Source: Bacteroidales bacterium | Lineage (GTDB): Bacteria; Bacteroidota; Bacteroidia; Bacteroidales; JAEINX01 | DNA: 55,195 nucleotides | Direction: 5' to 3' | Assembly (NCBI GenBank): GCA_016342645.1 | Contig: JAEINX010000012.1 | Coordinates: 1 to 55,195 of the forward strand | Part shown: in pieces, positions 1 through 55,195 of the stretch | How the letters are laid out: every line of letters starts with the position of its first letter | Position numbering within the stretch: position 1 is the stretch's first letter | Position numbers and translations under genes: made by a program | Notes under the pieces: generated by a model | Told to the model about the DNA's origin: nothing | Database searches by the model: none | The model's input: the letters and a program-made list of their open reading frames with translations, nothing else

Positions 1-1
1 T

Positions 2-76
2 GCTAAAAACGAAAGTGGACGCTACAGTAAATTTATGCCCAGATGGTTAGAAATTACAAATATCAAGTTGGGTTAA
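2..76 (+). CDS. C-terminal fragment of an unidentified protein (runs in from the left edge)
   Basis: An open frame enters from the left edge and ends at a TAA (74-76), giving 24 residues that end in RWLEITNIKLG. It would be the 3' end of a rightward gene converging on the ABC permease that follows. The fragment is too short to identify a family, and an open frame of this length can occur by chance, so this is tentative. Confidence 0.3.
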   Translation, partial: AKNESGRYSKFMPRWLEITNIKLG

Positions 77-135
77 TCAATTTAACGGTTTACAGAAATA
101 AAAAAGCCTTATTTATTTTGTAAGTAAATAAAAGT

Positions 136-1374
136 TTATTGTTTTGAAATTTTTACATCTAAGGCATCACGCAAGCCATTGCCAATAAGCATAAAAGCAA
201 GTACCATAAACATTATTGCCATACCGGGTAAAATTGCAAGGTAGGCAGAATCAAGAATTATATATGAATAATTTTCTTTTATCATAGTTCCCCACGAAGG
301 CATTGGAGGTTGAACTCCAATCCCAAGAAAACTTAATCCTGCTTCAATTAAAATGGCCGCAGCGAAATTTGCTGCTGAAATTACAATTATTACGCCCATT
401 ATATTTGGTAAAATATGCCGAAAAATTATCCTTGAGTTTTTTAATCCTAAAGCCCTTCCGGCTTCAACAAATTCCTTTTCTCTAATGCTGAGAATTTGCC
501 CCCGAACAACACGCGCAACTTCAACCCACATCGTTAAACCCACGGCGATAAAGACCTGCCAAAAACCTTTACCGAGGGCAAAAGTAATTGCTATCACCAG
601 CAATAAAGTTGGGATTGACCAAACAACATTTATCAACCAAACAATTAAATTATCAATCCAACCACGAAAAAACCCGGCTAAGGAACCGAGAAAAATACCG
701 ATTACCAGTGAAATAAATACGCTGATAAATCCGACTGAGAGGCTTACTCTTATTCCAATCATTAAACGGCTTAAATAATCTCTTCCAAAACGATCTGTTC
801 CTAATAGGTAATATTTTTTTTCAATATTTTTTTTAACAATAATATTTTGAAGGTCGGAAATTGTCACTGAAATTGTTTTTCCATTTATATCAACAAATGT
901 CATCAAACTGTCTTTTAATGTAATTTTGGGTTCGAAGGCCATGGGAAAAACAACATCAGCAAGATTATAAGAGAAAATTTGTTTATCCGTGATTGTGGAA
1001 TCAATAAATTCTTCAATTATAATCTTATCATTATCAAAATAATATTCACTGAAGGGAATTACCAAATAGGAACTTTTTGAACCAAATAACATGCGTTGAA
1101 AAAAATTTGACCGATCTTGTTTTGAGTTTTTTCGAACTAATAAAACTTTTGGTGAAAAACCGGGTTTTTTGGTCGAAAACTCAAGAATTTGATTATTCGC
1201 AAATGGCGTTGAATCAGGTGTAATGATGTATCCGAAAACAGCTATTATAACAGTTAATAATATAAAAATCACTGAAGAAACTGCAATTTTATTTTTTCTA
1301 AAACGAAAAAATGCAAGTTTTGATAGCGATTCGGAACTATAGATTTTTTTCTTTTTAAAAAACATATTTTGCAA
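136..1374 (-). CDS. ABC transporter permease, OppC/DppC family
   Basis: Inner-membrane permease of a peptide- or nickel-type ABC importer. The C-terminal half carries the binding-protein-dependent transport fold: LGTDRFGRDYLSRL opens the core near residue 193, and the EAA loop that contacts the ATPase (EFVEAGRALG..., ending RHILPN) lies at about residues 300-326, followed by hydrophobic helices and GLSFLGIGVQPPMPSWG. At 412 aa it is longer than the usual ~300 aa of OppC because about 140 mostly hydrophilic residues separate the first membrane segment (about 30-52) from the core, probably an extracytoplasmic insertion. The longest frame begins with TTG (1372-1374); the ATG three codons later (1363-1365, giving MFFKKKK) is the more likely start. 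No partner permease, ATPase or binding protein lies in the window, so the substrate cannot be set. Confidence 0.9.
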   Translation of the reverse strand: MQNMFFKKKKIYSSESLSKLAFFRFRKNKIAVSSVIFILLTVIIAVFGYIITPDSTPFANNQILEFSTKKPGFSPKVLLVRKNSKQDRSNFFQRMLFGSKSSYLVIPFSEYYFDNDKIIIEEFIDSTITDKQIFSYNLADVVFPMAFEPKITLKDSLMTFVDINGKTISVTISDLQNIIVKKNIEKKYYLLGTDRFGRDYLSRLMIGIRVSLSVGFISVFISLVIGIFLGSLAGFFRGWIDNLIVWLINVVWSIPTLLLVIAITFALGKGFWQVFIAVGLTMWVEVARVVRGQILSIREKEFVEAGRALGLKNSRIIFRHILPNIMGVIIVISAANFAAAILIEAGLSFLGIGVQPPMPSWGTMIKENYSYIILDSAYLAILPGMAIMFMVLAFMLIGNGLRDALDVKISKQ

Positions 1375-1482
1375 ATGTACGAAACAAGAAAGTTAAATTA
1401 ACAATATAAGCATTCAGCTTTAAAAACAGCTTATTTTAAACTGTAAATCCTTACCAATTAATTGTAAAATATTTCTTTTAAT

Positions 1483-1516
1483 TTTGTTTTTTTCACTTAA
1501 TTATTTTGTAATTTTG
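1483..1516 (+). promoter_or_regulatory. Candidate promoter of tRNA-His
   Basis: A TTTG at 1483-1486 is followed after 22 nt by TAATTTTG (1509-1516), which matches the Bacteroidota -7 consensus TAnnTTTG. The predicted transcription start is near 1523, a few bases before the tRNA. The spacing is one or two bases longer than the usual 19-21. Confidence 0.5.
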
Positions 1517-1530
1517 CAGTCCGATTTTAT

Positions 1531-1605
1531 GGTGCTAGTAGCTCAGTTGGTTAGAGCATCGGATTGTGGTTCCGAGGGTCGTGGGTTCGATTCCCATCTT
1601 GCACC
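1531..1605 (+). tRNA. tRNA-His (anticodon GTG)
   Basis: The sequence folds as a cloverleaf. The D-arm begins at GCTC (1541-1544). The anticodon arm is TCGGA / TTGTGGT / TCCGA with GTG at 1566-1568. The T-arm is GTGGG-TTCGATT-CCCAT. The acceptor shows the extra 5' G (position -1) that pairs with C73, the hallmark of tRNA-His. One acceptor pair (5-68) looks like a T-T mismatch. The 3' CCA is not encoded in full. A terminator follows directly. Confidence 0.95.
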
Positions 1606-1610
1606 CAAAC

Positions 1611-1650
1611 ACAGGTAAAGTTTTTCATTATTCTTTACCTGTTTTTTTTT
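1611..1650 (+). terminator. Rho-independent terminator of tRNA-His
   Basis: A perfect 10-bp stem (ACAGGTAAAG at 1611-1620, CTTTACCTGT at 1633-1642) with a 12-nt loop is followed by a run of T (1642-1650). The right arm and T run lie inside the last codons of the convergent BrkB-family gene, whose stop codon (1628-1630) falls in the loop, so the element does double duty. Confidence 0.85.
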
Positions 1651-2587
1651 GGATTTTTGCATCATGTATGCTGGCATTTAATTCATAACCAATCAACAAA
1701 ACCAAGGCGTTAAGATTTATCCAAAGCATTAAAACAATTAATGTTCCTATTGATCCGTATAATTTATTATAGCGTGAAAAATGTTCGATATAGTATTTGA
1801 ATCCAAATATAAACACTAATGATAATACTGTTGCTAAGGTTGAACCCGCTGAAATAAATTTGAAATATCTTTCTTTAGCAGGAGCCAGATAATAGATAAT
1901 TGAAATCATCGAAAGAACCATAATAAATATAATTACCCATTTTCCGGCTGAGTATAAGTAGATTGTTAAATCATTTGTCAGTATCCCTTCAGTTACAAAA
2001 TATTTGATTGCATAGGAAGTAAAAATCAACAAACTTATAGATGAAATAATTATTATAGTTACTATAAAAATCAACGAAATAGATGTCAAATGTAATTTAA
2101 AGGCCGATCGGGATTCAATTGTGTGTGATGTTTGATTAAAAGCTTTGATCAATCCAATCATACCATTATATGAAAAATATATTGTTAATAAAAATCCGAC
2201 TGATAATAATCCTGAATTTTGATGCTTAAGGATATCTTCAATAGTGTTTTTAATTGTTAAATAGGCGTTTTCCGGAAAAGCCTGCTGAAGTGTTTCCATT
2301 ATTGTTTTATGCAAATTGTCGATAGGAATGTATGCTATAAGAGTGAAAAAAAATAATATAGCCGGGAAAATTGACATCAAGAATGTATAGGACAATGAAT
2401 TTGCTCTGATAATAATTGAGCTTTTCTGAATTCCTTTAAAAAAAAAGGATGCAACATCATAAAGTGTCATCCCCTCAAAACCCGGTAATATTAAATATTT
2501 TGAGATTGAAATTATTTTTTCCCAGAGTATTTTAAATTTGAGAATAAATTTCGTAACAATTTTTGGATACTGAAATTTTATTTGCAT
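1628..2587 (-). CDS. YihY/BrkB family inner-membrane protein
   Basis: A 319-aa polytopic membrane protein of the YihY/virulence-factor BrkB family, once misnamed ribonuclease BN. About six hydrophobic helices are visible, with family-like stretches near the N terminus (SLSYTFLMSIFPAILFF) and near the C terminus (GSIGTLIVLMLWINLNALVLLIGYELNA). Biochemical function is not established for the family. Only 5 nt separate its ATG from the stop of nadC upstream, so the two are probably co-transcribed. Its last codons (KKTGKE) are encoded within the tRNA-His terminator hairpin. Confidence 0.9.
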   Translation of the reverse strand: MQIKFQYPKIVTKFILKFKILWEKIISISKYLILPGFEGMTLYDVASFFFKGIQKSSIIIRANSLSYTFLMSIFPAILFFFTLIAYIPIDNLHKTIMETLQQAFPENAYLTIKNTIEDILKHQNSGLLSVGFLLTIYFSYNGMIGLIKAFNQTSHTIESRSAFKLHLTSISLIFIVTIIIISSISLLIFTSYAIKYFVTEGILTNDLTIYLYSAGKWVIIFIMVLSMISIIYYLAPAKERYFKFISAGSTLATVLSLVFIFGFKYYIEHFSRYNKLYGSIGTLIVLMLWINLNALVLLIGYELNASIHDAKIQKKTGKE

Positions 2588-2592
2588 ATAAA

Positions 2593-3429
2593 TTATTCGC
2601 TTGCGAGTAAACTCATATCCATGCCTTTTACATTGTTTGTCAATGATCCTACTGAAATATAATCAACGCCGGTACTTGCGTATTTTCTTATATTTTTTAT
2701 AGTTATATTTCCGCTTGCTTCAGTTTCAAATTTTTTATTCATGATTTTCATGGCTGATTTAATATCAGTAAACCGAAAATTATCAAACATGACACGATCA
2801 ACACCTCCAAGCTCCATTACTTTTATTAGCTCAAAAACAGTTCTTACTTCAATCTCAATTTTTAGTTTTTTCTTAGTTTTCTTTAAGTATTCATTTGCAC
2901 TGCGGATTGCCTGCTCAATTCCTCCGGCAAAATCAATATGATTATCTTTTATCATAATCATATCGAATAAACCAAATCTATGATTTTCGCCGCCACCGAT
3001 TTTTACAGCCATTTTGTCGAGAATTCTAAGATTTGGTGCTGTTTTCCTGGTGTCGAGCAACTTAGTATTTAAACCTTCGAGTTTTTGAACAATTTTATTT
3101 GTGTGAGTAGCTATTCCGCTCATTCTTTGCATAAAATTTAAAGCGACCCTTTCAGCACCGAGAATCGAAATGATTTTTCCTTCAACATAAAACGCAATAT
3201 CGCCTTCTTTGACTTCTGTTCCGTCATTTATCAAAATTTCAAATTTGGTGTTTTTATTAACATGCTTAAAAGTCTTTTTTGCTATTTCAACACCGGCAAG
3301 AATACCTTTTTCTTTAATTATGAGTTTAGCTTTTCCATTTGCGTTTGGATCTATTATAGCGAGAGAGGTATGATCGCCTTCATTTATATCCTCTTCAATT
3401 GCTTTTGCTATGATTTCATCAATTTTCAT
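2593..3429 (-). CDS. nadC: Nicotinate-nucleotide diphosphorylase (carboxylating), quinolinate phosphoribosyltransferase
   Basis: Converts quinolinate and PRPP to nicotinate mononucleotide, CO2 and PPi in de novo NAD synthesis. Length (278 aa) is normal. Characteristic blocks are present in order: GDHTSLAII near the N terminus, LNFMQRMSGIAT, the PRPP/quinolinate-binding stretch TRKTAPNLRILDKMAV-KIGGGENHR, MIKDNHI, EIEVRT, MFDNF, and the C-terminal TGVDYISVGSLT. It leads a probable two-gene unit with the BrkB-family gene. The DUF4783 gene lies 75 nt upstream on the same strand and may be part of the same transcript. Confidence 0.96.
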   Translation of the reverse strand: MKIDEIIAKAIEEDINEGDHTSLAIIDPNANGKAKLIIKEKGILAGVEIAKKTFKHVNKNTKFEILINDGTEVKEGDIAFYVEGKIISILGAERVALNFMQRMSGIATHTNKIVQKLEGLNTKLLDTRKTAPNLRILDKMAVKIGGGENHRFGLFDMIMIKDNHIDFAGGIEQAIRSANEYLKKTKKKLKIEIEVRTVFELIKVMELGGVDRVMFDNFRFTDIKSAMKIMNKKFETEASGNITIKNIRKYASTGVDYISVGSLTNNVKGMDMSLLASE

Positions 3430-3504
3430 AATAACATTTTTGTTTTTTTGCTTATAACTTTGCGATAAGGTTAATTAATAATTAGTTAACATTAAATTAG
3501 AGAA

Positions 3505-3912
3505 TTACTCTAATTCAAATTGTAGTTGCTGAATAAAATATTTTTCAGATGTCTTTTTTAATAAAAAATATACCCTAAAGGTTTTATCGTTGCTTTTGTA
3601 TGTTCCAATAGAATATTTTGAGCCGTCATTCGATGAACCTGAATGATTTATTGAAAATTTTGTTACAGGATTTTTTTTAAAGAATTTTTTGACAATTATT
3701 TCTGCCTGATCTTTACTGTAAGTACCGTCATTTTCGGGAATACTTATGTCAATAGTCGAATTAAATAATTTTGATAGTTCTGATGCATCTCCCTTGCTTA
3801 TAGCTTTGATAACATTATCGGATACTAAGTCTTGTGCTTGTACTAATTTAGCCTGAAAGCTAATTAGGCTTATTAAAATTATAGCACTGTATATGTGAGA
3901 AAGTGGTTTCAT
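3505..3912 (-). CDS. DUF4783 domain-containing exported protein
   Basis: A 135-aa protein with an N-terminal signal sequence (hydrophobic residues 8-20, likely cleaved after the AQA near residue 26) and a single small alpha+beta domain that matches the DUF4783 pattern known from Bacteroidota (NVIKAISKGDASELSKLFN..., SIGTYKSNDKTFRVYFLLKK). The domain resembles NTF2-like folds, and no catalytic residues are evident. Function is unknown. Its place directly upstream of nadC is, as far as I recall, a recurring arrangement in this phylum. Confidence 0.85.
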   Translation of the reverse strand: MKPLSHIYSAIILISLISFQAKLVQAQDLVSDNVIKAISKGDASELSKLFNSTIDISIPENDGTYSKDQAEIIVKKFFKKNPVTKFSINHSGSSNDGSKYSIGTYKSNDKTFRVYFLLKKTSEKYFIQQLQFELE

Positions 3913-3998
3913 TTTTTTATTTGTAAAAATATAAAAAAAAAATCAAATAGAATTTTTTTTAAGAATTTTAAAATAATACGATTTCTCTAAATAATCTG

Positions 3999-4006
3999 TA
4001 TTTTTG
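3999..4006 (+). promoter_or_regulatory. Candidate -7 element upstream of polA
   Basis: TATTTTTG matches TAnnTTTG and lies 14 nt before the polA ATG. No clear -33 TTG is seen at the expected distance. Confidence 0.4.
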
Positions 4007-4020
4007 ACAAAATATTTTTT

Positions 4021-6810
4021 ATGCCCGAACCAAAAAAACTTTTCCTTCTCGATGCAATGGCCTTGATTTACAGAGCCTATTTTGCATTAAACAAAAACCC
4101 AAGAATTAATTCAAAAGGATTGAATACCTCGGCAATTCTCGGATTTGCTAACACATTATTTGAAGTAATAAAAAAAGAAAAGCCCACTCATATCGGTGTT
4201 GCTTTCGATACAATAGTGCCCACTGTCAGGCACGAAGAATTTACCGAATACAAAGCCACTCGTGAGAGAATGCCCGAGGATATTTCAATTTCAATTCCAA
4301 TCATAAAGCAATTGATTGAAATTATGAATATCCCGATTCTATTTGTTGATGGTTACGAGGCAGATGATGTTATCGGAACCTTATCGAAGAAGGCAGAAAG
4401 AGAAGGTTTTCAAGTTTATATGATGACTCCCGATAAGGATTTCGGGCAACTTGTTTCCGAAAATATTTTTATGTATAAGCCGGCTCGGATGGGAAAATTA
4501 CCCGAAAAAATCGGTGTTGAAGAAATCTGTAAAAAATACAAAATAAGTCGCCCCGAACAATTAATCGATATTCTTGGCCTTTGGGGCGATGTTTCAGATA
4601 ATATTCCCGGTGTACCGGGGATTGGCGAAAAAAGAGCTTCAATTTTGATCAATGAATTTGGAAGTATCGAAAATCTTTTACAAAACACAGAAAGCCTGAA
4701 GGGAAAACAAAAAGAAAATATTGAAAAATTCGCCGATCAGGCTTTGATGTCAAAAAAACTTGCAACCATAATTCTTGATGTTCCTATTGATTTTGATAAA
4801 AAACAACTTGAGAAAAACAATCCCGACTTTAATGCTTTAAAGCAATTATTTGAAAAACTTGAGTTTAGAGCTTTGGCAAAAAGAGTTTTTTCTGATTTTT
4901 CGCTTGAGAATAATAAAGATAATTCAAAGCCTGCCGAGTTTCAAACCGATTTATTTGCCGGAAGTTCGGAATTTGAAGAAACTCAGGAAAACAATTTTAA
5001 AACCATTCTTAATACCGATCATAAATATTTTTTGCTCAATGACAAAGAAAAACGAAACAAGCTTTTCAAAACCTTATCCAGACAAAAATCTTTTTGTTTT
5101 GATACCGAAACAACCGGAACCGATACAAGTAATTCGGAGTTGGTTGGCTTATCGTTTTCTTATAAAACCGATGAGGCGTTTTATATTCCTTTACCTGAAA
5201 ATTATAATGACTGTTATGAAATTGTAAATGAATTCAAAGAAATTTTAGAGAATCCTGAAATTGAAAAAATAGGTCAAAACCTAAAATTCGATATTTCAAT
5301 GCTTCGATGGTACGATATTGATGTAAAAGGTAAATTTTTTGATACAATGATTGCTCACTATCTTATTCAGCCTGACATGCGGCATAATATGGATGTGCTT
5401 GCCGAAACCTATTTAAATTATTCCCCTGTTTCAACCGAAACATTAATTGGGAAAAAAGGTAAAAATCAACGCAGTATGCGTTCAGTCGATATTGAAATTA
5501 TTAAAGATTATGCATGCGAAGATGCAGATATAACACTTCAGCTAAAAAATGTTTTTGAACCGATACTTTCCGAAACAAAGAATACAAAACTTTTTAGCGA
5601 AATCGAGACACCTTTAATAAAAGTTTTGTCTTCGATGGAGGCCGAGGGTGTTAAGCTCGACTCTAAAGCTTTAAATGCTTTTTCAGAAGAATTAAGAGAA
5701 CAAATATTAGAAACACAAAATGAAATTTTTAAACTTTCGAATTCTGAATTTAATATTTCGTCGCCAAAACAATTGGGTGAAATATTATTTGAAAAACTTA
5801 AAATAATCGAAAGGCCCAAACTTACAAAAACAAAACAATATTCCACAGGCGAAGAAGTGCTTAGAAAACTTGTAAATAAACATCCGATTGTTCGTAGTAT
5901 TCTTGACTTTCGGTCGTTGACTAAGCTGAAATCAACATATGTTGATGCATTGCCGAATTTGGTGAGTAAACGCGATGGAAGAATACACACCTCGTATAAC
6001 CAAGCTGTTACTTCAACCGGCAGATTAAGTTCAAATAATCCTAATTTGCAAAACATTCCGATTCGTACCGAAAAAGGACGCGAAATAAGAAAAGCTTTTG
6101 TTCCGCGAAATGAAAATTATGTTTTGCTTGCCGCCGATTATTCGCAAATTGAATTACGAATAATTGCCGAACTCAGTAATGACAAAGGCATGCTTGAAGC
6201 TTTCAAATCAGGTATTGACATTCATACCTCGACCGCAGCAAAAGTTTATGGTGTAACAATTGATGAAGTAACCTCTGATATGAGGCGAAATGCCAAATCA
6301 GTTAATTTTGGAATAATTTATGGAATTTCGGCTTTCGGGCTTTCCGAACAATTGAATATACCAAGAAAAGAAGCAGCCGAAATCATTAAGCAATATTTTG
6401 TCAAATATCCGGATTTGCAAAAGTATATGGAAAAAACCAAAGAATTCGCCCGAAAAAACGGATATGTTGAAACAATTATGGGACGCCGCAGATATTTGCG
6501 TGACATCAACTCTAATAATGCTGTTGTGAGAGGATTTGCCGAAAGAAATGCAGTTAATGCGCCAATTCAGGGTTCGTCGGCCGATATGATTAAAATTGCC
6601 ATGATTAATATTTTTAATGAATTTGAAAAGCAAAATTTAAAATCAAAAATGATACTTCAGGTTCACGATGAACTGGTTTTTGATACTTATAAAAGTGAAT
6701 TGGAGCTTGTAAAACCTATCATTGCAGATAAAATGAAAAATGCAATAAAATTAAACGTTCCTATAGAAATAGATATTAATGTGGGTGAAAATTGGCTTGA
6801 AGCACATTAA
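4021..6810 (+). CDS. polA: DNA polymerase I
   Basis: Full-length 929-aa Pol I with three domains: a 5'-3' FEN-like nuclease (about 1-290; LLDAMALIYRAYFA at the start, DGYEADDVIGTL, TPDKDFGQLV, GVPGIGEKRA), a 3'-5' proofreading domain (about 330-520) and the polymerase (about 550-929). The proofreading site looks active: D361-T-E363, the GQNLKFDI motif and YACEDAD are all present. Polymerase motif A is DYSQIELR (D706), motif B is R755-RNAKSVNFGIIYG with the tyrosine typical of bacterial Pol I, and motif C is VHDE (881-884). It acts in Okazaki-fragment processing and excision repair. The ATG at 4021 fits the family N terminus. It converges on the O-antigen ligase-like gene. Confidence 0.97.
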   Translation: MPEPKKLFLLDAMALIYRAYFALNKNPRINSKGLNTSAILGFANTLFEVIKKEKPTHIGVAFDTIVPTVRHEEFTEYKATRERMPEDISISIPIIKQLIEIMNIPILFVDGYEADDVIGTLSKKAEREGFQVYMMTPDKDFGQLVSENIFMYKPARMGKLPEKIGVEEICKKYKISRPEQLIDILGLWGDVSDNIPGVPGIGEKRASILINEFGSIENLLQNTESLKGKQKENIEKFADQALMSKKLATIILDVPIDFDKKQLEKNNPDFNALKQLFEKLEFRALAKRVFSDFSLENNKDNSKPAEFQTDLFAGSSEFEETQENNFKTILNTDHKYFLLNDKEKRNKLFKTLSRQKSFCFDTETTGTDTSNSELVGLSFSYKTDEAFYIPLPENYNDCYEIVNEFKEILENPEIEKIGQNLKFDISMLRWYDIDVKGKFFDTMIAHYLIQPDMRHNMDVLAETYLNYSPVSTETLIGKKGKNQRSMRSVDIEIIKDYACEDADITLQLKNVFEPILSETKNTKLFSEIETPLIKVLSSMEAEGVKLDSKALNAFSEELREQILETQNEIFKLSNSEFNISSPKQLGEILFEKLKIIERPKLTKTKQYSTGEEVLRKLVNKHPIVRSILDFRSLTKLKSTYVDALPNLVSKRDGRIHTSYNQAVTSTGRLSSNNPNLQNIPIRTEKGREIRKAFVPRNENYVLLAADYSQIELRIIAELSNDKGMLEAFKSGIDIHTSTAAKVYGVTIDEVTSDMRRNAKSVNFGIIYGISAFGLSEQLNIPRKEAAEIIKQYFVKYPDLQKYMEKTKEFARKNGYVETIMGRRRYLRDINSNNAVVRGFAERNAVNAPIQGSSADMIKIAMINIFNEFEKQNLKSKMILQVHDELVFDTYKSELELVKPIIADKMKNAIKLNVPIEIDINVGENWLEAH

Positions 6811-6877
6811 GAATAAAGATTTGAGAATTAATGAAAAATTTTGAATTTGAAATTGCTTTTCAAAAAAATAACCGTTA

Positions 6878-8155
6878 TCAACTTTCATAATCCTTTTTTG
6901 AAAAAAACAGCAAAGAATTAAAAAACGCATAAAATACTACTCCCGATTGCCTTTCGAGCATAGATTCGAATAAGAAATTAAAAGATATTAAAAGCAAGAA
7001 AATAATGAAAAGGAAATTACCAATTTTAAAGGAATCGACAAAAGGTAATAAAAGACTTATTAATAAAACTATTAAACCAAAAAAACCTATAGAGAGGCTC
7101 GTTTGAATATATTGGTTATGTGCATTTAATTTTTGTTTATAGGCCGCAGTAATATTTTCCTTCTTATATTCTTTTACTAAAAAATCTTTAACATCACCGG
7201 TTCCGACACCGAACAGAAAATTATTTTTCAAAATTTCTAAGGCTGAATTCCAAACCAAAATTCTTTCGGCCGTACCGTCGATAGTGTTCTTATTTATTTT
7301 TTCGCTGCTGTTAATTATTTCGGTTGCACTAATTATTCTGTTAAACGAATTGGGTAAAAGTTCAATTGAAAAAAAGAATAAAATAGGAACAGTTAACACC
7401 ATGATAAAACTTATAAAATATTGTTTTTTATATACAATTAAATAAACAATTATACAACACGATACTATAAGAAATCCTGCAATCCCGGCTTTTGAGCTCA
7501 ATAATGAAACGAAAATGAAAATAACTATTGAGGTGAATATTATTAAATAATTTTTTAAAAAGGAATACTTAGTTTGGTTTTCAGCAAATTTTAAAAATAT
7601 TATTCCGAATGCAAAATTCAGAAACATTGCAAAATAGGAGGGATGTTTCGATAGTATTTCTTTTCCGAATAAATTAATATTGCTTAATGGAACATAATAA
7701 AATTCATTGATCCATAAAGACTTTCGATAATCGAAATAGGCAGTAATAAGACAAACAACCGAAAGCAATAATGTGCTTAAAACAAAAGCAAACAATATTT
7801 TATTGATTTTTTTCTTATCGAAAAAATCAAAATCAAGAGTTGAAAAAATTAAAGGGAAAATTAGTAAGGATAATTTTACCTGAACATCAAAAAAACCTGA
7901 TTGTAAGTTTTTTGTATATAAAAGTCCAACCAAATAGAAAAAATATAATATGGAAAATAAAAATAAAAATGATCGCTTCCGGTCGTGTAAGACTTCTTTT
8001 GCTTTTTTGACAAAATTTGCTTCAAGAAGCCAGTTTAAAACCAATATCGAAATTAAAATGGCAACAATGTTTTCCTGAATAGGAATAAAAAATGCAAGCA
8101 AAAGAAAATTGTAATAATAAATTTTGTTATGTGTGTTTTTATTTAAGATGCTCAT
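6878..8155 (-). CDS. O-antigen ligase/polymerase family membrane protein (Wzy_C)
   Basis: A 425-aa protein with about 10-12 hydrophobic segments and the large soluble loop typical of the Wzy_C/WaaL family. The signature region is RILVWNSALEILKNN-FLFGVGTGD, followed by AHNQYIQTSLSIGFFGL. Such proteins ligate glycans to lipid A core or polymerise repeat units at the periplasmic face. It is the last gene of a leftward surface-polysaccharide block and begins 21 nt after the preceding GT4 gene. Because a separate Wzy-like polymerase lies in the same block, a ligase role is the better guess, but sequence alone does not decide between the two. Confidence 0.85.
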   Translation of the reverse strand: MSILNKNTHNKIYYYNFLLLAFFIPIQENIVAILISILVLNWLLEANFVKKAKEVLHDRKRSFLFLFSILYFFYLVGLLYTKNLQSGFFDVQVKLSLLIFPLIFSTLDFDFFDKKKINKILFAFVLSTLLLSVVCLITAYFDYRKSLWINEFYYVPLSNINLFGKEILSKHPSYFAMFLNFAFGIIFLKFAENQTKYSFLKNYLIIFTSIVIFIFVSLLSSKAGIAGFLIVSCCIIVYLIVYKKQYFISFIMVLTVPILFFFSIELLPNSFNRIISATEIINSSEKINKNTIDGTAERILVWNSALEILKNNFLFGVGTGDVKDFLVKEYKKENITAAYKQKLNAHNQYIQTSLSIGFFGLIVLLISLLLPFVDSFKIGNFLFIIFLLLISFNFLFESMLERQSGVVFYAFFNSLLFFSKKDYES

Positions 8156-8176
8156 CTTTTGTAAAAGAAATAAAAA

Positions 8177-9403
8177 TTATAATATTGTGTTTATTTTTTG
8201 CCAAAATTCATTAGCAATTATATCTCTATTAAATTCTTTTGAAACATACTCAAATCCATTTTCACCAAATTTTTGTAAAAGACCAGGGTTTTTAACAAAA
8301 TAATTTATTTGCTTAACAAGATCATCAACATTTTCAGGTTCAAAGAACAGACCACATTTACCTTTATTAATGAATAAGTCTTTTGCTTCTCCATCCACCC
8401 CAAGTATTATAGGTTTTTTCAGAGCTAAATTCTCAAATATTTTAGAAGGTATTGCTCCTTTAAATAGTTCAAGTTTCTTTAAAGGAATGATGGAGCCATT
8501 TATTGAACTTAAAATTTCCAGCATTTTTTGTTTAGGGACTGCTTCAAAGAAATAAACGTTTTCTAAATTATTTTCCAATTTTAAATTAATTAATTTTGAT
8601 TTTTCGGGCCCACTTCCAAGAAATACAAACTTAATTTTTTTATTTTCAACTAATTTTTTTGCGGTTTTAATTATAATTTCTAAACCTTGTGCATAACCCA
8701 AAATACCTGCATAAATCAAAATAATATCGTCAGGTAGAAAGCCATTATCATTTCTCCAATTTGAGTCTAATTGTTTTTTTACATTATAATAATTTATATC
8801 AACTCCATTTTTTAACCAATAAATATCTTTATCAGGGAAACGTTTTCTGATGTTTTCACAAATACCCTGAGTTTGACCGGTAATTAAGGATGCTTTTTTA
8901 TAACAAAATTCTTCCAAATGTTTTGATAATTTAATTAAAAATCTATTTCTTACAAGCCCAAGTTTTTCGGCACTTTCAGGCCATAAATCCGAAACATTAA
9001 AAATTAACTTTGCACCTTTTAATCTGCTTAATAAATATGCTGATATTCCTAAAAACAAGGGAGGTGATTCGACAAATAAAACGTCAGATTTTTTAATTTT
9101 AAATAATCCTATTATTAATGATGTAAATACGAAAGAAAAGTAATTTAATAACCTTTTTGTAATAGATTTACTTTTACTTACGAAAATCCAACAACGGTGA
9201 ACAGGAATATCATTTATAATTTCAAAAAAATAGAATTTACCTTTATATCCTTTATGAATTTCCATTTGAGGATAATTTGGAATTGCAGTAATTACAGAAA
9301 TATCAGCACCTTTTTTTTTAAACCTAACTGCTAATTCAGAAAGCCTGTTTTGTGGAGCACCCACTTCAGGGGGGAAATATTGAGTAAGTATAGTTATCTT
9401 CAT
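8177..9403 (-). CDS. Glycosyltransferase family 4 protein (WbuB-like)
   Basis: A 408-aa cytoplasmic GT-B enzyme. The N terminus (MKITILTQYFPPEVGAPQ-NRLSELA) is typical of the WbuB-like GT4 group. The C-terminal domain holds the nucleotide-sugar site with GILGYAQGLEIII, FLGSGPEK and the acidic stretch around GAIPSKIFENLALKKPIILG. A short membrane-associating helix region lies near residues 85-125. It adds a sugar during assembly of a lipid-linked oligosaccharide; donor and acceptor cannot be read from the sequence. It sits between the Wzy-like gene and the ligase-like gene in the same orientation. Confidence 0.88.
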   Translation of the reverse strand: MKITILTQYFPPEVGAPQNRLSELAVRFKKKGADISVITAIPNYPQMEIHKGYKGKFYFFEIINDIPVHRCWIFVSKSKSITKRLLNYFSFVFTSLIIGLFKIKKSDVLFVESPPLFLGISAYLLSRLKGAKLIFNVSDLWPESAEKLGLVRNRFLIKLSKHLEEFCYKKASLITGQTQGICENIRKRFPDKDIYWLKNGVDINYYNVKKQLDSNWRNDNGFLPDDIILIYAGILGYAQGLEIIIKTAKKLVENKKIKFVFLGSGPEKSKLINLKLENNLENVYFFEAVPKQKMLEILSSINGSIIPLKKLELFKGAIPSKIFENLALKKPIILGVDGEAKDLFINKGKCGLFFEPENVDDLVKQINYFVKNPGLLQKFGENGFEYVSKEFNRDIIANEFWQKINTIL

Positions 9404-9450
9404 TTCTGCTCGGACTTATAATTTAAGCTTTGACTAGCAAGGATTATTCA

Positions 9451-10854
9451 TTAATTAGTTTTTATATGTTTCTTTTTCACAAGTGTAGCAATATACACAA
9501 TTAAAACCGGAAGAAGTAAAGACTCTAAAAATACTCCTTTAAATGCTTCAGGACCATTTCTAATCAAATTAGGGAGAAAAGCTACAAAAAGAAAGGGAGA
9601 GAGAATTGCAAATAATTTCAAAAAATTGTTTTTAAAACCACTTCGAAAGAAAAGATTGTTTAGTAATGCCCAAATTCCACCCAACAAAATTGCGGAAAGT
9701 AAAATTCCTAATATTCCAAAATTCAAATACCATGCTGTTGCATGATGAATTGTGTATCCTTGTCCTTTTTTTGCGTTTACTTCATTTGCATAATATTGAT
9801 AAATATTTTCAGGTCTTTCTGAAATTATGCTTCTTGGTATCATAGAATGAGCAAGATAATTAAAACTTTTGGCATAGGTTATAGGTACATTTTTTGATAA
9901 AACCCCATACATGGAAAAATGAGCATAAAACATTTCGTTGTGGAAAAAGAAATGTTTAAAACGCGTTTGAATATCCTCTTTCGGTTCATCTGATATTTCT
10001 GTTTGATTATTAATTTGAAGCGTATTTTTTGAGGAAAAAAGTTGCTCGCCACGACTTAAATCAATTGAAATAAAGAGAACTAATAAAATAAATGAAAATG
10101 AAACGAAATTTTTAATACGATTCAAAGTGATTTTTCTTAGCATATATAACATTCCAAATATTCCGCTAAAGAGTAAATCGTGCTTATTTCCTGTAAAAAT
10201 AAAAAATAAGACAACAAAAATTAAACATGAAATTACGACTATTGAAGAAATTTTATCTTTTTGAAATGTGAAAAAATTATCGGTTTTCTCAAGAAAGTAA
10301 ATAATCAAACTAAAAACCGATGTGAATGCAATAATTTTACTGATTAATTGATAAATTGTAAGAAATTTATTTGTTGAATCATTGAGTTGAAAATACAAAG
10401 ATTGGCTTTGGGTAATTGATTCTTTTATATCGGGGTAGATGATAAATAAATCTAAGATTATTAAACCTATCGTAAGAATTAAAAATGCTTTAATTGAGAT
10501 GTTAATCGGTTTGATTTTATTTGAATTGATTTTTTTGTTATTACTGCTAAGTGCCCAAATAACAGTTTGAATTAAAATAATAAAAATTCCGTAATATAAG
10601 ATTGTCAGAAAATAATTATTATCTAATTGAACTGGGAATAATTTCTCGAAAATTCTATAATATGAAATTCCAATTTCAGCACCTTTTGCACCCGTCAATT
10701 GATCAATAGTGAAAATCCAAGCACCGTTAAGTGTCCAAAAATAAATCAGAAAAAAACCAAATAAATAATTATTGCATTTGGTTTTTTTCCAAATTTTCCA
10801 TCCTAAAAAAATAATTATTAGAGTTAAAAAAGATAAAAGTAAAATAAATTTCAT
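9451..10854 (-). CDS. Oligosaccharide repeat-unit polymerase (Wzy-like), integral membrane
   Basis: A 467-aa protein made almost entirely of hydrophobic helices (about 12) with a periplasmic loop around residues 270-370 that contains HHATAWYLNFGILG near its end. This is the general pattern of Wzy/EpsG-type polymerases, which share little sequence. Position supports the call: it lies between two GT4 genes and downstream of a flippase. The neighbouring GT4 gene ends 6 nt before its ATG. Individual motifs are weak, so the exact family is uncertain. Confidence 0.7.
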   Translation of the reverse strand: MKFILLLSFLTLIIIFLGWKIWKKTKCNNYLFGFFLIYFWTLNGAWIFTIDQLTGAKGAEIGISYYRIFEKLFPVQLDNNYFLTILYYGIFIILIQTVIWALSSNNKKINSNKIKPINISIKAFLILTIGLIILDLFIIYPDIKESITQSQSLYFQLNDSTNKFLTIYQLISKIIAFTSVFSLIIYFLEKTDNFFTFQKDKISSIVVISCLIFVVLFFIFTGNKHDLLFSGIFGMLYMLRKITLNRIKNFVSFSFILLVLFISIDLSRGEQLFSSKNTLQINNQTEISDEPKEDIQTRFKHFFFHNEMFYAHFSMYGVLSKNVPITYAKSFNYLAHSMIPRSIISERPENIYQYYANEVNAKKGQGYTIHHATAWYLNFGILGILLSAILLGGIWALLNNLFFRSGFKNNFLKLFAILSPFLFVAFLPNLIRNGPEAFKGVFLESLLLPVLIVYIATLVKKKHIKTN

Positions 10855-10860
10855 TCTTAA

Positions 10861-11880
10861 TCAATTTATAATTTCTTCATATAATTCTTTCACTTTTGAG
10901 GCAACTTTTTTATTCGATAGATTCTGAAATTGAAGTAACTCTCGTCCATTGGATGGTTTACCCGAATTAAGTGTTTGGATAATAGCATTTGCCATTTCAT
11001 CAACATCCTGATTAACTAAATAACAATTTTCCACGTCCCTTATTCTTTCAGCAACATCACCGACATCATTTGCAACAATCGGTAAATTGCAAGCCATAGC
11101 TTCTTTAATCATTGTCGGGCTACCTTCATTGTCGCTGCAAAGTAACAAAACGTTTGACGCATTAATATAATATGGTATGTCTTCGGGATTGGTTTTACCT
11201 TCAAGAACAAATAATCTAACATTTGAAATGGTTTTTTTTACGATTTTCTCAATTTTAATGGCTAAATCAAGTCGCTTAACTTTCGGGTTATTTGAGTTAA
11301 ATAAAATAACTTTTTCATTAGCTTTCCACGCAAGGTGATTTCTTGCATCAAAAATAATTGAAGGTCTAAAATGTTCAAAATCTACTCCAAAAGGAATTAT
11401 TTTTGCTTTTGCCTGCAATTTATCAGGAAGTCGTTGCTTTAAACTTTCACTCACACATATGATTTTATCAGCTTTTTTTGCAGCAAATAATGAAAGTTTT
11501 CTTCCAAAAAAATCACGAAAAATTCCGTCGCTGGGAGTTTTATTCAAATCACTTCCCTGAAAAGTAATAACATAAGGGCATGTTCTGAACATCAGTCCGA
11601 GAAAAGAAGTAATTGTTCCATACTGAGAATGAACAATGTCGGGAGAATAATTATTAATAAACTTTTTGTATTTAGAAAATTCATTCTTCAAACTTTTGAT
11701 ATTTAAATATGTGTTGAAATATAAAATTTCTCCGTCAATTCCTTTTTCTTTTAAATCGGAAATCTGCCGCCTTGAAAATACCATCGTACCTGCATCTTTT
11801 TCCTTGCCTGGTAATATCCACAAAACTTTAATTTTCCGCACGGTTTTGATTGTTTTTTCTGAATAAAATAAATACCTCAA
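10861..11880 (-). CDS. Glycosyltransferase family 4 protein
   Basis: A GT-B glycosyltransferase with an acceptor domain (IKVLWILPGKEKDAGTMVF; DIVHSQYG; YVITFQGSDLN) and a C-terminal GT4 domain with LFNSNNPKVKRLDLAI and NASNVLLLCSDNEGSPTMIKEAMAC-NLPIVANDVGD, the usual E-x7-E region. From the ATG at 11878-11880 it overlaps the flippase gene by 53 nt. A GTG at 11839-11841 (giving VRKIKVLWILPG) would cut the overlap to 14 nt and matches where family members begin, so it is probably the true start (about 326 aa). It belongs to the leftward polysaccharide operon. Confidence 0.85.
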   Translation of the reverse strand: MRYLFYSEKTIKTVRKIKVLWILPGKEKDAGTMVFSRRQISDLKEKGIDGEILYFNTYLNIKSLKNEFSKYKKFINNYSPDIVHSQYGTITSFLGLMFRTCPYVITFQGSDLNKTPSDGIFRDFFGRKLSLFAAKKADKIICVSESLKQRLPDKLQAKAKIIPFGVDFEHFRPSIIFDARNHLAWKANEKVILFNSNNPKVKRLDLAIKIEKIVKKTISNVRLFVLEGKTNPEDIPYYINASNVLLLCSDNEGSPTMIKEAMACNLPIVANDVGDVAERIRDVENCYLVNQDVDEMANAIIQTLNSGKPSNGRELLQFQNLSNKKVASKVKELYEEIIN

Positions 11881-13105
11881 TTAGAGTTAATAACCCCAAA
11901 AGGTTGAAAGATATTGAAATAATCACCAGATGAATTGTTATATTATTATTAAAAATAAGATAATTAATGGTTTCGAATATTAAATAAAGCAAAATTACAA
12001 TAATAAGGTTTTTTGTGTTGATGGCTTTAATATAACAAGCATCTAAAACGCTTCTTAATGAAATATATATGCAGTATCCAACACAGCCACTAATCAATAT
12101 CATACAAGTTTGAATTAAACTTGAGTTAATCTCAGATAAGTAAATTTCTAAAATTCCCTTAGCAAATAATTCAAAAACAATTAATCCAATGCCGGAAACA
12201 ATTAAAGTAATTATCAAAATTTTAATAGTTTTTTGTCTTAATAAACCAAATTGTTTGTTTGCAAAAAGTGCACTTGCTTGAGGAAGCAAAATTAATGAAA
12301 TTGGGGAGAAAACAGCCCCGGCCATATTAAGCAAAGAAATTCCAAATGCGAGATAACCTGCTGCCTCAATACCTGAGAAATGCGCAGTTGTAAGAACCGG
12401 AATAGTTAGCATTGCGGCCAAGCCGATGTCTCCCGGCACACGTTGAATTCCATATTTTAATAATTCCCGAACTTTCTTGATATATAACTCTTTAATCCCT
12501 TTTGCTTTAAACCAAAATGGAATCAAAAAAGCAAGTGAAAAAAACATCCAGCCAAAACCTGTAAAATAGATTACCTCAATTATGCTATTACTTATAAAAA
12601 AGCTTAAAGTCAGGATAAATCCTAAGTTAATAATTTGCAAACTGTTGGCATGCAACATTAATAATTTCCCTCGCAGATAACTATATGCCAATGAATGAAA
12701 ACAAATCCCAATAATTAATACCAATAATGGTGGAATAAAGTTGGAATATTTATTTTCTCCAAAAAGCAGCCAGGCAAATTCCTGCTTAAAAATCAACAAA
12801 ATCGGCGTGATAATTATCAGAACACTTGTTAATATAAAAGTAGCTGATATGAAATAAGTACTTGCCTCTCGATTGTTTGATTTACTTTCTGAAATGGAAA
12901 CAAACCGAGGTAATCCAACTCCAAGCCCTAAAAGTAAAATCGGTTGGACAAACGACAATGTTCTTCTGAATAATGCATACTCGGCAAATCCTTCATTGTT
13001 GAAATTTACATTTGCGAATCTATAAACAAGCAAACCTGCACATAATAATAAAAACTCTGTTATAAAAGTAATTATGTAATCTATTTTACTTTTTGTTACC
13101 TTCAA
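11828..13105 (-). CDS. Polysaccharide flippase, Wzx/MVF-like
   Basis: A 425-aa protein with about 12 membrane helices arranged as in the polysaccharide-transport (Wzx) branch of the MOP superfamily: an N-terminal EFLLLCAGLLVYRFAN helix, FRRTLSFVQPILLLGLGVGLPR, and a mid-protein YGIQRVPGDIGLAAMLTIPVL. It would move undecaprenyl-linked oligosaccharide across the inner membrane. It is the first gene of the leftward glycan block. The gap of 89 nt to the DUF4340 gene upstream is short enough for read-through, but it may hold a promoter. Confidence 0.85.
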   Translation of the reverse strand: MKVTKSKIDYIITFITEFLLLCAGLLVYRFANVNFNNEGFAEYALFRRTLSFVQPILLLGLGVGLPRFVSISESKSNNREASTYFISATFILTSVLIIITPILLIFKQEFAWLLFGENKYSNFIPPLLVLIIGICFHSLAYSYLRGKLLMLHANSLQIINLGFILTLSFFISNSIIEVIYFTGFGWMFFSLAFLIPFWFKAKGIKELYIKKVRELLKYGIQRVPGDIGLAAMLTIPVLTTAHFSGIEAAGYLAFGISLLNMAGAVFSPISLILLPQASALFANKQFGLLRQKTIKILIITLIVSGIGLIVFELFAKGILEIYLSEINSSLIQTCMILISGCVGYCIYISLRSVLDACYIKAINTKNLIIVILLYLIFETINYLIFNNNITIHLVIISISFNLLGLLTLIEVFILFRKNNQNRAEN

Positions 13106-13194
13106 AATAGGTGTTTATAATTTCTTATAAATGTAATAATTATTTTTAAATGTTTTAAAAAAATATTGATTTTTAAAAATTGTATCAAAAAATT

Positions 13195-14238
13195 TTATTC
13201 AACAAAAAAGTAATTTATCGGCCTTGTAATCTTATCAAATGTATAAAACTGAATAAGAACAAAATCTTTTCCATCATTTACCAAAGCATAAAAACGATCA
13301 AGATCATTAATCGGATTTCCTTCATCATCTATTTCATAAATACCTTTGTGAAAGGTTTTAATTTTAGTGCTCTTACCCGATTTTTCGTTTAGCGTAATAA
13401 TATGAAATGGAATTTGTGAAGTAATAGAATCAATAATTTCCGGTTTTTTATCATTTAATAATGCTTCAAAATTAATATTTTTAAAAGAGGAAAGGAAGTT
13501 TAACACTTTTAAAGTATCGTACTCTTGAAGTGCTTGATTATTTGATAATGAGATTACATTAAAAGTATTATTATTTTTAGCTGTAATTTTGTATGATAAT
13601 TCGGGTTCTTCCGGAAACTCAATGCTAACAGATTCTATTTCTGAGGGGTGTTTTTTGAAAATTGAAAAATCTCTCCAGTCTTTAAGATTTACTGAGTACC
13701 TGGTCGCTACAAAACCCCTGAATCTGGGAATATGAACAACAAATGGTTCAGGCGAACCTTCAATCAGCATATAAGTTCCCATATTGTTTTGGGTTGCACC
13801 TCCAACATAGTAAGTTTTTACGAGTTTTTCGTAAGGAAACCATTCAACTAATCCAAATAAATTAATACGAAATGCCATTTGGTAAATTTCAACCTTTATT
13901 GAAGAAGATGCCAAACGTCTTACAACACTGTTGTGAGCAGCTTTCGAGACAGGTTGTCGGACCCTGATTTTTTGCATTGTATTTAAAATAGTTTCAATAC
14001 CCGAATTCCGTGCTTTATAATCTTCATTAACAGTCCAATCACCGGGAGAATTTTTCTTCAATGTGAGGCTGTTATTGTTTTTATCGGCTAAATAAATTTT
14101 TGTAACTAAAGACGTATCGGCAATAGCAAAATCTTTATAGTCTTTATTAAGAGTACTATCTGAGCGTGTAAAAATAAACATCGCAGCAATTATGGCGAGA
14201 ATAACTATCGCAAAAATTATCTTTCTGTTTTTTTTCAT
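13195..14238 (-). CDS. DUF4340 domain-containing protein, GldG-linked
   Basis: A 347-aa protein with one N-terminal membrane helix (about residues 6-23) followed by a large extracytoplasmic region with repeated DUF4340-like units: SLVTKIYLADKNNNSLTLKK and the -WTVNEDYKARNSGIETIL- stretch. Genes of this type commonly follow gldF-gldG in Bacteroidota, and here it begins 12 nt after gldG on the same strand. It is probably an accessory component of the GldFG ABC system. No enzymatic motif is visible. Confidence 0.85.
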   Translation of the reverse strand: MKKNRKIIFAIVILAIIAAMFIFTRSDSTLNKDYKDFAIADTSLVTKIYLADKNNNSLTLKKNSPGDWTVNEDYKARNSGIETILNTMQKIRVRQPVSKAAHNSVVRRLASSSIKVEIYQMAFRINLFGLVEWFPYEKLVKTYYVGGATQNNMGTYMLIEGSPEPFVVHIPRFRGFVATRYSVNLKDWRDFSIFKKHPSEIESVSIEFPEEPELSYKITAKNNNTFNVISLSNNQALQEYDTLKVLNFLSSFKNINFEALLNDKKPEIIDSITSQIPFHIITLNEKSGKSTKIKTFHKGIYEIDDEGNPINDLDRFYALVNDGKDFVLIQFYTFDKITRPINYFFVE

Positions 14239-14250
14239 TTTAAAATATTT

Positions 14251-15993
14251 TTATTTCCAATTTCTTGTAAATTTTTTTCTCCTGAAATAACTTTGGAGAA
14301 TACCGAAAATTAATATTAGAATAATTGGCCCCAATGTATTAAGTAGTTGCCAGAATAATTTGGATTTGTCAATTTCTGTTCTGTCAAGCAAACGAAGTTT
14401 TAGTTCTCTTGATCTTATTGAAATTAATCCCGAATCATCAATTAAATAATTCATAGCATTCAGAATCAATTCTTTATTGCCGAATGTTTCTCGTGTAAAC
14501 TGATCGTAACCAAGCGGCAGAGGATAACCTTGCGGAATATGAAATTGATTTTTAATAATATCTCCGTCGGAGATAACAATCATTTTAGTTGGAATGCTTT
14601 CATTTACAAATCCAATTTTTGAATCATTTTTAATTGAAGGTGGAACACGGTTATTAAAAACCGATTCGAAACGACCTTCAAGCAACACAGCAATCGGTAC
14701 GAATTGTTTTTTGTACAGCCGTTCGTCAGCTTTTTCTTGTAATATTTTTAAATCAATTAGAGTTGGGGTGTTTAATATCCTGGAATATGGCGAAGTAGTT
14801 AATAAAATGGTTTTTTCAATTCCCTTAACATTAATAGTATCAATACTACTGATAAATTCGGTTTTAATTGCATTTAAATTGCTAACAATCGGATGTTTTA
14901 TTACCGGTGTAATAATTGGGAAATAATACCATGGAAAAAAGTCAATTTGTGGTTGATTTCCGATTTGTCCGGTTCGCATAGGTATCGGAAGAGCATTTAA
15001 ATCCATAATCAGATCATTATTAAGACGAACTCCATATTTAAACAGAATATCTTCGAGATTTAAATTCTTATCAATTGCTAGCATTGATTCGGCATTTTGG
15101 AGGCTGTCTAAACTTGCTAAAACCGGATCAATTACCCACAAAACTTTCCCACCTCTCATAATAAATTGATCGATAATGAATTTATCTTTTTCAGAGAAAA
15201 CGGAATCGGGCTTTGCAATAATAATTGCATCAAATTTATTTTTTATTATAATTTTTGATGAGTCGGGCATTTTTCGTTCAGAAAGGCTGTTTAATTGTCC
15301 GTCTATTTTGATTCTTTCAATTGTATAATAATCAGATAATGATTTTGAAATATCAAAAGTTTCCTTACTATTTAATTCTCCATGTCCTTCGATGAATGCA
15401 ATTTTAGGTTTTTGAGTTTTGCTAAGCTTTTTAATTGTGCTTGCAATATTAAATTCCAAAGCTTGAATCGAATTGTTTAACACTTGTTCGGATGGGACAC
15501 CAATTTGCGTTTTCAATAATTCTAATGGAAGCTCGCTTGATTTATAAACCACAATTGCTCCCGGAAAAATTATTTGTTGAGAACTTCCTTTTTTAGTCTT
15601 AACCTGAAGATCGGTAGGATTTAATCCTCTTTCAATAAGTAACTTATAAACGTCGTTCCTTTCGTTTTTGTTATTGCTTTCCGAAGGGTTAATAAATTCA
15701 TATTCAATATTATCACTATATGCCCGAAATTCATCAAGCATTTCTCTTGTTTCGTTTCTTAGTCGTTTAAAGCCTGCCGGAAATTCACCGTCAAGATAAA
15801 TTTGAAAATAAACTATGTCATCAAGATTTTTTAATAATTCTTTCGTTGCATCTGATAATGAATATCGTTTTTCCGAGGTAAGATCAAAACGTGTATAAAC
15901 AAAGTTGCTGATAATATTTACGAGTATAATAATAAGTATTCCAAATAATAGAAGGCTTATATTATTTCGCTTAATATTTTTTCGTTTTATCAT
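14251..15993 (-). CDS. gldG: Gliding-motility ABC transporter substrate-binding-like protein GldG
   Basis: A 580-aa protein with an N-terminal helix (about 12-32), a long extracytoplasmic ABC_transp_aux-type domain (RFDLTSEKRYSLSDATKELL; the KPKIAFIEGHGELN block; WVIDPVLASLDS) and a C-terminal membrane anchor (LLNTLGPIILILIFGILQ) ending in a basic tail. This is the GldG architecture. With GldF and an ATPase (GldA, not in this window) it forms an ABC complex required for gliding in Flavobacterium. It lies between gldF (169 nt upstream) and the DUF4340 gene. Confidence 0.92.
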   Translation of the reverse strand: MIKRKNIKRNNISLLLFGILIIILVNIISNFVYTRFDLTSEKRYSLSDATKELLKNLDDIVYFQIYLDGEFPAGFKRLRNETREMLDEFRAYSDNIEYEFINPSESNNKNERNDVYKLLIERGLNPTDLQVKTKKGSSQQIIFPGAIVVYKSSELPLELLKTQIGVPSEQVLNNSIQALEFNIASTIKKLSKTQKPKIAFIEGHGELNSKETFDISKSLSDYYTIERIKIDGQLNSLSERKMPDSSKIIIKNKFDAIIIAKPDSVFSEKDKFIIDQFIMRGGKVLWVIDPVLASLDSLQNAESMLAIDKNLNLEDILFKYGVRLNNDLIMDLNALPIPMRTGQIGNQPQIDFFPWYYFPIITPVIKHPIVSNLNAIKTEFISSIDTINVKGIEKTILLTTSPYSRILNTPTLIDLKILQEKADERLYKKQFVPIAVLLEGRFESVFNNRVPPSIKNDSKIGFVNESIPTKMIVISDGDIIKNQFHIPQGYPLPLGYDQFTRETFGNKELILNAMNYLIDDSGLISIRSRELKLRLLDRTEIDKSKLFWQLLNTLGPIILILIFGILQSYFRRKKFTRNWK

Positions 15994-16098
15994 TAGATTA
16001 ATATCTCTTTCAAATTAATTTTTATAATTTTCACTTCCCTTTTCAGTTGTGTGTCATTTGTTATCGGTAATCAGTAATCAGGTAAACGGTACCCAATG

Positions 16099-16159
16099 TA
16101 TTGCATCCAGTATCTTGTATCCAGTATCTTGTATCTTGCATCAAGTATCTTGCATCCAG
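16099..16159. repeat. 7-bp direct repeats between gldF and gldG
   Basis: The spacer holds at least eight imperfect 7-bp units alternating between GTATCTT and GCATCCA forms. Just upstream (about 16058-16082) are shorter repeats of TAATCAG. The array separates two genes that would be expected to share a transcript. Confidence 0.85.
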
Positions 16160-16162
16160 CTT

Positions 16163-16894
16163 TTACCATTTTCTACTTTCTAATGAAATTTTTGTTAAAA
16201 GAATAAAAATTGCGATAAAACTTATAAAATAAATAATATCTCTTGTGTCAATCACTCCGCGACTCATTGAAATATAATGGGCATTAATACCAAGAGATTT
16301 AATAAAAAGATCAATATTCCCAAACAAATCGAAAGAATATATAATATCGAAACCCATATAAGCAATACCTGTAAGAAATATGGCAATAATAAACGAAACT
16401 ATCTGATTATCGGTAAGCGAGGAAGCAAACAACCCAACTGAAACAAATGATGCTCCAAGAAAAAACAAACCGATGAACGATCCCCATGTGCCTCCCGTAT
16501 CAATGTTTCCGGGAGGAAACCCAAGCTGATAAACCGAGAAAAAGTAGATTAAAGTTGGTAAAAGGGAAAAAATAACAAGGCTTAATCCTGCAAAAAATTT
16601 TGCAATAATAATTTGAGTATCGCTTAAAGGTTGAGTTAAAAGAATTTCGATAGTACCGCTTTTTTTTTCATCCGAAAACATCCGCATTGTAATTGCCGGA
16701 ATCAGAAATAAAAAAACAAAAGGGGCTAACATAAAAAGGCTATCCAAATTGGCATAACCAAAATCAAGAATATTGAAATCAATTGGCAAAACCCATAAAA
16801 ACAAGCCTGTGATTATCAGAAAAATAATAATCACAATATATCCCGTCAAAGAGCTTAAAAATCCATTTATTTCTTTTTTTAAAAGAATTAGCAT
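16163..16894 (-). CDS. gldF: Gliding-motility ABC transporter permease GldF
   Basis: A 243-aa six-helix ABC-2-type permease. Diagnostic stretches are the N-terminal LKKEINGFLSSLTGYIVI, the cytoplasmic loop MRMFSDEKKSGTIEILLTQP (an ABC-2 hallmark) and the closing -YFISFIAIFILLTKISL- helix. It is the first gene of the gldF-gldG-DUF4340 set, read leftward and diverging from a T9SS cargo gene. A TACTTTTG on the minus strand (16918-16925) could be its -7 element, but no good -33 partner is seen. Confidence 0.93.
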   Translation of the reverse strand: MLILLKKEINGFLSSLTGYIVIIIFLIITGLFLWVLPIDFNILDFGYANLDSLFMLAPFVFLFLIPAITMRMFSDEKKSGTIEILLTQPLSDTQIIIAKFFAGLSLVIFSLLPTLIYFFSVYQLGFPPGNIDTGGTWGSFIGLFFLGASFVSVGLFASSLTDNQIVSFIIAIFLTGIAYMGFDIIYSFDLFGNIDLFIKSLGINAHYISMSRGVIDTRDIIYFISFIAIFILLTKISLESRKW

Positions 16895-16962
16895 TATTTT
16901 TAATAAATTTTTGATTGCAAAAGTAAGTATTTTTTAAGAAGTGTGTTGAGGCAAAATTTTTA

Positions 16963-16970
16963 TATTTTTG
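16963..16970 (+). promoter_or_regulatory. Candidate -7 element upstream of a T9SS cargo gene
   Basis: TATTTTTG matches TAnnTTTG and lies 24 nt before the ATG at 16995. A TTG occurs at 16946-16948, somewhat closer than the usual -33 spacing. Confidence 0.4.
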
Positions 16971-16994
16971 TATAACATTAAAAAAAAATAAACT

Positions 16995-18770
16995 ATGAAA
17001 ACAATTATTCTACAAATTTTAATGATTGCATTTAGCCCAATTTTAGTTTTTGGGCAATGGGTTAACAATCCTACTTTAAATTCTCCAATTTGTGTTACTC
17101 AAGATTGGAGTGTTCTTCCAAGAATTGTCACCGATGAAGATGGCAATAGTTATATTTCATGGTTTTCGGGAGATGAAAACCTTAATTTCAATGTTTATAT
17201 GCAGCGTCTTGATGCTTACGGTAATAATTTATGGGAAAATAATGGTTTGTTGATTAGTGATAATCAAACCGACACATGGGTTTGCGATTACGATTTGGTT
17301 TTAGATAATGAAAATGCAGCAGTTTTAGTTACTCAGGATAGAAGAACAGGTGCAAGTAATGCATTCGCTTACAGGATGTCGTCAACAGGTGAGTTTTTAT
17401 GGGGTGATAACGGAATTCAATTAACAAATACACCTGAAGCTGATTATACTCCTAAAGCTATTGTAACCGATAATAATGATTTTATTTTTATGTGGAATAT
17501 TGTTCCTGAAGATACAACTAATACACCTGTAAAAGTCGGTATGCAAAAAGTATCTGCCGCCGGTAGTTTTCTTTGGGGTGATGGTGTTGTAGTTAGCGAT
17601 ACGATGCATTATTATGCTTGTAAGGGTGAGCTTACGAGCGAAAATGACTTAATGGCTTCATGGCTGGTTTGTCCGGTTGTTGACACTATTCATCCGGGAA
17701 CAGAGATTTACTTTCATGTTTTAGCACAAAAGTTTGATATGGATGGAAATGCTCAATGGGAAAATCCAATTCAGGTTGATACGGGAAAGCTTTTATTGTA
17801 TTTAGCAATATATACAAATCCAAAAATGATTTGTGATGATAATGGAGGTGCATTTATTCTTTGGGAATCATTTTTTGGAGATAATGCAACTTTATTGCTG
17901 CAACATATCGATAAAGATGGAAATCTTTTATGGCCGGGGCCTCTTAATATTTCTACACTGATGGAAGATATCCACGGTGTTTCTCAGATTTGTAAAATGG
18001 AAGAGAATCAGGAAATTTATGTTTTTTGGCAGGAATTCCGATTAGAAGGTAGTACAGACTGCTTTGGAATTTATGGACAAAAGATTTCTTATGCCGGCGA
18101 AAGATTATGGGGAGATGAAGCAAAAGCAATAATTCCGCTTAATTGTGCAATGGATACAACTATTTTCCCTACTAAAGTGAAAAAAACTACCGCTAATGAT
18201 GTTATTGTGTTTTTTGAAAAAGAATATCTTGAAGTTGTTGGGCCTGATACATTAATTGATACAGAATTATATGCAACAAGAATAGGCTCAGACGGACAAT
18301 TTCTTTGGGATGAAGAAATAATAAATGTTTCAACTGCCGATGGCGAAAAATCATATTATATGGGAGTTAGTGATTGTGTTAACGATCAGTTAATAGCTGT
18401 TTGGTCGGACGATAGAAATTCATTCAACGAAATGGAAACCGATATTTATGCTCAAAATATTCATGTTGACGGAAGCATCGGGCCGCAAGGTATATTTGAA
18501 GTCAATGAAAGTTCAAAAAATGTAATAAATAATTTTCCAAATCCTTTTTCAAATAATACGACAATTTCAATTAGTATTATTGAAAACTGTGATATTAAAC
18601 TATCATTATATGATTATAATGGAAAATTTATTAAAGAAATTTTCAACAAATATTTATTAATAGGAAATCACAAAATCCCATTTAACGAATCGGATTTAAA
18701 TCAGGGAGTTTATATTCTCAAATGCGAAAGCAAAGAAAATTTTGTGTTTCATAAAATGGTGATTATATAG
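16995..18770 (+). CDS. Secreted protein with T9SS type A sorting domain
   Basis: A 591-aa protein with a Sec signal peptide (about 1-20, ending VFGQ) and a C-terminal type A sorting domain from about residue 505: NNFPNPFSNNTTISISI, KLSLYDYNGKFIKEI, and LNQGVYILKCES close to the end. The middle contains repeated blocks of about 50-60 residues built on G-x-x-LW(G/E)-(D/N)-G and D-x-x-G-x-x-x-x-W patterns, which suggests a beta-propeller-like surface protein. It would be exported by the T9SS and released or anchored at the cell surface. No enzymatic site is evident and the role is unknown. Confidence 0.85.
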   Translation: MKTIILQILMIAFSPILVFGQWVNNPTLNSPICVTQDWSVLPRIVTDEDGNSYISWFSGDENLNFNVYMQRLDAYGNNLWENNGLLISDNQTDTWVCDYDLVLDNENAAVLVTQDRRTGASNAFAYRMSSTGEFLWGDNGIQLTNTPEADYTPKAIVTDNNDFIFMWNIVPEDTTNTPVKVGMQKVSAAGSFLWGDGVVVSDTMHYYACKGELTSENDLMASWLVCPVVDTIHPGTEIYFHVLAQKFDMDGNAQWENPIQVDTGKLLLYLAIYTNPKMICDDNGGAFILWESFFGDNATLLLQHIDKDGNLLWPGPLNISTLMEDIHGVSQICKMEENQEIYVFWQEFRLEGSTDCFGIYGQKISYAGERLWGDEAKAIIPLNCAMDTTIFPTKVKKTTANDVIVFFEKEYLEVVGPDTLIDTELYATRIGSDGQFLWDEEIINVSTADGEKSYYMGVSDCVNDQLIAVWSDDRNSFNEMETDIYAQNIHVDGSIGPQGIFEVNESSKNVINNFPNPFSNNTTISISIIENCDIKLSLYDYNGKFIKEIFNKYLLIGNHKIPFNESDLNQGVYILKCESKENFVFHKMVII

Positions 18771-18951
18771 TGTTTGCCTGAAAATACCGATTTCTTAAGC
18801 GAAAAATCAAGATGAGTTTTTATGCTTTTTTATTAAAAGCAATCATCCGTAGGAATTCATGGTTTTCTGAACTTCGTTTCCGATTTGTTATTGGAGCAAA
18901 TTTGAGGTTTTCTAACTCTGCACTCCAAATATTTTATTTATCTTTAGTGCT

Positions 18952-19677
18952 ATGAAAATAAATACAATCATATTATTGAATATTTCTATTTGTATAATTC
19001 TTCTTTCAAGCTGTTATTCTCAGGAGTTTCAAAGTGATTCATTTGCAAAAAGACGTGATAGGATGGTTCTTGAACAGATTGAATTACGCGGAATTAATGA
19101 TCGTGCTGTTTTAAATGCAATGAGAAAAGTCCCGAGGCATAAATTTGTTCCCGATATTTATATTGAATATTCTTATAATGATTATCCGCTTCCGATTGGT
19201 GAAGGACAGACAATTTCGCAACCTTATATTGTTGCTTTTATGACAGATGAACTGAAGCTTGAGCCTACCGATAAAGTCCTTGAAATTGGAACCGGCTCGG
19301 GATATCAGGCGGCAGTACTTGCTGAGATATGTGATACTGTTTATACGATTGAAATATTTGAATCGCTTGGGAATAAAGCTAAAAAACTACTTCGCAAGTT
19401 GAATTATGAAAATATTAAAATAAAAATCGGAGACGGATACAAGGGCTGGCTCGAATTTAGTCCTTTTGATGTAATAATTGTAACATGTTCTCCTACGGAA
19501 ATTCCTCAAGCATTAATCGATCAGCTTAAAGAAGGTGGACGAATGATAATTCCCGTAGGTACGAAAAACAATCAAAATCTTGTTTTGCTGAAGAAAAAGA
19601 ACGGTAAAATAAAACAGCATTCGGTTTTGCCGGTTAGGTTTGTTCCGATGATAAATGAATCGGGGGAAGAATATTAG
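18952..19677 (+). CDS. pcm: Protein-L-isoaspartate O-methyltransferase, predicted lipoprotein
   Basis: A 241-aa SAM-dependent methyltransferase that repairs isoaspartyl residues in proteins. Family motifs are PLPIGEGQTISQPYIVAFMT, the SAM-binding VLEIGTGSGYQAAVLAE (from about residue 109) and GGRMIIPVG. Unlike the cytosolic enzyme, it starts with a lipoprotein signal: basic n-region, hydrophobic stretch and the lipobox LLSSC with Cys21. It is therefore predicted to be tethered in the periplasm, where its SAM supply is unclear. The gene stands alone, 181 nt after a T9SS cargo gene and convergent with another. Confidence 0.92.
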   Translation: MKINTIILLNISICIILLSSCYSQEFQSDSFAKRRDRMVLEQIELRGINDRAVLNAMRKVPRHKFVPDIYIEYSYNDYPLPIGEGQTISQPYIVAFMTDELKLEPTDKVLEIGTGSGYQAAVLAEICDTVYTIEIFESLGNKAKKLLRKLNYENIKIKIGDGYKGWLEFSPFDVIIVTCSPTEIPQALIDQLKEGGRMIIPVGTKNNQNLVLLKKKNGKIKQHSVLPVRFVPMINESGEEY

Positions 19678-19714
19678 TTTCTGAATTATTTATTGGAATT
19701 ATAAGATGATGCAT

Positions 19715-19748
19715 AATGTAGAGACGTTGCATGCAACGTCTCTACATT
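19715..19748. repeat. 34-bp perfect palindrome (GTAGAGACGT-type intergenic element)
   Basis: Two 17-nt arms are exactly complementary about a centre at 19731/19732. The core is GAGACGTTGC and its complement, flanked by GTA/TAC. It lies between the convergent pcm and beta-helix genes, where it could act as a transcription-stopping hairpin in both directions. From memory, palindromes beginning GTAGAGACG recur in Bacteroidota and other genomes. A degenerate relative lies at 23757-23783. Confidence 0.9.
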
Positions 19749-19751
19749 GAA

Positions 19752-22382
19752 TTATTGAATTACAATCTTCTTAACCTGACTAAATTCTTTGCCGCTAAAG
19801 CTAATAAAATAAACTCCTGCCGGTAAATCTGATAAATCAATTTGGGTAGAAACAACATTGTTTAATTCAAAATTAGAATATTCTTTACCTTTAATATCCA
19901 ATACTTTAATTTGAATATAACCTTCATTTCCTTGGAGTGAGATATTAAAAACTCCTTTGGAAGGGTTTGGATAAATTGAAATTTTGTTCAGCATATTTTC
20001 ATCCAAAATTCCTGTAGCTGAAAAATTCATTAAACTATATTCCCCATCAATTGCGGGGAAAACATCTTCTTTCCATGCATCACCATAGGGATTTGAAAAG
20101 CTATAATTGTTTAAAACATATTCCTTATTTTCGCTTTTATCCCAGACTTTTATTATCGGCTTGTTTCCGGCTTCATAAAGATTGCTGAAAACCGGAATAG
20201 CATTTTCAAGAATATTATCGGAAACTACAATGCCTGAACCTGCAAGTTTTTCTTCATTATAAATTCCAATTTCGTCGCCAATGCTAAATCCTTTTGCGTA
20301 AATTGTATAAACCGGATCGGCCGGGTTACCATTTGTTAAAGAAAAGTATATTGGAAAAACATTTATTTTCCCACTTGATTTTGCTGAAACAGGATAAACC
20401 AATTCACCATCTGCATACATTTTAATTAGATAACCTTCACCTGACTGACAATCACCAATACCATTTACCCAGTTCGGTCCGATTTTGCGTATCATCTGCC
20501 CTTGTGAATTTCTAATAAAATCCAGATCATCGCCAATTAAAGTTTCAAATGCAAGCAAGGCGTTCATGGGATTTTCGGGGAAATAGCTTACAAACTGAAA
20601 TCCTGTTGCAACAGGAATCGGAGTGGCAGGATCAACTGCATCTCCCTCAATAATAAATGAATCATCTGTAAACATTTTAACAAGATAACCTTCCGTAACA
20701 ACCCAGTCACCAATTCCATTAACCCAGTTCGGCCCGATTTTTCGTAATGTCTGGCCTTGTGAATTTCTTACGAAATCAAGATTCTCGTTTAATACCGTAG
20801 CCATAACAATTAACATATCAGGGTTATCGGGAATAATATATGAAGACACAAAACTAAAACCAGATGAAAGAAATACTTGCTGTGAAACCTGAGATTGTTC
20901 AAAATAAAAAGCACCAATATCTGCTATTGTTCCATCAGGATCATAATAAACTGGATCAGGGTCTCCGGCATCAATACAGGGTGAATTTTCAGTTAAATGA
21001 AAATCAAAATTTCCCGGATCAACAAATAAGGGATCCATAAATAAATTATAATATGCATCGCAAGGATCGCCATTTGCATTAACTGTTATTATTACTCCAA
21101 AAGCTACAGGTAAAAAATCTCCGATAGCTGTAGTCTCATTTTCCCAGAATAAATTATATTCTAATGATAAAGGTGCTCCTATTGCTTCTATTCCGGTATT
21201 ATTTTCATAAATAATATTATTGAAAATTGTGGGGGAGGAATCTGTTTGGATGTAGATTCCACTATAATTATTATTGCATATAGTATTATTGTTTATAGTA
21301 GGAGAAGAAAAAGCGCAATAGATTCCATCAAAATTATTATTATGGATAATATTATTATTGATGGTAGGAGAAGAATATTCGCAGCAGATTCCATTTTCAT
21401 AATTATTATTGATAGTATTATTATCAATGATAGGGTAGCAAGATTGGTCGCATTTGATTCCATCAAAATTATTGTTAATGATAGTGTTATTAATAATCGT
21501 TGGGGAAGTAGAAAGACGGCACAAAATTCCTGCATGAAAATACTCTCCAGAACCATTATATCTAATAAAATTATTTAATATTATTGGGGAAGAAGAATTA
21601 TTGCAATAAATTCCTTGATTATAATTATAACAAAAAGTATTATTTTTAATTAAAGGGGAAGATTCTGAACAGTAAATTCCATATTTATTATTGTTGATAG
21701 TATTATTGGTTAACGTGGGGGAAGAATAATCACAAAAGATTCCACAATTAGAATATTCAATAGACACATAAAAAATAATACTATTATCGTTTGAAGAGTC
21801 TTCAAACTTTATTTTGTCCCAATCACCCTGATTACATGAGGATTGTCCTGAGGTGAAAAAAATTGAGTCAGATTCTGTTCCCGATGCTATTAAAGTACCA
21901 TATATATTAAAAGAATAAAAATCCATAAATTTGATGGTAACACCCGGTTCAATTGTTAATGTTTCGCCTTCGGAAACCGAAATATCATCAATTACATGAT
22001 AAGAATAATCGGAAGCCCATACTCCGCTTTGAGGCCCTGATACTTCTACAATCGAACCTAGTGCAAGCACAACATCATCAAGTGTAGTGTTTTCAAAGAA
22101 TAGAAGTTCACCCGGGATTGTATAAGGTAGCCAATCGGTGTGGGAAAAATGTACAGTGTAAATACCAAGGGCAAGTTCAATCAAATACGAGCCGTCTGCA
22201 TTTGTGTAAACGCTGTCGGTAACTGCTGATGGAGAAACAGCATTAAAAAGAACCTTTGTTCCTGAATGATCGGTTTCGCCTTCCAAATAGCAGAATCCGT
22301 CAACTGTAACATCTGCAAAAGCAGAATATGCGATGAAGAAGCAAATCATCATCATCACCGAAATTTTGTGGAAATTTTTCAT
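19752..22382 (-). CDS. Secreted parallel beta-helix protein with T9SS sorting domain
   Basis: An 876-aa multidomain protein. The order is: signal peptide (1-23), a carboxypeptidase-regulatory-like beta domain (about 24-112), a right-handed beta-helix of about 22-residue rungs (about 130-430) built on NNTIxNNxxxGIxCxxSSPTI, two copies of a module of about 70 residues each containing LDF(V/I)RNSQGQ and RKIGPNWVNGIGD (about 495-655), and a C-terminal type A sorting domain (about 800-876; IYPNPSKGVFNISL, LPAGVYFISFSG). Beta-helix proteins of this type often bind or cleave polysaccharides, but no catalytic residues can be assigned. The rungs are also repetitive at the DNA level. Confidence 0.88.
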   Translation of the reverse strand: MKNFHKISVMMMICFFIAYSAFADVTVDGFCYLEGETDHSGTKVLFNAVSPSAVTDSVYTNADGSYLIELALGIYTVHFSHTDWLPYTIPGELLFFENTTLDDVVLALGSIVEVSGPQSGVWASDYSYHVIDDISVSEGETLTIEPGVTIKFMDFYSFNIYGTLIASGTESDSIFFTSGQSSCNQGDWDKIKFEDSSNDNSIIFYVSIEYSNCGIFCDYSSPTLTNNTINNNKYGIYCSESSPLIKNNTFCYNYNQGIYCNNSSSPIILNNFIRYNGSGEYFHAGILCRLSTSPTIINNTIINNNFDGIKCDQSCYPIIDNNTINNNYENGICCEYSSPTINNNIIHNNNFDGIYCAFSSPTINNNTICNNNYSGIYIQTDSSPTIFNNIIYENNTGIEAIGAPLSLEYNLFWENETTAIGDFLPVAFGVIITVNANGDPCDAYYNLFMDPLFVDPGNFDFHLTENSPCIDAGDPDPVYYDPDGTIADIGAFYFEQSQVSQQVFLSSGFSFVSSYIIPDNPDMLIVMATVLNENLDFVRNSQGQTLRKIGPNWVNGIGDWVVTEGYLVKMFTDDSFIIEGDAVDPATPIPVATGFQFVSYFPENPMNALLAFETLIGDDLDFIRNSQGQMIRKIGPNWVNGIGDCQSGEGYLIKMYADGELVYPVSAKSSGKINVFPIYFSLTNGNPADPVYTIYAKGFSIGDEIGIYNEEKLAGSGIVVSDNILENAIPVFSNLYEAGNKPIIKVWDKSENKEYVLNNYSFSNPYGDAWKEDVFPAIDGEYSLMNFSATGILDENMLNKISIYPNPSKGVFNISLQGNEGYIQIKVLDIKGKEYSNFELNNVVSTQIDLSDLPAGVYFISFSGKEFSQVKKIVIQ

Positions 22383-22492
22383 AATTATGTCATTTTATTA
22401 TTTAAAACTGGTTTGTATCTTGCTACCTAATAGCAAGGCAAATATATGTATAACTTTTAATAATTCATAAAAAGATTTTTAAAAATTATTCA

Positions 22493-23671
22493 TTATGAAT
22501 TCATTAATTCTAACAGTTTGCCCAAATCGTTAAAACTAAGAATGTGAGTTTCAGAAAAGTCAAAACTTTTATCACCATTATAAACCAACCATGAATTATA
22601 ATTATTTTCTCCTGAAAGCTTATTCCAATATTTCAAGTTTTTTAAAAAATCCTTATTAAATGTTCTTCCTGCTTTAATTTCAATAGGAATTAATGAATCA
22701 TTTAATTCAATGATTAAATCTATTTCTTTTCCGGTTTTGTCCCGCCAAAAGTAAAGAGCCGGTTCAATCCCTTTATTAAAAGAAAATTTTACAAATTCAT
22801 TTATAACAAAGTTTTCAAATAATTGCCCAAAAGCAAAATGCGTATTTAATTGCGAAACATTTTTAATTCCAAGTAAAGAGCAAGCCAGCCCTGTATCATA
22901 AAAATATAACTTAGGCATTTTAACCAACCTTTTATTGAAATTTTTATGATGAGGTGGTAGTAAATAAATTATATAGCTGGCCTGAAGAACAGACAGCCAT
23001 TTCTTAGCGGTAATTTGTGAAATCCCGCATGAATTGGAAATTTCAGTAAAATTTAAAAGTTGCCCAATTCTTCCGGCACATATCTTTAAAAAACGTATAA
23101 ATAGACTTTGATTAGTAATATTTTTTATAAACTTTACATCCCTTTCAACATAGGTCTGAATGTAAAATGGATAATAGTCAGTAGCACTAATATGTTTATC
23201 ATAGAGCCTTGGATAAAAACCATTAAACAATAAATTATTAGTGTTTTTTGTTTCAATACCACCATTTTTTAATTCAGAGATAGTAAATGGTAACAATTTT
23301 AATATAGCAACCCTACCCGCCAGAGTTTGCGAAATTTTTTCTAATAATAGAAAATTTTGAGAGCCTGTGAGAATAAATTGGCCTTCTTTATTCGTTTCAT
23401 CAACAATGCCTTGTATATAAGAAAATAAGTCAGGAACACGTTGAGCTTCATCAATAATCATTCCCTTATCTAATGAGTTCTGAAGAAATTTCCGAGGATC
23501 ATTCAATGCAATCATTCTTATATCGGGATCTTCAAGCGAATAATAATTATAATTCGGAAAGGCAAGTTTTACAAGTGTGGTTTTCCCCGATTGCCTTGGC
23601 CCTGTTAAACTAATAACGGGAAATTGGCTTGCAAGATGTTTCAGCCTCAATGTGATATTTCTTTTAATCAT
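22493..23671 (-). CDS. AAA_14/DUF4143 ATPase (first copy)
   Basis: A 392-aa protein of the AAA_14 plus DUF4143 family (COG1373). The AAA part has Walker A GPRQSGKT (24-31) and Walker B GMIIDEAQRVP. A helix-turn-helix-like stretch follows (FTEISNSCGISQITAKKWL). The C-terminal domain carries a PD-(D/E)xK-type pattern, E316-I-D318 ... E331-I-K333. Family function is not established; such genes are frequent and variable in Bacteroidota. A perfect 40-bp palindrome and a TAnnTTTG element lie immediately upstream, leaving only 4 nt between that element and the ATG, so the mRNA may be leaderless. Confidence 0.93.
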   Translation of the reverse strand: MIKRNITLRLKHLASQFPVISLTGPRQSGKTTLVKLAFPNYNYYSLEDPDIRMIALNDPRKFLQNSLDKGMIIDEAQRVPDLFSYIQGIVDETNKEGQFILTGSQNFLLLEKISQTLAGRVAILKLLPFTISELKNGGIETKNTNNLLFNGFYPRLYDKHISATDYYPFYIQTYVERDVKFIKNITNQSLFIRFLKICAGRIGQLLNFTEISNSCGISQITAKKWLSVLQASYIIYLLPPHHKNFNKRLVKMPKLYFYDTGLACSLLGIKNVSQLNTHFAFGQLFENFVINEFVKFSFNKGIEPALYFWRDKTGKEIDLIIELNDSLIPIEIKAGRTFNKDFLKNLKYWNKLSGENNYNSWLVYNGDKSFDFSETHILSFNDLGKLLELMNS

Positions 23672-23675
23672 TTTG

Positions 23676-23729
23676 CAAATATATAATTATTTGGACAAAT
23701 CCTATAGTCGACTATAGGATTTGTCCAAA
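23676..23729 (-). promoter_or_regulatory. Perfect 40-bp palindrome and -7 element of the first AAA_14 gene
   Basis: Arms 23690-23709 and 23710-23729 are exact reverse complements centred on GTC|GAC, with GGACAAAT near the outer ends. Six nt nearer the gene is TATATTTG on the minus strand (23676-23683), a TAnnTTTG match. The palindrome therefore overlies the expected -33 region, the normal place for a repressor operator. Confidence 0.85.
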
Positions 23730-23756
23730 AATTTAATTAAGGTTTTCCTAAATCCA

Positions 23757-23783
23757 TAGAGACGCACGACTGTGCGTATTTAC
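23757..23783. repeat. Degenerate GAGACGCACGA hairpin element
   Basis: TAGAGACGCAC at the left is followed by a GTGCGTATTTAC right arm; the core ACGCAC-GACT-GTGCGT is a perfect short hairpin, while the outer arms have decayed. It resembles the intact 34-bp palindrome at 19715-19748 and lies directly after gpmI. Confidence 0.6.
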
Positions 23784-23790
23784 GGTGAAA

Positions 23791-25317
23791 TTATATTAAT
23801 ATTTTCCCCGTCATTTCTCTCGGAATTTCAATACCCATAATCTTCAGCAGGGTAGGGGCTACATCGGCGAGGATTCCATTATTGATTTTTGTGTATTCAT
23901 CGGAAACCAAAATACAAGGAACCGGATTCAACGAATGAGCTGTATTTGGCGAGCCGTCGGCGTTTATAGTGTGATCGGCATTTCCATGGTCGGCAATTAT
24001 TAATACAGTATAATTATTTGCTTTAGCCGTTTCAACAACTTCACGAACGCACGAATCGACTACATAAACTGCTTTTAAAATCGCCGAATAAATTCCGGTA
24101 TGCCCGACCATATCACCATTTGCAAAATTCAGGCAGACAAAATCTGCACTCTCTTTATTTAATTCTTTTACAATTGCATCCTTTACTAAAAAAGCACTCA
24201 TCTCAGGTTGAAGATCGTAAGTAGCAACTTTTGGTGAAGGAATTAATATCCTGTTTTCATTTTCAAATTCCTGTTCACGTCCACCTGAAAAGAAAAAAGT
24301 TACATGAGCATATTTTTCGGTCTCAGCTATCCTGATTTGTTTTTTATCGGCTCGTGCAATCACTTCACCAATTGTGTTTTTAACGTTGTCTTTATCATAA
24401 ATAACATTTACTCCTCTAAAAGATTCGTCGTAGGATGTCATTGTATAATAATGCAAATTAAGGGTGTGCATTCCATATTCATGTAAATTGTTTTGTGTTA
24501 AGGCAACAGTTATTTGTCTTAAGCGATCGGTTCGAAAGTTAAAACAAATCACAATATCACCCTCCTGAATTTTTCCTATCGGGTGATTATTATCATCAAC
24601 AACTACTATCGGTTTAATAAATTCATCTGTAATACCCTCATTATATGATTGTTTAATTGCCAATAAAATATTCCTGGTTTTTTTCCCTATTCCGTTCACC
24701 ATTAAATCGTATCCCTGCTTAATTCGTTCCCAGCGTTTATCACGATCCATTGTGTAATATCTTCCAGTCAATGAAGCTATTTTTCCGTTTGAATGCCTAA
24801 GATGATTTTGGAGTTCTTCAACAAATTTTAATCCGCTTTTTGGATCAGTATCACGGCCATCGGTCAAAGCGTGAATAAAAACATTTTTCAGTCCGTAATC
24901 TTTGGTTATGTCGCAAAGCTTAAATAAATGTGAGCTCAAGGAATGAACTCCTCCATCGGATACAAGCCCGATAAAATGTACATTTTTATTATTCTCTTTT
25001 GCATAAGTAAAAGCTTCGACGAGTTTTGGATTTTTTTCGATGCTCTTATCTTCAATTGCTTTATTTATTTTTACGAGGTCTTGATATATAACTCTTCCTG
25101 CACCGATGTTTAGATGCCCGACTTCCGAATTACCCATTTGGCCATCAGGAAGGCCAACTTTTTCACCGGATGTAAGTAATTGTGAATGAGGATATTTTTC
25201 AATGAGACTATCAATGTATGGCGTTTCTCCGTTAAAGATGGCATCCGATTTGCTTTTATCTCCAATTCCCCAGCCATCAAGTATCATTAATATTGCTTTG
25301 TGTGAGCTTTTTTTCAT
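23791..25317 (-). CDS. gpmI: 2,3-bisphosphoglycerate-independent phosphoglycerate mutase
   Basis: Interconverts 3- and 2-phosphoglycerate in glycolysis and gluconeogenesis with a phosphoserine intermediate and two metal ions. It is 508 aa, normal length. The N terminus has the metal-binding DGWG (D14), and the nucleophile is S64 in [23 protein letters not shown], the [10 protein letters not shown] substrate loop and the C-terminal metal site [10 protein letters not shown] are all intact. It is transcribed alone, leftward. Confidence 0.97.
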
Positions 25318-25389
25318 GAGTATATTTTTTATTTCCCTTTATGAAACTTTGAGATTTTTCTTCGTGCAACTTTGTCGTTAGTTTTTTTA

Positions 25390-25432
25390 CCACAAAGGTT
25401 CACAAAGTACATCACTAAGGTACACTAAGGAA
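25390..25432. repeat. Short direct repeats upstream of gpmI
   Basis: Four imperfect units of 10-12 bp of the form CACAAAGGT / CACTAAGGT lie in tandem in the divergent spacer between gpmI and the phosphatase gene. Low-complexity repeats of this kind recur in the window in other sequences. Confidence 0.7.
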
Positions 25433-25481
25433 TACATTTGTTTCTTTTTTTTTCTTAAGCAAAAGTAGTATTGTTTTATCG

Positions 25482-25489
25482 TATATTTG
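25482..25489 (+). promoter_or_regulatory. Candidate -7 element of the phosphatase gene
   Basis: TATATTTG matches TAnnTTTG and lies 29 nt before the ATG at 25519. No TTG is present at the usual -33 distance. Confidence 0.45.
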
Positions 25490-25518
25490 CTTTGATACTT
25501 TGAAAATTAGTCAAAATT

Positions 25519-26235
25519 ATGCGAAAAGCCTGGGTTATACCTGATATTCACGGATGTTCTAAAACATTAAAAGCCTTGATTGAAGATATGATAAAGCCTT
25601 CAAAATACGATTGGCTATACTTTTTGGGCGATTATATCGACCGTGGCCCCGACTCGAAAGGAGTGATTGATTACTTGATGCATTTACAGGAAGAAGAATA
25701 TAATTCAAGGTTTTTGATGGGAAATCATGAAGACGTTTTTCTGAAAACTTATGAAGCTGAACTTCAAAAAAAGAAAATATTAGGAATAAAATTACCGAAT
25801 CCGGCGAAAAAGGATTGGTTTGATATGTTTGGCCGCATGACTCTCGGAAGCTTTAGTGTGAAAAATATTTCTGATATACCTGAAAAATATATTAATTGGA
25901 TAAGAGAATTGGAGTTATACATTGAACTTGAGAAATATATTTTGGTTCATGCCGGCCTGAATTTTAGTATTGAAAATCCTTTTGACGATAAGGAATCAAT
26001 GCTCTGGATTCGCGATTATAAAATTATTCCCAAAAAAATAAATCACAAGAAAATCATTCACGGACATACTCCCGTTAGCCTTGAATTTATTTATTTGATG
26101 AACAAAAAACGGAATTATCATTTTTTGGATTTAGACAACGGATGTTGCTTGGTTAATAATGAAGGCTATGGAAATTTGGTGGCTTACGAACTAAATACTC
26201 ATGAAATTGTAGTGCAAAATAATATTGAATTTTGA
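25519..26235 (+). CDS. Metallophosphoesterase, PPP-type serine/threonine phosphatase or ApaH-like
   Basis: A 238-aa calcineurin-like phosphoesterase. The metal-site motifs appear in order: DIHGC (D9, H11), GDYIDRGPDS, GNHED, HAGL and HGHTP. This is the short bacterial PPP type seen in PrpA-like protein phosphatases and in symmetrical diadenosine tetraphosphatase-like enzymes; the substrate cannot be told from the sequence. It is monocistronic, divergent from gpmI, and closed by a strong terminator shared with fumC. Confidence 0.92.
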   Translation: MRKAWVIPDIHGCSKTLKALIEDMIKPSKYDWLYFLGDYIDRGPDSKGVIDYLMHLQEEEYNSRFLMGNHEDVFLKTYEAELQKKKILGIKLPNPAKKDWFDMFGRMTLGSFSVKNISDIPEKYINWIRELELYIELEKYILVHAGLNFSIENPFDDKESMLWIRDYKIIPKKINHKKIIHGHTPVSLEFIYLMNKKRNYHFLDLDNGCCLVNNEGYGNLVAYELNTHEIVVQNNIEF

Positions 26236-26242
26236 AATAAAA

Positions 26243-26278
26243 AAAACCGGCAAGTTTTTATGAATTGCCGGTTTTAAT
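26243..26278. terminator. Bidirectional rho-independent terminator
   Basis: A perfect 11-bp stem (AAAACCGGCAA at 26243-26253, TTGCCGGTTTT at 26265-26275) has A runs on the left and T runs on the right, so it can end both the phosphatase transcript and the convergent fumC transcript. Confidence 0.85.
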
Positions 26279-26350
26279 TTAGAATGATTGAATGTGAGAA
26301 TGAAAATTTATACTCACGTTCCATCATGTTCGCATTCATGTATTAACGCA

Positions 26351-27733
26351 TTAAATCATCTTTATCGGGTCAACCCATTTTGTGAATTCTTCGTCGGTTA
26401 CAAGTCCGAGTCCGATTGCAGCCTGACGAAGAGTAGTTCCTTCGGTATGAGCTTTCTTAGCAATTTTTGCGGCATTTTCATAACCAATGTGAGTGTTAAG
26501 TGAAGTAACAAGCATTAATGAATTTTCGAGATTATTTTTAATAGCTTCATTGTTTGCTTCAATTCCGACAGCACAATTGTCATTGAACGAAACACATGCA
26601 TCACCAATTAATCGTGCCGACATCAATAAATTGAAAACCATAACCGGTTTGAAAACATTCAACTGAAAATGTCCGTGAGTTCCACCGACTGCAATTGTCA
26701 TGTCGTTGCCAATTACTTGAGCACAAGCCATCGAAAGTGCTTCGCATTGTGTCGGATTAACTTTTCCGGGCATGATTGATGAACCCGGTTCGTTGGCGGG
26801 AAGGCTAATTTCACCAATTCCACATCTTGGGCCGGAGCCTAATAATCGGATATCGTTAGCAATTTTCATCAAGCTAACTGCCAAGGTTTTTAATGCTCCA
26901 GAGGTTTCAACCATTGCATCGTGAGCAGCAAGTGATTCAAATTTGTTAGGAGCTGTAATGAATGGGAATCCGGTTAATTCGGCAATTGTTTTTGCTACTA
27001 GTTCGGAGTATCCGGGAGGAGTATTAATTCCGGTTCCAACTGCAGTTCCGCCTAATGCTAATTCGGCAAGATGGCTTAAAGTGCATTTTAATGCTTCAAT
27101 TCCATGATCTAATTGCGAAACATAAGCCGAAAACTCTTGTCCGAGTGTTAATGGAGTTGCATCCATCAAATGTGTACGGCCAATTTTTACCACTTTATTA
27201 AATTCTTCAGATTTTTTTGCAAGTGTGTTTCTAAGCATTTCAACGCCCGGAATTGTGTTTTCAATAATTAATTTATAAGAAGCAATACTCATTGCTGTCG
27301 GGAAAGTGTCGTTTGAAGATTGAGATTTGTTTACATCATCGTTTGGATGAATAAATTTTTGGCCTTCACCTAATTTACCCCCCTTAACAACATGAGCACG
27401 GTTTGAAATAACTTCGTTTAAATTCATGTTAGACTGAGTACCAGAACCTGTTTGCCAAACAACAAGCGGAAAATGCTCATCAAGTTTACCATCTAAAATT
27501 TCATCGCAAACTTGAGCGATTAATTCTGCTTTTTCGTTTGCAAGCACTCCAAGCTCAGCATTTGTGAGTGCTGCAGCTTTTTTCAAATAAGCAAATGCCT
27601 TAATAATTTCATCCGGCATTTTTTGCCCACCAATTTTAAAATTGTCTTTTGATCGTTGAGTTTGCGCCCCCCAGTATTTTTCGGCAGGTACTTCAACATT
27701 TCCCATTGTGTCTTTTTCTATTCTTTTTTTCAT
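26351..27733 (-). CDS. fumC: Fumarate hydratase class II
   Basis: Interconverts fumarate and malate in the TCA cycle without an iron-sulfur cluster. It is 460 aa, normal length. The superfamily signature [13 protein letters not shown] (about residues 316-328) carries the catalytic serine loop. The N-terminal [13 protein letters not shown] and [20 protein letters not shown] blocks, including the catalytic histidine, are intact. It is leftward and ends near the shared terminator. Two accessory genes lie upstream on the same strand. Confidence 0.97.
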
Positions 27734-27799
27734 ATGTTTATTAATTTGTAATATGGTTTTTGACTACTAACAATTTGTTAATAGTTTTATGTAAAGGTT

Positions 27800-28192
27800 T
27801 TAATTTTCGTTTTGTTCGCTTAATTTTTCTTTGTGTTCTACTTTTCTAATAAGTTCGCTAAGCATGATAATAATTCTTTGAACTCCGGAGTTGTTAATGT
27901 CGAATTGATCTTTAGTAATGTATCTAAGTTTATGTGAAATCAGCAGAAGTGCTTCTATTTCAATAATATTATCTAAAGAGAAATAAAGATATTGTGTTTT
28001 ATCTTTTTTAAGATTTTGTGATTTCCATTTTGAAATTCCGCTTATGATATTAATGGCAGATTCTCTTAATTTTAAAATCAAACATTCTTTTTCTTCGTTC
28101 GGGAAAATTTTTGTCAATTCATAAATTCCCTTTAAAAAATCAAGGCTTTCCTGCCAAACAGATAAATTGTTTTTTTGTTGAATTATTCTCAT
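27800..28192 (-). CDS. Four-helix-bundle protein (23S rRNA intervening-sequence protein family)
   Basis: A 130-aa, mainly helical protein: LSVWQESLDFLKGIYELTKIF-PNEEKECLILKLRESAINIISGI, followed by two long helices. This is the pattern of the small four-helix-bundle family first named from 23S rRNA intervening sequences; free-standing copies are scattered through Bacteroidota genomes. Molecular function is unknown. It lies 66 nt upstream of fumC and 71 nt after a truncated ORF6N gene, as part of a small accessory insertion between housekeeping genes. Confidence 0.85.
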   Translation of the reverse strand: MRIIQQKNNLSVWQESLDFLKGIYELTKIFPNEEKECLILKLRESAINIISGISKWKSQNLKKDKTQYLYFSLDNIIEIEALLLISHKLRYITKDQFDINNSGVQRIIIMLSELIRKVEHKEKLSEQNEN

Positions 28193-28263
28193 CTTTATTT
28201 ATAGTTGAATATTTTTATTATTAAATTTCATAAGTTAATTTATTATTTTCCTCAGCATTTGAG

Positions 28264-28926
28264 TTATTGTAACTGAATCTTTTTTCTTTTCTTTGAAAGT
28301 AAGGTAAGTACTGTATTATCGACATAGTTATCAATCAATACAATAGTTTTTTTAGCTGTCCGAACAATGTCGGAAACAAATTTGTAGGCATCGAAAATTT
28401 GTCCATCAAAAAATATGCCTTGCTTTGGTATTGTGTTTTTGTTCTCTAATGCTTTGAATACTTTATCAAGTTTTTTGTCGGTTTCTATTTGCTTTATTTC
28501 AAGTGTATTTATTCTCTGAAAAATACTTGCATTTTTAAGAATAAACTTTCTTAATTTGACAAAGGCCCTCATTATGGAAATGTTTACCTCAATCGCTACT
28601 TCGCTTGTAAGTATTCCTGATAGTGAGGCTACTCCCTGTTCTGTAAACATATTAGGAAGTTTTCTTCTTCCTCCCCAACTTGATATCGCATTTTGCGATA
28701 TCAAGTTTTTCCATTCATTATCTGAAAGTTGAAACATAAAATCAACAGGAAAGCGGTTTGAATTTCGCTTGACCTGTTCATTTAACCTACTGGTACTTAC
28801 TCTATATAGTTCAGCTAAATCACTATCCAACATAACTTGCATACCTCGAATAGTATAAATTCTATGTTGAATATTTTCGATATTGACGATTTCGCTGCTC
28901 ATATTTTTTTTATTACAAATATTCAA
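28264..28926 (-). CDS. ORF6N domain-containing protein, apparently C-terminally truncated
   Basis: A 220-aa protein. Residues about 10-105 form the ORF6N domain (IRGMQVMLDSDLAELY; NRFPVDFMFQLS; LPNMFTEQGVASLSGIL), a DNA-binding domain of phage and accessory proteins. A helical linker follows, then the start of a second domain (FDGQIFDAYKFVSDI; VLIDNYVDNTVLTLLSK) that in longer relatives continues for about 100 residues. Here it ends abruptly in KKRKKIQLQ after an A-rich tract. Reading the other frames past the stop does not restore family sequence, so deletion or replacement of the 3' part is more likely than a simple frameshift. Confidence 0.85.
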   Translation of the reverse strand: MNICNKKNMSSEIVNIENIQHRIYTIRGMQVMLDSDLAELYRVSTSRLNEQVKRNSNRFPVDFMFQLSDNEWKNLISQNAISSWGGRRKLPNMFTEQGVASLSGILTSEVAIEVNISIMRAFVKLRKFILKNASIFQRINTLEIKQIETDKKLDKVFKALENKNTIPKQGIFFDGQIFDAYKFVSDIVRTAKKTIVLIDNYVDNTVLTLLSKKRKKIQLQ

Positions 28927-28940
28927 TTAAAATTTATCAA

Positions 28941-30033
28941 TCAATAGGTTTTTCCAAATTCCATCAAATATGCTTTAATAAATGCGTTCAGATCACCATC
29001 CATAACAGCTTGCACATTTGAGGTTTCATGGTTAGTTCTTAAATCTTTAACCATTTTATAAGGGTGCATAACATAAGAACGTATTTGTGATCCCCATTCA
29101 ATTTTTTTCTTTTGTCCTTCGATTTTTGCCTGAGCTTCTTTCTTTTTTCTCATTTCAATTTCGTAGAGTTGAGATTTAAGCATCCTGATTGCTTTTTCTC
29201 TGTTCTGCAATTGAGATCTTGTTTCCTGGCATTCAATAATAATTCCCGAGGGTTCGTGTTTTAATCGAACTGCGGTTTCTACTTTATTAACATTTTGTCC
29301 ACCCGGCCCTCCTGAACGAAATGTATCCCAACTAATATCATTAGTATTGAGTTCAATATTAATGTCATCATCAATAACAGGATAGGCATAAACCGAGGCA
29401 AAAGATGTGTGTCGCTTGTTTGCTGCATCAAAGGGTGATAAACGAACCAAGCGATGTACTCCGTTTTCGCCTTTTAAGTTTCCAAAAGCATAATCCCCAA
29501 CAAACTCAAGTGAAACGGATTTTATTCCTGTTTTATCTCCCTGATGGATGTCGAGTTCTTTGATTTTAAATTTATTTCGTTCACCCCAGCGAATATACAT
29601 TCGCATAAGCATTTCTGCCCAGTCATGACTTTCGGTTCCTCCGGCACCCGGATTTATATTTAAAATTGCACCAAGTTTATCTTCGTCACCGCTAAGCATA
29701 TTCAAAAACTCAAGGTCTTCAATAAGCTTTAAAGTTTCACTATATTGCTTATTAATATCTTCTTCCTTTCCTTCTCCGGCGTGATAGAAATCTAAAATAA
29801 TTTTTAAATCATCAAAATTATTTTTTGCTTCATCAAAAGAATTAGTCCACTTTTTCTTTTCCTGAATTGATTTTAATAAAATTTCAGCATTTTTAGGGTC
29901 ATTCCAGAAATTTTGATCTTCAGTCTCTTTTCCTTCATCTTCAATCTGGATTTTTTTCTTATCAATGTCAAAGAAACCTCCTTAAAGCTTCAAGCCTTAA
30001 TTTCAAATCCTTAATGTTTTCCGGTAATATCAT
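28941..30033 (-). CDS. prfB: Peptide chain release factor 2, expressed by +1 programmed frameshift
   Basis: Terminates translation at UGA and UAA. The gene lies in two frames: codons 1-21 (ATG at 30031-30033) end at an in-frame TGA (29968-29970). A +1 shift on CUU continues in the second frame (29969 down to 28941), giving about 363 aa, the normal RF2 length. The stop-codon-reading tripeptide SPF (in [15 protein letters not shown]) and the catalytic GGQ ([11 protein letters not shown]) are present. Starting only from a later codon would drop the N-terminal domain 1, so the frameshift reading is preferred. recX ends 12 nt upstream on the same strand. Confidence 0.96.
29968..29982 (-). promoter_or_regulatory. 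prfB programmed frameshift site
   Basis: On the minus strand the site reads AGGAGG-TTT-CTT-TGA-C. The Shine-Dalgarno-like AGGAGG (29977-29982) lies 3 nt before the slippery CTT (29971-29973) and in-frame TGA followed by C, the classical RF2 autoregulatory arrangement: low RF2 favours slippage and more RF2. Confidence 0.95.
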
Positions 30034-30045
30034 TTTAAAATTTAA

Positions 30046-30516
30046 TTATTCGTAAGTATTTAGTATTTCTGATACAATCGAAGTCTCAAAACCTCTTGAG
30101 TATAAATATTTCATTGCTTGGTTTTTTTTAACTACTTCTTTAGATTGCAAAATTTTTGTGAATTTCGTTAAAATTATTTCTTTTATTGTTGAAATATATT
30201 CTTCCCGATCAATGTCGTTGAGAGCGATTTGAATATATATATCGGGGATTTGTTTTTTTCGTAATCCGTAAAGAATTTTATTTTTCCCCCATCTGTTTAT
30301 TTTGAATTTCCCATTAGCAAAAGACTTGGCATACCTTGCTTCACTAATAAAATTATCGTGAATTAATCCTTTTATTATTTTTTCTTTAGTGTTTTCCCTA
30401 AGGTTCCATGTGCTTAATTTTGCATGCACATCAATTAAACACCTTTCGCTGTAACTACAGTAGTTTTGAATTTTTTCAATAATTAAATTCAGATCTTCAG
30501 GAGTTTGCTTTTGCAT
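30046..30516 (-). CDS. recX: Regulatory protein RecX
   Basis: A 156-aa helical protein of the RecX family, which modulates RecA filaments. It carries the three-helix repeat pattern: CSYSERCLIDVHAKLSTW, IIKGLIHDNFISEARYAKSFAN-GKFKINRWGKNKILYGLRKK, and a C-terminal KNQAMKYLYSRGFETSIVSEIL. It is the upstream partner of prfB, with a 12-nt gap. A TAACTTTG on the minus strand (30552-30559) 35 nt upstream is a plausible -7 element. recA is not in the window. Confidence 0.92.
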   Translation of the reverse strand: MQKQTPEDLNLIIEKIQNYCSYSERCLIDVHAKLSTWNLRENTKEKIIKGLIHDNFISEARYAKSFANGKFKINRWGKNKILYGLRKKQIPDIYIQIALNDIDREEYISTIKEIILTKFTKILQSKEVVKKNQAMKYLYSRGFETSIVSEILNTYE

Positions 30517-30551
30517 TGATACCTTAATTCTTAAAATTAAAATTCTAAGTG

Positions 30552-30559
30552 CAAAGTTA
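30552..30559 (-). promoter_or_regulatory. Candidate -7 element of recX-prfB
   Basis: Minus-strand TAACTTTG fits TAnnTTTG, 35 nt before the recX ATG. No convincing -33 element is seen. Confidence 0.4.
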
Positions 30560-30671
30560 TCAAATTTTTCTAAAATACTGCATGTTGTAAAACAAAATTT
30601 TTAGAATGCGGTTGTTGTTTTAGATTTTTTTTACTTTAGCCGTCAAAGTTTTTCAATCAAATGATTTTTCA

Positions 30672-30679
30672 TATATTTG
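30672..30679 (+). promoter_or_regulatory. Candidate -7 element of the TlpA-like gene
   Basis: TATATTTG fits TAnnTTTG and lies 13 nt before the ATG at 30693. This favours that ATG, or permits it, over the internal ATG at 30723. Confidence 0.45.
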
Positions 30680-30692
30680 TAATCGTTCAAAA

Positions 30693-32090
30693 ATGAAAAA
30701 GTGGATATGTAAATTTAAGCCAATGAAACATTTAACTTTATTAATTTTAGTGTTTTTCTCGCTAATTGTGAATTCCCAAGAGTACAAATTCAATGCGATA
30801 ATTAAATTTTGTCCTGAAGAAAACATAATTCTAACAAGATTTTATGGTGATCAAATCTTAGTAGTTGATTCACTTACTCCTGAAAAATCGGGTGAAATTG
30901 AATTTAAATTTTCAGCTAATACCGCATCTGGAATCTATCGTTTGGTTTTCTCTGATGAAAAAATTCTTGATTTCATTTTTAATAAAGAAAATATTGAGTT
31001 ATCCTCACACTACAATTACATAATGGATAGTGTAAAAGTAAAAAGCTCAACAGAAAATATTTTGTTTTACAAATATTTAAGACGAAAAAGAGATTTTGAG
31101 ATTAAGATGGAGTTGATAAGCCCTCTTATTGATTATTACCCAAGAACAGATATGTTTTATTGGAATATTGTTTATAAATTCGATGAATTACAATTTGAAT
31201 GGCGTGAATATTTAGATAGTTTATCAAAAAATTGTGGGCAGACATATGTAGCCCGAATTTCAAGGATGGAAAAAACGCCTTCGGTTTCATCTGATTTGTC
31301 TGGTCAGGAAAGATCGGCGTTTTTTAAACAACATTTTTTCGATGATATTAGTTTTGGAGATACAAGCCTTTTCAGAAGTAATGTTTTTTCAGGGAAAATT
31401 ATTGAATATCTTTCACTTTACAGCAATCCTCGTCTATCGCAAAGTGAATTGGAAGATGAGTTTATAAACGCTACAAATGTACTTTTAGCTAAAGTATCCG
31501 ATGACCCGACAAGCTATGAATTTGTTTTAAATTATCTCGTTAACGGTTTTGAAAAATTTCATTTCGATAAAGTATTGGAATACATAAGTGAAAACTTCGT
31601 ACTTGATGGAAAATGCGAAGATGAAAAACGAAAAAGTATGCTTGAAAAACGATTGGCAAAGTATAAAGAATTAGCCAACGGAAAAGCAGGCCCCGAAATA
31701 GTTATGAAGGATATTGAAGGTAAAGAGTTTGTTCTTTCTCAACTCGATGCGGATTATACATTGTTGGTTTTTTGGGCAAGTTGGTGTCCACATTGTTTGA
31801 ATGTACTTCCTGAAATAAAAAAATTATACGAAGACGATAATGTAGTTGATTTTAAGGTTGTAGCAATTTCTGTTGATACAAGTGCAAACGACTGGAAAAA
31901 AGAAATAAATAATGGAGGTTTTAATTGGATTAATTGCTCCGATTTGAATGGCTGGAACAGTAAGGCGGCTGATGATTATAATATTTATGCAACTCCTTCA
32001 ATGGTATTGCTTGACAAACAAAAGACTATCATTTCAAAGCCAATAACTAAAAGTGAGTTGAAAAAAGCTATAAAGGCTTTGAATAAATAG
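30693..32090 (+). CDS. TlpA-like thioredoxin-fold protein, exported
   Basis: A 465-aa protein with an N-terminal signal sequence (hydrophobic TLLILVFFSLIV; the mature part starts near SQEYKF). An N-terminal beta-rich region resembles the DUF4369-type domain often fused to thioredoxins in Bacteroidota, and a helical middle follows. The C-terminal thioredoxin domain (about 325-465) has the redox motif WASWCPHC and the cis-proline loop YATPSMVL. It probably acts in periplasmic disulfide chemistry. The start is either 30693 or 30723 (MKHLTLL); both give a signal peptide. The gene is monocistronic and divergent from recX. Confidence 0.88.
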   Translation: MKKWICKFKPMKHLTLLILVFFSLIVNSQEYKFNAIIKFCPEENIILTRFYGDQILVVDSLTPEKSGEIEFKFSANTASGIYRLVFSDEKILDFIFNKENIELSSHYNYIMDSVKVKSSTENILFYKYLRRKRDFEIKMELISPLIDYYPRTDMFYWNIVYKFDELQFEWREYLDSLSKNCGQTYVARISRMEKTPSVSSDLSGQERSAFFKQHFFDDISFGDTSLFRSNVFSGKIIEYLSLYSNPRLSQSELEDEFINATNVLLAKVSDDPTSYEFVLNYLVNGFEKFHFDKVLEYISENFVLDGKCEDEKRKSMLEKRLAKYKELANGKAGPEIVMKDIEGKEFVLSQLDADYTLLVFWASWCPHCLNVLPEIKKLYEDDNVVDFKVVAISVDTSANDWKKEINNGGFNWINCSDLNGWNSKAADDYNIYATPSMVLLDKQKTIISKPITKSELKKAIKALNK

Positions 32091-32116
32091 GGATTATTTA
32101 AAATAATGAAAACATA

Positions 32117-32159
32117 TTTTACATTTAGACGTCTAAATGTAAAATAAACTTTACATTTG
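32117..32159 (+). promoter_or_regulatory. Perfect 28-bp palindrome, extra half-site and -7 element of the second AAA_14 gene
   Basis: Arms 32117-32130 and 32131-32144 are exact reverse complements centred on GAC|GTC. A third, imperfect half-site (TTTACATTTGGTC) follows from 32150 and contains TACATTTG (32152-32159), a TAnnTTTG match 15 nt before the ATG. The palindrome ends 7 nt before that element, nearly the same geometry as at the other AAA_14 gene, although the sequences differ. Confidence 0.85.
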
Positions 32160-32174
32160 GTCGTTTTGTGAAAT

Positions 32175-33308
32175 ATGATTGACAGGCCTTTTTGGATATT
32201 GAAAATAGAAAATGCGTGGAAAAAACGTTCTATCGTCTGGTTATCTGGAGTCAGGCGTGTAGGAAAGACTGTTATTTCAAAAATGTTACCTAATGCTAAT
32301 TATTTTAATTGTGACCTTCCATCGGTAATGCACAGACTTGAAGACCCGGAATTATTTTACCAAAGTTTCCCAAACGATAGCATTATCATTTTTGATGAAA
32401 TTCACCGCATTAATGATCCGAGTAAACTTTTAAAAATAGCTGCTGATGAGTTCCCACAAATAAAAATTCTTGCAACGGGTTCATCTTCATTAACTGCAAC
32501 AAAAAAGTTTAGAGATAGTTTAACAGGACGAAAAATAAATATTTACTTGCCTCCTGTTTTATGGAATGAGTGTCAAAATAATTTTAAAATAAATAATTTA
32601 GATCATCGCTTATTAAATGGAGGATTACCTGAACTTCTGCTTTCAAAAGAAAAAGATAGTTCATTTTTCGCCGAATGGATTGATAGTTATTATGCACGTG
32701 ATATTCAAGAGCTTTTCAATATTCGTAATCGTGGCGGTTTTCTTAAACTTTTAAAATTATTATTGATTCAAAGCGGGAATGTATTAGACTATACTTATTT
32801 ATCAAAATTGTGTGGACAAAGCCGACCTACGGTTATCACACATGTTGAAGCAATGCGTATTGCACATTGCATATTTATTGTTACTCCTTTCTTCGGAGGG
32901 GGTAGTAGGGAAATTATCAGACAACCAAAAATTTACGCTTTTGATACAGGTTTTATAACATATTCAAAGGGCTGGAATTCAATTAGAGAGGATGATCGTG
33001 GAATATTATGGGAACATTTGATATTAGATATGCTGCGGACTAATATTCTTGAAAATGAAATTCATTATTGGCGGGATAAATCCGGTTGTGAAATTGATTT
33101 TATTATTGTAAAAGATAATAATAGCGTAGATACTATTGAATGTAAAATAAATCCTAAAAAATATTCAATTAAAAATTTGAGTGTATTTCGAAAAATTTAC
33201 CCCTTTGGTAGGAATTTCTGCTTATGTCCTTTAATAAATGAAAATTATCAGCTGAGATACGATAATTTAATTATTGAATTTCAGTCTTGTTATCAGGTAC
33301 AACAATAG
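32175..33308 (+). CDS. AAA_14/DUF4143 ATPase (second copy)
   Basis: A 377-aa relative, not a close duplicate, of the gene at 22493-23671. Walker A is GVRRVGKT (25-32) and Walker B is SIIIFDEIHRI. The sensor-type ATGSSSLT follows. A helix-turn-helix-like segment is seen around YLSKLCGQSRPTVITHVEAM. The C-terminal domain carries the PD-(D/E)xK-like pattern WRDKSGCEID (D308) and E322-C-K324. Family role is unknown. It stands alone between the TlpA-like gene and the convergent sirtuin gene. The spacer after it (about 33346-33366) holds a doubled ATTCGTG motif. Confidence 0.93.
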   Translation: MIDRPFWILKIENAWKKRSIVWLSGVRRVGKTVISKMLPNANYFNCDLPSVMHRLEDPELFYQSFPNDSIIIFDEIHRINDPSKLLKIAADEFPQIKILATGSSSLTATKKFRDSLTGRKINIYLPPVLWNECQNNFKINNLDHRLLNGGLPELLLSKEKDSSFFAEWIDSYYARDIQELFNIRNRGGFLKLLKLLLIQSGNVLDYTYLSKLCGQSRPTVITHVEAMRIAHCIFIVTPFFGGGSREIIRQPKIYAFDTGFITYSKGWNSIREDDRGILWEHLILDMLRTNILENEIHYWRDKSGCEIDFIIVKDNNSVDTIECKINPKKYSIKNLSVFRKIYPFGRNFCLCPLINENYQLRYDNLIIEFQSCYQVQQ

Positions 33309-33402
33309 TAAATATTTACTTTGGTAGAGTATGTGTTTTATTTCTAATATTCGTGCTAATTCGTGTCTTTTTCTAAGTTTACGTATAGACACTATTTAGC
33401 AA

Positions 33403-34098
33403 TTACAATTCCCCCATCTCAAGCAACTCCTCAACCAACTTCGGCACTCCTTCACCCGCGTTTTTCCGAATTACCGTAAGATTTTTTATCCCGCTAACTT
33501 CCTCTGCATTTGGATCAATAAGATATTTTTTAGCTTCATTAGAAACATAATTTATTAACCCAGCCGCAGGATAAACTACCATTGAAGTTCCTATGACAAT
33601 AAAAATATCAGCTTTTTTTACAATTTGAATTGCATCCATAATTGCCGGAACTGCCTCTCCGAACCAAACAATATGCGGCCTGAGTTGTGAGCCTTTTTCG
33701 CATTGATCACCAATGTTTAAAGGCCAGTCTTTTAATTCGTAAACAAGGCTTGGGTCAATAGTGCTTCTTGCTTTTTTTAATTCGCCATGAAGATGAAGGA
33801 TGTTTTTGGAACCTGCTCTTTCGTGCAGATCATCAACATTTTGAGTTATTATTTCAGTATCAAATTTTTTCTCAAGCTTAGCTAAAGCATGATGAGCAGT
33901 ATTAGGACTTACTTCAAAAAGTTGTTTACGGCGTTGGTTATAAAATTCAAGAACAAGCTCAGGGTCTCTTTCCCATGCAATCGGGCTTGCAACTTCTTCA
34001 ATCCTGTAATTATTCCATAATCCATTGCTTCCTCTGAAAGTTTTTACTCCACTTTCAGCACTTATTCCGGCACCTGTTAAAATTACTATGGTTTTCAT
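33403..34098 (-). CDS. cobB: NAD-dependent protein deacylase, Sir2 family
   Basis: A 231-aa sirtuin that removes acyl groups from lysines using NAD+. The NAD site is GAGISAESGVKTFRG, and TQNVDDLHERAG and the catalytic histidine in HLHGEL are present. Y53-N-Q-R56 (EFYNQRR) matches the Tyr/Arg pair that favours succinyl or malonyl substrates in class III sirtuins. The four zinc cysteines are missing: the protein has only one cysteine (in DQCEKGSQLRP), so the usual zinc site cannot form. I recall a similar GDxCEKGSQLRP form in other Bacteroidota sirtuins. Monocistronic. Confidence 0.93.
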   Translation of the reverse strand: MKTIVILTGAGISAESGVKTFRGSNGLWNNYRIEEVASPIAWERDPELVLEFYNQRRKQLFEVSPNTAHHALAKLEKKFDTEIITQNVDDLHERAGSKNILHLHGELKKARSTIDPSLVYELKDWPLNIGDQCEKGSQLRPHIVWFGEAVPAIMDAIQIVKKADIFIVIGTSMVVYPAAGLINYVSNEAKKYLIDPNAEEVSGIKNLTVIRKNAGEGVPKLVEELLEMGEL

Positions 34099-34383
34099 GG
34101 TTTTTTTTTGTTCCTATTTTTGATTGATTAAATTTTGCAAAATCCGGATTAGAAATTAAAAATTGCTTGTATTCTGAATTTTCACTTTCCAATTTCAAGT
34201 TTCCGATTACGAATTTTCAATTCATTTAATTCACAATTAATCAATACTTAATGAGTGATTTTTTATAAATACAACAAAATTAATTTATTTTTTATTAAAA
34301 AATTGTATTTTTATGGGCTAAAAAAAATCATATTGATTGAATAAAAAATACACTTATAAAACGTTTTAAATTAATAGCATACA

Positions 34384-35838
34384 ATGGAAAAAATACAATT
34401 AACACTTGACAACTTGAATGAAGTTTTTCCCGATGACTTCACACAAGAACAAATTGCTAAGGCAAAAACTTTGTTTTTGAAAAAATTAGCAGAAAAATCA
34501 CATAAATTTTATGGCGGAAAAATTCAAACTGTACCAAAAGCCCCCGTTCCGGGGTTCAATTGGTTTAATGTTTGGTACACTCCCGGTGTTTCAAAAATTT
34601 CAACAACAATTCGAGACGACAATGATACTTCTTTTCAATTAACCAACAGAGGAAATTTTGTGGCGGTAGTAAGTGATTCAACTCGTGTTCTTGGTGATGG
34701 CGATTGTACTCCTCCCGGCGGACTTGGTGTGATGGAAGGAAAAGCATTTTTGATGAAATATCTCGGAGGTGTTGATGGTGTAGCTCTTTGTGTTGACAGC
34801 ACAAATGAAAAAGGTGAGAAAGACCCTGATAAAATTATTGAATTCGTTAAGATGGTTCAACCGAGTTTTGGTGCAATAAATCTTGAAGATATTTCTCAAC
34901 CCAATTGTTATAAAGTTTTGGATACTTTACGTGAGGAATGTGATATACCTGTTTGGCACGATGATGCTCAAGGAACAGCTTGTGTAACTCTTGCCGGACT
35001 ATTGAACGCTTTGAAACTTGTAAATAAAAAAATCTCTGATGTAAGAATTGTAATGCTTGGAGCCGGAGCTTCAAATGCAACAATTGCAAGATTGATTATT
35101 GCCGATGGAGCAAATCCTAAAAATTTAACAATTTTTGATTCAAAAGGTTCACTAAACTCAGACAGAGAAGATATTAAAAACGATAAAAGATTTTATCGAA
35201 AATGGGAACTTTGTGAGGCAACAAACCCTGATAAAATTGATGATTTTGCAGAAGCAATGAAAGGTGCCGATGTTTTGATAGCACTATCAAAACCTGGACC
35301 TGATACCGTTAAACCGGAATGGATAAAAGCTATGGGCGAAAAATCAATTGTTTTCACCTGTGCGAACCCTATCCCTGAAATTTATCCTTATGCCGCCAAA
35401 GAAGCCGGTGCATATATCGTTGCAACAGGAAGAGGTGATTTCCCTAACCAAGTTAATAATTCGCTTGGATTTCCCGGAATTTTAAAAGGCGCTTTGATGG
35501 TTAGAGCAAGAAAAATTACTGATAATATGGCAATAGCTGCTGCACATTCTCTCGCCGATTATGCTGAAAAACGCGGAATAGGGCCTAATAATATTGTTCC
35601 AACTATGGATGATGCTGATGTATTTCCTGTCGAATCTGCCGATGTTGCAATGCAGGCAATTAAAGATGGAGTTGCGAGAATTAAAATGACATGGGAAGAA
35701 GCCCACGAAATTGCAAAAAACGATATTAAATATTCAAGAGATATGACCAAGAAATTAACCGATGAAGGTTATATTAAATCGCCACCTAAAGATATGCTTC
35801 AGGAAGCTCTTGATTGGGCTATCAATGAAGTTTCTTGA
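34384..35838 (+). CDS. Malic enzyme-type NAD(P)-dependent malate dehydrogenase (decarboxylating)
   Basis: A 484-aa malic enzyme that oxidatively decarboxylates malate to pyruvate. The catalytic domain shows YTPGVSKISTTI (catalytic Tyr), DSTRVLGDGD, the lysine-bearing GKAFLMKYLGGVDGV, INLEDISQPNC and PVWHDDAQGTA. The Rossmann domain has MLGAGASNATIARLI, CANPIPEIYP, and GRGDFPNQVNNSLGFPGI-. It lacks the phosphotransacetylase extension of larger bacterial forms. The 285-nt spacer upstream contains no gene, only AT-rich low-complexity sequence. Confidence 0.93.
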   Translation: MEKIQLTLDNLNEVFPDDFTQEQIAKAKTLFLKKLAEKSHKFYGGKIQTVPKAPVPGFNWFNVWYTPGVSKISTTIRDDNDTSFQLTNRGNFVAVVSDSTRVLGDGDCTPPGGLGVMEGKAFLMKYLGGVDGVALCVDSTNEKGEKDPDKIIEFVKMVQPSFGAINLEDISQPNCYKVLDTLREECDIPVWHDDAQGTACVTLAGLLNALKLVNKKISDVRIVMLGAGASNATIARLIIADGANPKNLTIFDSKGSLNSDREDIKNDKRFYRKWELCEATNPDKIDDFAEAMKGADVLIALSKPGPDTVKPEWIKAMGEKSIVFTCANPIPEIYPYAAKEAGAYIVATGRGDFPNQVNNSLGFPGILKGALMVRARKITDNMAIAAAHSLADYAEKRGIGPNNIVPTMDDADVFPVESADVAMQAIKDGVARIKMTWEEAHEIAKNDIKYSRDMTKKLTDEGYIKSPPKDMLQEALDWAINEVS

Positions 35839-35865
35839 TAAATGTGAGATGGAATAATGGAGTGA

Positions 35866-35917
35866 TGGAGTATTGGAACAGATGTTCGTAAAGTTCTCAG
35901 AAATTTCCAACACTCCA
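35866..35917. repeat. Imperfect inverted repeat with TGGAGTATTGGAA arms
   Basis: Arms of 13 nt (35866-35878 and 35905-35917) are complementary except for one position, with a 26-nt loop. More copies of CCAGTATTCCAATACTTCAG-like sequence follow up to about 35940. It follows the malic enzyme gene and may form its 3' hairpin. Confidence 0.6.
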
Positions 35918-36012
35918 GTATTCCAATACTTCAGTACTCAAAATTTTTAGAATTTGCTTTGTAATTTATTTTATTAAAATTATACAAAATATTGTAATCA
36001 GAAATAAACTTT

Positions 36013-36603
36013 ATGTATTCTTATATTAAAGGAAATATAGCAGAAAAAAATCCTACTTATATTGTTATTGATGTCAATGGAGTTGGCTATTTCATAAACA
36101 TTTCTTTAAATACTTTTTCCTTAATTAAGGATAAAGACAATTGTAAACTCTTTATTCACTTTGTTGTGCGTGAGGATGCACAATTGTTATTCGGTTTCGC
36201 TAATCAGGAAGAACGCAAGTTATTTCGTCATTTATTATCTGTTTCCGGAATCGGGGCAACTACTGCCATTCTTATTCTCTCTTCAATTGCAATAAATGAA
36301 ATTATCGAAGCAATAGTTTCTAAGAATGTTTCGGTTTTGCAATCAGTTAAAGGTATTGGTGCCAAATCAGCCCAAAGAATAATTATTGACTTGAAAGATA
36401 AGTTGGAAAAAGAAAGTGCTTTCACCGAAAATTTGGGAATAATACACAATACTAAAAAAGAAGAAGCGTTATCAGCTTTAACAATGCTTGGCTTTAAGAA
36501 AAGTATTGCAGAAAGTACAATAAATAAAATATTAAAATTAAATAAAAACGAAGAAGAAATTAGTGTCGAACAATTAATAAAAGAAGCATTAAAGATATTA
36601 TAA
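36013..36603 (+). CDS. ruvA: Holliday junction branch migration protein RuvA
   Basis: A 196-aa subunit that binds four-way junctions and recruits the RuvB motor. The N-terminal OB fold is typical (MYSYIKGNIAEKNPTYIV, DVNGVGYFINI, FVVREDAQLLFGFANQEER), followed by two helix-hairpin-helix motifs (LLSVSGIGATTAILIL; VKGIGAKSAQRIIIDLKDKL) and the C-terminal RuvB-contacting domain (EEALSALTMLGFKKSIAEST). It is 82 nt upstream of sprA in the same direction, an order also known from other Bacteroidota. Confidence 0.96.
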   Translation: MYSYIKGNIAEKNPTYIVIDVNGVGYFINISLNTFSLIKDKDNCKLFIHFVVREDAQLLFGFANQEERKLFRHLLSVSGIGATTAILILSSIAINEIIEAIVSKNVSVLQSVKGIGAKSAQRIIIDLKDKLEKESAFTENLGIIHNTKKEEALSALTMLGFKKSIAESTINKILKLNKNEEEISVEQLIKEALKIL

Positions 36604-36685
36604 TCTAATTTCAAATTGTTAATATTACTATTTTTTTAATAAAAAATTTAATAACTTAAAATCAAGTAAAACTCAAATATTTTCT

Positions 36686-39600
36686 TTGAAGCGGATTATT
36701 AAATATTTTCTAAAATTTTCAATCGCATTTTTCCTGTCTTTTACGGTATTGGGAACACCGATAAGCATCGGAACATCTTTTGATTCCGATTATTTATTTA
36801 TGCCCCCCGATACAACTCTTAGGAGTGATACAACCACAATAGATTTAATTTACCCATTTAATAATGACGATGGAATTCCATTGACAGAGGAACAATCGAA
36901 TCCGATTTTTTTTAATGATCCACCTAATATTACAACAGAGGTTAAATACGATCCACTTACAAATCGCTACATTCTAACAAAAAAAATTGGAAATTTAATT
37001 TATAGACCACCGACTTCAATGTCGTTTGATGAGTATTTGAATTATGATATAAATAATTCATTAAAAAAATATTGGAAAGAACGCTCAAAAGCATCAGGTA
37101 CTGATAAGCGAACCGGAATTATCCCGGAAATTCATATTGGTGGTGCAGCTTTTGAGAAAATTTTCGGGAGCAATACTATTGATATTCGTCCAAATGGTTC
37201 TGCAGAACTGAAATTTGGTATCAGAGGAAATTCGAATGATGATCCGCAAAAAAATGTTCGCCAACGCCGACAGATCAATTTCGATTTCGAGGAAACAATT
37301 CAAATGAATGTTATCGCAAAAATTGGTGATAAAATTGAATTTAAAACAAATTACAATACCGAAGCAACTTTTGATTTTGAAAACAAACTTCAATTAAAAT
37401 ACGAAGGTAAGGAAGATGAAATTATTAAATTGATTGAAGCCGGTGATGTAACTTTACCTCTTAATTCAACTCTTATTACTGGAGCACACAGCCTTTTCGG
37501 TATAAAAACAAAATTGCAATTCGGAAATGCAACCGTAACAACTGTTTTTTCTCAGCAAAAAGGCGAATCCTCAAATATTACGGTACAAGGTGGTGCACAA
37601 ACAAGTGAATTTGAATTAAAAGCAAGTGATTACGAAGAAAATAAGCATTTCTTTATTGCACAATATTTTCGTGATCATTACGAAAATGCTTTAACAAAAC
37701 TACCAATTGTTTCATCTGCCGTAAATATTACTAAATTAGAAGTTTGGGTTACGAATATTGGTGCAGCAGTTACCGAAAACCGAAACATAGTTGCATTTAT
37801 GGACCTTGGTGAAAACGATCCATATAATAGAAGCCAAATTTCTCCAATTGTCGGAAATGTTTTACCCTCAAATAATTCTAATAATTTAGTTTCAAAATTA
37901 GACACAAGTCAAATCAGAAATATTAACACAGTTACAAATTATTTAAAAGGAAGCTTTGATTTTACTCCCGGTCAGGATTTTGAAAAAGTAGAAAGTGCCA
38001 GAAAATTATCTGCCTCGGAATATTCATATAATAAAAAACTGGGATTTATTTCATTGCATTCGGGAATTAATTCCGATCAAACATTAGCCGTGTCATTTCA
38101 ATATACTGTAATTGGGTATGATACTGTTTTTCAGGTTGGTGAATTCTCAGACCAAGGAATAGTTGCTCCCAATTGCTTGATGGTTAAATTGTTGAAAAGT
38201 ACTTCATTGAACACAAGAATTCCAATGTGGGATTTAATGATGAAAAATGTTTATTCAATGGGTGCTTATCAGGTTAATAGCGATGGTTTTATTTTAAATA
38301 TCTTATATTCGGGAAATGATAATGGGGTTCCAACAGGTTATCTTACCGAAGGTCCTGATGGAGTTAAGGGTATTCCTTTAATTAGAGTTCTTAACTTTGA
38401 TAACCTTGATCCACAATTGAATCCTCCACCCGATGGAATTTTTGATTTTATTAACAATGCAGCAACTAACGGTGGTACAATTCAATCATCAAATGGTAGA
38501 GTTTATTTCACTATGCTTGAGCCTTTTGGGAGTTATTTGAGAAAAAAGCTTAAGGACCCCGATCTTGCCGAAAAATATTGTTACGACTCACTTTATACGA
38601 TGACAAAAACCGGGGCCGAACAATTCCCCGATAAAAATAAGTTTTTAATAGAAGGTTTTTATAAATCTGCGGCAGGTTCTGAAATATCTTTAAATGCTCT
38701 AAATGTTCCTCAGGGATCGGTTGTTGTATCTGCCGGTGGACGTCCATTGACTGAAAATGTTGACTATACGGTTGACTATACTTTAGGCCGTGTTAGAATT
38801 ATTAATGAAGGCATTCTGAATTCGGGAGCACCGATTAATATTTCAATGGAGAGTACTTCTTTCTTTAATATTCAAACTAAAAGATTGATGGGTACTCATC
38901 TTGATTATAAATTTAGTGATGATTTTGTTGTGGGTGCAACAATTTTAAATTTGACGGAAAAGCCTTTAACACAAAAAGTTATTTACGGCGATGACCCAAT
39001 ATCAAATACGATTTGGGGATTCAATTTCTCTTACCAAACCGAATCACGTTTTCTTACTAAAATGGTTGATAAGCTGCCGTTTATTACAACAAAAGCACCT
39101 TCAAGAATTTCAATTGATGGTGAATTTGCTCACTTTATTCCTGGGCATTCAAAAATTATCGGTAAAACCGGAACTACTTACGTTGATGATTTTGAGGGAA
39201 GTAAATCAACACTTGATCTAACATCAATTTATAATTGGTATATGGCAAGTACACCACAATATCAAACAACTCCCGATATGTTTCCTGAAGCTAAAGCAGG
39301 TACAGGTTTGGATTATGGAATAAATCGAGCTTTGCTTTCATGGTATGTTATTGATCCTTTGTTTTATGATAAACGAGGAAACCTCCGGCCACCGAATATT
39401 GATAAAAATGAAATTTCAAATAATTATGTTCGTCAGGTTTTAGAAACTGAATTATTCCCAGATAAAGATATTCCGAATGGAATTCCAACTAATATACCAA
39501 TTCTAAATCTTGCCTTTTATCCAGACGAAAGAGGGCCAAATAACTATGATGTAAACGCATCAAGCTATTCACAAGGTATTAATGAAAACGGAAAATTAAA

Positions 39601-42600
39601 TGACCCTGAATCGCGATGGGGAGGAATTATGAGACGATTTGATAATACTGATTTTGAAGCTGCTAATTATGAGTATATTGAGTTTTGGATGATGGATCCC
39701 TTTATGGAAGATTCAACTAATTCAGGGCAATTATATTTCAACCTTGGTGATATTTCAGAAGATATTCTAAGGGATTCAAGAAAGGCTTATGAAAATGGCT
39801 TGCCCACAACAGAATTAGTAGAAAATGTCGATAGTACTGATTGGGGAAGAGTACCTACTTTGCAGGCATTAACTCATAGTTTTAGCGATATTGCAGATTC
39901 GAGAATTTTCCAAGATGTTGGTTATGATGGAATTTCAACTGTTTACGAGAGAGAATATTATGAAAATTACTTGCTGAAAATTCAAAATGAGTTTGGTGTT
40001 GCTTCACAGGCTTATATTTTGGCAAATGAGGATCCCTCATCAGATAATTATCATTATTTCAGGGGAGCTGATTACGATGAAAATAATTTATATCGAAGTA
40101 TTTTAGAAAGATATAAGAAATTTAACGGTACTGAAGGAAATTCGCCAACAGATGCAATCAATCCCGAAAATTATCCAACCGCTTCTACAAATGACCCTAA
40201 TGTTGAAGATATTAATAATGATAATACTTTAAGCGAAGCTGAAAGGTATTTCCAATATAGAGTGAATTTTGATCCTTCACACATGACGGTTGGTGAAAAT
40301 TATATTACTGATGTTAGACATATTGAATCGGTTCCATTACCAAACCAAAAACTTGGAAAGGTAACATGGTATCAATTTAAAATACCAATACGAGATCCGG
40401 ATAAAATTGTTGGAAATATTCAGGATTTTAAGTCAATTCGTTTTTTAAGGATGTTCTTTAAAAATTTTAAAAGGCCTGTTGTTTGCCGTTTTGCAACATT
40501 AGACCTTGTTAGAGGTGAATGGAGAAAATATAATGAACAATTGCTTTCACAAGGTGAATATATTGTCGATGATCACACAAATCAAACCATATTTGACGTT
40601 TCAGCCGTAAATATTGAAGAAAACGGAGAAAGATACCCTATACCTTATATGATTCCTCCCGGAATTGATAGAGAAAGAAACCTTGGTACTACAAGCTCGA
40701 TTCAATTGAACGAACAAGCAATGTCAATCAAAGTTTGTGATCTTGTTGATGGTGATGCACGTGGTGTTTATAAAACAACCGATTTTGATTTCCGACAATA
40801 TAAATATTTGAAAATGTTTGCTCATGCTGAAAAATCTTTTAAAAATGAACAAATAAAATATGGTGATCTAACGGTTTTCATTCGAATTGGCTCTGATTTT
40901 ACTCAGAATTATTATGAATACGAAGTTCCATTGACTTTTACTCCTTGGGGGGTTGGAAAGGATAGGGAAGCAATTTGGCCCGAAGATAATATTTTCGATA
41001 TTGACCTTCAGAAATTGATTGAAGTAAAAAAGCATCGAAATATAGCAATGAGAGAGCCCGGATCACATATCACTATCTCTGATGAATATGTTCAATATGA
41101 TGGTAAAAATAAAGTTACTGTTGTCGGTATGCCGAGTATCAGTGATGTTGGGGCCATTATGATTGGGGTTCGTAATCCAAAAAAACGTACTCTTGTTGAC
41201 GATGATGACGGGCATTCAAAATGTGCCGAAATTTGGATTAATGAATTACGATTAACCGGATTTAATAAAAAAGGTGGATGGGCAGCCACTGCACGAATTA
41301 GTGCTGATTTGGCTGACCTCGGTAATATAACATTATCAGGAATGCATAGTACAGCCGGTTTCGGGGCCCTTAATATGAAACTTAATGAAACTCAAAAAGA
41401 AACAATAACTCAATTTGATATTTCAACAAACTTGGAGCTTGGAAAATTCTTGCCCGAAAAATCAGGAGTCAGAGTTCCGTTGCATTTCGATTATTCTGAA
41501 GGACAAATCACACCTGAATATAATCCACTAGATCCTGATGTGAAATTAAAAGATGAACTTAATACTTACGAAACTAAAGCAGAAAAAGATTCTGTCTTAT
41601 CAAAGGTTCAGGATTATACGCAACGAAAAAATATTAACTTTATAAATGTTAGAAAAGATAAAGTCGGTGGTTCAGCAAGTAAACCACATTTTTATGATAT
41701 CGAAAATTTCGACTTCTCATATTCTTATTCTGAAATTTATAACAGAAATATTGATATTTCGTATAATTTGAAAAAGGTAAACCGAGGAGGTTTTGGCTAT
41801 ACTTACACTACTCAACCTAAACTTATTAAACCTTTTGACAAAATAAAATTCCTTAATAGTTCTTGGCTTAAGTTAATCAAGGATTTTAATTTCTATTTTG
41901 AACCTAAAATGCTTTCTTTCAGAACTGAAATGAATAGAGAATTTAGTAGGCAACTTCTTAGAAACAAGAGCAATGCTTTGATAATTATTGAACCGACTTA
42001 TGTAAAAAAATGGGATTGGACAAGGGTTTATGATATGAAATTTGACTTATCAAAGTCCTTAAGTCTTGATTTTTCTGCAAATGTAAATGCTTATATTAAT
42101 GAACCTTACAACTATAGAACTAAAGGAGAAATTGGGTATAAGGAATATAGAGATTCGGTTGTTAACGAAATTTTAGGATTGGGGACACTGAATCATTATA
42201 CCCAAAACCTTGCATTAAATTACAAAATACCAATTGATAAATTACCATTACTTGAATGGATTACTTCAACTGCAAGATATCAGGCCGGTTATCACTGGAC
42301 TGCTTCACCGAAATCAATTCAGGATGAACTTGGCAACCAGATTGAAAACTCAAATACCGTTCAAATAAGTGGAAATTTTACTTTAGATAAATTATATAAC
42401 AAAGTTGGTTTTTTGAAGAAAGTGAACAAAGGTAGCGGAGGTTCCAGAGGAGGAGGCAGGCGTATGCAAGCTATGCCAACCCCGGAAAAGGAGAAAGATA
42501 CGACAAAAACTCCAAAAGTAAACTATTTAAAAATTATTGGAAACACTTTCCTGAAAGTTTTGATGGGCGTGAAAAATGCATCAATTACATATTCTGAAAG

Positions 42601-43918
42601 TAACGGTATTTTCTTACCCGGTTTCATTCCCGAGCCTAATGCACTCGGTAATAATTGGAGTTCAAATGCACCGGGATTGGAATTTATTTTTGGTAGCCAA
42701 AGTGATGATTTTAGATATAATGCCGCAAGAAATAATTGGATATCAGTCGATTCAAATTTGAATACAGCTTATTTTAAAAAGCATACAAATACACTTAATG
42801 CCCGAGTTAGCGTTGAACCTTTCCCTGATTTAAAAATAGAATTAACTGCCGATCGCTCGTTTTCTAAAAATCATCAGGAATATTTTAAATACGATAGGGC
42901 TCTTGACGAATTTAAATCGTTTTCTCCAACCGAGAGTGGAAGTTTCTCAATATCAACTATCACATGGGGTACTGCTTTTGTTAAAAATGCAAGTGATAAT
43001 ACATCGGAAACCTTTGATAACCTAAAAAAATACAGGCTTCAGATTGCTACACGTCTCGCAAAAAATAATCCAAATTGGAATGGTCAGTATGTAGATTCTA
43101 CAGGTTTTCCTGAAGGTTACGGGCCTACTTCACAGGATGTTTTGATACCTTCATTTGTAGCTGCATATCGAGGAAAATCAGCCGGAAACGCCTCCATTGA
43201 ACAATTCCCCAAAATACCTTTACCAAATTGGAGAGTTACTTATAACGGTTTATCTCAAATTGAATTTTTTAAGAAATACATAAGAAGTATCTCAATTTCT
43301 CATGCTTATCGTTCAACTTATGCAATTGGTAGTTTTATTTCGCAAATTAATTACGGAAATTTAGATGGCCCCCCTATAAATAAGGATGATGTAGGTGATT
43401 ATTTCCCCAAATACGATATTAGTCAAATATCAATATCTGAGCAATTCAGCCCCTTATTTAATATTGATATTACGTGGAATAATAATTTAATGACAAAATT
43501 TGAATTAAAAAAATCACGAAATCTTAGCTTAAGTTTTGTAAATAATCAATTAACTGAAACTTCAAGTAATGAGGTTGTTATTGGTGCGGGGTACCGTTTT
43601 AAAAACGTAAAATTCGGTATTAAATCCTCTGGTGGTAGTGGTAGCAGAAGTAATGTAAGTAGCGATTTAAACCTTAAATTCGATTTTTCAATCAGAAGTA
43701 ATAAAACTGTTTTGAGAAGAATTGATGAAGCTATTGATCAAGTTTCAGCCGGACAAAAGATTCTGACAATCAGTACGACTGCTGATTATGCTATTAGCCA
43801 GAGTTTTAATGTTCGACTCTATTTTGATAAAGTTATTAATAAACCGTTTGTTGCATCGAATTACAGAACTTCTATCACAAACGCAGGTGTAAGCTTGAGA
43901 TTTACTCTTAATCAGTAA
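36686..43918 (+). CDS. sprA: T9SS outer-membrane translocon SprA (Sov)
   Basis: The giant beta-barrel through which T9SS cargo crosses the outer membrane. At 2410 aa its length fits the family. It starts at a TTG (36686-36688, MKRIIKYFLKFSIAFFLSF); this start is needed to give the signal peptide, as no ATG precedes it in frame. Typical sequences include FGSNTIDIRPNGSAELKFGI near residue 150, the DDFEGSKSTLDL block (about 840), and repeated barrel strands to the C terminus, which ends in RFTLNQ. A low-complexity GSGGSRGGGRRM stretch lies near residue 1920. It probably depends on the ruvA promoter or its own in the 82-nt spacer. Confidence 0.95.
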   Translation: MKRIIKYFLKFSIAFFLSFTVLGTPISIGTSFDSDYLFMPPDTTLRSDTTTIDLIYPFNNDDGIPLTEEQSNPIFFNDPPNITTEVKYDPLTNRYILTKKIGNLIYRPPTSMSFDEYLNYDINNSLKKYWKERSKASGTDKRTGIIPEIHIGGAAFEKIFGSNTIDIRPNGSAELKFGIRGNSNDDPQKNVRQRRQINFDFEETIQMNVIAKIGDKIEFKTNYNTEATFDFENKLQLKYEGKEDEIIKLIEAGDVTLPLNSTLITGAHSLFGIKTKLQFGNATVTTVFSQQKGESSNITVQGGAQTSEFELKASDYEENKHFFIAQYFRDHYENALTKLPIVSSAVNITKLEVWVTNIGAAVTENRNIVAFMDLGENDPYNRSQISPIVGNVLPSNNSNNLVSKLDTSQIRNINTVTNYLKGSFDFTPGQDFEKVESARKLSASEYSYNKKLGFISLHSGINSDQTLAVSFQYTVIGYDTVFQVGEFSDQGIVAPNCLMVKLLKSTSLNTRIPMWDLMMKNVYSMGAYQVNSDGFILNILYSGNDNGVPTGYLTEGPDGVKGIPLIRVLNFDNLDPQLNPPPDGIFDFINNAATNGGTIQSSNGRVYFTMLEPFGSYLRKKLKDPDLAEKYCYDSLYTMTKTGAEQFPDKNKFLIEGFYKSAAGSEISLNALNVPQGSVVVSAGGRPLTENVDYTVDYTLGRVRIINEGILNSGAPINISMESTSFFNIQTKRLMGTHLDYKFSDDFVVGATILNLTEKPLTQKVIYGDDPISNTIWGFNFSYQTESRFLTKMVDKLPFITTKAPSRISIDGEFAHFIPGHSKIIGKTGTTYVDDFEGSKSTLDLTSIYNWYMASTPQYQTTPDMFPEAKAGTGLDYGINRALLSWYVIDPLFYDKRGNLRPPNIDKNEISNNYVRQVLETELFPDKDIPNGIPTNIPILNLAFYPDERGPNNYDVNASSYSQGINENGKLNDPESRWGGIMRRFDNTDFEAANYEYIEFWMMDPFMEDSTNSGQLYFNLGDISEDILRDSRKAYENGLPTTELVENVDSTDWGRVPTLQALTHSFSDIADSRIFQDVGYDGISTVYEREYYENYLLKIQNEFGVASQAYILANEDPSSDNYHYFRGADYDENNLYRSILERYKKFNGTEGNSPTDAINPENYPTASTNDPNVEDINNDNTLSEAERYFQYRVNFDPSHMTVGENYITDVRHIESVPLPNQKLGKVTWYQFKIPIRDPDKIVGNIQDFKSIRFLRMFFKNFKRPVVCRFATLDLVRGEWRKYNEQLLSQGEYIVDDHTNQTIFDVSAVNIEENGERYPIPYMIPPGIDRERNLGTTSSIQLNEQAMSIKVCDLVDGDARGVYKTTDFDFRQYKYLKMFAHAEKSFKNEQIKYGDLTVFIRIGSDFTQNYYEYEVPLTFTPWGVGKDREAIWPEDNIFDIDLQKLIEVKKHRNIAMREPGSHITISDEYVQYDGKNKVTVVGMPSISDVGAIMIGVRNPKKRTLVDDDDGHSKCAEIWINELRLTGFNKKGGWAATARISADLADLGNITLSGMHSTAGFGALNMKLNETQKETITQFDISTNLELGKFLPEKSGVRVPLHFDYSEGQITPEYNPLDPDVKLKDELNTYETKAEKDSVLSKVQDYTQRKNINFINVRKDKVGGSASKPHFYDIENFDFSYSYSEIYNRNIDISYNLKKVNRGGFGYTYTTQPKLIKPFDKIKFLNSSWLKLIKDFNFYFEPKMLSFRTEMNREFSRQLLRNKSNALIIIEPTYVKKWDWTRVYDMKFDLSKSLSLDFSANVNAYINEPYNYRTKGEIGYKEYRDSVVNEILGLGTLNHYTQNLALNYKIPIDKLPLLEWITSTARYQAGYHWTASPKSIQDELGNQIENSNTVQISGNFTLDKLYNKVGFLKKVNKGSGGSRGGGRRMQAMPTPEKEKDTTKTPKVNYLKIIGNTFLKVLMGVKNASITYSESNGIFLPGFIPEPNALGNNWSSNAPGLEFIFGSQSDDFRYNAARNNWISVDSNLNTAYFKKHTNTLNARVSVEPFPDLKIELTADRSFSKNHQEYFKYDRALDEFKSFSPTESGSFSISTITWGTAFVKNASDNTSETFDNLKKYRLQIATRLAKNNPNWNGQYVDSTGFPEGYGPTSQDVLIPSFVAAYRGKSAGNASIEQFPKIPLPNWRVTYNGLSQIEFFKKYIRSISISHAYRSTYAIGSFISQINYGNLDGPPINKDDVGDYFPKYDISQISISEQFSPLFNIDITWNNNLMTKFELKKSRNLSLSFVNNQLTETSSNEVVIGAGYRFKNVKFGIKSSGGSGSRSNVSSDLNLKFDFSIRSNKTVLRRIDEAIDQVSAGQKILTISTTADYAISQSFNVRLYFDKVINKPFVASNYRTSITNAGVSLRFTLNQ

Positions 43919-43947
43919 ATTCCAAATCATTTTGAATTAGTTTGTTT

Positions 43948-45621
43948 TCACATCACATCAAAATAATTATATTGCATGGGCTCGGATAATGGATCATCTT
44001 TTTTTTCAGTATCCTGATAACTTTGATAAGGTTTACTAAGCTTAATAATTAACTTATGCCGTGTTTTGGTTTCTTCAGTACTATATTTTAGTTCAGCTTT
44101 TACTGTAAACAGTTTTTGTTCATATTCCTCAAAAACGTCTTCAACTTCATCTTGGGCAAGTTGAATAGTTAAAATAATATTATCATGAATTTCCTGTTTA
44201 ATTTGATCAAACTCTTGTTTTGATTTAAATTCGTTTAGAATTAATGTTTTAAGGATTTTTAATTTATTACAAATTATCTCCGCTTTAAACCCTGCCGAAA
44301 ATCTTTCAAAAGCAATTTCGTCAATATATTTTATTATCAAACTTTTGTCCCCGCTTCTGATTGTAGCAAGCAGCAAATTATATAAAGCATTTAAATGCGA
44401 TTGAATATCTTTTGGTTTTATGAATCTGTATTTATCAAATTTGTCCTCATTTTCGGGTGAAATGATATAGTCAAAAAGTTTTGTTAGGATTACTTCTTCA
44501 GATTTCAACAGTTGTTCATAAATTATAAAGTTTACTCTATGAGTAACAGTTAATAATGCTGCTTCGTTTTTCATTTTCCATTCGCTCGAATGGCTTTTAT
44601 AGTTTATTAAAAGGTGAATTAATCGGCGAAGAATATGATAGCGTGGTGTAGGTTTCCAGCCTAATACGGTTTGGGTGTAAGATGAATCTATTTTTAATTT
44701 TTTATCTATATATTTCCCCATCCATGGGCGTTCAAAAGGTTTGGGAATAATTTTTATACATGATAAAATCCACATAAAATTTATGCCAAAAATGGCAATC
44801 GGTTTTGCAACAAAAAGAGGTTTTTTTTCTTGTCCGAAAAATTCCTGGGTGGAGGTTTTAAATAAACTTTTATGTGAACACGAGCCATCGTGGCTTGCAA
44901 TATATGTGTCAAAAGATGGTAAAAAACGGTTTTTATGAATTATTTTACACAAAAGCTTAGTCAGGTCAAAAATGTGAATATAAGTGATAGCAGACTCTCC
45001 TTTTCCGCCCAGAAACCTTGAACTGATTTTTTTTCCAAGCCATGTTTCCAGAAATTTGTAGAGAGGAGCATACTCACACCAATCGCTGAAAACGGCTGCA
45101 AACCTGACTACAGAGCAATTAAAAAAGCGGGAATATTCTTTTGTGAATTCTTCGCCGAGTTTCTTGGTTTTTGCATAAGTAAACTGAGCATTCGGAAGTG
45201 ATTTTTCATTGATAATATTACCGTTATCAGGAAATTCACAGGCTGCAAGCGAACTCGCAAAAATAAATCTTTTAATTTGAACTTTGCGAGCCAGTTCAAG
45301 TACATTCTTCGTTCCAATCACATTTGTTTTTTGATATTCGGGCTTGTCCTCATAATCAAAATCATAATATCCTGCAAGATGTATCAAATAATCTGCATCG
45401 CCTTCTTCGTGAAGATATTCAGCAATTTCGTCTATTTGTTCCGTGTGTGAAATATCCCACTGTATCCATAAAATATTTCTGTGAACTGGAATGTTTGCCT
45501 CTGAACTTGACCGCCGTGCAATGGCAAAAATGAAAAATTCCTCTTTAACATAATTTATAAAATTACTTCCTACAAAACCTGAAGCTCCTGTTAATATTAT
45601 TGTCGGTAAGTTGTTTTTCAT
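43948..45621 (-). CDS. NAD-dependent epimerase/dehydratase (SDR) with a C-terminal helical extension
   Basis: A 557-aa protein. Residues 1-340 are an extended SDR: GASGFVGSNFI dinucleotide site, HLAGYYDF, SSLAACE and the catalytic YAKTKKLGEE (Y-x3-K). It probably modifies a nucleotide sugar or oxidises a sterol-like alcohol; the substrate is unknown. Residues about 345-557, unusual for this family, are almost all alpha-helical and charged (many K, E, I, L), with no family I can name. The gene converges closely with sprA (29-nt gap). An 8-bp repeat array lies directly before its ATG. Confidence 0.85.
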   Translation of the reverse strand: MKNNLPTIILTGASGFVGSNFINYVKEEFFIFAIARRSSSEANIPVHRNILWIQWDISHTEQIDEIAEYLHEEGDADYLIHLAGYYDFDYEDKPEYQKTNVIGTKNVLELARKVQIKRFIFASSLAACEFPDNGNIINEKSLPNAQFTYAKTKKLGEEFTKEYSRFFNCSVVRFAAVFSDWCEYAPLYKFLETWLGKKISSRFLGGKGESAITYIHIFDLTKLLCKIIHKNRFLPSFDTYIASHDGSCSHKSLFKTSTQEFFGQEKKPLFVAKPIAIFGINFMWILSCIKIIPKPFERPWMGKYIDKKLKIDSSYTQTVLGWKPTPRYHILRRLIHLLINYKSHSSEWKMKNEAALLTVTHRVNFIIYEQLLKSEEVILTKLFDYIISPENEDKFDKYRFIKPKDIQSHLNALYNLLLATIRSGDKSLIIKYIDEIAFERFSAGFKAEIICNKLKILKTLILNEFKSKQEFDQIKQEIHDNIILTIQLAQDEVEDVFEEYEQKLFTVKAELKYSTEETKTRHKLIIKLSKPYQSYQDTEKKDDPLSEPMQYNYFDVM

Positions 45622-45627
45622 GCAACA

Positions 45628-45731
45628 ATGATATAATGATATAATGATTTAATGATATAATGATTTAATGATATAATGATATAATGATTTAATGATTTAA
45701 TGATAGAATGATAGAATGATAGAATGATTGA
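45628..45731. repeat. Array of thirteen 8-bp units (ATGATATA type)
   Basis: Thirteen consecutive 8-bp units in exact register: ATGATATA and ATGATTTA forms alternate in the first nine, then three ATGATAGA and one ATGATTGA. It begins 6 nt upstream of the epimerase start codon, so it would lie in or next to that gene's promoter or leader and could vary in copy number. Confidence 0.95.
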
Positions 45732-45856
45732 ATATGTTATTAATAAGTGTTGTGACACAATTTTCTTGGAATTCCAATATTTCATTTTTTCTAATATTAT
45801 TATATTTTTTTTATGTTCATTTCATTTAATAATTCTATAATTCACTTTTCTGTCAA

Positions 45857-46246
45857 TTATTTTTTTTTATAAGCACGAAATAACAGAAGCAGCAATATTC
45901 CCATCAAAAAATCTCCAATCCACGAAAGCAAAATTACTAAGGCCTGATCCATGAAAATATAATAAGCGGCTAAAAAAATTGTAGCAATAAACTTCACAAA
46001 AATCGAAAACACTATCAATAAATCGTTTTTTCCTAAGTTTTTTATTGCAAGATAATAAATAACACCCATAATAATATGCAAAACACCGCTTTGGGTAGGA
46101 AAAAATTTATTGCAGATTTCTATTCCAAATTCTGAAATCAAATGAGCCGGAAAAGTAATTAATGCAATTCCAACGCAAATTGAGTGAATACTTATAAGCC
46201 ATAAAAAAACTGTTAAATACCTTGCAGGAGCTTTGTTACTATTCAT
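45857..46246 (-). CDS. Small four-helix integral membrane protein, unknown function
   Basis: A 129-aa protein with four hydrophobic helices (about 10-30, 50-68, 76-95, 102-124), a basic C-terminal tail (RAYKKK) and no recognised motif. FPTQSGVLHIIMGVIYYLA between helices is the most distinctive stretch. It lies upstream of the epimerase gene on the same strand, 125 nt after the repeat array, and diverges from the RND efflux operon. Coding character is good, but I do not recognise the family. Confidence 0.7.
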   Translation of the reverse strand: MNSNKAPARYLTVFLWLISIHSICVGIALITFPAHLISEFGIEICNKFFPTQSGVLHIIMGVIYYLAIKNLGKNDLLIVFSIFVKFIATIFLAAYYIFMDQALVILLSWIGDFLMGILLLLLFRAYKKK

Positions 46247-46608
46247 ATTTTAAATAAATATTATCTTTTTTCTGTAAAAATATGAAAATATTTTCAAAGA
46301 GTTTAACATAGAATATGTTTTTTCGTTGATGTCGAAGAATCTTGCTGAGTTAGTTTTACCTTTATCGGCAGAATTTGAGGAGTGAAAAAAATTTTATGAA
46401 AAAAACAAATTTTTAGAAGAAACTTAATACTTTGAGTGTTTTTATATTTAAATTATTTAGTATTTTTGAAAAGTTTGAATAAGCATATTAATTTTATTTT
46501 GTTTATATTTTCTAATGAATCAAATTTTAACTCGATTTACTTAAATTACAGGAAAATACAAAATAGATGAAAATAATTGTATTTATAGTAAATTAAAAAC
46601 TAAAAAAA
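46247..46608. other. Non-coding divergent spacer
   Basis: This 362-nt AT-rich stretch lies between the small membrane protein gene and the RND efflux operon. I see no gene in it. A TATTTTTG at 46461-46468 fits TAnnTTTG and could be the -7 element of the efflux operon with a leader of about 140 nt, but several other A/T-rich candidates exist. Confidence 0.5.
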
Positions 46609-47727
46609 ATGCGAAAACCAATAATCGTTGTATCCATTATTCTAATTTTGGGCTTATCATTTTTATTGATGTATTATTTTAATAGCTTGAAAGAATTGCC
46701 TGTGTCCTCAGAAGCAGGAAAGGTAGAAATCTACGTAAAAGCAATACCTGTAGTTTATATGGAAATTTCTCCGGTAATTACTGAAAGCGGGCGACTGGGT
46801 TCATTTAATACTGTCGAAGTGATTTCAGAAGTACAGGGAGAAATTTTAGACAGCGAAATTCCCTTAACTAAGGGACAGAGCTTCAAAAAGGGTGATTTGA
46901 TTGTCAGAATATATAATCAAGAAGCCGTCTATAGTTTGAAGGCTTCCAAGAGCAGATTTTTAAACCTTGTAGCCAATTTGCTTCCCGATTTTAAAATAGA
47001 TTATCCGGAAAATTATCAGAGGTGGCTTTCCTTTTTTAATTCAATAAAAATTGATAAACCACTTCCCGAATTACCGGAAATCACATCAACACAAGAGAAA
47101 ATATTTCTTTCAAGTCGAAACATTCTAAATGATTATTTTTTGATAAAAGCTTCGGAAATTCATTTATCAAAATATGAAATTTATGCTCCTTTTGATGGAG
47201 CTTATACAGATGTTATGCTTGAATTAGGTTCTATTGCCAATATTGGTGCACGAATTGCAAGAATAATTCAAACTGATGAATTAGAACTTGAGATTCCAAT
47301 TCCGGTTGATGAAATAAGCTGGATAAAAATTGGTGATAATGTGGAAATTGAAACCGAACAATCTGATGAAATATTACAAGGTAAAGTCGTTAGAATTGCC
47401 GATTATGTAAATAGAAGCACTCAGTCAATCAGTGTTTTTATTTCAGTGAATTCTTCAAAGAAAACTAAATTGTATGAAGGTTTATATTTGATTGCTAAAT
47501 TTACAGGCAAACCACTTAATTATGTGATGGAAATGCCGAGAAATGCCATTTTTAACACTAATGAGGTTTTTACGGTTGTTGATGGTAAATTAAAAGTAAA
47601 TGAAATTGATATTATAAAAATAAACGAAAAAACAATTCTGTTTTCAGGATTAAATGAAGGTGAAGAATTGGTTGTAGAACCATTAGTTAATGTTGAGGAA
47701 GGTGATATTGTTGAAATAATCAGGTAG
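46609..47727 (+). CDS. RND efflux periplasmic adaptor subunit (HlyD/MFP family)
   Basis: A 372-aa membrane-fusion protein. An N-terminal membrane anchor (about 5-22) is followed by a biotinyl-lipoyl-like half motif (VISEVQGEILDSEIPLTKGQSFKKGDLIVRI), a short helical hairpin, the second half motif (YAPFDGAYTDVMLELGSIANIGARIARI), and beta-barrel and membrane-proximal domains ending in GLNEGEELVVEPLVNVEEGD. It links the inner-membrane pump to an outer-membrane channel. It begins the operon and the pump gene follows after 5 nt. No TolC-type gene is present nearby. Confidence 0.93.
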   Translation: MRKPIIVVSIILILGLSFLLMYYFNSLKELPVSSEAGKVEIYVKAIPVVYMEISPVITESGRLGSFNTVEVISEVQGEILDSEIPLTKGQSFKKGDLIVRIYNQEAVYSLKASKSRFLNLVANLLPDFKIDYPENYQRWLSFFNSIKIDKPLPELPEITSTQEKIFLSSRNILNDYFLIKASEIHLSKYEIYAPFDGAYTDVMLELGSIANIGARIARIIQTDELELEIPIPVDEISWIKIGDNVEIETEQSDEILQGKVVRIADYVNRSTQSISVFISVNSSKKTKLYEGLYLIAKFTGKPLNYVMEMPRNAIFNTNEVFTVVDGKLKVNEIDIIKINEKTILFSGLNEGEELVVEPLVNVEEGDIVEIIR

Positions 47728-47732
47728 AAATT

Positions 47733-50700
47733 ATGAGAAAATTAATTAGTGTTTTCGTAAAATATCCTTTTTATGGCAATATAATTATTGCTATTCTAAT
47801 TATTGGTGGGGTGCTTGGATTATTAAGCATGAAAAAATCCTTTTTCCCCGAATTTCCCACTAAAGACATTTATGTTAATGTTTATTATCCTGGAGCATCG
47901 CCAAAAGAAATGGACGAAGCTATCACCGTAAGGGTTGAAGAAGCAATTAGGGGAATTGTAGGCATTAAAGAAGTAAATTCCAGTTCAATGGAAAATGTTT
48001 CTAATGTCAGAATTACTACAACCGGAGAATACGACCTTGATGAAACTTTAGCCGAAGTAAAAAATGCTGTTGACGGTATTACATCATTGCCTATTGATGC
48101 CGAAAGGCCTATAGTTTTCAAACAAAGGGCTGCCAGCTATGCTATGTTTATGGGTTTATCAGGCGATGTTGATATTCTTACCTTGAAAAAGTATGCGCAG
48201 CAAATCGAAACCGACTTTTTAAATTCGGGACTCATTTCTCAAGTTCATCTTGGCGGTTATCCTGAGCTTGAAATATCCGTTGAAATAAGTGAGGATGATT
48301 TACTAAGATATGGTATTTCATTCGATGAGATTTCAAGAGCAATAGCTTTTAACAACAGAGATGTTTCGGCAGGAATAATTAAATCAAAAGACGAAGAAAT
48401 TTTAATTAGATCGCGAACAAGAAGTGTTAAACCTGAGGAAATTGGAAGTATTGTTATAAAAGGTACAACCGATGGAAACTATATACGTGTTAGAGATGTT
48501 GCAAACGTTAAGTTACAGTTTGCAGACGTTCCCAGTGAATCTTATATGAATGGAAAGCGAGCAGTTTCCATAGGTGTTTTTAAACTTCCGGAGGAAGACC
48601 TGGCTGCCATTGAAAAGTTTTGTGTCGATTATGCCGAAAAATTTAATAATGAACATTCCGGTGCTGAACTCTCAGTTACCTATAATTTCCTCGATATTTT
48701 AGGTGCACGATTAAATTTACTTTATCGCAACGGACTAATCGGGCTATTTTTGATTCTAATAACACTCGGTTTATTTTTAAGTCTTAGAGTTTCACTTTGG
48801 GTAGCATGGGGAATACCGGCTTCTTTCCTCGGGATGTTTATTGTAGCTGCCTTTTACGGCGTTACGATAAATATGATTTCCCTTTTTGGTATGATACTGG
48901 TTGTAGGTATATTAGTAGATGATGGAATTGTTATTGCCGAAAATATTTATACCCATTTTGAAGGGGGTAAAAGCCCGAAACGGGCAGCAATTGATGGAAC
49001 AATGGAAGTCCTCCCTGCAGTACTTACATCAATAACAACTACAATTGTAGCATTTTCTCCTCTGTTTTTTATTGAAGGAAGAATGGAGTTTATGTACGAA
49101 ATGGGTTTCGTTGTTGTTATTAGTCTTGCTTTTTCTTTATTTGAAGCTTTTCTTGTATTACCCGGGCATATAGGAAATAAACACATATTAAAATCGGGCG
49201 ACACAACATCCTTGAGTGCAAGAACTCGAATACGCCTTGATAAAATTGTAGCTTATTTAAGACATAATGTCTATGGATTTATTCTTAAAAAAGTAATTGA
49301 ATGGAAATGGATTGCGGTAATAATTCCAATTTCCTTAATCTTTATCACGGTAGGCCTATTTAATGGAGGATTGATTAAAGCAACATTTTTTCCGGCCATT
49401 CAGTTTAATCAGTTTAATATTGACGTGGCCTTTACTCCTGGTTCAGGTGAGGCACAAACCTTAAAATTCCAGAAAAAATTCGATGACGCTGTTTGGGAAG
49501 TAAACGAAGATTTGAAAAAAGAAAATAATGATACGATCGATTACATCGATTATACCTTTTTATCAACCGGAAGTGCATTTAGCGGACAGGAAAATGGAGC
49601 TCATGCAGGCAATACTTTCGTTTTAATTCATGATTTGGAAGAAACCGGAGCATCAAGTTTCGACATCATTCAAAGAGTTAGAGATAAAATAGGAAAAGTT
49701 AAAGAGGCTGAAAAATTAAAGATTGCCGGACAGGGAACTTTCGGAACACCAATTTCAATCAGCCTTTTAGGAAACGACCTTAATGTCCTGAACGAAGCCA
49801 AAACGATGCTTATTGATGGAATGAAAGAAATTGAGGCGATTGGAGATATTTCTGATAATAATGCTTTAGGGAAAAGAGAAGTACAACTAAAACTTAAACC
49901 CAAAGCATATTTTCTCGGATTAGATCAAACCTCAATTACCAATCAAATTCGTCAGGGTTTTTTCGGAGGCCAGGCACAAAGACTTCAACACGGGAAAGAC
50001 GAGCTCAGAGTTTGGGTGCGATATCCAAAAAGCGGAAGATTAAATATAGGACAGTTAGAAAAAATGAAGATTAAAACTCAAAACGGCGAATTTCCACTTT
50101 CCGAACTTGCATATTATGATATTGATAGAGGGCCTGTTACAATTAACAGGTTTAATAGTCAACGGGAAGTCAGAATTGATGCCGAATTAGTCAATCCAAT
50201 TGATCCTGTTCCACCGATAATCGAAAAAATCGAACTTGATATATTGCCCGAAATATTAAAAAAATATCCAAATATTAATGTTGAATACCGAGGCCAGCAA
50301 CAAGACAGTGATGAAACAACCGAACAAATGACAAAATATTTCGGAATGGCATTTCTAATAATGGTTCTACTGATAATGATACATTTTAAATCACTTTCAC
50401 AAGCAATTATAATTATAATGATGATACCGCTTGCATGGCTCGGTGCATCATGGGGGCATGGAATCGAAGGACTTCCGGTTTCATTATTAAGTGCATGGGG
50501 TATGATTGCCCTTTCGGGAGTAATTATTAACGATGCTATTGTTTTCCTTGCAAAATATAATTCCCTGCTCCTTGAAGGACTAAAAGTAAAAGATGCTGCT
50601 TTTAATGCCGGAATTGCAAGATTCCGTGCTATTGTTCTTACAACAATAACTACCTCAGTAGGATTATACCCTATAATTTTAGAAGGAAGTTTTCAGGCCG

Positions 50701-50897
50701 AATTCCTCAAGCCCATGGCAATTTCATTAGCCTACGGTGTTTTGTTCGGAACAGCATTTCTATTATTGTTTTTCCCTGTTTTAATCCTTGTACTTAACGA
50801 TTTAAAAGTTTATGCAATATATTTATGGACAGGCAAAAAACCCATCGCCGAAAGTGTTGAAAAGGCAATTATTCATAGCAAAAGGTCTATTGAGTAA
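47733..50897 (+). CDS. RND family efflux transporter permease (AcrB/MdtB type)
   Basis: A 1054-aa inner-membrane pump with 12 membrane helices and two large periplasmic loops. Typical stretches are VYYPGASPKEMDEAITVRVEEAIRGI-, the proton-relay region of TM4 with GILVDDGIVIAENIYTH, the mirrored TM10 region GVIINDAIVFLAKYN, and YRGQQQDSDETTEQM. The DD pair of TM4 needed for proton coupling is present. It exports a drug or other hydrophobic compound; specificity is not readable. It ends in a hydrophilic tail and is followed by a 1-kb gene-poor stretch. Confidence 0.95.
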   Translation: MRKLISVFVKYPFYGNIIIAILIIGGVLGLLSMKKSFFPEFPTKDIYVNVYYPGASPKEMDEAITVRVEEAIRGIVGIKEVNSSSMENVSNVRITTTGEYDLDETLAEVKNAVDGITSLPIDAERPIVFKQRAASYAMFMGLSGDVDILTLKKYAQQIETDFLNSGLISQVHLGGYPELEISVEISEDDLLRYGISFDEISRAIAFNNRDVSAGIIKSKDEEILIRSRTRSVKPEEIGSIVIKGTTDGNYIRVRDVANVKLQFADVPSESYMNGKRAVSIGVFKLPEEDLAAIEKFCVDYAEKFNNEHSGAELSVTYNFLDILGARLNLLYRNGLIGLFLILITLGLFLSLRVSLWVAWGIPASFLGMFIVAAFYGVTINMISLFGMILVVGILVDDGIVIAENIYTHFEGGKSPKRAAIDGTMEVLPAVLTSITTTIVAFSPLFFIEGRMEFMYEMGFVVVISLAFSLFEAFLVLPGHIGNKHILKSGDTTSLSARTRIRLDKIVAYLRHNVYGFILKKVIEWKWIAVIIPISLIFITVGLFNGGLIKATFFPAIQFNQFNIDVAFTPGSGEAQTLKFQKKFDDAVWEVNEDLKKENNDTIDYIDYTFLSTGSAFSGQENGAHAGNTFVLIHDLEETGASSFDIIQRVRDKIGKVKEAEKLKIAGQGTFGTPISISLLGNDLNVLNEAKTMLIDGMKEIEAIGDISDNNALGKREVQLKLKPKAYFLGLDQTSITNQIRQGFFGGQAQRLQHGKDELRVWVRYPKSGRLNIGQLEKMKIKTQNGEFPLSELAYYDIDRGPVTINRFNSQREVRIDAELVNPIDPVPPIIEKIELDILPEILKKYPNINVEYRGQQQDSDETTEQMTKYFGMAFLIMVLLIMIHFKSLSQAIIIIMMIPLAWLGASWGHGIEGLPVSLLSAWGMIALSGVIINDAIVFLAKYNSLLLEGLKVKDAAFNAGIARFRAIVLTTITTSVGLYPIILEGSFQAEFLKPMAISLAYGVLFGTAFLLLFFPVLILVLNDLKVYAIYLWTGKKPIAESVEKAIIHSKRSIE

Positions 50898-50905
50898 ATG
50901 AATAA

Positions 50906-50937
50906 GAGAATGAGAGAATGAGAGAATGGGAGAATTA
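50906..50937. repeat. Four 8-bp GAGAATGA units after the RND gene
   Basis: Four consecutive 8-bp units (GAGAATGA twice, GAGAATGG, GAGAATTA) lie 8 nt after the stop codon. The unit resembles the AATGATAG-type units before the epimerase gene at 45628-45731. Confidence 0.8.
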
Positions 50938-50995
50938 TTGAATGAAACTCCCATGCTTAATTTAAAGCACAAAGGAGAATGAATATTAAAAGCAG

Positions 50996-51033
50996 TCAAT
51001 CTATTCAATCTTTTCAATCCTGTTAATCTTGTC
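50996..51033. repeat. Short direct repeats of TCAATC type
   Basis: Four imperfect 9-10-bp units share (T)CAATC or AATC cores. They form a non-coding low-complexity block. Confidence 0.7.
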
Positions 51034-51100
51034 AAAAATTAGAAACATAATAAGATGCGGAAATAAGAGGAGTAAATAATTTTATTCAAAAGTTTATTGA

Positions 51101-51406
51101 AAAACCTTTTCATTACACATAAACGCTAAAGAAATCCGCATTGATAATCTGGCAATACAAGCTGATATCTTCGAAAAACGATCGGAGAGCCGCGCAAAAT
51201 GGATGAAGAGTCAAAACGAACGAAATATCTCACAAAAAGAACAGAATCTTTCCCAAAACGAGCTAACAATTTTTAAAAACGCCCAAACATTTTCGCAAAA
51301 CCTGCGAATGATGTTGAAAATCGTGCAGATAATAATGTTAAACCGGCGAATAATAAAGAAAAATCACTCAATAATCAATAACTTAGCACAGATTCGCAAT
51401 AAATAA
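51101..51406 (+). other. Possible gene remnant encoding a heptad-repeat peptide
   Basis: After a TGA (51098-51100) the frame stays open for 101 codons plus stop, with an internal ATG at 51203. In the translation, hydrophobic residues recur every seven (SQNERNI, SQKEQNL, SQNELTI, FKNAQTF, SQNLRMM), like a coiled coil, and the preceding part (IRIDNLAIQADIFEKR) looks protein-like. There is no recognised family, no clear promoter, and the last third is low-complexity. It may be the remains of a larger gene. Confidence 0.3.
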
Positions 51407-51478
51407 AACAACCTACACAAATTTATTATAATTATTTTATATGTTTCAATAGAAACACAATAATTTTATCAATAGCAG

Positions 51479-51498
51479 CCCATGACTTCAGTAATGGG
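51479..51498. repeat. Short hairpin element with CCCAT/ATGGG arms
   Basis: CCCAT (51479-51483) pairs with ATGGG (51494-51498) around GACTTCAGTA. GACTTCAGT-centred hairpins are, from memory, recurrent intergenic elements in some Bacteroidota; the number of copies elsewhere cannot be judged here. Confidence 0.45.
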
Positions 51499-51866
51499 TT
51501 TTGAAACAAATGATCATAGGAAATAATCGTTTAAGCGGTTTAAAAAGAAGTTTAAAAGTATAATAGTACAGGCCTCTACCAACTTAAGACACTCCAAACT
51601 TTAGAAACCTTAATCTTGAGGCACTCAAAATACTTTTATTTGGTGATATGAATATTATTTTGTTACTTTGTTGGACATTTTAGTTTAAAATGCTTTACGG
51701 TTTGGTTTTATTGAAGTTATAAATGAAAGAAAAAGTGAAAGAATTGCGAATAGTATAGCTGAAAATATATGGCATTAAGCATTTACACAAGTTACTACAA
51801 AGCAAATGAACAAAAATAGTAATCAAATCTCAGAAAATTTATGTATCAAATGCATTGAAAAAAAGT

Positions 51867-51874
51867 TATATTTG
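51867..51874 (+). promoter_or_regulatory. Candidate -7 element of the sce7726/sce7725/RES operon
   Basis: TATATTTG matches TAnnTTTG. The predicted transcription start is about 7 nt downstream, leaving a leader of about 17 nt before the GTG start at 51898. No TTG at the usual -33 distance is seen; one occurs closer, at 51855-51857. Confidence 0.5.
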
Positions 51875-51897
51875 CAATAATAAATTAATTTATAGTT

Positions 51898-52767
51898 GTG
51901 CAATTTAAAACAACATATAGTCAAAATCAATTGCGTGATTACTCTGCTTTATTTTTAAGGAATGAGGCAAAATCATGGTTAAAAAGTGACTTTACCTCAG
52001 TAAATTGCAAAATCGAAAGATATGATAGACATTGGAAAAATTCGTCGAATACTACGTATTATGATTATTTAAAATATGTTTACACTATTTTGGAAAAATA
52101 CTATCAAAATGAGTATGTGGTAAAAAATGCTTTTTTAACTGAATGGTTAATTAATGAAATCGGTCAGTCTAATTCAAGAGTCTTCAGTGAGTACCGAGTA
52201 GGCAATGCTATTGCAGACTTAGCTATTTTCAACGGAAATTCTAAAGTATTTGAGATTAAATCTGAATATGATACCGATAACCGTTTGGTATTCCAGCTTG
52301 AAAATTATCGAAAAGCATTTAATCAAATATTTCTAATTATTCCAGAAACCAAGTTATTTATATATAAAAAATATGATTTCAGAGTAGGGATAATAACTTA
52401 TAAAAGAAGTCCAACACAAAAGTTTATTCTTTATCGAAATGCAATAAATAACTCAGAAGTAGATGCTAAGACTATTATGCATATTCTTCATACGCCTGAA
52501 TATAAGGCAATTGTTAAATCATATTTTGGCAATCTGCCTAAATTAACAAGTTTCAACCAGTTCCATATATGTAGTAACCTTATCAAGCAAATTCCCCCAA
52601 AAGAATTAAATAAGTACTTCATTGAACAAATGAAAAAGAGAAGTTTTGAAAATGTTATGTCAAGTCGATATTACAAGATATTTAACCAATTAAGTTTATC
52701 ACTAAAATTGGATAAAAAAGCAATGAAAAACCTAATAGATAACATTAAATCACCAATAAATGATTAA
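51898..52767 (+). CDS. sce7726 family protein, PD-(D/E)xK nuclease fold
   Basis: A 289-aa protein that starts at GTG (51898-51900). The core reads SEYRVGNAIADLAIF, then VFEIKSEYDT: E98, D107 and E119-x-K121 form a complete PD-(D/E)xK metal-site pattern, so nuclease activity is plausible. The N-terminal part is helical and the C-terminal 90 residues form a second helical region. I recognise it as the sce7726 family, named from Sorangium. The next gene, 3 nt downstream, is its usual partner sce7725. Experimental function is unknown to me. Confidence 0.82.
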   Translation: MQFKTTYSQNQLRDYSALFLRNEAKSWLKSDFTSVNCKIERYDRHWKNSSNTTYYDYLKYVYTILEKYYQNEYVVKNAFLTEWLINEIGQSNSRVFSEYRVGNAIADLAIFNGNSKVFEIKSEYDTDNRLVFQLENYRKAFNQIFLIIPETKLFIYKKYDFRVGIITYKRSPTQKFILYRNAINNSEVDAKTIMHILHTPEYKAIVKSYFGNLPKLTSFNQFHICSNLIKQIPPKELNKYFIEQMKKRSFENVMSSRYYKIFNQLSLSLKLDKKAMKNLIDNIKSPIND

Positions 52768-52770
52768 AAT

Positions 52771-53706
52771 ATGTATTATCCATTATTAAGAGCAAGACAG
52801 TTTGAACTTATTGCATTACGTGAGTTAGCCAATGAAGGGATAACACAGAATTATATTTTACCAATATTAGAACCTGTAAAAGAAACTCAAAATAATCTAA
52901 ACCTTGCATATAGAGTTTTTCAGCAACAACAACAGAAAGTATATTTAATTGTGAATCCTACCGTTGGAGAATTAGTTGGAGACACCGATGTTTTTATCAA
53001 GTATATAACCAATCAAGATGAAAAAGTTTTAATCCCTGCATTTTATTATCACAGAAATGCAGATTATATCTGTAAAAGTATTGCCGATTACCATTTAAAG
53101 AATTGCATGTTAATTTGTCAAAACGATGTAAGTCCAGATGACCAGGATTTTACAAGCTTAGTACTAAAAGAGGAAATCACTTCTATAAATATTAAAGATC
53201 CTGGTAGAAATAGAGAGTTAAATCGGTTTCTTCGAGGATTGAATAAGAATTACATCCGATTAGATGATTTATTTGAAAAACAAGCCCGCAATAGTGATTT
53301 TCTTGATATTGCTGAACACAGATTCTCTGAGGAGCACATTTATTACAAGACTGAAGGATTTGGAGGTTTCTCTGACTATACTGTTTTACCAAGCGAATAT
53401 ACCGATAGTGGCAGTACACCTAGAGCAGTTGTTATACACATTACATATTTAAATAGTCAAAACCAAATATGGATTAGACATTTCACCTCGGATAGTAATG
53501 ATTCAATCGCTAATGTTCAAGGAAAATTTGCCGAAGCAGCAGATAAAGCTGTAGCGTATTGTAGAAAAAACCATTTAACCAACTCCGCAATTCAAGAATT
53601 AGAAAATTATTTTGATGAGGAGCATTATCCAGGTCTGGGTACAATAAAAAAAATATCAATTAAGAATCACCTTTTAATCGTTAGTGAATATTTAAGAAAT
53701 AAGTAA
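52771..53706 (+). CDS. sce7725 family (Beta_protein-like) protein
   Basis: A 311-aa protein opening with MYYPLLRARQFELIALRELA, the hallmark of the sce7725 family. Alternating strands and helices (ILPILEPV, YLIVNPTVGEL, VLIPAFYYHR) suggest a TIM-barrel-like or phage Beta_protein-like fold. AEHRFSEEHIYYKTEGFGGFSDYTVLP in the middle is strongly conserved-looking. It sits tightly between the sce7726 and RES genes (3- and 5-nt gaps), so the three must be co-transcribed. Catalytic residues cannot be assigned. It may act with the nuclease-like partner. Confidence 0.82.
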   Translation: MYYPLLRARQFELIALRELANEGITQNYILPILEPVKETQNNLNLAYRVFQQQQQKVYLIVNPTVGELVGDTDVFIKYITNQDEKVLIPAFYYHRNADYICKSIADYHLKNCMLICQNDVSPDDQDFTSLVLKEEITSINIKDPGRNRELNRFLRGLNKNYIRLDDLFEKQARNSDFLDIAEHRFSEEHIYYKTEGFGGFSDYTVLPSEYTDSGSTPRAVVIHITYLNSQNQIWIRHFTSDSNDSIANVQGKFAEAADKAVAYCRKNHLTNSAIQELENYFDEEHYPGLGTIKKISIKNHLLIVSEYLRNK

Positions 53707-53711
53707 AAAGT

Positions 53712-54728
53712 ATGGAAGTTTGTCCAAATTGTTTTTTAGATAAAGAAATAAAAGGATATATAATATCTTCAACAAATACCGGTAAATGCGGGGTTTGTAA
53801 TTCTACTAATGTTTCACTAACTCCCTTAATTGAGTTGCTCGACTTTTTTCAGGAGCTAATTGATAATTTTCGAATATCAAAGAATGGGAAACCACTGAAA
53901 TTAAAAATTCAAGAAGACTGGAACTTTTTCTATTCTCATAATATAGCTAATAAAATCCTAAATGAGATATTACCTCAACTTTCAACTGATATTAATAACG
54001 CAGAAGTTAAAGTTGATTATGCAGAGGATATAATTGAAAGTTATATGTATTGGGAAACGTTGAAGGAAGAATTGAAATGGTCTAAAAGGTTTATTTCTAA
54101 TATTGATTACTTAGAAGAATTGGGATGGGATGGTTTTTTTGATACTCAATTTGAACTAAAACCAACAGATAACTTGTTTCGGGCAAGAGTTCATCATCAG
54201 AGTGGCCTCGAAGCCTTTAATACAAATGAAATGATGAGTCCAAAACCACAGCAGGTTTCTGGTGGACGTGCTAATCCATTAGGTATCCCATATTTATATT
54301 TGTGTGATAACCCTGAAACTGTTCTTTATGAAGTTCGTGCCTCCTATTTGGATGAATTAAGCGTTGCCATGTTTCAATTAAAAGACGAATTCACTTCAAT
54401 TAAAATTGTCGATTTCACCGAAGATACACCAATCTTTCAACCAAATCATATTAATAAAACAATAAAGGCTAGCCAATTAAGAAAAAGAATTAGCCGAGAC
54501 CTCTCAAAACCGATGAGAAGGTATGATACTGAGATTGAATATATACCTACTCAATTTATTTGTGAATACATTAATGTTATTACAGGGGCAAGTGGCATTC
54601 GGTTTAGCAGCTCATTACATTTAGTAGGAAAAAACATTGTTATTTTTGACCAAACCCTAATGCATTGTAAGGAAGTTAAACTGAGAAAAGTGAACAGTGT
54701 GGATTTGAAATCAATAGAACTGAAGTGA
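53712..54728 (+). CDS. RES-domain protein with N-terminal zinc ribbon and helical (HEPN-like) domain
   Basis: A 338-aa protein. A zinc ribbon at the start has C4-x2-C7 and C26-x2-C29. A helical region (about 35-150) resembles the HEPN/RES N-terminal domain. The RES domain (about 150-320) shows NLFRARVHH (R157, R159), GGRANPLGIPYLYL and NPETVLYEVR (E202, Y206). RES toxins studied elsewhere consume NAD+, so this is the likely effector. Unlike Xre-RES toxin-antitoxin pairs, no Xre antitoxin gene is adjacent; instead it ends an operon with sce7726 and sce7725 genes. Function in this setting is inferred. Confidence 0.85.
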   Translation: MEVCPNCFLDKEIKGYIISSTNTGKCGVCNSTNVSLTPLIELLDFFQELIDNFRISKNGKPLKLKIQEDWNFFYSHNIANKILNEILPQLSTDINNAEVKVDYAEDIIESYMYWETLKEELKWSKRFISNIDYLEELGWDGFFDTQFELKPTDNLFRARVHHQSGLEAFNTNEMMSPKPQQVSGGRANPLGIPYLYLCDNPETVLYEVRASYLDELSVAMFQLKDEFTSIKIVDFTEDTPIFQPNHINKTIKASQLRKRISRDLSKPMRRYDTEIEYIPTQFICEYINVITGASGIRFSSSLHLVGKNIVIFDQTLMHCKEVKLRKVNSVDLKSIELK

Positions 54729-54882
54729 ATTACATTTAGGCAGAAAAGTACATTTTGGTAACATGCCATAATCCTTTTTGCTAAACTGTCTAAAAACCTA
54801 AAAGATATTCAATATTTTTAATTACTCATTTCTTTTTAACACTTATATTTTGTTGAAACTAAGCATATTTATAGTCTAAAGA

Positions 54883-55195
54883 ATGGGGAGTAGCATAGTA
54901 AGTCCATTTGCAGGAATTTCTTTTGTAAATGATTGTTTTGAAAAATTAGGTATATGCAAACTTATTGATAAAGAACTTGGTAACAGAGTTTTTTCTTATG
55001 GTTATCAATATAGTGAAATAATAAAAAATTTAACAAATGTATTTTTAAGCGGAGGAGATTGTGTAGAAGATAACTATACCGGGTAATAATGTACCGGGTC
55101 CTGACACTGTTTTAAGGTGAATAAAAGAATTGTCCACCGAAAATACTGTTTACACTTCGGATAGGAACATTTCCTATAATTTCAATATAAATGAA
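54883..55195 (+). pseudogene. Broken IS1380-like transposase, 5' part
   Basis: The first 67 codons encode an IS1380-type N terminus (SPFAGISFVNDCFEKLG; VFLSGGDCVED) and stop at TAA (55084-55086). The family sequence resumes in the +1 frame from about 55079 (PGNNVPGPDTVLR), then meets a TGA (55118-55120) and continues as IKELSTENTVYTS to the window edge. A frameshift plus a stop codon show it is inactive. No terminal inverted repeat could be defined in the 154 nt after the RES gene. It flanks the accessory operon and fits a history of transfer. Confidence 0.8.

Follow-up and report, generated by a model that had tools for sequence, protein, structure and literature searches.

Near the right end of the window, that is, the whole 55,195-nt stretch of Bacteroidales DNA analysed here, lies a compact operon of three genes, sce7726, sce7725 and a gene for a RES-domain protein, which very probably belongs to phage defence. 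It is rather likely that this trio is a phage-triggered abortive-infection module, in which an NAD+-depleting RES effector is controlled by a pair of proteins that resemble Beta and cII of phage satellite P4. This is the best explanation of a three-gene operon with recognisable homologies, invariant active sites, a defence-island context and repeated loss of RES alone. A sequence-only reading of the same DNA had put forward a candidate defence or toxin module controlled by two of its proteins, and that proposal is now supported by the enrichment of defence genes around the trio and by homology to the gop-beta-cII and PD-lambda-2 systems.

All three genes are located on the forward strand. The sce7726-family gene (51898-52767) has a GTG start and encodes 289 aa (NF033832, E 7e-47), the sce7725-family gene (52771-53706) encodes 311 aa (NF033831, E 9.3e-94), and the RES gene (53712-54728) encodes 338 aa (PF08808, E 1.3e-11); the first two matches pass the NCBIfam cut-off and the third passes the Pfam cut-off. 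The gaps are 3 nt between sce7726 and sce7725 and 5 nt between sce7725 and RES, as expected from the tightly packed rightward genes of the sequence-only reading. Compared with relatives at 62-83% DNA identity, the trio genes showed dN/dS values of about 0.07-0.20 wherever dS could be estimated. The three genes are under purifying selection and are all real. The single candidate promoter of that reading did not hold up, as the promoter-like TATATTTGC at 51867 is at chance level (22 such matches in the window vs 18.6 expected). No Rfam families were found in 50800-55195.

The window ends 467 bases 3' of the operon. The broken transposase reported there was recovered as a transposase-like N-terminal fragment (54883-55195) that reaches the contig end; its stretch 54883-55086 recurs elsewhere in the genome. 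Related copies (87-91%) lie close to the ends of two other contigs of this genome, C52 and C54, so an insertion sequence probably broke the assembly at this point. Upstream of the operon, the gene-poor block at 50898-51897 contains dispersed AT-rich repeats and has no Rfam match. Other contigs of the genome carry at least 12 copies of an element of about 100 bp (about 51634-51741), with 72-82% identity and with several of the copies at contig ends, and the pieces 50900-50945 and 51447-51510 likewise recur in the genome.

The arrangement is widely conserved. Among the best 80 sce7725 relatives from 84,980 species genomes, a set that is biased to close relatives, 74 loci have sce7726, sce7725 and RES on a single strand and in the order seen here, with median gaps of 3 nt, and five of the six other loci are cut by contig ends. 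These 80 loci come in part from Bacteroidota, Chlorobiota, Ignavibacteriales, Kapaibacterium and Cloacimonadota, and the remainder from Fibrobacter, Spirochaetales, Lachnospiraceae and Gammaproteobacteria. Since the same gene order recurs at this frequency and the genes are under the selection described above, the operon is beyond chance. Family-wide searches for sce7725 in samples of three phyla, with a selection independent of RES, gave a similar picture: RES adjoins sce7725 in 25 of 27 genomes, or 22 of 24 when three seed genomes are removed. By phylum, the counts were 13/14 in Bacteroidota, 4/4 in Pseudomonadota and 8/9 in Bacillota, where one of the eight RES genes counted is frameshifted. 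The linkage of RES as third member, on which the original proposal depended, therefore recurs in unrelated phyla. The trio is also carried by plasmids of Moraxella, Rhizobium and Shinella. The distance matrices of the three proteins correlate with r 0.89-0.92 across 31 loci (0/2000 permutations), a value to which shared species history contributes. In Enterococcus (L003, 5306-7513) and on a Listeria phage contig (L107), sce7725 is found without a recognisable sce7726; the Enterococcus gene is preceded by a gene for a 229-aa uncharacterised protein and followed by a GNAT gene.

The RES protein consists of a zinc ribbon, a helical region and the RES domain, an architecture that the sequence-only reading had described correctly. 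The four-cysteine zinc ribbon (53721-53798) is formed by C4, C7, C26 and C29, of which the first three are invariant and C29 is present in more than 90% of 66 homologues. The helical domain (53820-54146) is probably HEPN/RES-NTD1-like, as judged from PF18870 matches in relatives. This match passes the cut-off in L015 (5.7e-9), remains under it in L002 (1e-4), is weak in L002, L007, L008, L011 and L019, and is not seen in the RES protein of the window, whose helical domain also carries no catalytic HEPN motif (R-x4-6-H). In the RES ADP-ribosyltransferase-fold domain (54159-54707), R157, R159, R186, Y196, E207, S300 and N308 are invariant in the 66 homologues, and the conservation of the active site that had been anticipated is thus observed. 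The active site of the NatT toxin contains R23, R82, Y93, S184 and N193 (PMC11535050), and in our reading, matched by the order of motifs, the invariant residues correspond to these positions. The AlphaFold model of the RES protein (pLDDT 91.7) matched MbcT (VIA Z 12.2, rmsd 3.5, 158 aligned), NatT (VIA Z 11.8) and ParT (VIA Z 9.3), and all three scores are above those of unrelated comparisons. The protein is quite probably an active NAD+ phosphorylase. No relative was found in viral contigs scanned with the RES protein, and a search of solved structures by sequence gave no meaningful E-value for any of the three proteins.

The sce7726 protein shows an ExK...QxxxY pattern of the RecB/Cas4-like type and is predicted to be a PD-(D/E)xK nuclease. 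Its predicted core (52189-52308) comprises E98, D107, E119-x-K121 and Q133-xxx-Y137, and all six residues are invariant in 36 homologues. The pattern claimed earlier (E98, D107, E119-x-K121) is present in full, and membership in the superfamily is indicated, at the sequence level, by conservation of the E/D...D...ExK catalytic constellation in the 36 sequences. A QxxxY motif of this kind is known in RecB/Cas4-like nucleases. The PADLOC model named 'cll', which represents P4 cII, matches the sce7726 protein of the window (E 4.3e-16) and 11 of 11 homologues tested; within the trio, PADLOC recognised this part only. A comparison of the window protein with P4 cII by hhalign gave E 4e-16, and P4 cII matches the sce7726 model with E 2.5e-44. 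Judged by these matches, P4 cII belongs to the sce7726 family.

The relationship of sce7725 to Beta is much more distant. The claim of a Beta_protein-like second protein fell short at the level of Pfam, where the match (E 0.0038) is under the cut-off, and gained its backing from a comparison of profiles. The sce7725 family profile aligned to eight Beta proteins over 304 columns with an hhalign score of 57.8 and a probability of 92.8%, and the score was still 54.4 without P4 Beta. In the controls, the best of 100 column shuffles reached 22.1 and the reversed profile 21.4, and the sce7726 and RES profiles scored 15.8 and 11.2. When one sequence each of sce7725 and P4 Beta was compared with hhalign, the match was weak, and significance was obtained only with the family alignment and controls. 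The profiles place sce7725, along its full length, as a very remote relative of P4 Beta and PD-lambda-2C. None of 12 sce7725 proteins matched the PADLOC beta model. The AlphaFold model (pLDDT 93.9) predicts a TIM barrel, and its structural matches are TIM barrels, a fold that by itself is silent on function. A Foldseek search against viral models had an uncharacterised Gordonia phage protein as its top match; P4 Beta was simply not listed, so this result is neutral on kinship with Beta.

The closest known system is gop-beta-cII, which was missed in the comparisons of the sequence-only reading. It is a validated anti-phage system of P4 with activity against lambda and P1, in which Gop shows toxicity when Beta is missing (PMC9122126). 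Like the trio, it is a three-gene unit on mobile elements with variable defence cargo adjacent, and it combines a cII of the sce7726 family with a Beta that is a distant relative of sce7725 over the full length. The differences are that RES takes the place of Gop (133 aa) and that the cII-like gene is co-directional and first in the trio, whereas cII is convergent and last in P4. No PADLOC gop match was found in the window, and a comparison of RES with Gop indicated no relationship. The trio was therefore rejected as a member of gop-beta-cII, since it has no Gop and the PADLOC beta model is unmatched, although its cII part is recognised. By analogy, the best reading is that the trio differs from gop-beta-cII in its killer and would work like it.

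PD-lambda-2 is a toxin-based abortive defence system of a HigB-like protein, an Xre-peptidase and a Beta-like protein (PMC9519451). It shares with the trio a Beta relative among three parts and lacks an sce7726 protein; conversely, HigB-like and Xre-peptidase partners were found neither in the operon nor next to it. The RES-Xre systems (MbcT-MbcA, NatT-NatR and ParT-ParS) share the RES fold and the invariant active-site residues with the trio, which differs in its extra zinc ribbon and helical domain, its two unrelated partner proteins and its lack of an Xre-type antitoxin. The earlier statement that no Xre gene is present here can be extended, as a search of the entire genome (93.5% complete) found no Xre/MbcA/ParS antitoxin domain (PF09722). 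The trio was not classified as a RES-Xre type II toxin-antitoxin system, since it has the RES protein without an adjacent Xre/MbcA/ParS antitoxin. The part of Anantharaman et al. 2013 consulted (PMC3710099) lists the same domain order (Zn-ribbon - HEPN/RES-NTD1 - RES) as nothing more than a fusion and makes no mention of a strict operon that joins such a gene to sce7726 and sce7725, as in the trio. In the open-access journal literature, where sce7726 or sce7725 is named in five papers, no paper was found that describes the trio as one system. The sce7726/sce7725 pair of Leptospira is listed in the literature.

The genomic context of the trio is that of mobile and defence islands. In E. coli, it occurs in 18 of 5426 complete genomes and is 97% identical to the Salmonella copy. 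Five of five inspected E. coli loci are in or adjoin a mobilisable island, each with a relaxase gene and with tyrosine recombinases annotated nearby; because one island type is common to them, these loci are not independent. The islands carry changing defence cargo, such as Kiwa (KwaB), caspase-TIR-cyclase, SIR2 and reverse transcriptase genes, with BREX and AbiE nearby. In Salmonella houtenae, the trio is located within an ICE-like element, and a caspase-like gene is close by. A search for nearby defence genes, which the sequence-only reading had suggested, gave a positive result: around 18 trio loci picked at random, 130 neighbour proteins matched 49 PADLOC families (E <= 1e-15), compared with 18 families for 130 proteins from random regions, an enrichment that is qualitative because families and not proteins were counted. 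Families among the matches listed include ShosA/T, NsnA, HEC-06, TIR effectors, ThsA, LmuA and PD-T4-2, and the matches of the random regions are mostly redundant helicase models.

In the preferred reading, the base shared with P4 gop-beta-cII would consist of a nuclease-fold protein (sce7726/cII) and a TIM-barrel protein (sce7725/Beta). In the uninfected cell, this pair would hold RES silent. Infection would be sensed by the pair, which would lead to release or activation of RES, and the PD-(D/E)xK protein may contribute to the trigger by binding or cutting nucleic acid. Active RES would act as an NAD(P)+ phosphorylase and stop growth, and with the loss of NAD+ in the infected cell the phage would be aborted. 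The toxicity, the NAD+ loss, the trigger and the role of the nuclease are parts of this explanation that we infer. For the silencing of RES by the pair, we see an even balance of chances. Since PD-lambda-2C is required for defence and dispensable for toxin neutralisation (PMC9519451), restraint of RES by the pair is only one option.

The pair may instead be needed for switching RES on, a possibility to which we give less weight. RES would then be silenced by its own zinc-ribbon and helical N-terminal part, and the pair would serve as infection sensor and switch and not as antitoxin. The behaviour of PD-lambda-2C agrees with this. RES proteins with related N-terminal domains also stand alone in L006, L007, L008, L168 and L169, so this class of RES may be able to remain silent without the pair, and an intact RES was retained after loss of the pair in L005. 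However, P4 Beta protects against Gop (PMC9122126), and the pattern of loss also points in the other direction. RES is missing, deleted or frameshifted with an intact pair in five loci (L022, L072, L104, L124 and L117), whereas loss of the pair with an intact RES was observed in L005 alone, an actinobacterial plasmid where the C-terminal end of a truncated sce7725 precedes RES; IS6100 lies alongside and has probably removed the promoter. Repeated RES loss fits RES as the costly member, in small numbers. The Bacteroidota genome G012 contains a divergent sce7726-sce7725 pair that lacks RES (L022, 1-3891) and, on a different contig, a zinc-ribbon RES gene that lacks the pair (L168, 1486-2673).

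It is improbable that the trio is a plain addiction module, in which a RES toxin and a new non-Xre antitoxin would retain mobile elements with no anti-phage role. Such a module would suit the plasmids and the ICE-like and mobilisable islands on which the trio is found, including an IME of P. aeruginosa PA_HN002 in which its genes are listed with no function given (PMC9394441), and in Xre systems the RES protein is a toxin of type II; but the neighbours of the trio are strongly of the defence type, both relatives of the pair sit in validated defence systems, and simple addiction has no need for a conserved nuclease fold. Restriction-like attack of sce7726 on phage DNA, with RES as a back-up suicide arm, is similarly unlikely, since the invariant catalytic residues and QxxxY motif that would favour it occur in a unit without a methylase or specificity subunit, and this nuclease is paired with a small killer protein in P4.

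If the preferred reading is true, RES NAD+ phosphorylases would join the NAD+-depleting effectors of bacterial immunity, which so far are mainly TIR and SIR2 proteins (PMC11535050), and sce7725 and sce7726, two widespread families without assigned function, would be explained. The little-understood gop-beta-cII and PD-lambda-2 would be tied into one superfamily. Beta and cII could, with about equal chances for and against, form a widespread immune base with an exchangeable killer, which is Gop in P4 and RES in the trio. Outside Enterobacteria, the form with RES may be the common one; RES NAD+ phosphorylases would then have a part in defence against phages, with a TIM-barrel protein and not an Xre antitoxin as their regulator. 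With a locus native to E. coli, it can be tested directly whether Beta proteins serve as antitoxins or as infection sensors.

Related genes also occur in other arrangements. On rhizobial, Pseudomonas and Azospirillum plasmids (L139, 2845-5703; L140, 2686-5601; L137, 3620-5453), a Beta-like gene converges with sce7726, as in P4, without Gop. The proteins upstream of Beta on the S. fredii and P. putida plasmids are neither Gop nor RES and are mutually unrelated; they are possible, unproven cases of other killer swaps. In the Pseudomonadota sample, Beta_protein genes (L131, 261-1469; L135, 2546-3871; L132; L134) are often found beside genes for Xre-peptidase or ImmA/IrrE-type peptidases, an arrangement comparable to PD-lambda-2.
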